From a bacterium (GTDB lineage Bacteria > Bacteroidota > Ignavibacteria > Ignavibacteriales > Melioribacteraceae): a DNA stretch of 41,649 bases. Positions 1 through 41,649 of the stretch are shown here, one piece after another (position 1 is the stretch's first letter; the number at the start of each line of letters is the position of its first letter). The translations under genes were made by a program, and so were the position numbers. The notes under the pieces were generated by a model. That model searched no databases, was not told the DNA's origin, and was given only the letters and a program-made list of their open reading frames with translations. The stretch is taken from assembly GCA_027398005.1 (NCBI GenBank), contig DAHYUM010000004.1, positions 1 to 41,649 on the forward strand, written 5' to 3'.

Positions 1-2
1 AT

Positions 3-977
3 ACCTTTACAATTTCAACCTATTCCCGCAATAGCACCCCTGCGGTTTTAATTGAATTAAAGGATGGCGGCATAACCGGACATGGCGAAATATCTATGCC
101 GCAATATCTTGGCGAAACAGTTGAAAGCGCTTCGGCCTTCCTCAATAAAGCAGACCTTTCACAGTTCAATATTGCCGATGGAATAGATAAACCGCTTGAT
201 TACGTAAACAGCCTTTCAGACGGGAATTGCGCCGCAAAAGCAGGCTTGGATATAGCCCTGCACGATTTGTACGGCAAGTTCATTCACGCGCCTGCAAGGG
301 AAATTTATTCTATACCCGGCGGCGAAAGCCCTGCAATTTCTTTTACTATTGGAATAGACCGGGAGGATGTTTTAATAAAGAAAATTGGCGAAGCCGCGGA
401 GTTTAAAATTTTAAAAATTAAACTCGGTACCGTGGATGATAAGGGTATAATTGAGGCCATCCGCCGGATTACGGATAAAAGCCTGATAGTTGATATTAAC
501 CAGGGGTGGGATGAGAAGAATTACGCGCTTGATATGGCGTATTACCTTAAAGAGATGGGTGTTCTGCTTATTGAACAGCCCTTTAAAAAAGAGGACCGTG
601 CCGCTCAGCAATGGCTTTGCGAAAGAAGCCCAATACCTGTTTTCGCCGATGAATCGGTGCAGAGGCTTAGAGATATTGAGGGGGCAAGAGGCTTATTCCA
701 TGGAATAAATATAAAGCTTATGAAATGCACCGGAATGCGTGAGGCTTATTCAATGATTATTAAAGCAAGGGAATACGGGATGAAAGTCATGCTAGGGTGC
801 ATGACTGAAACCTCATGCGCAATTGCGGCCGCCGCCCAAATTTCCCCTTTAGCCGATTATGCCGACCTTGACGGCAATCTTTTAATTAGCAACGATCCAT
901 TCGAAGGGGTGGAACTGAAAGAGGGAAAGATAATTTTAAATAGCCGGCCCGGCCTTGGTATAGAAAAAATTACTTAA
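3..977 (+). CDS. L-Ala-D/L-Glu (dipeptide) epimerase, 5'-partial
   Basis: Enolase-superfamily enzyme that epimerises L-Ala-Glu-type dipeptides, probably in recycling of murein peptides. The reading frame stays open upstream of the ATG at 96 to the window edge, and those codons read like the family N-terminus (TFTISTYSR ... GHGEISMPQYLGE), so the gene starts outside the window. Counting from the ATG at 96, the visible active site is the KxK pair K107/K109 (KIKLG), metal ligands D133 (VDINQ), E160 (LIEQP) and D185 (FADES), and the opposite-face lysine K207 (IKLMK). The D257-L-D259 motif near the end (ADLDGN) is the dipeptide-binding signature that separates this family from other muconate-lactonising-type enzymes. 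The GH9 gene follows 27 bases later on the same strand. Substrate range cannot be read from the sequence. Confidence 0.9.
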   Translation, partial: TFTISTYSRNSTPAVLIELKDGGITGHGEISMPQYLGETVESASAFLNKADLSQFNIADGIDKPLDYVNSLSDGNCAAKAGLDIALHDLYGKFIHAPAREIYSIPGGESPAISFTIGIDREDVLIKKIGEAAEFKILKIKLGTVDDKGIIEAIRRITDKSLIVDINQGWDEKNYALDMAYYLKEMGVLLIEQPFKKEDRAAQQWLCERSPIPVFADESVQRLRDIEGARGLFHGINIKLMKCTGMREAYSMIIKAREYGMKVMLGCMTETSCAIAAAAQISPLADYADLDGNLLISNDPFEGVELKEGKIILNSRPGLGIEKIT

Positions 978-1004
978 ATTTAACAGAATAAATTTGAACT
1001 GTAT

Positions 1005-2651
1005 ATGAAACCGGCATTAAAGATTATACCATTATTATTAATCCTTTTAAGCTGTACGGGTTCGGCTGGGTTTAAAGGGCAATTATATATAAGGCTTAAT
1101 CAAATCGGTTTTACCCCCGAAGATTACAAATCGGCACTCATATTATCCAATGAAGAATTAGGCGCGGCCGGTTTCGGCATAGTTGATGCATCTACAGGCA
1201 AAAATGTATTAAAGGGGAATCTTGTACCTGCAGGTACAGGGTATGCTACATTTAATCATGCTTATAAGGCCGATTTTACGGAACTTAAAACCGGTGGAAA
1301 TTATTACTTAAGCATAAATGGCTCAAGGTCAAATCCATTCAGCATTGGCAGGGCTCTTTTTAAGCCTTTGGCCGATTCGCTTCTTGCTTTCTTCAGGGTA
1401 CAAAGGTGCGGGTATACAAATCCGGAACTGCACGGTGTATGCCATATTGCCGATGCCACTTCGGTATTTGACGGAAAGAATAATCTTAATGTTAAGATAG
1501 ACCTTACAGGGGGCTGGCACGATGCCGGTGATTATGTCAAGTTTCTTAATACAACTGCCGTTGCCACCTACACACTTTTATTCGCGTACGATTTTGACCC
1601 GGTTAAATTCGGGTTTGACGACAACAAAAATAATATACCCGATATTCTTGAAGAGGCTAAAATAGGCTTGGACTGGCTTCTGCGCTGTTATTATTCCCCC
1701 CTTAAACTTGTTACACAGGTGCAGGATTTAAGGGACCACGATGTTGGCTGGAGGATGCCCGAAAATGACAAAATGCAGTTCGACCGTCCCGCTTTTTTGG
1801 GAGGGGGTAAGAACTTAACCGGCATCTATTCTGCGGCGCTTGCACTTGCTTCAAGAATTTGGAAAGACAAAATTAAATACCCCGAATTTGCCGATAGATG
1901 CAAATCGGTTGCAGAGACCGTTTATTCGAACAGAAATAAAGTACCCGACCTTGATACAAGCGCTACAGGCAATTACCGCGATAAAAATTTTACCGGCAAG
2001 CTTGCTCTTGGCGCATACGAGCTTTATTCCCTTACAGGTAAAAAGGAATACCTTGACGATTCATTCGGATATGCTTCCAAAGCGGGTTCCGATTACTGGT
2101 GGAGCTGGGGGGATATTAATGCCCTTGTGCATTACCGGCTTGCGCATTTCGACAGAAAATATTTAAGCTACATAGAAAATAATCTTGAAAAATTTAGTTC
2201 TGTTTCTGCTCAAAACCTTTTTAATAACGGCGCAAATTCTACTTGGGGCACTAATAATACTCTTTTAGGCATTTCGCTTCAGGCAGTTTTATGGAAAAAG
2301 ATTACCGGCAGTACAAAATACGATAGGCTTGCGCAATTGCAGAGGGATTTTGTACTGGGGCGCAATCCATGGGGTGTATCTTTTATTTCGGGCTTCGGAT
2401 ACAATCCCGTTAAACATCTGCACCATCAGGTGGCTTTTTTAGACGGTGGTAAAGTTAACGGGGCATTGGCAGCAGGGCCTGCATCGAAAGAGTTTATTAC
2501 ATCGCAGAAAATTAAGTACGAAAACGGGGACCCTTACTCGTTATTTCAGACTGACAGTTTTTATTACAGGGATGACCGGATGGACTATGTAACCAACGAG
2601 CCGACCATAGTTTCGAATGCAACGGCTTTATTTGTTTTTGGGGTTTTATGA
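1005..2651 (+). CDS. Glycoside hydrolase family 9 lipoprotein (endoglucanase-like)
   Basis: Predicted cell-surface or periplasmic beta-glycanase. The N-terminus has a lipoprotein signal with lipobox LLSC (Cys17). Residues about 25-115 match the Ig-like N-terminal domain of GH9 enzymes (YIRLNQIGF), followed by an (alpha/alpha)6 catalytic domain to residue 548. The catalytic base motif GGWHDAGDY is present (D173, D176). The late motif around FVLGRNPWGVSF and HLHHQ corresponds to the substrate-binding His region. The general acid is E532 in NEPTIVSNA. All catalytic positions are therefore intact. GH9 enzymes mostly cut beta-1,4-glucans, but some act on other beta-1,4-linked sugars such as chito-oligosaccharides, so 'cellulase' is only the default call. 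The gene lies 151 bases upstream of the exopolysaccharide-type locus, which raises the possibility of polymer trimming, as BcsZ does for cellulose. Confidence 0.9.
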   Translation: MKPALKIIPLLLILLSCTGSAGFKGQLYIRLNQIGFTPEDYKSALILSNEELGAAGFGIVDASTGKNVLKGNLVPAGTGYATFNHAYKADFTELKTGGNYYLSINGSRSNPFSIGRALFKPLADSLLAFFRVQRCGYTNPELHGVCHIADATSVFDGKNNLNVKIDLTGGWHDAGDYVKFLNTTAVATYTLLFAYDFDPVKFGFDDNKNNIPDILEEAKIGLDWLLRCYYSPLKLVTQVQDLRDHDVGWRMPENDKMQFDRPAFLGGGKNLTGIYSAALALASRIWKDKIKYPEFADRCKSVAETVYSNRNKVPDLDTSATGNYRDKNFTGKLALGAYELYSLTGKKEYLDDSFGYASKAGSDYWWSWGDINALVHYRLAHFDRKYLSYIENNLEKFSSVSAQNLFNNGANSTWGTNNTLLGISLQAVLWKKITGSTKYDRLAQLQRDFVLGRNPWGVSFISGFGYNPVKHLHHQVAFLDGGKVNGALAAGPASKEFITSQKIKYENGDPYSLFQTDSFYYRDDRMDYVTNEPTIVSNATALFVFGVL

Positions 2652-2724
2652 TAATAAACGCGGTCTCAAAATGATACAAAAACACCGTTTTTCTCAATAC
2701 TAAATTTTTGAACTAAAATAAAAG

Positions 2725-2754
2725 TTGTTTTTTAGCGAAAATTTATAAGATTTG
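2725..2754 (+). promoter_or_regulatory. Candidate Bacteroidota-type promoter before the KaiC-like gene
   Basis: TTG at 2725-2727, 19 bases, then AAGATTTG at 2747-2754, which matches TAnnTTTG at five of six fixed positions. It would start transcription about 40 bases before the ATG at 2803. The element is short and A/T-rich sequence gives chance matches. Confidence 0.35.
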
Positions 2755-2802
2755 TATGGCATATAAATTGTTTCTTTATGCAGTTAATAGTATGAGGTTA
2801 AA

Positions 2803-4089
2803 ATGAGCAGTTCAATAAGATTAATTCCTTCCGGTTTCTCTTTTTTGGACCAGAACTGGGGGGGAATTTACAGAGGGGGTAGCTATCTCCTTGTGGGTCC
2901 CAGAAAATCGGGGCGTACCTTATTGGGTCTGCAGTTTGCTCTTGAATCGGCTAAATCTTCCGAAGTCTGTCTCTATTTTACTAATATGCGTCCTAAGGAT
3001 TTAATGATTCAGGCGGCTTCGCTTAATTTCGATATTCAAAGCTACATGAACCAGAACCTCATAATTGTTGTAAGGCTTGCTCCTCCGAACGATATTTATG
3101 AAATGTACAATCCCGATGACTATCTGCTTGAATACCTTAATGATATAATTACGGTAGTAAACCAGTATAACCCGAGCAGGATAATTTTTGACGAGATGAC
3201 CCCATACGTGGGGTTCAGAAACCTTGACCTACTTAAAGAGGCATTCCTGGGTACGCTTGAAACGATTGAAGAAAAAAACATAACCAGTCTTTTTGTTGTA
3301 GGCGAGCCTGCAACCCAGAAAACAAATTCGATAATTGAAATTCTTGCCAGTTATGTAACAGGCGTAATATACCTTCAGAAAACAATTAACAAATTTGAAA
3401 CCCGGTACGACGGCGGGCAGGTTACCATAACCCCCAATGTAGGGCATACCGAAGGGCAGTTTTCGGCGCGCTATAAAATTGAGCCTTTTAAAGGAGTGAC
3501 TGTAGAAACTTCTACACCGGAACCTCAGGTAAACAGGGAGGCAAAAACATCTGTTAAGGATATTTCAGCCCCCGAAGCCGAAGAGTTTTCGAACCAGCCT
3601 TTAAAGCAGATATATTCGATGCCTTCGGAACCGTATTCATTTACAAACGTTTATAATTACAGCGATTTCCTCCTGCTTCTTAATAACCAGATAGCGTTAT
3701 ATAAAAGCACGGGGCAGTCATTCAACCTGATTTCATTCAAGCTCGATCCGGCTTCGCAGATTAAAGGGCTTCTTTCAATCAATCAGCTTCAGAACGCAAT
3801 TAGGCTTTCAACTCATAAAAAAGATAAAATCTGTGTAGTAGATAATAAGGTGCTGGTTTTACTGGTAAAGGGGAATCTTAAAAGCGCAATTGATCTTATG
3901 AGCGGAGTGCAGAACAATCTTCCCAGCCACGATACGAATTATATTCAGACAGTTCTTGAATATGTTTCTATTTTTAACGTGGAAGTTGATGAAAGAATTG
4001 ATAATGCCGAAAGTATGATGGATATTATCAACTCTGCCGAAAGCTCTCAGTTCCAGTCCTATATGCCGATCAGCAAATATATCGGGTGA
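2803..4089 (+). CDS. KaiC/RecA-like ATPase-fold protein with degenerate GGDEF-like C-terminal domain
   Basis: Cytosolic protein of unknown role, first gene of the exopolysaccharide-type block. Residues 1-235 resemble a KaiC/RadA-type RecA fold: GGSYLLVGPRKSGRT gives a P-loop at 32-39, RIIFDE (D130, E131) gives Walker B, and FSARYKIEPFKGVTVE closes the domain as in KaiC-like proteins. The Walker A lysine is replaced by arginine (R38), so ATP hydrolysis may be lost or altered. After a linker of about 50 residues, residues about 290-412 have the spacing of a GGDEF domain (FLLLLNNQIALYKSTGQSFN, then DKICVVDNKVLVLLV where 'D.v.R.GGDEF.v.l' is expected) but without the GGDEF residues. I infer a regulatory or scaffold role. 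The GGDEF link is a visual match and needs a profile search. The stop overlaps the next start by one base, which suggests translational coupling. Confidence 0.7.
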   Translation: MSSSIRLIPSGFSFLDQNWGGIYRGGSYLLVGPRKSGRTLLGLQFALESAKSSEVCLYFTNMRPKDLMIQAASLNFDIQSYMNQNLIIVVRLAPPNDIYEMYNPDDYLLEYLNDIITVVNQYNPSRIIFDEMTPYVGFRNLDLLKEAFLGTLETIEEKNITSLFVVGEPATQKTNSIIEILASYVTGVIYLQKTINKFETRYDGGQVTITPNVGHTEGQFSARYKIEPFKGVTVETSTPEPQVNREAKTSVKDISAPEAEEFSNQPLKQIYSMPSEPYSFTNVYNYSDFLLLLNNQIALYKSTGQSFNLISFKLDPASQIKGLLSINQLQNAIRLSTHKKDKICVVDNKVLVLLVKGNLKSAIDLMSGVQNNLPSHDTNYIQTVLEYVSIFNVEVDERIDNAESMMDIINSAESSQFQSYMPISKYIG

Positions 4090-6974
4090 TGAATAACTCT
4101 AAATACATAATTTCCATATTGTCAATTCTATTCCTTTTCTCTTTCGGTTTCGTTAGGGCGCAGGCAAAGTACGACCTGATGAAGCGGAAAGGAATCCAAT
4201 ACTACCAGCAGAACAAGACCAACGAAGCCATTAAAGAATTTACACGTTATCTGGATGCCAAACCGCGCTCGGCAGATGTTTCCAATTACAGGGGCCTATG
4301 TTACGAAAAAAACGGAGAGTACGGTAAATCGGTTGCCGATTTTACCGATGCCGTAAATTTAGATCCGCGCAGCGAGGAATATAAATCCAATCTGGACCGT
4401 GTTACGAAAAGCTGGCAGCAGGAACTATACCTTACTATTGCCGCCCGTAAACTGGAAGTTGAAGCCGATTCGGCTAAAATTCAAGACTACCTCGATATCG
4501 GCAACTGCTACAAGGAACTTGGAGTATGGGATTATGCCGAAAAGTGGTACGATAAATATCTTGATAAAGACCCCAATGCCCCCGCAGATGTGATTATTGC
4601 CTATTCCGAAATCCTCGCCAAGTCGGGCTCCATTGCAAAGGGGGAAAAAGTTTTAGAAAAATTCAGTCAAAAATATAGAAATGACTGGCGGATACTTAGC
4701 AGGCTCGGTTATTTTGAGTTATGGCTGGGTAAATTCAAAGCGTCAGAAGATTACTTTAACGAGTCTTTAAGGCTTAAACCGGGCTTTAAGGAAGCGGCCG
4801 AGGGGCTTGACCTTGCAAAGAGCAAGGGATTTACCGATGTATTCCAGCCCCGCTCGTTCGAAAGAAATACCGTTATTGATAACTATTACGAGACTCTTAA
4901 AAATAATCCGAACGATGATAAGGCAAGGTTCGCACTTTTAGATGAATTGATTAAAACAGGAAGACTGGATGAAGCCAAACAGCAGGTGCTCTACCTTCAG
5001 CCCAACTATGCCGATAACGATAATTTTAAACAGCTTTTAGAGCGGATTTCGATTACCGAAGCCAGAATGACCGATTTAAAAAATAAAGAGTATCAAACCG
5101 AACTTACCCAGAACCCGGAAGACAGGGAAGCCGTTAAAAAACTGGCTGAGTATGATGTAAGCGTTTTCGATTTTGACCATGCAGTCTCTATTTTGAAAGA
5201 CTATACCGAAAGAGTGCCCGAAGATGACGCTATGCAGTTCTATTATGCGCAGGTTTTAACTTATGCCAAAAACCTTGACGAGGCGTTTGTGCAGGTTAAA
5301 AAGGCAATCCTTAAAAATCCGCAGGAAAAAAGATATAAATTGCTGGCCGGTCAGCTTGGCGTTTGGCTCGACAGGGATACGACTGAATCGATAGGATATC
5401 TTGAAGATATTTTGAAGGATGAACCGGATAATGTAAGCGCATTAATTGCAATGGGCACATACAGTTTTCACCGGATGGATCTTGAGAAAGCCTCCGGTTA
5501 TGCCGAAAGAGCAAAAGCAATTGAGCCTGAAAATCCTAAACTTATTCAGCTTTTTGCAATGATTGAAACGCAGAAAGAGAATGACGAAAAAGAAAAAATG
5601 TGGAAAAAGCTTGAGCAGGCGCAGGAGCTTGTTAAGCAGGATAAGCTTGAAGATGCAAAAACCCTTTACGATGAAGTTATTGCAGGCAGGCCCCAGCCGG
5701 TTGAAACACTTACTGATTATGCATCTCTTTTAATGAAAATGCATCTTTATAAAAACGCCGTTACAGTTTACGATACTCTAATGAACCGCTCCCCGTCTTC
5801 CGATTACGATAAGATGAGAGGGAAAGCATACCTTTTAAGCGGAGACAGCCTTAAGGCCATGACCGATTTTGAACGGCTTACAAAGGAAAATCCGCAGGAT
5901 AACGAAGCAAAGCTTTATCTTGCCGATTCATACGCGAAAATGGAAAAGTATGAAGACGCGCGTAAAATTTATAAATCGCTTGAACCCAACGCCCCTGCCG
6001 ATTACAATATTGAGGAGAGGATAGACAACCTGCCTCCGGAACCCGGTTCGTTCGGCAGTTTTATGGCATCATTCGTACACGATAGTTTTTCCTACCTTAA
6101 ATTTGTCCCTTCGGCGTACCTTTACACCGATGATTTGAATTACGATTTCCTATTAGGGGGTATTTATGCCGAGACCCCTTTGAATAAGGCTATTACCATT
6201 GGTGGAGAATATTCGCGCGGGAATATTTCGAGCGATACACAATCGGCCGGCCTTACGGTTATGAAAGGGAGCCTGAGCATTAAAACAAGCGACAGGACAA
6301 CGCTCGGTTTCTCATACGGAAAGATGTCGATTAAAGGATTTTCTGACCAGCCGGTAATAAACGGATATATAAAATTCGACGACAGGGAGCAGGTGAAGGC
6401 CTCGTTAAATTATGACATGAGCGACGGAGCGGCTATTTTACTTTCACCAAATCTTGTAGCCAACAGAATAAGAACCCACAGCATAAGGCTTGATGCATCA
6501 TTCAGCTACGAAGATAAACTTAAGCTTTACGGCTACTATAATCTGATTATTCCCGAAAGCGCAGAAGTAGTTTATAACAACAGGATAACAAGCCTGAAGA
6601 ATAATATAGGCAATTATTTTATGGCCCGGCTGGGTAAATCGTTCTATACAGGGGCATTTATAGGTTACGAATATTTTTACGCCGATTTTAAGAATATTTT
6701 ACAGGTATATTATACACCTAACGAATTCAGCACACACAGTCTTTGGTTCAGCTGGCAGGTAACAAGCGATAATGAATGGGAAATTCTGGTCGGGGGAAAA
6801 CTGGGCTATGCTCCGCAGGATGATTATGTAGTTAGGGAAGGCAATATTAAAGTAACTTACAGAGTATTCGGAAACTTTAGGATAAGTTTCAACGGTCTTA
6901 CAGGCAACACGGTCCGTTATAAATCCCCTTACAAATGGGGAGCTTTGAACTTAAGTGCTTTTTGGTCTTTCTGA
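4089..6974 (+). CDS. TPR protein with C-terminal outer-membrane beta-barrel (PgaA/BcsC/PelB-like exporter)
   Basis: Probable outer-membrane export channel for a polysaccharide. A signal peptide ends near residue 26 (FLFSFGFVRAQA). Residues about 27-645 are TPR repeats (for example AIKEFTRYLDAKPRS, YFELWLGKFKASEDYFNESL, DARKIYKSLEPNAP). Residues about 650-962 are alternating hydrophobic/aromatic strands ending in LSAFWSF, and a C-terminal Phe is the usual signal for outer-membrane barrel insertion. A TPR superhelix plus a barrel of about 300 residues is the architecture of PgaA, BcsC and PelB. The start is taken as ATG 4089, which overlaps the previous stop (TGATG); GTG 4086 in the same frame is an alternative. 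The GT2 synthase follows. The exported polymer is not identifiable from this gene, and sequence similarity to a specific named exporter was not tested. Confidence 0.8.
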   Translation: MNNSKYIISILSILFLFSFGFVRAQAKYDLMKRKGIQYYQQNKTNEAIKEFTRYLDAKPRSADVSNYRGLCYEKNGEYGKSVADFTDAVNLDPRSEEYKSNLDRVTKSWQQELYLTIAARKLEVEADSAKIQDYLDIGNCYKELGVWDYAEKWYDKYLDKDPNAPADVIIAYSEILAKSGSIAKGEKVLEKFSQKYRNDWRILSRLGYFELWLGKFKASEDYFNESLRLKPGFKEAAEGLDLAKSKGFTDVFQPRSFERNTVIDNYYETLKNNPNDDKARFALLDELIKTGRLDEAKQQVLYLQPNYADNDNFKQLLERISITEARMTDLKNKEYQTELTQNPEDREAVKKLAEYDVSVFDFDHAVSILKDYTERVPEDDAMQFYYAQVLTYAKNLDEAFVQVKKAILKNPQEKRYKLLAGQLGVWLDRDTTESIGYLEDILKDEPDNVSALIAMGTYSFHRMDLEKASGYAERAKAIEPENPKLIQLFAMIETQKENDEKEKMWKKLEQAQELVKQDKLEDAKTLYDEVIAGRPQPVETLTDYASLLMKMHLYKNAVTVYDTLMNRSPSSDYDKMRGKAYLLSGDSLKAMTDFERLTKENPQDNEAKLYLADSYAKMEKYEDARKIYKSLEPNAPADYNIEERIDNLPPEPGSFGSFMASFVHDSFSYLKFVPSAYLYTDDLNYDFLLGGIYAETPLNKAITIGGEYSRGNISSDTQSAGLTVMKGSLSIKTSDRTTLGFSYGKMSIKGFSDQPVINGYIKFDDREQVKASLNYDMSDGAAILLSPNLVANRIRTHSIRLDASFSYEDKLKLYGYYNLIIPESAEVVYNNRITSLKNNIGNYFMARLGKSFYTGAFIGYEYFYADFKNILQVYYTPNEFSTHSLWFSWQVTSDNEWEILVGGKLGYAPQDDYVVREGNIKVTYRVFGNFRISFNGLTGNTVRYKSPYKWGALNLSAFWSF

Positions 6975-7025
6975 GAAGAGATTTTTTTAAAGAGAAATCT
7001 TAAAAAAATTGTTTAACTATAACTC

Positions 7026-7056
7026 TTGAAAGGAGTTAAAATAAAATTTATATTTG
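7026..7056 (+). promoter_or_regulatory. Candidate Bacteroidota-type promoter before the GT2 synthase
   Basis: TTG at 7026-7028, 20 bases, then TATATTTG at 7049-7056, an exact TAnnTTTG match. A 6-bp inverted repeat (TAACTC 7020-7025 / GAGTTA 7033-7038) overlaps the upstream element and could be an operator. The 215-base gap 6975-7189 also holds a weak hairpin (AGATTT 6979-6984 / AAATCT 6995-7000) just after the exporter stop. The synthase may therefore have its own promoter, with a leader of about 125 bases. Confidence 0.5.
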
Positions 7057-7189
7057 TCTACAAATGAGTCATTTTTGATATTTTGACCTGAAATGGAAAG
7101 TAAAACAGGTTAAAATTGTGCGATTTTTAATTGAAAACGCTATATGACTTTGGCACTATGATTGTTGCATTTAGAGAAAGAATAAAAAG

Positions 7190-8638
7190 ATGGAAACCGG
7201 TCCAAAAATAAACAGGTACCAAATTGCCCTAGATAACAGGGAAATTAAGGCGCCCCAGAGAAACGAAGAGAAGGAAAAGAAACGCTTTATCTTCGTGAGC
7301 GGCTTTTTGTCGGTACTATTTCTTTTAATAATACTTATTACGCTTCCCCTTACAGTCCTTTCGTGGAGCGGACTGGTGGTTTACTCTTCAATAGTATCCC
7401 TTGTAATTTTCCTTTTTGTGCTTCTGTTACGATATTTCTCCATTCTTGTGCTTGCCTATTTATACATTACAAAATACACCGTCGAAGAAAAAGGGGGGTA
7501 CTATCCGTTTGTTTCAATTCTGGTGCCTGTTTATAACGAAGAAAAAGTTGTCAAATCTTCTATAGAATCGCTCCTCGAAATCAATTACCCTAATTACGAA
7601 ATAATAATAATCAACGACGGTTCATCGGATAAGACGGCGGAAGTAGCCGAAACGCTTGTAGGCTACCAGAAGGGAAGGACGTCGCTTGTAAAAGTATCCC
7701 TCATAAACAAGGCAAACAGCGGAAAGGCTAAATCGCTTAACGCGGGCATACAATACTCGCAGGCTCAGTTTGTGCTTTGCATGGATGGAGACTCTCAGCT
7801 TTCTTCCAACTGCCTTATGATGGGGATGAAACATTTTACCGATCCGGCAGTGGGAGCCGTAGCAGGCAATGTAAAAGTGCAGAACAGGAACAGGATGCTT
7901 ACCGATCTTCAGGCGCTTGAATATCTTGAAGGCCTTAATATGGCGCGGAGCGCACAGGGATTTGTGAAGATGGTTAACATTATTCCGGGCCCGATGGGAA
8001 TATTCAGGAAATCGGCCTTAAGGGATGCGGGATTCTATTCGAGCGATACATTTGCCGAAGATGCCGACGTAACATTGAAAATTCTTGCCAAAGGGTGGAA
8101 GATAGAGTACGAGCCAAATGCAATTGCATATACCGAAGCCCCCGAGACAATACATCAGCTTCTTAAACAGAGATACCGCTGGACACGCGGAATTCTTCAG
8201 GCTATAAGAAAGCATAAACAGCATATATTTAATCCTACATTGAATTTTAACAACACTATAATTTTGTGGGCCATGTTCTACGAATCGCTCGTATGGCCGG
8301 CTATGAACATTTTTGTTAACCTCTTTTTCATTACGGTAGCTTTGTTTTACGAAAAATCGATATTCATCTTTTTGTGGTGGGTAGGCATTGCAATATTGGA
8401 CGTAATGGCGGCAGTTTACTGTGTAGCCGCCGAAAAAGAGGATTTCAGGCTTGTGCCCTATGCGGTAATATACAGGATGGTATTCATTCTTCTTATCGAT
8501 ATTACCAAGGCAATGGCTACGGTAGAGGAATTCCTCGGTATCCAAATGTCATGGGGCAAGCTCGAAAGAAAGGGTTTTGAATCTTCGGCAGGCGCGAAAG
8601 TGAGCCCGGCGGCGGCAGGAACCGCTCCGGTTAAATAA
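7190..8638 (+). CDS. Processive GT2 polysaccharide synthase (PgaC/BcsA-like)
   Basis: Inner-membrane glycosyltransferase that should polymerise a beta-linked polysaccharide from nucleotide sugars and thread it across the membrane. Two transmembrane helices lie at about 33-55 and 62-95, the cytosolic GT-A domain at about 105-345, and three or four further helices after about 355. All processive-synthase residues are visible: D143 (INDGSSD), D199-x-D201 (MDGDS), E290-D291 (FAEDAD) and QxxRW at 327-331 (QRYRW). There is no PilZ domain and no UDP-glucose-specific feature that I can read, so size and layout resemble PgaC/IcaA more than full-length BcsA. The Ala/Pro-rich tail (AAAGTAPVK) is probably disordered. 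Flanking genes supply an exporter barrel upstream and membrane accessory proteins downstream, supporting a synthase-dependent secretion system. The sugar product is unknown. Confidence 0.88.
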   Translation: METGPKINRYQIALDNREIKAPQRNEEKEKKRFIFVSGFLSVLFLLIILITLPLTVLSWSGLVVYSSIVSLVIFLFVLLLRYFSILVLAYLYITKYTVEEKGGYYPFVSILVPVYNEEKVVKSSIESLLEINYPNYEIIIINDGSSDKTAEVAETLVGYQKGRTSLVKVSLINKANSGKAKSLNAGIQYSQAQFVLCMDGDSQLSSNCLMMGMKHFTDPAVGAVAGNVKVQNRNRMLTDLQALEYLEGLNMARSAQGFVKMVNIIPGPMGIFRKSALRDAGFYSSDTFAEDADVTLKILAKGWKIEYEPNAIAYTEAPETIHQLLKQRYRWTRGILQAIRKHKQHIFNPTLNFNNTIILWAMFYESLVWPAMNIFVNLFFITVALFYEKSIFIFLWWVGIAILDVMAAVYCVAAEKEDFRLVPYAVIYRMVFILLIDITKAMATVEEFLGIQMSWGKLERKGFESSAGAKVSPAAAGTAPVK

Positions 8639-8659
8639 AAATTTATAAGTGAGGTAGTT

Positions 8660-9145
8660 ATGGAATTAATACCAATCCTTTCATTAATCATTCTGGTGGC
8701 AACTATATCCACCTTTATGCTTGCGGTTGGTGCATACATATTATATAAGCTAAGGGAAAAGAAGGGGAAAGTTGCACAGGCGCCCCAGCCTGCAACAGTG
8801 CCCGCGGAACTTCTTGCCCCGGCTCCAATTTATGCCGAACAGCAGGGGGCTCAGGCAACCGGAAGAAGAACAATGGCAGAACAGCCGTTCCGCGAGGCTT
8901 CCGAATTCCAGCAGCCGGCATACGCTCCTCAGCAGGAAAGGATGCAGGCAGGACCCGAATTGAGGCCTACGTATGTATCCCAATCCCCAAGCTTTACAGA
9001 ATCGAGATATAAACGCCCTACAAAGGAAGGTTTTCCGCCGGAAGATGAAAAAGGGCAGAAGAAAAAAATGATGCGCTATACAAGCGACGGCTATGTTGAA
9101 CCGATAAAAGAAGAAAAGAAAGAGGACGGCCTTAAGTGGCGGTAA
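8660..9145 (+). CDS. Single-pass membrane protein with Pro/Gln-rich cytosolic tail
   Basis: Not a family I recognise. One transmembrane helix (about residues 4-29, IPILSLIILVATISTFML) is followed by a basic stop-transfer stretch (KLREKKGK) and about 120 residues rich in Pro, Ala, Gln and Glu, then a charged C-terminus (DEKGQKKKMMRYTSDGYVEP ... DGLKWR). The tail looks disordered and should be cytosolic. It lies 21 bases after the synthase and overlaps the next gene by 10 bases, so it is almost certainly co-expressed with both. Its place in the operon is like that of PgaD, the small membrane partner of PgaC, but PgaD has two helices and no similarity is claimed. Codon use looks like its neighbours. 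Confidence 0.75.
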   Translation: MELIPILSLIILVATISTFMLAVGAYILYKLREKKGKVAQAPQPATVPAELLAPAPIYAEQQGAQATGRRTMAEQPFREASEFQQPAYAPQQERMQAGPELRPTYVSQSPSFTESRYKRPTKEGFPPEDEKGQKKKMMRYTSDGYVEPIKEEKKEDGLKWR

Positions 9146-11043
9146 AAAAACAAAAAAGTTTTAAGGTTAATTACCTTATTATTTTGTTTACCGGCCTGTT
9201 TTTATTGGTGGGCGGGATTCTCACTTTTCTGCTTATTATTAAGAATATCTACGGCAATTACGAGCTGAATCAGATTCTCCCTTCAAAAGAAAATCTCCGT
9301 TTCCTTTCGTACGATAAAGAAAATAAGGCGGCAATACTTTATTCAAAGTATTCCGAAAATATGCTTCAGCCTGCCGGAAGCACCTGGCTTAAGGATAATA
9401 TTGACGTTTGGGAACGCTACCTTAAGAATTCAATTAAAATGCCTTACGACATTATTGAAGATTCCACTATTGAAAAGGGATTGCACATGAAATATAAGGT
9501 GCTTATCCTGCCGGGGGCAAAATCGATAAGCGATAAGGAAATAGTAGAAATAAAAAGATTCATCGAAAACGGGGGGAGCGTTTTTGTTACCGGGGGAATT
9601 GCAACCTATTCCGACGAGGGTAAATGGAGAGGGTGGAATTTCTTTACTGAAGTTTTCGGAATGAATTTTACACGCGAAATAAGATCGGAAGAGACATATA
9701 AAGTCCACACACTAAGGGGCAACCTTCCTTTAACAGGGGGAATACCTACCGGCTATTCCTTAAGAATTGCCACATGGGACAGGCCTATATACGCTGAAGT
9801 ACTGGAACCGAGGACAACACAGGCAAGTTTCTGGTACGATTTCAGGCACGAAGCCGGGCTTGTTATGGAAGAAATTAAGAAAAGCGCCGGCATTGCATAC
9901 GGCACTTACGGTAAAGGAAGATTCGTATGGTTCGGTTTCGAAATCAACTCCGTTATAGGGCCGCAGGAAGATAATATTTACTTCGAAAAACTCCTTCAGA
10001 ATTCGATGAGCTGGCTTACTTACAGTCCAACTGCATATATAAAGGACTGGCCGGCGCCCTACGATGCCGCCGCAATTGTAGTGCCTACGTTTGCCGAAGA
10101 GGAATGGAACATAAATAACATTACCGGAATTTTGAACAATCAGAGGATTAACGCCACTTACTTTGTTGCCCCCGAGAGGGCACGCAGAGACAGCGTTTAT
10201 TTGGCCTCGCTTAAAAAATACAACTCTATTGGCGAAATTATTGATGTGGGGTACATTACATCAGCCAATGATACAATCAACAAGCTTAAGAGCAAGGATG
10301 ACCAGTACAACGCATTAAAAGACGGGAATTACAACCTTTATAAAACGAATAAAATAAAGCCGAACGCTATTATGCCCCTTTTCGGCTACTACGATGAAAA
10401 CACTCTGCAGGCAATGTCCAACGAAGGAATAGAATTTTTAGTAACCGATTCGCTTACGGACCGTTCGGTGCCCCGTTTCCAGATGAGGAACGGAAAACAG
10501 ATGATGATTGTTACAAAAACCGCAAGGGACGATTACGATATTATACGGAAGAAAAAACTTACCAACCCCGAGTTCCAGCGTTATACATACGAAGAGGATG
10601 TAGACAGGCTGATTTTTGAAGGGGGGCTGATGGTATTGAAACTTCATACCGATGCCCAGATGCGTCCAGAGAATATTGGCGTGGTAAATGATATTCTGCA
10701 GTATATGCGTAACAAAAAGATGTGGATAACCGACCTTGACCAGCTGAGAACCTGGTGGAAGAAAAAAGAGGGGGTTGAAGTAAGGCAGGAAAACAGGAGC
10801 GCGCGCCGTATTGCAGTTCAGGTGAACAACCCTGCCGATAAAACTTCGGAAAAGTTTATTGTACACATTAATCTTAACAAGAGAGTTAAGAACGTGGTAA
10901 TTTCATCCGATATAATTAACACTAAAATACCGAAATTCGAACTGCTTAATAACGACCAGACAATCTACCTTTACATAGATAATATGGAGCCTAAGGAAAC
11001 GAGGTCCCTTATTATAGATTTTGATAACATCGGAAATAAATAG
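9136..11043 (+). CDS. Membrane-anchored GATase-like plus NodB-fold protein, predicted pseudo-deacetylase
   Basis: The start is GTG at 9136, inside the end of the previous gene and preceded by AGAGGA. One N-terminal transmembrane helix (about 13-35) anchors a periplasmic protein. Residues about 60-300 resemble a class I glutamine-amidotransferase-like fold (VLILPGAKSISD ... FIENGGSVFVTGG) as found beside glycan enzymes. Residues about 305-530 follow a NodB polysaccharide-deacetylase pattern: AAAIVVPTFAEEEW at the TFDD site, NATYFVAPERA for ATFF, GEIIDVGYIT for the HEIGxHTxxH site, and LKLHTD (H504) for the LHD motif. The catalytic and metal residues are missing: TFDD reads T318-F-A-E, and both histidines of the second motif are Val371 and Thr375. 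A beta-rich tail follows. In PgaB and PelA a deacetylase modifies the polymer; here the fold is probably kept for binding or for guiding the chain. Confidence 0.7.
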   Translation: MAVKKQKSFKVNYLIILFTGLFLLVGGILTFLLIIKNIYGNYELNQILPSKENLRFLSYDKENKAAILYSKYSENMLQPAGSTWLKDNIDVWERYLKNSIKMPYDIIEDSTIEKGLHMKYKVLILPGAKSISDKEIVEIKRFIENGGSVFVTGGIATYSDEGKWRGWNFFTEVFGMNFTREIRSEETYKVHTLRGNLPLTGGIPTGYSLRIATWDRPIYAEVLEPRTTQASFWYDFRHEAGLVMEEIKKSAGIAYGTYGKGRFVWFGFEINSVIGPQEDNIYFEKLLQNSMSWLTYSPTAYIKDWPAPYDAAAIVVPTFAEEEWNINNITGILNNQRINATYFVAPERARRDSVYLASLKKYNSIGEIIDVGYITSANDTINKLKSKDDQYNALKDGNYNLYKTNKIKPNAIMPLFGYYDENTLQAMSNEGIEFLVTDSLTDRSVPRFQMRNGKQMMIVTKTARDDYDIIRKKKLTNPEFQRYTYEEDVDRLIFEGGLMVLKLHTDAQMRPENIGVVNDILQYMRNKKMWITDLDQLRTWWKKKEGVEVRQENRSARRIAVQVNNPADKTSEKFIVHINLNKRVKNVVISSDIINTKIPKFELLNNDQTIYLYIDNMEPKETRSLIIDFDNIGNK

Positions 11044-11083
11044 TTACTGTTTATTTTTCTATTTTTAAGATATATATTGCGAG

Positions 11084-12919
11084 ATGCCATTGAAAATTGA
11101 AAGAAAGAAAATTCGCCTTGCACTTCTCTTAATTGTAAGCGGTTTTCTGCTTATGAGAAGCGGATGCGTTGAATCGGTAACCGATACGGGGACTTCATCA
11201 AGTTCATCCCCCACAATTGAAGTCTCAAGCCCGGTAACCGGGGATACCGTTTATGTAGGCACAAACCAGATTACTTACTCGGCAACGGACCCATCGGGGC
11301 AGGGGCTATCCCAATTCGAAGTATTCATAAATGGAGTATCGGCCAACACATATTCGGTAAGCGCTACTGCAACAAGCGGCAGCAGCACCAAAGTATATCT
11401 TGACATACCGCAGACGCTGTTATATCAGAATATAAGCTATTATGTGCTTGCATACAGCAAATCGGGCAAGACAAAGGCAAGCAAAGTTCAGAATAATTTA
11501 TATGTTGTGCCCACACCCCCTAAAGCCCCGGGCAAATTGAAAATTTCCAAAGTGAATGATACCAAGTTCAACCTTACATGGATAGACAGTTCCGATAACG
11601 AAAACCGTTTTGAATTGTGGCGCAAGGACGGTACAGCCGGCACTTATAAATTAATTAAAACTTTAGGCGAAAACGTATTCTATGCCGATGACGCAGTTCC
11701 CTCGGCATATTCAATTTATTTTTATAAGGTTAGGGCGGGGCATGCAACCGGAGTTTCCGCTTTCAGCAACGAAGTTAATACCCTAATTGCCCCCTCAAAT
11801 CTTCAGGCAAGGTCAACAGCCGCCAATACGGTTGAGTTAAACTGGACCGATAATTCGGCTTTCGAAGACGGATTCAGGATTGAAAGGGCAGACGGAAGCA
11901 ACGGCGATTTTGCATGGATTGCAACTGTGCTAACCAATATTACCACCTATAAAGATGAAACGGTAATGACCGCTACGAATTACAGGTACAGGGTATCGGC
12001 ATTTACCGGAAGCGCCCCAAGCCCATATTCGAATGAAGTTCAAATTACAACTCCTACTGCCGATACTCCTCCTACTCAGCTAAATGCCGACTTCAATTAT
12101 ACAACCCGTAAAGTGGATATCACATGGAATTCGGCCAATTACAATATGACTACTTATGTAGAAAGGAAAGCAGGCTATAACGGTCCATATACCCAGGTAG
12201 CCGCGCTTAACAACATACTTTTAAGAAAATACTCCGATAGCCTTCTTACGCCTGGTGTAATGTACACCTACCGGGTAAGGGAAATGAACTACGCGGGTTT
12301 ATATACATCTTATTCAAATGAAGACACTGCTTATGTGCCTATTCTGGCTCCTCTTGCACCATCAAATCTTGAAATAGGCAAAACTACAAATCCTTTGGTA
12401 TTCACCCTTTTCTGGCAGGATAATTCGAGCGATGAACAGGGATTTAAACTTTACCGTAAAGACGGGCTTTACGGCCAGTACCAGTATGTAGATACATTCG
12501 ACCCGAATACCCACGCGGCTACCGTTTATGTGCAGAGTTCATCCACAATTTATTACTTCAAGCTCACATCGTACAAAGATAATCTGGAATCCGATTTCTC
12601 TAACGAGGTAAGCACATCCGACCTTGGAATTTGGGGACTTTCGGTGGATTATGTGACAACCAACAGTGTAAGGATAAGATGGACCGATAATTTTGCGAAC
12701 GAAGTATCTTTCAGCGTAGAGAGGAAAATTGAAGGGGGAACATATCAGGTATTGAGCAACACGGTGCCTCCGGCGGTAAATACCGGAAGCACGGTATTCT
12801 ACACCGATTCGAATAATCTGCTGCCCGGAGTTAAATATTATTACCGTGTCCGCGCTGTATTTGCGGTAGGGTTCTCAACATATTCCAATGAAATTTCGGT
12901 AACTACTAATGTTCTCTAA
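11084..12919 (+). CDS. Exported fibronectin type III repeat protein, possible lipoprotein
   Basis: A hydrophobic N-terminal segment (about 11-26) precedes Cys28 in RSGC. The -3 residue is Arg, so this is a poor lipobox and the protein may instead be anchored or cleaved. A Ser-rich linker and an Ig-like domain (about 45-140, PTIEVSSPVTGDTVYVG) are followed by about five fibronectin-III repeats, each opening like APSNLQ or PGKLKI and carrying a W-x-D-N/S motif (LTWIDSSDNE, LNWTDNSAFE, LFWQDNSSDE, IRWTDNFANE). No enzyme domain is visible. It lies 40 bases after the deacetylase-fold gene and 2 bases before the sensor gene, so it belongs to the same transcript. Such modules often bind glycans or proteins at the surface, so I infer a role in holding the secreted polymer or in adhesion. 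Confidence 0.75.
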   Translation: MPLKIERKKIRLALLLIVSGFLLMRSGCVESVTDTGTSSSSSPTIEVSSPVTGDTVYVGTNQITYSATDPSGQGLSQFEVFINGVSANTYSVSATATSGSSTKVYLDIPQTLLYQNISYYVLAYSKSGKTKASKVQNNLYVVPTPPKAPGKLKISKVNDTKFNLTWIDSSDNENRFELWRKDGTAGTYKLIKTLGENVFYADDAVPSAYSIYFYKVRAGHATGVSAFSNEVNTLIAPSNLQARSTAANTVELNWTDNSAFEDGFRIERADGSNGDFAWIATVLTNITTYKDETVMTATNYRYRVSAFTGSAPSPYSNEVQITTPTADTPPTQLNADFNYTTRKVDITWNSANYNMTTYVERKAGYNGPYTQVAALNNILLRKYSDSLLTPGVMYTYRVREMNYAGLYTSYSNEDTAYVPILAPLAPSNLEIGKTTNPLVFTLFWQDNSSDEQGFKLYRKDGLYGQYQYVDTFDPNTHAATVYVQSSSTIYYFKLTSYKDNLESDFSNEVSTSDLGIWGLSVDYVTTNSVRIRWTDNFANEVSFSVERKIEGGTYQVLSNTVPPAVNTGSTVFYTDSNNLLPGVKYYYRVRAVFAVGFSTYSNEISVTTNVL

Positions 12920-12921
12920 AA

Positions 12922-15801
12922 ATGGATAAAAAAAACATAAATATTGAGCAGGAAAACAATACCCCTAATATTGACGGAAGCAGGATAAAAGTATTTACCG
13001 CCGATATTCAGGAAATTGTAAAGGATGAGGCAATACTCGATATAATTAAAAAAATTAAATCGAGTTTCCCCTTTACATTCATCGAAAAATCGAATATTCA
13101 GCGTATTATAAACAAGCTCGATAATTTTTTCTGGATAAAGGAAGTAAACGGCAAGTATATACTTGTTAACGAAAAATTTGCCGGAGCAATTGGCGTAAGG
13201 AACAGCCAGCTCGAAAACAAGTTCGAAATAGATTTCATTCCCCCGTTCCAGCGTAATATGTTCAATATTATGAATACTTACATAATAGATACCAGCAATG
13301 CGGTAATACTTGAAGGCATTTCCACGCCGGTGTTTGCGAATTTGAGCAGAAACGAACAGATAATACAGTTTCCTCTGCTTGATGTTGACAATAAGGTAGT
13401 GGCAATAATCGGTTTATCGGCCGAAAAGGGGGAACCGGAAGAAAAAGGATCTAGCTGGAATATGCCGGTTCAGCTTGAACAATTTAAAGAGCCTGTTCTG
13501 TTTGCCGATCCGAAAGGGAACGTGCTGGATTTTACAGGAGGTTTTGCGGAAATACTGGGAATTGATAATACCTATAAAGGGAAGAAATTAGAGGAAGTAT
13601 TTGATTTAAAGTTTTTAGAGAAATTTCAAAGGTTCATTGAAAAGATAGACGAATTGGAAGAGCACCCGCTGACTCTTGAGGCGGGGAGCAGAAAAATTAA
13701 AACAAGCCTTACTTTTAAAAAGAATTTTGATGATTCGGGAGTATTGCGGATTGTTCAAATTACCTTTCCTCCAATTACAAATCAATCACAAACAGAAATT
13801 AAAAGCACTATGTACGATTTAATAATGCAAACAAGTCCCGATGCGATTTTCATTTACGATATAGACACTTTAAAGTTTCTAGAAGTAAATGACGCGGCGG
13901 TTAAAATGTACGGGTATAAGAGGAACGAGCTTTTGAATATGGATTTGACCGACCTCTATGCCCCGGAGGACATTCAGACCCTAATCGAATCGTCCGATTC
14001 AAAAAACCTGTCGGGCGCATTTACAGGTCCATGGCGCCACAAGAAAAAAGACGGCTCTTCGGTGCTGGTGGAAATTAGCAAGGCTTCGTTAGAGTATAAG
14101 GGGAAGAGGGCGCATATAAACATAGTACGCGACGTAACCGAAAAAGTTGAAAATTCCAAGAAGCTTCAGCTTCTGCAGGCCGCATTCGAAAATTCCAGCG
14201 ATATAATTCTTTTGACCGATAATGACGGCTTTATTACATATGTAAATGATGAAATTACAAAACATCTCGGCTATTCAAAGAAAGATCTTGAAAAACGGCC
14301 ATTCCTAAGCCTTGCAGTCGATTCCGAAAGGGCGAAGGTGAATAAGGAAATTTTCCATTCGGGGAACAGGAAGCCTGTTTCAATTTCACTTGAATTAAAG
14401 AATTATTCCAATGAGCCGGTGCAGACAACTGTATTTGCCAAACCGATTCTTAATTTTTCGGGGGATATAGATTCCTTTATACTTGTTATTAAGCGTGAAG
14501 GGGAAACCCCGCAGATGCGCTACGAAAATGCAGAAGGGGGGCAGGTAATCGATTCTACATTCCTTTCGAATGTTTTTCACGAAATTCTTACTCCTATAAA
14601 TGTGATATTAGGCTTTACGCAGGAGCTGTACGAAAGCATAAGTACGCCAAACAGCGAGCAGGAGGAAGTAGCAGGAATTATTAAAGAAAACCAGAAAGTG
14701 CTTATGCAGATTATGGATAATGCGGTTGAATATACCGCCATTGAGCAGAAGGCAATTCAGGTGAAAAAAGAAAATGTACGGTTTACCGATATAATTGATG
14801 AATTAAAGAATAACGTAAGAAAAACCGCTGAGGATAAGGGGCTTGAATTGGCCTACGGCAAAATATCATCCTCACTTACATTCGAGACAGACCAGCAGAG
14901 GTTCATTTCGCTTGTTACGCTTCTATTGAAATTCTCCGTTCAGATTACAAAGGAAAAGAGCCTTTATTTTTCGGCTTACGGGTATGACAATGATACATTT
15001 TTCATAGGTATAAGGGACCAGCGTTCATCGGTTTCTCCATCGTTATTGAAAGGTCTTCAGGAAATAATATCCGAAAATGAGAATGCCGTGCGCAAGCATT
15101 TCGGTTTCTCCCGTTTCTCGGTAAGGCTTCTTCAAAAGCTTATTGAACTTCTCGGCGGGAAACCGGAAGTTGTTAAAAAAGGGGGACAGCCGGTTGAATA
15201 CGGCATTGTATTCCCGATTAACCTGAGTTTGAAAGAAACTTTAATTACCCGCAAGGATGCAGAGCCGGAACCGGAAGAAATTAAACCGGCCCCTAAAAAA
15301 ACTGAAGAGAAGAAAAGAAGTAAAGCAGTGCCGGTTCAGGAAGAAGAGCCTGCAGTAGAAGAAATTGAAGAAGAGGAATTGCCCAAAAAGAAAAACGGGC
15401 ATGCAGCGGGTGAAGAGAATGGTAAATTTGACCTTAGCGGATTTTCTTGCATTTACCTGGAAGACCAGGTCGATTCGCAGATTTTATTCAAATCGCAGAT
15501 GAAAGATTTGAAGAAGATTGACTGCGCCGAAAGTTTTGAAAAGGCGCTTCCTCTGCTTAATAATAATAAATACGATTTTATTGTAATGGATATTAATCTT
15601 CAGGGGGAATATAACGGCCTCGATGCTTTAAGAATAATCCAGAAAATGCCCGCCTACCAGAAAACTCCAGTAATTGCATGTACAGCCTACCTATTGCCCG
15701 GCGCAAAGGAAAATTTTGTGGCCGCCGGTTTCAGGGATTTTATTTCGAAACCTGTTATGAGGGATAAGCTTACAGATTCGCTGAAAAAGATTTTTTCGTA
15801 A
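12922..15801 (+). CDS. Multi-PAS hybrid sensor protein with degenerate kinase ATPase domain and intact receiver
   Basis: Cytosolic signalling protein of 959 residues without clear transmembrane helices. About four PAS-like domains fill residues 55-540; the third (SPDAIFIYDIDTLKFLEVND) and fourth (NSSDIILLTDNDGFITYVND) are the clearest. A HisKA-type dimerisation helix carries H553 in FHEILTPINVI. The following HATPase-like region (about 630-775) keeps only the outline: the N-box Asn is absent near 660-672 (QQRFISLVTLLLKF), and the G1 box DxGxG reads DQRSS at 699-703. A Glu/Lys/Pro-rich linker leads to a receiver domain (about 835-958) with acidic pair ED, phospho-acceptor D890 (IVMDINLQG), Thr in CTAY and Lys in SKP, all present. 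It may be a phosphorelay intermediate fed by another kinase rather than a kinase itself. It is the last gene of the block, ahead of a strong terminator. Confidence 0.85.
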   Translation: MDKKNINIEQENNTPNIDGSRIKVFTADIQEIVKDEAILDIIKKIKSSFPFTFIEKSNIQRIINKLDNFFWIKEVNGKYILVNEKFAGAIGVRNSQLENKFEIDFIPPFQRNMFNIMNTYIIDTSNAVILEGISTPVFANLSRNEQIIQFPLLDVDNKVVAIIGLSAEKGEPEEKGSSWNMPVQLEQFKEPVLFADPKGNVLDFTGGFAEILGIDNTYKGKKLEEVFDLKFLEKFQRFIEKIDELEEHPLTLEAGSRKIKTSLTFKKNFDDSGVLRIVQITFPPITNQSQTEIKSTMYDLIMQTSPDAIFIYDIDTLKFLEVNDAAVKMYGYKRNELLNMDLTDLYAPEDIQTLIESSDSKNLSGAFTGPWRHKKKDGSSVLVEISKASLEYKGKRAHINIVRDVTEKVENSKKLQLLQAAFENSSDIILLTDNDGFITYVNDEITKHLGYSKKDLEKRPFLSLAVDSERAKVNKEIFHSGNRKPVSISLELKNYSNEPVQTTVFAKPILNFSGDIDSFILVIKREGETPQMRYENAEGGQVIDSTFLSNVFHEILTPINVILGFTQELYESISTPNSEQEEVAGIIKENQKVLMQIMDNAVEYTAIEQKAIQVKKENVRFTDIIDELKNNVRKTAEDKGLELAYGKISSSLTFETDQQRFISLVTLLLKFSVQITKEKSLYFSAYGYDNDTFFIGIRDQRSSVSPSLLKGLQEIISENENAVRKHFGFSRFSVRLLQKLIELLGGKPEVVKKGGQPVEYGIVFPINLSLKETLITRKDAEPEPEEIKPAPKKTEEKKRSKAVPVQEEEPAVEEIEEEELPKKKNGHAAGEENGKFDLSGFSCIYLEDQVDSQILFKSQMKDLKKIDCAESFEKALPLLNNNKYDFIVMDINLQGEYNGLDALRIIQKMPAYQKTPVIACTAYLLPGAKENFVAAGFRDFISKPVMRDKLTDSLKKIFS

Positions 15802-15825
15802 TAATTATTCCAATATGCAAATTTT

Positions 15826-15852
15826 AAGCCGCGGCAAAACCGCGGCTTTCTT
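15826..15852 (+). terminator. Rho-independent terminator after the exopolysaccharide-type block
   Basis: Perfect 9-bp stem AAGCCGCGG (15826-15834) / CCGCGGCTT (15840-15848) with loop CAAAA, followed by a short T-rich tract (TTTCTT). The hairpin lies 25 bases after the sensor-gene stop and separates this block from the arginine genes. Confidence 0.85.
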
Positions 15853-15882
15853 ATGCCTGCCGCTGCCTTAAAATGCAATAAT

Positions 15883-15940
15883 ATGCAAATATGAATAAAA
15901 TTTAATGTAATTTATGCATTTTTATGAATAAATTTGCATT
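15883..15940 (+). promoter_or_regulatory. Candidate ArgR operator region (two ARG-box-like sites)
   Basis: Two 18-base sites resemble the ARG box consensus (TnTGAAT, A/T spacer, ATTCAnA): TATGAATAAAATTTAATG at 15890-15907 and TATGAATAAATTTGCATT at 15923-15940. Their starts are 33 bases apart, about three helical turns. The region is bounded by an inverted ATGCAAAT (15883-15890) / ATTTGCAT (15932-15939). It lies 106 bases before argR, fitting autoregulation of argR-argG-argH. The right half of each box is imperfect. Confidence 0.55.
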
Positions 15941-15946
15941 AAAATG

Positions 15947-15976
15947 TTGATTTAAATTGTAAATCGGCTATATTTC
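15947..15976 (+). promoter_or_regulatory. Candidate promoter of argRGH
   Basis: TTG at 15947-15949, 19 bases, then TATATTTC at 15969-15976 (five of six fixed TAnnTTTG positions). The second ARG-box-like site ends 6 bases upstream of the TTG element. The predicted leader before argR is about 60 bases. Confidence 0.45.
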
Positions 15977-16045
15977 GGATGTGATTTGGAATCGTTTTCG
16001 CTTATTGAAGATAATAAATCAAATTAAAAATAAATAGGTGATTCA

Positions 16046-16498
16046 ATGTCATCGAAAGTAAAAAGACAGAACAAGATTAAAGAAATATTATCGGCCAGTG
16101 TCATATCGCATCACGATGACCTGATAGGCCTGCTAAAAGAGAACAATATTATAGTAACGCAGGCTACATTAAGCCGCGATTTTTCGGAAATGGGGGTGCT
16201 CAGAACCGTATCGGATGACGGAACCCCGAGGTACATACTTAATCCGGAAGAATCGGGCAGGCAGATGCTCAAATTCATCGGTTTCGAAATACTCTCTATT
16301 CAGCATAATGAATCGCTTATTCTGGTAAGAACTTTAGCCGGAAGGGCTCAGGGGGTAGCTTATTTTATTGACCGTTTGAACAAACCTGAAATTCTTGGCA
16401 CCGTTGCCGGCGACGATACTGTTCTGATTATCCCAAGTTCACACAGCCAGATAAACAAAATAATTGAAATGATAGAAGAATTAATTTCAAATAAATAA
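16046..16498 (+). CDS. argR: Arginine repressor ArgR
   Basis: Hexameric arginine-sensing transcription regulator; 150 residues is the usual family length. The N-terminal winged helix-turn-helix (about 1-75) contains the DNA-reading segment [14 protein letters not shown], with the conserved Ser-Arg. The C-terminal oligomerisation and arginine-binding domain (about 80-150) shows the signature [12 protein letters not shown], matching the GTIAGDDT arginine pocket. It is the first gene of an argR-argG-argH unit and sits behind ARG-box-like sites, so it most likely controls its own operon. argG starts 16 bases after its stop. The start is ATG 16046, preceded by AATAGGTG. Confidence 0.93.
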
Positions 16499-16514
16499 AA
16501 AGAAGGAGTATAAA

Positions 16515-17735
16515 TTGAAAAAAAAGAAAATTGCAGTCGCTTATTCGGGAGGACTGGATACTTCGGTAATGGTAAAATGGCTCAGCGAAAAATATAACGC
16601 GGAAATAATTACGGTAACCGGTAACCTCGGCCAGACAAAGGAACTTGAAGGGCTTGAGGAAAAGGCTAAAAAGACGGGAGCCGTTAAATCATATATACAA
16701 GATTTAAGGCACGAATTTATTACAGAATATGTTTGGAAGGCGCTTAAGGCAGGCGCGCTGTACGAAGGGGAATACCCTCTTGCATGCGCAATTGGAAGGC
16801 CCCTGCTTGCCAAGATGCTTGTAGAAGTGGCGCTTCAGGAAGGTGCCGACGCTGTTGCGCACGGCTGTACCGGAAAGGGGAACGACCAGGTAAGGTTCGA
16901 AGTCGGTATTCAGACTCTTGCACCAAAGCTTGAGATTATTGCTCCTTTGAGGACGTGGGAATTTAAAAGCAGGGAAGAAGAAATCGATTACGCTTTCGAG
17001 AACAACATTCCCATTAAAATAACAAAGAACTCCCCATATTCCATAGACGAAAACATATTCGGCATAGCAATAGAATGCGGCATTCTTGAAGACCCAAAGC
17101 TTGCCCCTCCCGAAGACGCATACCAGATTACTACCAGCCCGCGCCTGGCCCCCGATAAACCGGAAGTGGTTTCAATAACATTCGAGAAAGGGATACCCAC
17201 GCTTATAAACGGGAACGAAATGACCCCGGTTGAAATGCTTGAGTACCTGAACATTTCCGGCGGAAAGAACGGAATTGGAAGAATTGACATGATTGAGAAC
17301 AGGGTAGTGGGAATAAAATCGAGGGAGATATACGAAGCCCCCGGCGCGGTAATACTTCACGAAGCTCACCACGAACTGGAAAAGATGGTTCTGGATAAGG
17401 AAACTTTCCGTTACAAACAGAATATTTCAAATAAAATAGCTAACTTAATTTATGATGGTTTATGGTTTTCGCCGTTATTCAATTCTCTTATGGCTTTTGT
17501 CGATTCGACACAGGAATTTGTAACAGGCGAAATTGTACTTGAACTTTACAAGGGCAACATGAAAGTTCTTTCGAGGAATTCAAATTACAGTCTTTATAAT
17601 ATGAAGTTAGCCACCTATTCAAACGAAGATTCGTTCGACCACGCGGCCAGCGGAGGATTCCTTAAGATATACGGATTGCCCTACAAAACTATTTCGCAGT
17701 TAAGGAACACACAAATAGAAAAGGTAATGGTTTAA
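16515..17735 (+). CDS. argG: Argininosuccinate synthase
   Basis: Condenses citrulline and aspartate with ATP to argininosuccinate, the seventh step of arginine synthesis. The start is TTG at 16515, backed by AAGGAG at 16503-16508. The N-type ATP pyrophosphatase P-loop [15 protein letters not shown] is at residues 9-23. Family motifs include [14 protein letters not shown] and the aspartate/citrulline-binding segment [11 protein letters not shown]. The length of 406 matches the family. The stop overlaps the argH start by one base (TAATG), so the two steps are translationally coupled. No argC, argJ, argB or argD is in the window, so the rest of the pathway lies elsewhere. Confidence 0.95.
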
Positions 17736-19114
17736 TGCTTTGGGGCGGAAGATTTGATGAAAAACTGAATCATAACGCGATGGAATTCTCTTCATCGTTC
17801 TATTTCGACAAGAATCTTTTTGATGAAGATATACTTGTAGATTACTCTCATGCAAGAATGCTTAACGGCATCGGTCTTTTGACCGATGCCGAATTAGGCA
17901 AAATTATTGACGGCCTTGCGAGAATTAAAAAGGAATGGGACGATAATTTCTGGAAACCCGGGAACGATAAATTTGAAGATGTCCATTCGGCAATCGAATC
18001 GAGGCTGTTCGAATTAATAGGTCCCGTTGCCGGGAAACTGCATACCGGGCGAAGCAGGAATGACCAGATTGCAACGGTTATGAAATTATGGATTAAAAAA
18101 TCATCCGCCGCAATAACAAAAGAAATTAAAAAAGTTCAGGTTGCGCTTTTAACCGCCGCCGAAAAAAATACCGGTACAATAATGCCCGGCTATACCCACC
18201 TTCAAAGGGCGCAGCCAATTTCGCTGGCGTTCCACCTGCTTGCCTACGTTGAAATGCTTGCGCGCGATTACAAAAGGTTTCTGGGTGTTATTGAAGAGTG
18301 CAATACATGCCCGCTCGGTTCGGGGGCGCTTGCCGGTTCAACCCTTCCTCTGGACAGGGACGCTTCATCGGAAGAGCTTAATTTTACGGCGCCTACGGCA
18401 AATGCCCTCGATTCTGTTTCGGACCGCGATTTTATGATTGATTTTATGCACGCATGCTCGATGGGGATGATGCATTTAAGCCGCTTTGCAGAAGAATTAA
18501 TATTATGGACTTCGGCGGAATGGAATTTTGTACGCCTTTCCGATAAATATACTACCGGCTCCTCCTTAATGCCTCAGAAGAAGAATTCGGATATGGCAGA
18601 GCTTGTAAGGGGCAAGACGGGCAAAGTATTCGGCAACCAATTTGCGCTGCTTGCTACAATGAAAGGGCTTCCGCTAAGCTATAACCGTGATTTGCAGGAG
18701 GATAAACTACCTGTTTTCTCTTCGTTCGAAACTTACACACAAAGTCTTGGGCTTATTGCCGAGATGGTGCTAACGATGGAAGTGAACAAAGAACGTTTTA
18801 TTGAGGAATTAAAAGGGGACTTTATTTTTGCGACCGACCTTGCCGACTGGCTGGTTCTTAAAGGCATCCCATTCAGGGAAGCGCACCACATTGTAGGCGC
18901 GCTGGTTAAGAAACTTGAAACGGAAAAGAAGAAATTTAGTGATGCTGACCTTGATTATTTAAAATCGGTAAACAGTATTTTTGACGAAAGCGCGTTTGAA
19001 TGCTTTAATGTTGAAACCTGTCTGGACAGGAAAAAGACCTATGGTTCACCAAATAGGGCATTCGTTAAAAAAGAAATTGAAATTTGGAAAGAAAGGTTAA
19101 AAGCTGGTAGTTAG
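17735..19114 (+). CDS. argH: Argininosuccinate lyase
   Basis: Splits argininosuccinate into arginine and fumarate, completing arginine synthesis. It belongs to the fumarase/aspartase superfamily: the signature loop GSSLMPQKKNSD with the catalytic Ser is present, as are HTGRSRNDQ and PGYTHLQRAQP, which carries the catalytic His region. At 459 residues it is of normal length, with no frameshift. The ATG overlaps the argG stop. The 3' end converges on the neighbouring minus-strand regulator, and the two stop codons overlap by four bases, leaving no room for a separate terminator. Confidence 0.95.
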   Translation: MLWGGRFDEKLNHNAMEFSSSFYFDKNLFDEDILVDYSHARMLNGIGLLTDAELGKIIDGLARIKKEWDDNFWKPGNDKFEDVHSAIESRLFELIGPVAGKLHTGRSRNDQIATVMKLWIKKSSAAITKEIKKVQVALLTAAEKNTGTIMPGYTHLQRAQPISLAFHLLAYVEMLARDYKRFLGVIEECNTCPLGSGALAGSTLPLDRDASSEELNFTAPTANALDSVSDRDFMIDFMHACSMGMMHLSRFAEELILWTSAEWNFVRLSDKYTTGSSLMPQKKNSDMAELVRGKTGKVFGNQFALLATMKGLPLSYNRDLQEDKLPVFSSFETYTQSLGLIAEMVLTMEVNKERFIEELKGDFIFATDLADWLVLKGIPFREAHHIVGALVKKLETEKKKFSDADLDYLKSVNSIFDESAFECFNVETCLDRKKTYGSPNRAFVKKEIEIWKERLKAGS

Positions 19115-19659
19115 TGGTGCTGTCCGTCCCCTTTCTGCAAAAGGGTGTTTATCTGAGTGAAAGTATTTTGAAGTTTTTTCAGTTCAGTCTCAAGCTTGAA
19201 TATTTTGTAGGATTCAAGCGATTCCTTTCCCCCCAAAAGCCAGTTCAAATCGCACCCCAGGCGCAATAATTTAACAAGAATTCGTGAACCCGGCTCCCTT
19301 TTATGGCTTATATACTGCTGAAGCTGCTGGGGGGTAATTTCCATAGCCTCGGCCAGTTTTTTAAGAGTACCGTATTTTTTGAGAGCGAAAAACCTTATTC
19401 TTTCCCCGATGCCCAGGTGCAGTTTTTCATCGTTGAATAATGAAAAAGATTCGTTGAATTCATCTTCGAACAGATGCAGTTCAAACTGGTACGATTCAAT
19501 TGCGTCTTTAATCTGCTTGAAAAGGTCGTCATCGAAAGTGGTCGATTCGTTCAGCAGGTAATTGAACAGCTGCAGCTTCATCCCTATTTTTTCGGCTATC
19601 CAGCTGGGACGAATACCAAGCGTATGAATTAAGTATTTTATTTCTTCCTGTTTAGTCAT
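19111..19659 (-). CDS. Small regulator with two helix-turn-helix-like segments
   Basis: Probable DNA-binding protein of about 182 residues. The start is taken at MTKQEEIKYL (19659); an upstream in-frame ATG at 19680 would add seven residues. Residues about 1-45 (LGIRPSWIAEKIGMKLQLFN) and about 95-140 (GTLKKLAEAMEITPQQLQQY) each look like an Xre-type HTH, the second being clearer and followed by LLRLGCDLNWLLGG, a common ending of Xre domains. A C-terminal coiled-coil-like helix (LETELKKLQNTFTQINTLL) may dimerise it. It is convergent with argH and divergent from the MATE transporter, sharing a short intergenic region with the latter, so it might control the transporter. The target is unknown. 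Confidence 0.7.
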   Translation of the reverse strand: MTKQEEIKYLIHTLGIRPSWIAEKIGMKLQLFNYLLNESTTFDDDLFKQIKDAIESYQFELHLFEDEFNESFSLFNDEKLHLGIGERIRFFALKKYGTLKKLAEAMEITPQQLQQYISHKREPGSRILVKLLRLGCDLNWLLGGKESLESYKIFKLETELKKLQNTFTQINTLLQKGDGQHH

Positions 19660-19763
19660 TGTATATTCACACAGGACCAATTTTAAACATTAAAATAAGA
19701 AACAGAGTAACAAATTCACAACTAAATTTTTTATTTTCTCATTATTTGGATATTTTTCGCGTT

Positions 19764-21125
19764 ATGAGAATATTTTCTAGGTCTATAGATCACAAATACA
19801 TATTAAAGATGGCTCTCCCTGCAATAGCGGGGGTATCAACTCAGATGGTGGTTTCGCTTGTTGATACGGCTCTTGTAGGCAGGCTTGACGACGCTGTTGA
19901 TTACCTTGCGGCAATGGGGCTTGGGGTGCTTGCAACCTGGGCTGTTATAAGCTTTTTCTCGAGCCTTGCAACCGGAACTCACGTTCTTATAGCCCGCCGC
20001 TACGGCGCTAAGAATTACGAAGGGTGCGGCGAGGTTTTGAATACTTCACTTATAATCTCATTTATTATAGGGCTTTTGGTTTCCTTTCTAGTAGTTTATT
20101 TTGCCTTTGATATTGCCCAGTTTTTTGCTGTTAAGAAGGTTGGTCCAAGGGTGCCGTTTTATGCGGGGCAGTTCCTGTTTTACCGGTTCCTCGGCATTCC
20201 ATTTTTTTTGATGACCGTATCTTATAGGGGATTCTTTTTCGGGATTGGGAAGACAAAAATATTCCTCTATTCCGGTATAATGGTTAACCTGCTGAATATA
20301 ATTTTTAATTACATTTTTATTTACGGGGCATTCGGTTTCAAGGGGATGGGACTTGCCGGTTCGGGGCTCGGTTCAACAGTAGCAACAATCTGCGACGCGC
20401 TTTACTATTTTACGGTGTCTTCACTTCCTACATACCGCATCAAATTCTCCCTTTTCAAGAAATTCCGTTTTATTAAGGATATAGCAAAATCGATTATTAA
20501 GCTTTCGCTCCCTGTTTCACTCCAGAATGTGTTTATTCTCATTGGTTTTCTGGGCTTTCTGGCAATTACCGGTTATATAGGTAAAGAGGCACAGGCGGCC
20601 AGCCAGACTATAATTGCAACCATACAGATTGTATTAATGCCCTGTTTCGGGTTTGGTATTGCAATACAGACTTTAACGGGCAACAGCCTTGGCAGCGGTA
20701 ATTTAAGGGAAGCGAAGATGTACGGCTATGAAACGAGCAAAATTGCAACCATTTATACCCTGGCGGTAGGCTCTATTTTTATGTTCGCGCCAAAAGTGGT
20801 ATTATGGCTTACCACCAACGATAATACTATTATTGATATTGCCGCCCCTGCATTAAGAATTGTAGGTTTCGGGCAGATATTTTATGCTACCGGGGTAGTT
20901 CTTGCCAACGGACTGCAATCGGCCGGCAAGACTCTTTTTGTAATGATAGCCGAAGTAATATCCAACTGGATAATATTTGTTCCATTGGCATATATTTTCG
21001 GGGTAGTATTCAATTTCGGGCTGGTAGGGGCGTGGGCCTCACTTCCATTTTACGCAATTACCTATTCTTCAATAATATTGTTCAAATTCCGTTTCGGAAG
21101 CTGGTCTAAAATTAAGGTTGTGTAA
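19764..21125 (+). CDS. MATE-family multidrug/toxin efflux transporter
   Basis: Inner-membrane antiporter, probably Na+- or H+-driven, exporting cationic drugs or metabolites. About twelve hydrophobic segments are arranged as two MatE halves: half one begins at KMALPAIAGVSTQMVVSLVD with the typical MVDTALVG-like motif (LVDTALVGRL), half two at IIKLSLPVSLQNVFILIG. I chose ATG 19764 because MRIFSRSIDHKYILKMALP is the usual family N-terminus; an upstream in-frame ATG at 19659 would add 35 residues with no family resemblance. A TATTTTTC element at 19751-19758 sits just upstream, so the transcript may be nearly leaderless. Substrate is not predictable. Confidence 0.88.
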   Translation: MRIFSRSIDHKYILKMALPAIAGVSTQMVVSLVDTALVGRLDDAVDYLAAMGLGVLATWAVISFFSSLATGTHVLIARRYGAKNYEGCGEVLNTSLIISFIIGLLVSFLVVYFAFDIAQFFAVKKVGPRVPFYAGQFLFYRFLGIPFFLMTVSYRGFFFGIGKTKIFLYSGIMVNLLNIIFNYIFIYGAFGFKGMGLAGSGLGSTVATICDALYYFTVSSLPTYRIKFSLFKKFRFIKDIAKSIIKLSLPVSLQNVFILIGFLGFLAITGYIGKEAQAASQTIIATIQIVLMPCFGFGIAIQTLTGNSLGSGNLREAKMYGYETSKIATIYTLAVGSIFMFAPKVVLWLTTNDNTIIDIAAPALRIVGFGQIFYATGVVLANGLQSAGKTLFVMIAEVISNWIIFVPLAYIFGVVFNFGLVGAWASLPFYAITYSSIILFKFRFGSWSKIKVV

Positions 21126-21202
21126 GCAGGGTGCGTAAGTAGGGAATGGGAAGAAGGCTGATTTATACTAAAACTGAAATAAATTAATATGAATAATTTT
21201 TC

Positions 21203-21231
21203 TTGACAAAATTCATTAATCGGCGTATTTT
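21203..21231 (+). promoter_or_regulatory. Candidate promoter giving a leaderless transcript
   Basis: TTGACA at 21203-21208, 17 bases, then TATTTT at 21226-21231, which reads as a good sigma70-type promoter. The next gene's ATG is at 21238, where transcription should begin, so the mRNA would have almost no 5' leader. Confidence 0.55.
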
Positions 21232-21237
21232 CCAAGT

Positions 21238-21642
21238 ATGAAAAATAAAATAATCAATATTTCGCTTGTTTCTGTCTTTTTATTCGTTCAGCTTTTTGCC
21301 GGAGCCGAGTTGTTAAAGTTTACAGGCAAAAGCCAGAACGGTAATGTTGTACTCACATGGGAAGTTCGCAGCGAAGTTAATCTTAAAAATTACGCAGTTG
21401 AAAGAAAAACAGTCAACGGCAACTTTGTTGAAATTGCTTCAATCCAGCCTGAAAACAAGTCGATTTATGAATACACCGATGAAACCGCGTATAAATCCTC
21501 TTCAGCCAGTATTTATGTTTACCGTATAAAGATTGCAGATAACAGCGGCACTGTTTCCTATTCGAACGAAACTACGGTTTACAACAACGGAGTATCGGGT
21601 ATTAAGAAAACCTGGGGAAGTATAAAAGCATTATTCAGATAA
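21238..21642 (+). CDS. Small secreted protein with one fibronectin-III-like domain
   Basis: A 134-residue protein with an N-terminal signal peptide (IINISLVSVFLFVQLFAGA, cleavage near residue 22). The mature part reads as a single Fn3-like beta-sandwich: LLKFTGKSQNGNVVLTWEV, then NYAVERKTVNGNFVEIASI and SIYVYRIKIADNSGTVSYSNE, the last being the usual G-strand end of Fn3 repeats. It ends in a basic aromatic tail, IKKTWGSIKALFR. No enzyme domain is present. The tail looks too regular to be random and could be a short functional or sorting element, though I cannot confirm it. It is likely periplasmic or extracellular, and function is unknown. Confidence 0.75.
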   Translation: MKNKIINISLVSVFLFVQLFAGAELLKFTGKSQNGNVVLTWEVRSEVNLKNYAVERKTVNGNFVEIASIQPENKSIYEYTDETAYKSSSASIYVYRIKIADNSGTVSYSNETTVYNNGVSGIKKTWGSIKALFR

Positions 21643-21683
21643 AACGAACCCGGAATACAGACATCCTTTCAAGCAATTTTGAA

Positions 21684-22262
21684 ATGTTAAAAATAAACTC
21701 GCCTCTTTACCTCGCATCGCAATCACCCAGAAGAAGAAAGCTTCTTAAAGTACTTGGCATTAAGTTTAAGACTTTTTCAGTTGAATTGAATGAAGAAATT
21801 CTGGACGGTGAACACCCGGTTCAGACAGTTAAAAGATTATCGCTTCAGAAGATGGCCCTTGCCGAAAAGAAAGTTAGGAACGGAATTATTATTACGGCCG
21901 ATACTATTGTGGTTTTGGATAAGATGATTATTGGCAAGCCAAAGAACAAAAAAGACGCATTTAAAATATTAAAATTCCTAAGCGGCAAAACTCATGCCGT
22001 TTATACCGGATTCGCAATTAAGAATGTAAAAGAGAATAAGACTCATTTCGGGTACGAGAAGACTCTCGTAACATTCAACAAACTGGAAGACAAGCTTATA
22101 CTCGATTACATAGCGGGGGGAAGCCCTATGGACAAGGCCGGAGCGTACGGAATCCAGGATGATTTCGGCGCCGTTTTCGTTAAGAAAATTTCGGGCTGTT
22201 ATTACAATGTTACCGGGCTTCCTATTTCCAAAATATATAAAGTACTTAAAGAAACAGTCTAA
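21684..22262 (+). CDS. maf: Maf-family nucleoside triphosphate pyrophosphatase
   Basis: House-cleaning enzyme that hydrolyses non-canonical or selected NTPs (the YhdE branch acts on dTTP/UTP) to the monophosphate. The family N-terminal motif is LASQSPRRRKLLKVLG. The catalytic acidic segment IITADTIVVLD is followed by the IGKP motif (MIIGKPKNKKDA) and by GGSPMDKAGAYGIQ near the C-terminus, all typical. The length of 192 is normal. Two bases after its stop the flippase-like gene begins with TTG. The YhdE/YceF substrate class cannot be settled by eye. Confidence 0.9.
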   Translation: MLKINSPLYLASQSPRRRKLLKVLGIKFKTFSVELNEEILDGEHPVQTVKRLSLQKMALAEKKVRNGIIITADTIVVLDKMIIGKPKNKKDAFKILKFLSGKTHAVYTGFAIKNVKENKTHFGYEKTLVTFNKLEDKLILDYIAGGSPMDKAGAYGIQDDFGAVFVKKISGCYYNVTGLPISKIYKVLKETV

Positions 22263-22263
22263 A

Positions 22264-23241
22264 TTGAAAAAAATAAGCAGACAGGTTTTTGTTACACTTG
22301 TTGCCGGCGTAATTATCTATTTTCTGCTTTCTGTTTACGGCGATTTTACAAATGTCCTTGACTCGTTTAAACGGTTCAACTGGATATTTATACCCCTGCT
22401 TCTTCTACTCACCTGTATGAATTATTTCTTCCGCTTTCTCAAATGGGAATATTACCTAAGGCTTTTGGGAATTAAGGTTGAAAGAAAGCTTTCGGCTTCA
22501 ATATTCTTTTCGGGGCTTATTATGAGCGTTACACCCATGAAAGCAGGGGAGTTCCTTAAATCGTACCTGTTAAAGCAGACTATCAACGAGCCGGTATCAA
22601 AGACCGCACCCGTTATTTTTGCCGAAAGGATGACCGATTTGACGTCCCTTCTAATAGTGGGAGCGGCAGGAGGGCTGTTCTTCAATTACGGAATAAATCT
22701 TATTATTATTGTTTCTATCATATTTGCATCGATAATAGTCGTAATTCCAAATAGAAATCTGTGCCTGGGTATTTTTTCGTATGCCGAAAGAATGCCCTTT
22801 ATAAAAAGATATTCGCATAAACTTTACAACCTGTATGAAAGTTCATATCTTATGTTTAGGTTTAAACCACTGATTCTTATGATTATGCTCAGTCTCTTTT
22901 CCTGGTGTTTCGAGTTGATAGCAGTATTTATAATCCTGCGTATTTTCAATCCGGATATCTCGTTTTTCGCGTCTTCATTTATATTCGCGTTCTCGACGGT
23001 ATTCGGCGCGGTTACAATGCTTCCGGGCGGTTTGGGGGCAACTGAAGGTTCTTTAACTTTTCTTATTATGCGGTATGGATTTGCCAAAGAAAGCGCAATA
23101 GCATCCACTTTAATTATCAGAGTTGTTACTCTATGGTTTGCGGTGTTACTAGGTATGATAAGTTTGTATTTGTTTCAGAAGAAGTTTGGCAATTTAATTA
23201 CTAATGATTTAATCAAGGAGACACAAAATGGCACAGTATAA
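22264..23241 (+). CDS. Lysylphosphatidylglycerol-synthase-type membrane protein (flippase-like, UPF0104)
   Basis: Polytopic inner-membrane protein of the LPG_synthase_TM family, without the cytosolic aminoacyl-transferase domain of MprF. Such stand-alone members are often called flippase-like or AglD-type. About eight hydrophobic segments are visible. Family motifs include [38 protein letters not shown] and [17 protein letters not shown]. The start chosen is TTG 22264, two bases after the maf stop; an upstream ATG at 22159 would run inside maf and add unrelated sequence. It overlaps the icd start by 14 bases. Substrate is not predictable. Confidence 0.82.
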
Positions 23242-24481
23242 GAAAATTGTTGTTCCAAAAATCGGCGAACCGATTAAAATCGAAAACGACAAGCTCGTTG
23301 TTCCCGATAACCCTATTATCCCTTTCATTGAAGGAGACGGCACAGGCCCCGATATATGGAATGCTTCCAAAATGGTTTTCGACGCCGCTGTTGAGAAAGC
23401 TTACGGCGGAAAGAAGAAAATTGCATGGATGGAAATTTACGCAGGCGAAAAATCGGTTAAAGTTTACGGTAAAAACAACTGGCTTCCCGAAGAAACTCTC
23501 GATGCTATTGACGAATACATCGTGGCTATTAAAGGGCCTCTAACCACTCCTGTTGGAGGCGGTATTAGAAGCCTTAACGTTGCATTGCGCCAGCGCCTCG
23601 ACCTTTATTCCTGCGTTCGCCCAGTTAAATATTATGCAGGGGTTCCGGCACCGGTTAAACGTCCGCAGGACCTTAATTTAGTAATCTTCAGGGAAAACAC
23701 CGAAGATATCTACACCGGCATCGAATTCAAGGCAGAAAGCGAAGACGCAGTTAAGCTTATTAAATACATTAATAAATCGTTCGATAAAAAGATTCGCACC
23801 GATTCGGGCATCGGCATTAAACCAATGAGCAAATTCGGTACGGAAAGATTAGTGCGCAAAGCTATCGATTACGCCATTGCCAATAACCATAAGAGCGTTA
23901 CCCTGGTACATAAAGGAAATATCCAGAAATTTACCGAAGGCTCTTTTAAGGAATGGGGTTATGAAACCGCTAAGAAATATTACGGCAAAAAGACTATTAC
24001 CGAAGATGAATTATTTAAGACCTACGGCGGCAAACAGCCTGAAGGCAAAATAGTTATTAAGGATAGGATTGCCGATAACATGTTCCAGCAGGTTCTTTTA
24101 AGACCGAGCGAATTTGAAATTCTGGCCACGCCTAATTTGAACGGCGATTATATCTCCGACGCCTGCGCAGCTCAGGTGGGTGGATTAGGCATTGCCCCGG
24201 GCGCAAATATTTCATATCACCATGCCATTTTCGAAGCCACACACGGAACGGCTCCAAAATATGCCGGGCTCGATAAAGTTAACCCCGGTTCGGTTATCCT
24301 TTCGGGGGTTATGATGCTCCAGTATATGGGATGGGACAAAGCGGCCAAAATGATCGAAAAATCGATGGAAAAAACGATAAAATCGAAGGTTGTTACTTAC
24401 GATTTCGCCCGTCAGATGAAGGGGGCAATTGAAGTTAAGTGCAGCCAGTTTGCCAAGGAAATCATTAAAAACATGAAATAA
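23228..24481 (+). CDS. icd: NADP-dependent isocitrate dehydrogenase
   Basis: TCA-cycle enzyme that oxidatively decarboxylates isocitrate to 2-oxoglutarate. At 417 residues it has the E. coli-type homodimer length. The isocitrate-binding loop [13 protein letters not shown] contains the Ser that AceK phosphorylates in enterics. [14 protein letters not shown] is at the N-terminus, and [17 protein letters not shown] holds metal-binding Asp residues. The nucleotide-binding segment HGTAPKYAG keeps the Lys-Tyr pair that selects NADP over NAD. The ATG overlaps the end of the upstream gene, with GGAG ahead at about 23218-23221. No aceK, aceA or aceB is nearby. Confidence 0.95.
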
Positions 24482-24507
24482 TGGTCTATTATTAGACGTT
24501 GATATCC

Positions 24508-24536
24508 TTGATTTTAGTAGAAGCTATTTATATTTT
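24508..24536 (+). promoter_or_regulatory. Candidate promoter before the YtxH-DUF948-EF-G genes
   Basis: TTG at 24508-24510, 18 bases, then TATATTTT at 24529-24536 (five of six fixed TAnnTTTG positions). The leader to ATG 24568 would be about 25 bases and includes GGAGG (24558-24562). Confidence 0.4.
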
Positions 24537-24567
24537 TAACGTCCATAAAATCTTAATGGAGGCTTAA

Positions 24568-24981
24568 ATGGATGAGAATAACGGATTCGGAAAAGGATTA
24601 TTAATTGGTTTATTGTCAGGCGCAGCATTAGGTGCAATTATAGCATTGCTTTATGCCCCCAAGGCAGGGAAGGAGTTAAGAGGAGATATCCGCCGCAAAG
24701 GTGAAGATTTTCTTGACGATGCAGAAAACCTGTTTGAAAAGGCAAAAGACAGAGCCACAAAGATTATTAACGACGGAAAAAAAAAATCCGAACAGATAGT
24801 TTCTGATACTAAAGTTAAGGTTGATCAGCTCCTTAATGAAGCCGAAAAGATTTTGACCGATGCAAAGGAAAAAAGCGATAAATACGCCGACCTTGGCAAG
24901 GTTCAAATTGAAAAGCATGCAGGCAAGCTGCAGAGCGCAATCAATGCCGGTCTTGCCGCCTATAACGAAGAGAAGGAGTAA
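24568..24981 (+). CDS. YtxH-like membrane protein
   Basis: A small protein with a Gly/Ala-rich transmembrane segment near the N-terminus (about 10-30, LLIGLLSGAALGAIIALLYA), followed by APKAGKELR, the diagnostic YtxH motif, and a long charged, helical tail of about 100 residues with heptad-like Lys/Glu/Ala patterning. YtxH proteins are linked to general stress in Bacillus, but their molecular function is not known. It is followed by a DUF948 gene after 8 bases, a pairing seen in other bacteria, which suggests a shared membrane structure. Confidence 0.85.
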   Translation: MDENNGFGKGLLIGLLSGAALGAIIALLYAPKAGKELRGDIRRKGEDFLDDAENLFEKAKDRATKIINDGKKKSEQIVSDTKVKVDQLLNEAEKILTDAKEKSDKYADLGKVQIEKHAGKLQSAINAGLAAYNEEKE

Positions 24982-24989
24982 AATTTAAA

Positions 24990-25370
24990 ATGACTGTCTT
25001 AGAAATTTTAACGGTCTTATTAATCATAACCGCTATCGGCTTAGCGGTTTATGTTTTTATTGCCCTCCGCAAAATTACCGCGTCCATTCAAAATATGCAG
25101 AGAGATTTTCACGTTATTACCAACAAAGCTGACCGCGTGCTTGAAAATCTGAATAAAACTTCGGAAAGAATCGACAGGATTACTGCAGAGGCCGAAAAGC
25201 AATGGAATGAAATTGAAGAGGGAATTTATTCCATTAGACATAGAATCAGCAGGCTCTCAGGTGCATCTTCAATTCTCGATACAGTTGAAACTGTTAGAAG
25301 CTTTACTAGTAATATAAAAAGTTTAATTAAAGGCGTTTCAGCTTTTATTGAAAGCTGGAAGAGTAATTAA
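24990..25370 (+). CDS. DUF948-type membrane-anchored coiled-coil protein
   Basis: 126 residues: one N-terminal transmembrane helix (about 4-25, LEILTVLLIITAIGLAVYVF) followed by a long amphipathic helix with repeated Ile/Leu/Thr heptads (SIQNMQRDFHVITNKADRVL, LNKTSERIDRITAEAEKQWN), typical of DUF948. The role is unknown; the fold recalls methyl-accepting-type coiled coils and other membrane-tethered stress proteins. It is co-directional with YtxH upstream (8 bases) and the EF-G-like gene downstream (32 bases). Confidence 0.78.
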   Translation: MTVLEILTVLLIITAIGLAVYVFIALRKITASIQNMQRDFHVITNKADRVLENLNKTSERIDRITAEAEKQWNEIEEGIYSIRHRISRLSGASSILDTVETVRSFTSNIKSLIKGVSAFIESWKSN

Positions 25371-25402
25371 CAAGTAATTTTCACTTAGTAAGGAGAAGTA
25401 AT

Positions 25403-27493
25403 TTGAAAGATTATAATCCAGATGCATTACGCAATATAGCTTTTGTTGGACACGGCGGAAGCGGTAAAACTACCTTGTCGGAAGTTATTCTTTATACGGG
25501 GAATGAAACCAACAGAATAGGTAAAATTGAAGAAGGCAATACTGTTTCCGACTATAATTCTAATGAAATTGAAAGACAAATTTCCATTTCCTCAACTGCT
25601 CTTCATCTTGAGTGGAATAATTCCAAAATTAATATCCTCGATACACCCGGCTATTCCGATTTTACCGGACAGGTATTATCGAGCCTTCATATTGTTGACG
25701 CGGCCTGCGCGGTTGTTAAAAGCGCCGAAGGCGTTGAAGTCGGCACCGAAACTACATGGGACCTTGTTAAAAAATATAAGCTTCCTTCTTCCGTTATTAT
25801 AAATAAGGTTGATAACGAACATTCTAAATTTTTTGAAACCTACGAAACTGTAAAAGACAAATTAAGCAGCGACGCCACCATAGTTTCTTTCCCGGCCGCC
25901 GAAGGGACTAATTTCAATACTGTGGTAGACGTTGTTACCATGAAAGCCTATACTTATGCCGAAGCCGGCTCGCGCAAAGTTACCGAAGGTGAAATTCCTG
26001 CCTCGGCAAAAGAGCAGGCAGATGATTTACGCCAGCAACTGATTGAAAAAGTTGCCGTATCGGATGAAGAATTAATGAATAAATTCTTTGAAGAAGGCAA
26101 CCTTACCGAAGAAGAACTGGCTAAAGGATTGAAGACCGCTATGGTTAATAATTCTTTCGTTCCGGTTTTCGCTCTTTCGGCTACAAAAGTTGTAGGCGTT
26201 AACAATTTCCTCGATTTTGTTACCAAATATTTCCCGGCTCCGGTTGATAGAACACCCGTTGAAGCCGAATTAAAAGATAAAGGCTCAAAAGTCCAGATTA
26301 AGTGCGATCCTAACGGCGAAGCTTCTCTCTTTATCTTCAAATCACTTTCCGAACAGCACGTCGGCGAAATTTCCATATTCAAGGTATTCAGCGGCACATT
26401 ATCTGCCGGTATGGACCTTTTGAATACAAAGAGGGATAAGACTGAAAGATTAGGACAGCTTTTTGTTATTAACGGCAAAACCAGAAAAGACGTTACCAAA
26501 CTGCGCGCGGGCGATATTGGCGGCGTTGTTAAACTTAAAGACAGCCATACAGGGGATACAATCGCTTCTTCCAACTTTACAGTGGTTATTCCTTCAATCC
26601 ACTTCCCCGAACCGATTATTGAAAGCGCTATTAAGCCTAAGGCAAAAGGGGACGAAGATAAAATTTCCGCAGGCCTCCATACGGCCCATCAGGAAGACCC
26701 GACTCTTGAAATGAAATTCGACCCTGAATTAAGCCAGACAATTATTGCCGGCCAGGGTGAACTTCAGCTCAATCTGGCGGTTAAATTATTGAAAGAAAGA
26801 TACGGCGTTGAAGTTGACCTTGTTGAACCGAGAATTCCTTTCAGGGAAACTATTAAAGGAAGATGCGATGACGCCGAATTTAAGCATAAAAAACAGTCGG
26901 GCGGCAGAGGCCAGTACGGTCATGTCCACCTTAAACTTGAACCCCTTCCAAGGGGAACCGGTTTCGAATTCGTTGATGCCATTGTAGGCGGCGTGGTACC
27001 CGGACGTTTTATACCCGCAGTTGAAAAAGGTGTTAACGAAACAATGATTAAAGGCGTTCTTACAGGTTCAAAGGTTATCGACATTAAAGTTACATTGTTC
27101 GACGGTACATACCACGATGTGGATTCTGATGAAATGTCCTTTAAGATTGCCGCTTCGCAGGCATTCAAAAAAGGTTTTCAGGAATCGAGACCTGTAATTC
27201 TTGAACCGATATATGAAGTTACCATTAAAGTGCCCGAAGAATTCATGGGTGATGTAATGGGCAATATATCGAGCAAGAGAGGAAAAATACTCGGTATGGA
27301 TTCGGATGGTTCATATCAGATTATTAAGGCGATGGTTCCGCTTGCAGAACTTTACAAATACTCCACAAGTCTGCGCAGCTTAACCGCCGGCAGAGGAACA
27401 TTCTCGCGCAAATTCGCGCAGTACGAAGAAGTTCCGGCCGAAGTTGCCAATAAGATTATTGAAGAATACAAAAAATCGAAAGAAGAAGAATAA
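25403..27493 (+). CDS. fusA: Elongation factor G-type translational GTPase (EF-G-like paralogue)
   Basis: Five-domain translation GTPase of 696 residues. It starts with TTG 25403 behind AAGGAG (25390-25395). G1 is GHGGSGKTT instead of the GHIDAGKTT usual in housekeeping EF-G. The switch region reads ERQISISST, with Ser where the invariant Thr stands. G3 is DTPGYSDF, so the catalytic His of DTPGH is Tyr84. G4 NKVD is intact. Domains II to V follow, including GGRGQYGHVHLKLEP and GRGTFSRKFAQYEEVP. These differences place it in the EF-G-like/EF-G-2 branch rather than the canonical factor, so the symbol fusA marks the family and a second, standard fusA should exist elsewhere. A strong terminator follows. 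Confidence 0.85.
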   Translation: MKDYNPDALRNIAFVGHGGSGKTTLSEVILYTGNETNRIGKIEEGNTVSDYNSNEIERQISISSTALHLEWNNSKINILDTPGYSDFTGQVLSSLHIVDAACAVVKSAEGVEVGTETTWDLVKKYKLPSSVIINKVDNEHSKFFETYETVKDKLSSDATIVSFPAAEGTNFNTVVDVVTMKAYTYAEAGSRKVTEGEIPASAKEQADDLRQQLIEKVAVSDEELMNKFFEEGNLTEEELAKGLKTAMVNNSFVPVFALSATKVVGVNNFLDFVTKYFPAPVDRTPVEAELKDKGSKVQIKCDPNGEASLFIFKSLSEQHVGEISIFKVFSGTLSAGMDLLNTKRDKTERLGQLFVINGKTRKDVTKLRAGDIGGVVKLKDSHTGDTIASSNFTVVIPSIHFPEPIIESAIKPKAKGDEDKISAGLHTAHQEDPTLEMKFDPELSQTIIAGQGELQLNLAVKLLKERYGVEVDLVEPRIPFRETIKGRCDDAEFKHKKQSGGRGQYGHVHLKLEPLPRGTGFEFVDAIVGGVVPGRFIPAVEKGVNETMIKGVLTGSKVIDIKVTLFDGTYHDVDSDEMSFKIAASQAFKKGFQESRPVILEPIYEVTIKVPEEFMGDVMGNISSKRGKILGMDSDGSYQIIKAMVPLAELYKYSTSLRSLTAGRGTFSRKFAQYEEVPAEVANKIIEEYKKSKEEE

Positions 27494-27512
27494 CAATTCT
27501 TTTATAAATCAG

Positions 27513-27542
27513 AAGCGGGAGAACTTCTCCCGCTTTTTTTTT
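27513..27542 (+). terminator. Rho-independent terminator after the EF-G-like gene
   Basis: 9-bp stem AAGCGGGAG (27513-27521) / CTCCCGCTT (27527-27535) with loop AACTT, followed by a run of nine T. It ends 11 bases before the HIT-gene start, so HIT needs read-through or a promoter within the hairpin region. Confidence 0.92.
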
Positions 27543-27553
27543 ATGAGGTAAAT

Positions 27554-28051
27554 ATGGATATGCTCTTTTCCCCCTGGAGGTCTAATTACATCGATTCGTT
27601 CAAGGATAAAAAGGAAGATGTTAAATGCGTCTTCTGCGAAGCCATGAATGAATCCAATACCCGGAACGGAAGTCTGGTTGTTAAAAAGAATAAGCATACC
27701 TACACTATGCTAAATCTTTTCCCCTACAACAGCGGCCACCTGATGATTATTCCCTACCGGCACATTTCCGATTTTACCGAACTTACCCCCGATGAAAGGG
27801 GCGAGCTGATGAGCGAAACGGATATAATGATTAAAGCCCTTACCGAAGTAATGAAACCGCAGGGATTCAATATGGGAATGAATATAGGCAAAGCCGCAGG
27901 CGCCGGTATAGACGCGCACCTGCACCTCCATATTGTGCCAAGATGGCTGGGGGATACCAATTTTATGCCTGCTCTGGGGGAAGTTAAAATAATTTCGCAG
28001 GATCTGCTGGACCTGAAAAATAAACTTGTAGAAGCGCTCAAAAAGATCTAA
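27554..28051 (+). CDS. HIT-family nucleotide hydrolase/transferase
   Basis: Histidine-triad protein acting on dinucleotide polyphosphates or adenylylated compounds. The catalytic motif is HLHLHIVPRW near residue 126, with a preceding zinc-type CVFC (about 25-28) and the family motif NLFPYNSGHLMIIPYRH. The length of 165 and the N-terminal FSPWRSNYI resemble the Ap4A phosphorylase-like HIT proteins of actinobacteria and Bacteroidota rather than short Hint proteins. Substrate cannot be set by eye. The glycerate kinase gene follows after 19 bases on the same strand. Confidence 0.88.
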   Translation: MDMLFSPWRSNYIDSFKDKKEDVKCVFCEAMNESNTRNGSLVVKKNKHTYTMLNLFPYNSGHLMIIPYRHISDFTELTPDERGELMSETDIMIKALTEVMKPQGFNMGMNIGKAAGAGIDAHLHLHIVPRWLGDTNFMPALGEVKIISQDLLDLKNKLVEALKKI

Positions 28052-28070
28052 TCCAATCCAAACGCGCGGC

Positions 28071-29177
28071 ATGAAAAGGATATTGATAGCACCGAACAGT
28101 TTTAAGGAATGCTCTTATTCCGTTGACGCCGCAATTGTTATAAAAGAAAGCATTGAAAGATTAAACCGTGAAGCTGATCCGGTTTTATTCCCTGTTTCCG
28201 ACGGAGGGGACGGATTTCTTAAGGTGATTAAATTCCATTACCAAACCGATACGGTATATTTCAGGCTTAATTCTTTTTTTGACAATTCCTCTTTCGATTG
28301 CCCCGCAGAATACTCGGCGGAAATGCGTACTGTTGATATTGAAAGCGCTAAGGTTATAGGGCTTAACTTAATTCCCCCTTCAAAAAGAAATCCGCTTAAC
28401 TACAACTCGGCCCCGTTAGGGGATATTTTAAGGCAGATAAATTCTTCGGGGCTGAAAGTAGAAAAGGCCGTTATTGGAATAGGGGGCACCGGGGTTAACG
28501 ATCTTGGTATTGGAATACTCTCACGGTTTGGATTAAAACTGCTTGACAGGAAGGGGAAGGAACTTAATCCCGTTCCGGCTGAATTTTTAAATGCCGCGGA
28601 AATAAAATTGCCCGAAAAGGATTTGAGTTTTAAAATAGAAATTGTGCTTGATGTAAAAAATCCGCTCCTTGGACCGGCCGGGGCAGCGGCAATATTTGCC
28701 CCTCAAAAGGGGGCCGATAGCAATGCGGTTGAAATTATGGAAAGGGGATTTATTAATATCCTGAATCTTTTAAAAGTCGCTCCGGAATTGCGGGAGAGCC
28801 TCTCGGGGGCGGGGGGCGGAATAGCCGCCTCATTTCAGCTCTTTTTCGGCTCAAATGCCGTTACTTCAAATGAGTTTATTCTAAACCGGCTAAAATTAAA
28901 CAAAACAGGGGAATTCGATATTGCCATCACCGGCGAAGGGAGGCTGGATGAACAATCGATGATGAATAAGGGGGGTAAAGTGATATACGATTATTGCCTC
29001 GGAAGGAATATTCCGGTTGTTTTTATATGCGGCCAAAATAAATTGAACAGAAGCATGAAATTATTAGACATAATTCAATTAAAGGATTATTTTTCAAGTA
29101 TTGAAGAATCGATTATTAATTTTTCCGCCGGAATTGAAAAAGCCTGCGGCGAAATAGACAATAAATATTTAAAATAA
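28071..29177 (+). CDS. Glycerate kinase (type I, GlxK/GarK family)
   Basis: Phosphorylates D-glycerate to a phosphoglycerate, feeding glycolysis from glycerate or glyoxylate metabolism. Family motifs: IAPNSFKECSYSVDAA at the N-terminus, FPVSDGGDGFL, GIGGTGVNDLGIG, the PLLGPAGAAAIFAPQKGA segment, and the late ITGEGRLDEQS, which is the strongest signature. The length of 368 is normal. The thyX gene starts 14 bases later. No other glycerate-pathway gene is in the window, so the product isomer (2- or 3-phosphoglycerate) is undecided. Confidence 0.92.
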   Translation: MKRILIAPNSFKECSYSVDAAIVIKESIERLNREADPVLFPVSDGGDGFLKVIKFHYQTDTVYFRLNSFFDNSSFDCPAEYSAEMRTVDIESAKVIGLNLIPPSKRNPLNYNSAPLGDILRQINSSGLKVEKAVIGIGGTGVNDLGIGILSRFGLKLLDRKGKELNPVPAEFLNAAEIKLPEKDLSFKIEIVLDVKNPLLGPAGAAAIFAPQKGADSNAVEIMERGFINILNLLKVAPELRESLSGAGGGIAASFQLFFGSNAVTSNEFILNRLKLNKTGEFDIAITGEGRLDEQSMMNKGGKVIYDYCLGRNIPVVFICGQNKLNRSMKLLDIIQLKDYFSSIEESIINFSAGIEKACGEIDNKYLK

Positions 29178-29191
29178 AAAGGGTAGAATAA

Positions 29192-30112
29192 ATGGAGCAG
29201 AAGTTCGAGAAATTAGAAAAGACAAGAGTTGCCGAGCTGGATGAAGTTCTTGGCCAGCCTTTCCACGTTTTAAAAGACGGTTTCGTAAGGGTAGTGGACT
29301 ATATGGGAAGCGATTCTTCAATAGTGCAGGCTGCCCGCGTTTCATACGGAGCCGGCACTAAAAAACTTAGGGAAGACGAGGCTCTGCTCCGTTACCTTCT
29401 GCGCCACAGGCATACCTCTCCTTTCGAAATGTGCGAACTGAAGCTTCATATCCGCGTTCCTATGGATGTTTGGAGGCAGTGGATTAGGCACCGTACAGCA
29501 AACGTTAATGAATATTCAACCCGTTATTCAATTGCAATCGATTCGGCTGAACATACAAACCCCGGTGAATGGAGAACTCAGTCGCTCACAAACCGTCAGG
29601 GGAGCGCCGGAAGCATCGATCCTTCAATAGGCGAAGGGCTTACTGCGCAGGAAACTGAATTCCACCGCCTTTCGAGGGAGCTTTACGATAAAAGGATTGA
29701 AGCTGGCGTTGCGAGGGAACAGGCGCGCAAAGACCTTCCCCTTTCTACATATACCGAAGCTTACTGGAAAATTGACCTGCATAATCTTCTCCATTTCCTT
29801 GAATTAAGAATGGAAATAAATGCCCAGTACGAAATTAGGCAGTATGCCAATACTATCTTCAACGAAATTATTAAAAGGTGGGTGCCTTTAACATATAAGG
29901 CATTTATCGATTACATGATTGAGGCAATGACCTTCTCGGGGTTGGAAATTAAAGTTATTACCGAAATGATTCTTGGCAACAGCGCAAAAGTTAAAGAGCT
30001 TTATAAGGAATTCGGCTGGATTAAGGGAGACGGCGCCAAGAATGCCAACAGCAGGGAACTGTTCGAATTTGAGGAAAAACTTGAAAAGCTTTCACTCCCT
30101 TTCCCTTTATAA
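29192..30112 (+). CDS. thyX: Flavin-dependent thymidylate synthase
   Basis: Makes dTMP from dUMP using methylene-tetrahydrofolate, FAD and NADPH. The ThyX signature RHRTANVNEYSTRYS starts at residue 99 (family motif RHRxxSxNExSxRY; here Val stands at the first Ser position). Other conserved segments are HRHTSPFEMCELKLHI upstream and the flavin/dUMP-binding QARKDLPLSTYTE and LELRMEINAQYEIRQYA downstream. At 306 residues it is slightly longer than the bacterial average. It is followed, after a promoter-like gap, by a PEGA lipoprotein and folA. Confidence 0.95.
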   Translation: MEQKFEKLEKTRVAELDEVLGQPFHVLKDGFVRVVDYMGSDSSIVQAARVSYGAGTKKLREDEALLRYLLRHRHTSPFEMCELKLHIRVPMDVWRQWIRHRTANVNEYSTRYSIAIDSAEHTNPGEWRTQSLTNRQGSAGSIDPSIGEGLTAQETEFHRLSRELYDKRIEAGVAREQARKDLPLSTYTEAYWKIDLHNLLHFLELRMEINAQYEIRQYANTIFNEIIKRWVPLTYKAFIDYMIEAMTFSGLEIKVITEMILGNSAKVKELYKEFGWIKGDGAKNANSRELFEFEEKLEKLSLPFPL

Positions 30113-30130
30113 GGGAGAACGCTTTTTACC

Positions 30131-30160
30131 TTGATTTTCTTCTTTAAGGGAGTATCTTTA
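30131..30160 (+). promoter_or_regulatory. Candidate promoter of the PEGA-folA-mutL genes
   Basis: TTG at 30131-30133, 19 bases, then TATCTTTA at 30153-30160 (five of six fixed TAnnTTTG positions). The leader to ATG 30184 would be about 17 bases. A TCCCTT/AAGGGA hairpin overlaps the thyX stop upstream. Confidence 0.45.
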
Positions 30161-30183
30161 ATTCCGTCAAATTAAGCGGAACA

Positions 30184-30480
30184 ATGGCACGGTTTTTTTT
30201 ACTTATTTCCCTTTCCTTTCTCCTTCTTTCATGCAGGGAACAGTTGGTTAACGGCGAAGGGGATGGGGTAATTTATATTAACAGCACCCCGACCGGAGCC
30301 GAAATTTATATTAAAGGGGATAGGACATTCAAAGTAACCCCCGACAGCCTGGCAGACCTGGCCCCCGGAATATATCAGGTGGATTTAAAACTTACCGGCT
30401 ACCCCGATGCCGGTTTTAATATTCAACTTTCTAAGGGAGAAAAACGTTATATTAACTATAGTTTTAATAACGATTTTTAG
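30184..30480 (+). CDS. Small PEGA-domain lipoprotein
   Basis: 98 residues. The signal peptide ends in lipobox LLLSC (Cys17). The mature part is one PEGA domain: GVIYINSTPTGAEIYIKGD, a T-P segment (KVTPDSL), LAPGIYQVDLKLTGY and a final beta-strand. PEGA domains are surface or periplasmic beta-modules in S-layer-like and envelope proteins, with no enzymatic role known. The folA gene begins 7 bases after its stop, so the two are co-transcribed even though no functional link is evident. Confidence 0.85.
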   Translation: MARFFLLISLSFLLLSCREQLVNGEGDGVIYINSTPTGAEIYIKGDRTFKVTPDSLADLAPGIYQVDLKLTGYPDAGFNIQLSKGEKRYINYSFNNDF

Positions 30481-30487
30481 GCCTTAG

Positions 30488-30970
30488 TTGAAGATAATTA
30501 TTATTGCCGCGGTTTCGGGGAACAATGTCATTGGCAGAGAGGGGACAATTCCATGGCATTCCAAAGAGGAGTTATCTTATTTTAAGGAAACAACTTACGG
30601 TTTCCCCGTAATAATGGGTAAAAATACTTTCCTTTCAATTGGAAAGCCTTTAACAGGCAGGCTTAATATTATAATTACCTCCAATCCGCAACTTTTTATT
30701 AAATTTGAGGATATAAAATGCTTTTTTAATTTAAAAGAGGCTCTTTTTTTCTGCGAAAATAATTATTTTGAGAGGGTATTTATTGCAGGGGGAGCTAAAT
30801 TATATTCTGAAGCAATTGAAAAAGCGGATGAAATGATTATTAGCAGAATGAATTTTGATGTTGAAGGGGATACCTTTTTCCCTTATATAGACCCCGAAAT
30901 TTGGGATAAAACAAAAGGGGAAAAATATAACGAGTTCGAAACTTATATCTATACCAAGAAAGTAAAATGA
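30488..30970 (+). CDS. folA: Dihydrofolate reductase
   Basis: Reduces dihydrofolate to tetrahydrofolate with NADPH. It begins with TTG 30488. Recognisable segments are IIIIAAVSGNNVIG, IPWHSKEELSYFK (the acidic active-site residue of the PWxxxxD/E segment is Glu here), GFPVIMGKNTFLSIG, KPLTGRLNIIITS and FIAGGAKLYSEAI with the NADPH-binding Gly-Gly. The length of 160 is normal. The stop overlaps the mutL start (ATGA). It is unusual to find folA close to thyX, because ThyX does not oxidise the folate. Confidence 0.92.
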   Translation: MKIIIIAAVSGNNVIGREGTIPWHSKEELSYFKETTYGFPVIMGKNTFLSIGKPLTGRLNIIITSNPQLFIKFEDIKCFFNLKEALFFCENNYFERVFIAGGAKLYSEAIEKADEMIISRMNFDVEGDTFFPYIDPEIWDKTKGEKYNEFETYIYTKKVK

Positions 30971-32817
30971 CTGATAAAAAAATAAAAATACTCCCCGATT
31001 CGGTTGCCAATAAAATTGCCGCCGGCGAAGTGGTTCAGCGCCCCGAATCGGTGGTTAAGGAACTGCTCGAAAATTCAATTGACGCCAATTCAAAAAATAT
31101 TCATTTATATATTAAGAGCGCAGGTAAGACTTTAATTCAAATTATCGATGACGGGGACGGCATGGGCCCCGATGACGCCCTTGCTTGTCTCGAAAGGCAC
31201 GCCACATCAAAAATATCCTCTTTCGACGACCTTCAGAACCTTGCTTCATACGGTTTCAGGGGAGAGGCTCTCTCTTCAATTGCCGCGGTAAGCCAGCTCG
31301 AAATTAAAACCGAGCGCCGCGATGACGAGATTGGAGCTTCGGTTGTTGTTGACGAAGGGAAAGCCGTTCTTGAAAAAGGCTCTTTCGCCAAAGGCACTTC
31401 AATTGCTGTTAAAAACCTTTTTTACAACACCCCCGCGCGAAGGAATTTTCTTAAGAGCAATACTACCGAACTTAAACATATAATTGAGACTTTCAGGAAA
31501 ATATCTTTAAGCCATCCCGAAATTTCATTCAAGCTTTTTAACGATGACGAAATTGTTTTCGATTACCCACAAGCTTCGCTTGAAGAAAGATTTAAAGCCG
31601 TTATTGCCGATAATATTGCCGACAGCGTAATTGCAGTAAAGGAAGTAACCGATTATATAAGCCTGTACGGTTTTATAGCAAAGCCGACCTATTTGCGCAA
31701 GAGCAAAGGGGAGCAGTATTTCTTCCTGAATAAAAGGTATGTGGTAAGTAAAATTCTTAACCACGCGGTCTTTTCGGCATACGACGACCTTCTGGACAAA
31801 GGGGATTACCCATTCTTTCTCCTCTTTATGGATATTGACCCGGCAAAAATAGATATTAATGTGCATCCGGCTAAGCTCGAAGTTAAGTTTGAGGATGAAA
31901 AAGATATTTATACTTTCGTTCATGCGGTAATTAAAAAAGCGCTCGGAAGCCACGACCTTGTGCCTTCGGTAACCTTTCAGGATACTCCGGGGGAAAAAGA
32001 GAAGCTCGATTTTACCCGCTTCAGGAATTCAGGGGCTAACGATTTTACCGACCGTCCTTCCTTTGCAGGAGCTCAGGAACAGCCAAAAAGAAAGGGCTCA
32101 ATTTTCAGCGACGAGGAGATTGACCTTCTATTCGGCAATATAAATAAGGAAATTAAACAGAGCGCGCCGGCCGCGGCAGTTGAAGACCCCTTTGCCGAAA
32201 AGCAGTTTAAGGAAATTTCCAGCGCCGAACCAGCGCTCGATTCGGAAACTACTCCGTTTATTATTTCTCTTCACAATAAATATATTCTATGCCAGATTAA
32301 AAGCGGGCTGATGATTATTGACCAGCATGTGGCACACGAAAGGATACTTTATGAAAAAGCGATGAATTCTTTCGAGGCTGATATACCTTTTTCGCAGCAG
32401 CTTTTATTTTCGCAGACTATGAACTGCGATCCGGCAGACTACCAGCTCCTTCTTGAGCTTGAACCATATTTAACCAAACTCGGCTTTGATTTAAAATTTT
32501 TCAGTAAAAACACGGTTGTGATTGACGGCGTTCCGCAGGATGTTAAACTTGGCAGCGAGACCTATGTTCTTAACGAGATTTTAGATGAGTACCGTAAAAA
32601 TTATCAGGAAAAGAAATTGGAAGAAAGGGATAACCTGGCAAAATCATTCTCCTGCAAGGCGGCTATTAAAGCAGGGGATAGAATGAGCGAAAGGGAAATG
32701 AGGGTGCTTGTTGACCAGCTCTTTGCCACTTCTATGCCTTATGTATGTCCCCACGGACGTCCGATTATCATCAAAATATCATTAGAGGAATTCGACAAGA
32801 AATTCGGAAGGACCTGA
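30967..32817 (+). CDS. mutL: DNA mismatch repair protein MutL
   Basis: Coordinates mismatch repair downstream of MutS. The N-terminal GHKL ATPase has the motifs KELLENSIDANS, IDDGDGMGPDD, RHATSKI and YGFRGEALSSIAA. The C-terminal dimerisation domain carries an endonuclease-type metal motif, DQHVAHERILYE (D452 to E463; family DQHAxxExxxxE, with Ala replaced by Val), along with SCKAAIKAGD and CPHGRPI. MutL is therefore predicted to nick DNA itself, as in bacteria without MutH. A variable linker (about 330-425) joins the halves. At 616 residues it is of ordinary size. The ATG overlaps the folA stop. Confidence 0.95.
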   Translation: MTDKKIKILPDSVANKIAAGEVVQRPESVVKELLENSIDANSKNIHLYIKSAGKTLIQIIDDGDGMGPDDALACLERHATSKISSFDDLQNLASYGFRGEALSSIAAVSQLEIKTERRDDEIGASVVVDEGKAVLEKGSFAKGTSIAVKNLFYNTPARRNFLKSNTTELKHIIETFRKISLSHPEISFKLFNDDEIVFDYPQASLEERFKAVIADNIADSVIAVKEVTDYISLYGFIAKPTYLRKSKGEQYFFLNKRYVVSKILNHAVFSAYDDLLDKGDYPFFLLFMDIDPAKIDINVHPAKLEVKFEDEKDIYTFVHAVIKKALGSHDLVPSVTFQDTPGEKEKLDFTRFRNSGANDFTDRPSFAGAQEQPKRKGSIFSDEEIDLLFGNINKEIKQSAPAAAVEDPFAEKQFKEISSAEPALDSETTPFIISLHNKYILCQIKSGLMIIDQHVAHERILYEKAMNSFEADIPFSQQLLFSQTMNCDPADYQLLLELEPYLTKLGFDLKFFSKNTVVIDGVPQDVKLGSETYVLNEILDEYRKNYQEKKLEERDNLAKSFSCKAAIKAGDRMSEREMRVLVDQLFATSMPYVCPHGRPIIIKISLEEFDKKFGRT

Positions 32818-32864
32818 TCCTATCCGGGGCATTTTGAAAAATCAAAACAGAGAGAAAGAGTTAT

Positions 32865-34517
32865 ATGTCAAGAGAGATAGAAAACCAGAAATTAGGTGAA
32901 TATCTTGCCAAGGCTGAAAAGGCAAAAACTACAGGAATGAAATTCACAACAGTATCGGGGCGTAATACAAATGTGCTTTATACCCCGGCCGATATTAAAT
33001 CGGATTATTTAAACGATATCAGTTTTCCGGGGGAATACCCTTACACACGCGGCGTTCATAACAACGGCTACAGGGGAAAGGTATGGACAATGCGCCAGTT
33101 TGCCGGTTTCGGTAGCCCCGAAGATACCAACCAGCGTTTTAAATACCTCCTCGAACACGGGCAGACGGGACTGTCTGTCGCGTTCGACCTGCCCACTCTT
33201 ATGGGATGGGATGCCGATTCCGAATTCAGCAACGGGGAAGTTGGCATATGCGGCGTTACAATCTCATCCCTCGAGGATATGGAAATACTTTTCGACGGAA
33301 TTCCTCTTGCCGATGTTTCTACATCTATGACTATCAATTCCCCCGCGGCAATGGTTTTTGCTTTTTACCTTGCTGTCGCAAAAAAACAGGGGGTTTCGTT
33401 CGATAAATTAAGAGGCACTCTGCAGAACGATATCCTTAAGGAATATATTGCCCAGAAGGAATTTATTTTTCCGCCGCGCCCTTCAATGCGGATTATTACC
33501 GATATGATTGAATACTGCACAAGCGACGTTCCGCAGTGGAATCCGGTCTCGGTAAGCGGCTACCATATAAGGGAAGCGGGCTCAACCGCGGCGCAGGAAC
33601 TTGCATACACGCTTGCAGACGGATTTGCATATATAGAAGCATGCATTGAAAGGGGAATGGATGTAGATTCATTTGCCCCCAGAATTTCATTCTTCTTCAA
33701 TTCTCATCTCGATTTCTTCGAGGAAATTGCCAAGTTCAGGGCAGCCAGAAGAATTTTTGCAAAGAGGATGAAAAACAAATACGGCGCAAAGAATCCCCGC
33801 TCGTGGTGGATGCGTTTCCATACCCAGACTGCAGGATGCACTTTAACTGCCCAGCAGCCCGAAAATAATATTGTAAGAACCGCTATACAGGCCCTGGCAG
33901 GTGTGCTTGGCGGTACCCAGTCGCTTCATACCAATTCCATGGATGAAACGCTTGCGCTTCCGAGTGAAAAGGCTGTTAAAATTGCATTAAGGACCCAGCA
34001 ATTAATAGCCTACGAAACGGGGGTTATAAACACCGTTGACCCATTGGGGGGAAGTTACTTTGTTGAAGCCTTAACGGACGAGATGGAATCCGACGCCGAA
34101 AAAATATTCCGCGAAATTGATACTTTCGGCGGAGTTATACCTGCAATTGAAGCGGGCTATTTCCAGAAGGAAATTGCCGATTCGGCCTACCGGTACCAGA
34201 AGGAACTGGAAAGCAAAACCAAGATTATGGTAGGCATAAATGAATTTGTTGAAGAAGAAGAGAAAATAGATATTCCAATTCTCACAATTTCGCCCGAAGT
34301 TGAATCAAGGCAGAAAGACAGGCTTGCAAAGCTTAAGGCAAGGCGCAATAACGAAGCAGTTAAAAAATCGCTTGAAGAAATAAGCAGGGCAGCTGTTGAC
34401 GGAAGCAATTTAATGCCGGTGCTTATTTCGGCCGCCGAAAATTATGTTACATTGGGCGAAATGATTGAACAATTAAGAATTCATTTCGGCACTTATGAGG
34501 AATCGGTTGTTTTCTAG
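32865..34517 (+). CDS. B12-dependent acyl-CoA mutase large subunit (isobutyryl-CoA mutase-type residues)
   Basis: TIM-barrel substrate subunit of an adenosylcobalamin-dependent carbon-skeleton mutase, 550 residues and lacking the B12-binding domain, which must be a separate subunit not found in this window. By overall similarity it would be called methylmalonyl-CoA mutase. The substrate-deciding residues differ: methylmalonyl-CoA mutase has Tyr and Arg (Y89, R207 in P. shermanii), isobutyryl-CoA mutase Phe and Gln (F80, Q198). This protein has F79 in TMRQFAGFG and Q197 in [13 protein letters not shown], with the same spacing of 118. The likely reaction is therefore isobutyryl-CoA/butyryl-CoA interconversion or a related acyl-CoA. 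The barrel motifs [13 protein letters not shown] and [18 protein letters not shown] are intact. Confidence 0.9.
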
Positions 34518-35385
34518 ATTAAAGATTTATTTCAGATTATTCAGAATATTAAACTGGATTAAAAACCTGTTTGTGTTCGTGCCCTGGCTTTTTGCCAAAC
34601 AGATGTTCGACCAGGTCAGCACCAATAAGGTATTAACCGCCTTCCTGTCGTTCTGCCTTATGTCGAGCTCGGTTTATATTCTTAATGATCTCTTCGATAT
34701 AGAAAACGACAGAAAACATCCAATTAAAAAATTCAGGCCGGTAGCTTCGGGCGAAGTGCCGGCCTTTAATGCCTATATAATGATGGCGCTTCTTGCCTCC
34801 CTTTCATTTGCCCTCGCTTATCCGCTCGGCATAAAATTTATGTTAATCATATCGGCTTATGCGGTGTTGAATTTCTTCTATTCCCTTATTCTTAAAGATA
34901 TAGTGCTGGTGGATATTTTTTCCATAGCGGCGGGCTTTGTGCTAAGAATTGCGGCCGGTGCTGTGGCAATAGACGTTATTATTTCAAAATGGCTCCTTCT
35001 AACCGCGCTTTTTATCTCTCTCTTTTTGGCAGTTATGAAAAGAAGGGCCGAGCTTATTGCCAGCAGTGGAAACAGCGGAACCAGAAAAGTGCTAGCCGAA
35101 TATAACAAAGAAATAATAGACCAGATTTCAATTATCGCTTCGGCGGGGGTAATAATCAGTTACGCTCTTTACACCGTTGCCGAACAGACAATATCCAAAT
35201 TCCATACCGAAAGGCTTATATTCACAACGGTTTTTGTCGTATTTGGCATTTTCAGGTATATTTATCTCGCTCACAGGAAAGGAAATACCGAAAATGTTGC
35301 CGAAGTAATTATTAAAGATGTGCCTATGTTAATTAATCTTCTTTTGTATATTATTAGCGTAACTTTAATAATCTATTTTGTTTAA
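34495..35385 (+). CDS. UbiA-family prenyltransferase (decaprenyl-phosphate phosphoribosyltransferase-like)
   Basis: Polytopic membrane enzyme of 296 residues with about eight hydrophobic helices. The first Asp-rich motif is [19 protein letters not shown] (N64, D65, D68, D72). The sequence before it, [20 protein letters not shown], resembles decaprenyl-phosphate phosphoribosyltransferases (DPPR synthase, Rv3806c-like) more than quinone-pathway UbiA enzymes. The second motif region is [14 protein letters not shown]. The start overlaps the mutase gene by 23 bases, indicating coupling. No arabinan-biosynthesis gene is nearby, so the prenyl-linked product is uncertain. Confidence 0.8.
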
Positions 35386-35386
35386 T

Positions 35387-36616
35387 ATGACCGGAATGGT
35401 GATAATATTAATTCTTCTCGTAGTGCTTATAGCCTATTTCTCGGCTACGGAGCTGGCGTTTATACTTTCCAATAAAATTAAAATTGAAATAAGGGCGCGC
35501 AAAAATAATATTGCCGCCAAGAACGTACTCTATTTTGTTAAGAATCCGCATTATTTCTTTTCCACAATTCTTATACTCAATACAATTTTCAATATCGCGT
35601 TCGCCTCGGTAATAACAATATTCCTCGATTCCGTTTTCAGGCTTCAAGAATGGCAGATACTTCTCATTTCAACGGCTACAATACTCTTTTTAGGCGAACT
35701 GATACCTAAATATATTGCCAGGGAACTGGCGGACAGCCTTATTATGATGGCTATTATTCCTCTGCGTGGATTTTCGATACTCCTTTTCCCGGTTGTAAAA
35801 ATGGTTTCGCGCCTTACCGATTTCTTCGAACTTCCCAAATCGATTGGTGAGGATGAACCCGCCTCTTTTTTCGATAAAGAGGAACTGAAGAACCTTATAA
35901 ACGAAAGCAGCGTTGCCGGGAAGGTTAAGGAAATTGACTCGGAAACCATTACTAAAGTCATCGAAATGAGAGGACAGAAAGTTTACGAGGCTATGACACC
36001 GCGAACCGCAATTGCGGGGGTAGAAATAAATTCCTCGCTTAATGAAGTGCTTAAGACTTTTGTGGAATCGGGGTATTCTAAAATTATTGTGTATGAAGAG
36101 AATCTGGATAACATTAAGGGCTTTTTAATTGCTTACGATATGTTCAGGAACCCAAAGGACCTGAACAGCATTCTGCGCCCCCTTATTTATGTGCCCGAAA
36201 CCAAAAAGAGCCTCGATATGCTGAACGAGTTCCTCGATAAGAGAATTTCTATTGCTGTTGTGGTTGATGAATTCGGCGGCACCGCGGGGCTGATAACCGT
36301 TGAAGATATAATTGAAGAGATGTTCGGCGAAATTAGGGATGAGTATGACACCGAAGAGGAAATAATGAAGAAACTTGATGATAATAACTTCATTATTTCG
36401 GGTAAGATTGAGATAGACCATTTAAATGAAGAACTTGAGCTTGAAATTCCCGCAGGCGATTATACCACCATTGCCGGCTTTATAACCTCTAATATAGGAC
36501 GGATACCTCAGAAAGGGGAATCCGTTAAAATAGGCAGGTTCAATATTTTAATAATCCGTTCGGATAATACCAAAATAAGCCTGGTTAAGGTTACTATTAT
36601 ACCACAGACCGAATAA
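35387..36616 (+). CDS. CNNM/CorC-HlyC-family membrane transporter protein
   Basis: Probable Mg2+/divalent-cation efflux or homeostasis protein. Residues about 1-140 are the DUF21/CNNM transmembrane domain with an ATELAFILSN motif and LGELIPKYIARE. A pair of CBS domains follows (about 200-320, starting at MTPRTAIAGVEI), then the CorC/HlyC C-terminal domain with VVVDEFGGTAGLITVEDIIEE and a regulatory tail. I start it at ATG 35387, one base after the prenyltransferase stop; an in-frame TTG at 35378 adds three residues. The name hemolysin is historical and does not imply toxicity. Confidence 0.88.
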   Translation: MTGMVIILILLVVLIAYFSATELAFILSNKIKIEIRARKNNIAAKNVLYFVKNPHYFFSTILILNTIFNIAFASVITIFLDSVFRLQEWQILLISTATILFLGELIPKYIARELADSLIMMAIIPLRGFSILLFPVVKMVSRLTDFFELPKSIGEDEPASFFDKEELKNLINESSVAGKVKEIDSETITKVIEMRGQKVYEAMTPRTAIAGVEINSSLNEVLKTFVESGYSKIIVYEENLDNIKGFLIAYDMFRNPKDLNSILRPLIYVPETKKSLDMLNEFLDKRISIAVVVDEFGGTAGLITVEDIIEEMFGEIRDEYDTEEEIMKKLDDNNFIISGKIEIDHLNEELELEIPAGDYTTIAGFITSNIGRIPQKGESVKIGRFNILIIRSDNTKISLVKVTIIPQTE

Positions 36617-36724
36617 ATAGGCTTTAGTCCATAAATAATCCATAATTCAGGTAAAAAGGGGTTAAATTGCCTCTTAAAAGTAGAACCTAACGCTTTTTTA
36701 CCTTATTTTTGCACTAAAAATTAA

Positions 36725-37879
<1,155 letters not shown>

Positions 37880-38188
37880 GTGGAATTAATATTAGCTTTA
37901 CAGACTGCAAATCCAAGTTCAGGCGGAACCGGCATGCTTATAAATATTGTTATGTTCGGCGGTATCTTTGCCATCTTTTATTTTATGATTATCAGACCTC
38001 AGCAGAAGAGGGCAAAAGAAAGAGAAAAAATGCTCTCCAATATTGAAAAAGGGGATAAGATTGTTACTACCGGCGGAATCCATGGTACTATCATTGGTAT
38101 TGAAGATAAAACTGTTTTAGTTGACTGCGGAAACAATATTAAACTTAAGTTTGAAAGACAGGCTATAAGCACCATTACAAAAGCTTAA
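37880..38188 (+). CDS. yajC: Preprotein translocase subunit YajC
   Basis: Small accessory subunit of the Sec translocon (SecDF-YajC). It starts with GTG 37880, directly abutting the tgt stop, with GGAGG at 37870-37874. One transmembrane helix (about 20-40, IVMFGGIFAIFYFMIIRPQQ) ends in the diagnostic RPQQKRAKE, followed by a small beta-domain with GDKIVTTGGIHGTIIGI. The tgt-yajC order is widespread, but secD and secF, which usually follow, are absent here: a terminator and agmatinase come next. Confidence 0.95.
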   Translation: MELILALQTANPSSGGTGMLINIVMFGGIFAIFYFMIIRPQQKRAKEREKMLSNIEKGDKIVTTGGIHGTIIGIEDKTVLVDCGNNIKLKFERQAISTITKA

Positions 38189-38210
38189 TTATACCAATTA
38201 TTCAAAATTG

Positions 38211-38239
38211 AAAAAGAGACTTGTACAAGTCTCTTTTTT
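38211..38239 (+). terminator. Rho-independent terminator after tgt-yajC
   Basis: 12-bp stem AAAAAGAGACTT (38211-38222) / AAGTCTCTTTTT (38227-38238) with loop GTAC. The T-run on the plus strand and the A-run on the other side make it possibly bidirectional. It lies 22 bases after yajC and 22 before agmatinase. Confidence 0.88.
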
Positions 38240-38260
38240 ACTTTAAGGGAAAGGATTAAA

Positions 38261-39151
38261 ATGAAAGAACTCGGCATTAAGAAAAATTTTCTGGCTATTG
38301 AAAAGGAATACTCCACATACAAATCAAGCGATATCGTAATTGTCTCGGCACCATTCGAAAAAACTGTAAGCTACGGCAAGGGGACAAAGAACGGTCCTAA
38401 GGAAATTATTGAAGCCTCCCATTATGTAGAATTCTACGATGAAGAGCTGGACAGGGAATTGTGCTTCGAAAAAGGGGTATGTACGCTTGAACCGCTGGAG
38501 CTTTCAAAACTTTCCCCCAAGGCAGCCCTTGCCAAAATTTATAAGACCGTAGGCAAAATTCTTGAGGATAATAAATTTGTGGTTACTCTTGGCGGTGAGC
38601 ATTCAATTTCTTCCGCCCCTATTAAGGCCTACAATGAGAAGTATGAAAACTTGTCCATCCTCCATTTCGATGCCCATTCCGACCTTAGGGATTCCTATGA
38701 AGGGAGTGAATATTCCCACGCCAGCGTTATGGCGCGTGTAGCAGAGTTCAATAAGAACCTTGTGCAGGTAGGCATAAGGGCACAGTGTATTGAAGAAGCA
38801 CGTTTTATTAAAGAGAATAACATTGCCACATTCTATGCCCGGGGCATTAGAACGGGAGCATACGCTAAAGGGTGGCAGCAGGAAGTGCTTAACCGCCTTA
38901 CCGGTACTGTCTATATATCGTTCGATATCGACTGCTTCGATCCATCGGTTGTAAGTGCCACCGGCACTCCTGAACCGGGAGGCATGTATTGGGATGAAAT
39001 TATGGATCTGCTCCGCCTTGTAGGCAAAAACAGGAATGTTGTTGGTGCCGATGTTGTTGAATTGGCTCCTGAAAAGAGCAAGCCCGAATCCAATTATGTT
39101 GCCGCAAAACTGGTTTATAAGATTCTTAATTACGCGTTTCAAAATAAGTAG
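38261..39151 (+). CDS. speB: Agmatinase (ureohydrolase family)
   Basis: Hydrolyses agmatine to putrescine and urea, a route to polyamines from arginine. The binuclear Mn2+ site is complete: H114 (GGEHS), D137, H139 and D141 (HFDAHSDLRD), D222 and D224 (SFDIDCFDP). The segment SATGTPEPGG is typical of agmatinases rather than arginases. The length of 296 is ordinary. It starts with ATG 38261 behind AAGGGAAAGG, just after the yajC terminator. Arginase or another guanidino-substrate ureohydrolase is the main alternative, and arginine decarboxylase (speA) is not in the window. Confidence 0.88.
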   Translation: MKELGIKKNFLAIEKEYSTYKSSDIVIVSAPFEKTVSYGKGTKNGPKEIIEASHYVEFYDEELDRELCFEKGVCTLEPLELSKLSPKAALAKIYKTVGKILEDNKFVVTLGGEHSISSAPIKAYNEKYENLSILHFDAHSDLRDSYEGSEYSHASVMARVAEFNKNLVQVGIRAQCIEEARFIKENNIATFYARGIRTGAYAKGWQQEVLNRLTGTVYISFDIDCFDPSVVSATGTPEPGGMYWDEIMDLLRLVGKNRNVVGADVVELAPEKSKPESNYVAAKLVYKILNYAFQNK

Positions 39152-39190
39152 TTAGGAGATTTATCTAAAATACTTTGTAGAGGGGGTTCT

Positions 39191-40510
39191 ATGAGAAGGT
39201 TCTTCTATCTTTTGGCCGTTTTACTTTTATTGGTTGACATAAGTGCTTCAAATAAAAAGGTTTATCTAGCCCGGATTGATAGTGAAATTGACCTTGGAAT
39301 GGCTCCCTTTATTAAGCGGGTAATTTCGGAAGCTGAAAAGAATAATGCCCAGGCCATAATATTCCATATAAATACATTCGGTGGCAGGGTAGATGCCGCC
39401 ACACAGATTAAAGACGCAATTCTCAATTCCAAAGTTAAAACCATAGCATTTATAGATAGAAGGGCAATATCGGCGGGAGCATTGATAGCCCTTTCATGCG
39501 AAAAAATTTATATGGTTCCGGGAGCAAGCATAGGAGCAAGCACCGTTGTGGACCAGACGGGGGAAAAACAATCTGAAAAATACCAGTCATTTATGCGCTC
39601 CGAAATGCGTTCTACAGCCGAAAGAAACGGGCGCAGGGCCGATATTGCTGAGGGAATGGTAGATGAAAGGATTGTTGTAAGCGACCTTGAAGATGACAGC
39701 ACTAAGCTGATTACCCTTACTTCGGAAGAAGCTTTAAAAGTGGGCATAGCCGATAAGATAGTCAATTCTATTGAAGACGCCGAAAAAGAAGCAGGGTTTG
39801 CCGGCGCCGAAATAGTTGAAGTTAAAGGGAATTTTGCCGAAGACCTTGTCCGGTTTGTTAACCACCCCATAGTTACTTCAATTTTAATAATGATCGGCCT
39901 TGTCGGGTTGTTTACGGAAATTAAAACAGGCGGATGGGGCTGGCCCGGCTCGCTGGCGGTTATTGCTCTTTTACTCTTCTTCGGGTCTAATTATATACTC
40001 GATCTTGCATCGGCATTCGAGATTGTAATCTTCATTATTGGGGTAGTCCTTCTTCTGCTCGAGATTTTTGTGATACCCGGATTCGGGATTGTGGGGGTGG
40101 TAGGCATATTATTAATGATTTCAGGTTTGTTCCTGGGGCTGGTAGGCGATTTTTCCATTACCGACCCGAATGATATTTCCAACGCCATAATCCAGCTGGC
40201 ATCATCATTCCTTATGACCGCAGTTTTTATTTACATTCTATCCCGCTTTTTACCCAAGACAAAGATGTGGAATAACCTTATTCTCCAGTCCAAAATTTCA
40301 TCCACATCGGGTTATACCTCCAGTCTCGATCTTACATCGCTTATAGGAGCCGAAGGGATTGCACTGACCGATTTAAGGCCGGCGGGTACCGCGGTTATAA
40401 ATGGCAAAAGGGTTGATGTGGTTACAGACGGGGAGTATATTAAAAACGGAACTTCGCTGGTGGTTAATTTTATTCAGGGGTCTAGAGTTGTAGTAGAGGA
40501 GAAGAAATAA
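39191..40510 (+). CDS. NfeD-family membrane-bound serine protease
   Basis: Long-form NfeD protein (NfeD1b type), 439 residues. A signal peptide (about 1-20) is followed by a ClpP-type protease domain (about 23-215) with the Ser of RAISAGALIAL (S94) as the candidate nucleophile and a candidate Lys base near K130. Four or five transmembrane helices lie at about 225-345 (including IMIGLVGLFTEIKTGGWGWPG). A C-terminal OB-fold domain follows (about 375-436, LIGAEGIALTDLRPAGTAVI). These proteases cut stomatin-like membrane proteins, which are usually encoded next door; here no stomatin/flotillin gene adjoins, and the next gene converges. The stop lies within a hairpin (40496-40521). Confidence 0.88.
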   Translation: MRRFFYLLAVLLLLVDISASNKKVYLARIDSEIDLGMAPFIKRVISEAEKNNAQAIIFHINTFGGRVDAATQIKDAILNSKVKTIAFIDRRAISAGALIALSCEKIYMVPGASIGASTVVDQTGEKQSEKYQSFMRSEMRSTAERNGRRADIAEGMVDERIVVSDLEDDSTKLITLTSEEALKVGIADKIVNSIEDAEKEAGFAGAEIVEVKGNFAEDLVRFVNHPIVTSILIMIGLVGLFTEIKTGGWGWPGSLAVIALLLFFGSNYILDLASAFEIVIFIIGVVLLLLEIFVIPGFGIVGVVGILLMISGLFLGLVGDFSITDPNDISNAIIQLASSFLMTAVFIYILSRFLPKTKMWNNLILQSKISSTSGYTSSLDLTSLIGAEGIALTDLRPAGTAVINGKRVDVVTDGEYIKNGTSLVVNFIQGSRVVVEEKK

Positions 40511-40521
40511 ATCTTCTCCTC
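40496..40521. terminator. Hairpin between convergent genes, possible terminator
   Basis: Perfect 10-bp stem GAGGAGAAGA (40496-40505) / TCTTCTCCTC (40512-40521), loop AATAAA, overlapping the nfeD-type stop. There is no clean T-run on either strand, so it may act mainly as a transcript-end stabiliser. Confidence 0.6.
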
Positions 40522-40533
40522 ATAAATTTTCAT

Positions 40534-41550
40534 TTACTTAATAAGCTCAACAATAAGTGTATTCTTCGAAGATTGTTTTCTAGCCACTTTCTTTTTCCCC
40601 TGCGCCGGGTCCCTTGAGGTTAGTACAATCCTGAATTCCTGGCTGGTCCAGGTTTCCGATTTCTGCAGGATGCCTGCTTCAACATCGAAAAACGCGGTTC
40701 CGCCCCCCGAAATCTTCGGGTCATCGAACACAGCGTCAATTTTACCGTCGGTCATGTTCTTATTCCCAGAGATAGTCGGAATCATCTGTGCGCTTATTTT
40801 GGCAATTTTATTGCCGCTTGCACCTAAAAGTTCATCGAACTTAAAGACAACTTTATTTGTAATAAGAAGCTGGCCTACCTGGTTTGGATATGAATAGGTC
40901 CATGTTGAATCCACTTTAAGCTTTTTATCGGGCATTAAGCGGAATAACTGCTGAACCAAAGGCTGAATGGCTCCTTCGGAAATATTCTTGATTAAAGTGT
41001 TCTTCTCATCGATGGTTAATGGTTTTGGAGGGGGATTAAGGGCCAGAATTTTATCTACAATTTTATCAACTCTGCTTACTTCAAGAACTTCCCCTTTGCC
41101 GTTAACGCGCATACGGAAAGGATTGTTCAGAATAGCCTCGTACTGAATAAAAGCTTTCTTTTCTTCCGGCTTCATCTTGGTATCGGAGGAGCTGTATTTA
41201 GTCTCATTCCCGTTAACTTTCGAGTCGAGGTCAACTGCGGTTACGGTTACATTAAATTCCGCTACAGAGTCCTTATCAACATCCAGTGCCGAAAGGGCAA
41301 TAGTATAATTGGCGGTTTCGTTTACTTTAGTACCCGAAACTGAATCGGCTTTAATTTCTTCGTCTGCCGAATTGATTGTGGTAAGCTTGTACTTAAGCTC
41401 CTGTCCCTTCTGGAAAGTATATTTGAAAAGGAATGATTCTCCTTTTGCGTCAACAGGCTTTAAATCGGCCAGATTGGCAGGGTCGTTTTTTTTGCCGCCA
41501 CAGGCGGTCATTATCAAGATGAGTGCGAAAAGCAGAAGTGTTTTTCTCAT
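40534..41550 (-). CDS. DUF6263-type lipoprotein
   Basis: 338 residues. A signal peptide ends with lipobox IMTAC (Cys17), followed by GGKKNDP, so it is a membrane-anchored lipoprotein. The mature part is beta-rich with repeated FxxGQELKYKL-like (FKYTFQKGQELKYKLTT) and MRVNGKGEVLEVSRVD segments, typical of the DUF6263 proteins common in Bacteroidota. Function is unknown. A basic tail (RDPAQGKKKVARKQSS) precedes a hydrophobic end (NTLIVELIK). It starts at ATG 41550 behind AGGAT, and is convergent with the NfeD-type gene. Confidence 0.75.
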   Translation of the reverse strand: MRKTLLLFALILIMTACGGKKNDPANLADLKPVDAKGESFLFKYTFQKGQELKYKLTTINSADEEIKADSVSGTKVNETANYTIALSALDVDKDSVAEFNVTVTAVDLDSKVNGNETKYSSSDTKMKPEEKKAFIQYEAILNNPFRMRVNGKGEVLEVSRVDKIVDKILALNPPPKPLTIDEKNTLIKNISEGAIQPLVQQLFRLMPDKKLKVDSTWTYSYPNQVGQLLITNKVVFKFDELLGASGNKIAKISAQMIPTISGNKNMTDGKIDAVFDDPKISGGGTAFFDVEAGILQKSETWTSQEFRIVLTSRDPAQGKKKVARKQSSKNTLIVELIK

Positions 41551-41605
41551 TTTATATCCTATTTCTAATAAAGTAAAAATTTCTTCTTTAAGTTTATGAA
41601 ATTAT

Positions 41606-41649
41606 TTAGTTCTTTTTGCCACCGTAGAAATATTTTTTCCGGTTTTCCC
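41606..41649 (-). CDS. Possible 3' end of an upstream minus-strand gene
   Basis: One minus-strand frame from the window edge stays open and stops at 41606, giving ENRKKYFYGGKKN. This hydrophilic, basic tail looks like a natural C-terminus, and it ends 55 bases before the lipoprotein start. Thirteen codons are too few to prove coding. If real, it is co-directional with the lipoprotein and may share its transcript. Confidence 0.25.
   Translation of the reverse strand, partial: ENRKKYFYGGKKN

Follow-up and report, generated by a model that had tools for sequence, protein, structure and literature searches.

The window, which is the whole stretch of 41,649 nucleotides that was analysed, carries on its forward strand at 2803..4089 a gene for a putative KaiC-like pseudo-ATPase domain, a linker and a degenerate GGDEF domain. 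This layout was derived from the open reading frame, Pfam and AlphaFold2. The product is 428 amino acids long, starts at an ATG and has a frame that is open throughout. It is predicted to be cytosolic. An origin as an artefact or through a frameshift is ruled out, given the open frame and the presence of a homologue in 52 of the 58 related genomes.

The neighbouring genes are all on the + strand. Directly upstream is a GH9 glycoside hydrolase with a CelD_N domain (1005..2651, identified with Pfam), which holds this place in 68 of 71 loci. Downstream there is a TPR protein (4086..6974, adjoining in 75 of 77 loci), the C-terminal part of which reads like an outer-membrane barrel, a layout like that of PgaA or BcsC. 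It is followed by a GT2 synthase (7190..8638, 59 of 63 loci), a small protein that is a candidate membrane anchor (8660..9145, 58 of 63), a protein with a weak polysaccharide-deacetylase-like match (9136..11043, also 58 of 63), a fibronectin type III repeat protein (11084..12919) and a PAS-PAS histidine kinase with a receiver domain (12922..15801). These counts come from a sample of 80 named loci, mostly Ignavibacteria.

The conserved order is GH9, KaiC-like, TPR-barrel, GT2, small membrane protein and deacetylase-like protein. In the window, the start of the TPR gene shares 4 bases with the end of the KaiC-like gene, and in 76 of 78 loci these two overlap or are at most 20 bases apart. Among distant homologues, at about 25% identity, the KaiC-like, TPR and GT2 genes are kept in most loci with enough DNA; no GH9 gene was found upstream at these distant-clade loci. 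The preliminary description had the KaiC-like gene heading a polysaccharide locus. The polysaccharide locus stands, but because of the GH9 gene upstream on the same strand, it may begin before the KaiC-like gene. Contigs titled Tenericutes bacterium MAG22 (L088 and L089) hold the same Ignavibacteria-like locus; that genome is probably mislabelled or mis-binned.

The nearest model for the synthase is PgaC/IcaA. Against the PgaC model it scores 219.4 bits, below the cut-off of 422.3. Its motifs DGDS, EDAD and QRYRW are those of a processive synthase. The GH9 enzyme could trim the exported polymer, by analogy with what BcsZ does for cellulose. In the small protein, which is recognisable at distant loci too, a variable linker joins a near-invariant hydrophobic segment at the N-terminus to a conserved C-terminal Y-T-x-x-G-Y plus W160. 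Judged by these features the protein resembles a tether that carries a docking peptide, and one guess, modelled on BcsF and BcsE, is that it might bind the KaiC-like protein (PMC7439463).

The N-terminal KaiC-like domain comprises residues 1-235. Within it, the Pfam family PF06745 (KaiC) spans residues 9-197 with an E-value of 8.5e-23, and its 81.4 bits are above the gathering cut-off of 26.6. Solved KaiC chains are also matched, with E-values down to 7.3e-17. The full-length AlphaFold2 model has a pLDDT of 89.7, and the matches that Foldseek lists for it are KaiC or proteins like it, ArlH among them. In the predicted structures, the protein is an N-terminal KaiC fold and a C-terminal GGDEF fold. 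Between these is a disordered linker without a REC domain (residues 247-279, 3541..3639, + strand), with a pLDDT below 50 in the model.

In the translation, the P-loop reads GPRKSGRT (G32-PRKSG-R38-T39, 2896..2919, + strand), with R38 encoded by CGT at 2914-2916. The preliminary description had remarked on this arginine in place of the Walker A lysine and on the remaining Walker B acids D130/E131, and both observations are borne out. Of 105 homologues across the family, 92 have Arg at position 38 and the other 13 have Lys; no other residue occurs there, which leaves lysine in the minority. All of the 30 closest orthologues have Arg. The Walker B strand (residues 126-131, 3178..3195, + strand, again read from the translation) has DE in 87 of the 105.

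Given that position 38 only takes Arg or Lys, and that G32 and G37 are near-invariant in the same alignment, the loop seems to be still selected to hold phosphate. T39 is also retained within the window's order. A quick tree, several branches of which are long, has about ten changes between Arg and Lys, so what matters may not be the Arg as such. The same tree has Arg on both sides of the family's deepest split. In the distant clade, Gly or Asp often stands in place of Thr39, and Asn in place of Asp130. For this reason nucleotide binding may not extend to the whole family.

By alignment to solved KaiC, N61-M62 (2983..2988, + strand) are at the site of two glutamates, KaiC's catalytic pair. This EE pair is present in 0 of the 105 homologues, and that includes all 13 with Lys at position 38. 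A catalytically active KaiC-like ATPase has Lys and paired Glu where this protein has R38 and N61-M62, and ATP turnover by the domain has probably been lost. In the RecA of B. subtilis, the K70R change loses the ATPase while some ATP binding remains (PMC9769622). A natural and conserved Lys-to-Arg P-loop within the KaiC family is now available for study.

Some loci (L102, L111, L114, L115, L117 and L123) have tandem copies, in which a short KaiC-only paralogue is upstream of the full-length gene. A rule of one Lys plus one Arg for such tandem P-loops fits L102, L111/L043, L114 and L123, but was rejected, as both copies have Arg in L115 and L117.

The C-terminal domain has a degenerate GGDEF fold (residues 283-414, 3649..4044, + strand). 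Residues 268-428 were modelled by AlphaFold2 with 76 sequences, at a pLDDT of 89.8, and the best 50 matches listed by Foldseek against the PDB are all GGDEF domains. The top match is 3ign (E 1.3e-6, TM 0.65), and PelD (4dmz) is at rank 49 of those listed. By sequence alone, the domain has no match to a GGDEF family at E<=1. Some homologues do weakly match GGDEF_2 (best E 1.5e-4), PelD_GGDEF (2.5e-3) and GGDEF (0.026). A sequence profile against the PDB gave only weak or implausible matches, namely a designed protein and adaptins, and GGDEF proteins came up no better than E about 0.8; for this reason the domain is assigned to GGDEF by its structure. This assignment agrees with the earlier idea of a GGDEF-like C-terminus without the motif, and with the likeness to the degenerate GGDEF of PelD.

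The GG[DE]EF motif of an active diguanylate cyclase is missing. According to the alignment and the model, the beta-hairpin where it would stand reads DNKVL (3841..3855, + strand). Homologue alignments place H338-K-K-D341 (3814..3825, + strand) where an RxxD I-site would be, which means that the Arg is absent and the Asp kept. A local hhalign match, weak and not significant, puts this stretch in register with R415-T-G-D418 of BcsE. Almost all of the window's order lacks the I-site Arg, and many of the proteins in the distant clade do have RxxD. At or beside this position, D341, K342 and K339/K340 are near-invariant.

A survey of c-di-GMP machinery covered the PilZ, EAL and GGDEF families; other enzymes and receptors, for example HD-GYP, lie outside its scope. 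The window's genome, which is 88% complete, has one GGDEF-family gene and no PilZ. In the 58 related genomes, PilZ and EAL are both found 0 times. GGDEF-family matches are present in 57 of these 58 relatives, as one shared gene each, and none of the 57 copies read has an intact motif. GGDEF and EAL are both absent from 11 of 12 genomes of the distant clade. Ignavibacteria with the conserved operon appear unable to make c-di-GMP.

The shared GGDEF-family protein (L127 100-1983, G000:C222) is about 630 amino acids long, has a GAF-like N-terminal part and, apart from the window protein, is the sole member of the GGDEF family found in the window's genome. It is a second motif-less GGDEF fold, kept by selection across the order. 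The sole intact-looking GGDEF motif among the 58 relatives is RYAGDEF in a partial frame (L192, G007:C247). This AGDEF fragment may be contamination, or it may be real.

Because the I-site Arg is missing and the genomes have no recognisable c-di-GMP machinery, c-di-GMP sensing by the window protein is unlikely, though possible. On this point the preliminary description, which had suggested such a sensor, does not hold up. The alternative that it offered, nucleotide sensing, may hold. Its more general reading of a sensor or scaffold rather than an enzyme is supported by the absence of EE and of the GGDEF motif, and by the conserved polysaccharide operon.

The function is read from anatomy and synteny. 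With middling confidence, the protein is taken to be a regulator or assembly scaffold of an exopolysaccharide machine, in the form of a non-hydrolysing KaiC-like oligomer that probably holds a nucleotide and has a docking domain derived from GGDEF. Its part in secretion is probably that of a regulator or scaffold that does not sense c-di-GMP.

As a mechanism, the cytosolic KaiC-like protein would serve a synthase-dependent exopolysaccharide machine, the synthase being PgaC-like. Like other KaiC-like proteins, it most likely forms oligomers through its KaiC-like domain. The P-loop Arg would grip a nucleotide, which would be held without turnover because the paired catalytic glutamates are gone. 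The GGDEF fold may persist because it docks to a partner or binds some ligand that is not c-di-GMP. Candidate partners are the synthase and the small membrane protein, through its conserved tail, and the KaiC-like protein would assemble or gate the synthase. The basis for this role consists of conserved residues, predicted folds and operon conservation, from which we infer oligomerisation, nucleotide holding, the partner and the effect on the synthase.

A wider statement is more tentative. It is that a ring of KaiC-derived pseudo-ATPases, with an Arg-held nucleotide and a GGDEF fold that has outlived c-di-GMP by taking on another ligand or partner, might control polysaccharide secretion in Ignavibacteria and their distant relatives. 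The protein is a candidate regulator for a polysaccharide system of Ignavibacteria that is as yet uncharacterised.

There are other ways to read these data. The protein could be purely a scaffold, with both domains dead and no nucleotide involved, which only gathers the parts of the synthase. This has been proposed for the N-terminal domain of BcsE, which drives oligomerisation though it is thought incapable of binding ATP (PMC7439463). The absence of EE throughout and the frequent changes at Thr39 and Asp130 in the distant clade also fit, but the strict Lys/Arg at position 38, with G32, G37 and T39 kept in the window's order, points to a retained phosphate-binding loop. Such a scaffold is unlikely, while still carrying real weight.

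A sensor role outside c-di-GMP, in which a different nucleotide or small signal would bind to the GGDEF-like domain, is quite improbable. The near-invariant D341, K342 and K339/K340 would suit such a ligand, as would lineages that have no recognisable c-di-GMP enzymes, but these same residues may equally form a protein docking face.

A c-di-GMP sensor like PelD or BcsE, in which I-site binding switches the synthase on, is very improbable. The GGDEF fold with PelD among its matches, the polysaccharide locus and the RxxD of many distant-clade members speak for it; against these stand the His in place of the I-site Arg, which is also non-Arg in most of the order, and the genomes, where PilZ, EAL and intact motifs are absent save for the one AGDEF fragment. 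Finally, an active ATPase or clock-type KaiC that powers secretion by ATP turnover is scarcely credible, since for all the strong KaiC domain match, the kept Walker B acids and the 13 homologues with Lys, the Walker A residue is mostly Arg, no homologue has the paired glutamates, and longer KaiC proteins with GKT and EE exist separately in related genomes.

Of the known systems, KaiC of the cyanobacterial clock is related by fold and by sequence homology. The window protein has only one KaiC domain, with Arg in its P-loop and without the catalytic EE. The archaellum protein ArlH/FlaH is likewise a single KaiC-like domain, and 4yds matches with a TM of 0.85 on the ArlH length. ArlH binds ATP without hydrolysing it and controls a motor (PMC8978795). 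To be a non-hydrolysing, ATP-binding regulator of a secretion-type machine is known for ArlH, and proposed for the window protein. ArlH lacks a GGDEF-like domain and a polysaccharide operon, and against the NCBIfam ArlH model the window protein reaches 18.5 bits, below the cut-off of 215.

The Pga system (PgaABCD, which makes PNAG) similarly has a TPR-barrel exporter, a PgaC-like GT2, a small membrane protein and a deacetylase-like protein in one operon. It has no KaiC/GGDEF-like subunit, and the operon in the window adds the GH9 gene. PelD, of the Pel polysaccharide system in Pseudomonas, is also a degenerate GGDEF fold in a polysaccharide operon, and a structural match. PelD itself binds c-di-GMP and also contains a GAF domain along with membrane segments. 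Here the KaiC-like domain (residues 1-235) replaces both the GAF domain and the membrane segments, and the I-site Arg is missing.

A look at the literature on c-di-GMP in Ignavibacteria, or on KaiC-GGDEF proteins of polysaccharide systems, returned only BcsE as relevant. In the BcsE of E. coli, REC* and GGDEF* follow a RecA-like N-terminal domain whose Walker A is divergent, and the GGDEF* binds both c-di-GMP and BcsQ (PMC7439463). The window protein shares with it a RecA/KaiC-like N-terminus with an altered Walker A, a C-terminal degenerate GGDEF, the predicted cytosolic location, and a gene encoded with a synthase-dependent polysaccharide system. It differs in having a disordered linker where BcsE has REC*, in lacking the I-site Arg, in a P-loop that is kept with Arg and not lost, in an operon with PgaC-like and not cellulose synthase genes, and in a lineage without recognisable c-di-GMP enzymes. 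An hhalign comparison gave a probability of 0.4%, a weak test as the target was a single BcsE sequence.

Because it has neither REC* nor the I-site Arg, keeps its phosphate-binding loop and had no detectable sequence relation in that weak test, the window protein is BcsE-like in design, and is not called a BcsE. BcsE and PelD are regarded as receptors of c-di-GMP. In the lineages studied here, a similar design has been kept without a recognisable working c-di-GMP system, and the window protein could show what degenerate GGDEF domains do in secretion machines apart from c-di-GMP.
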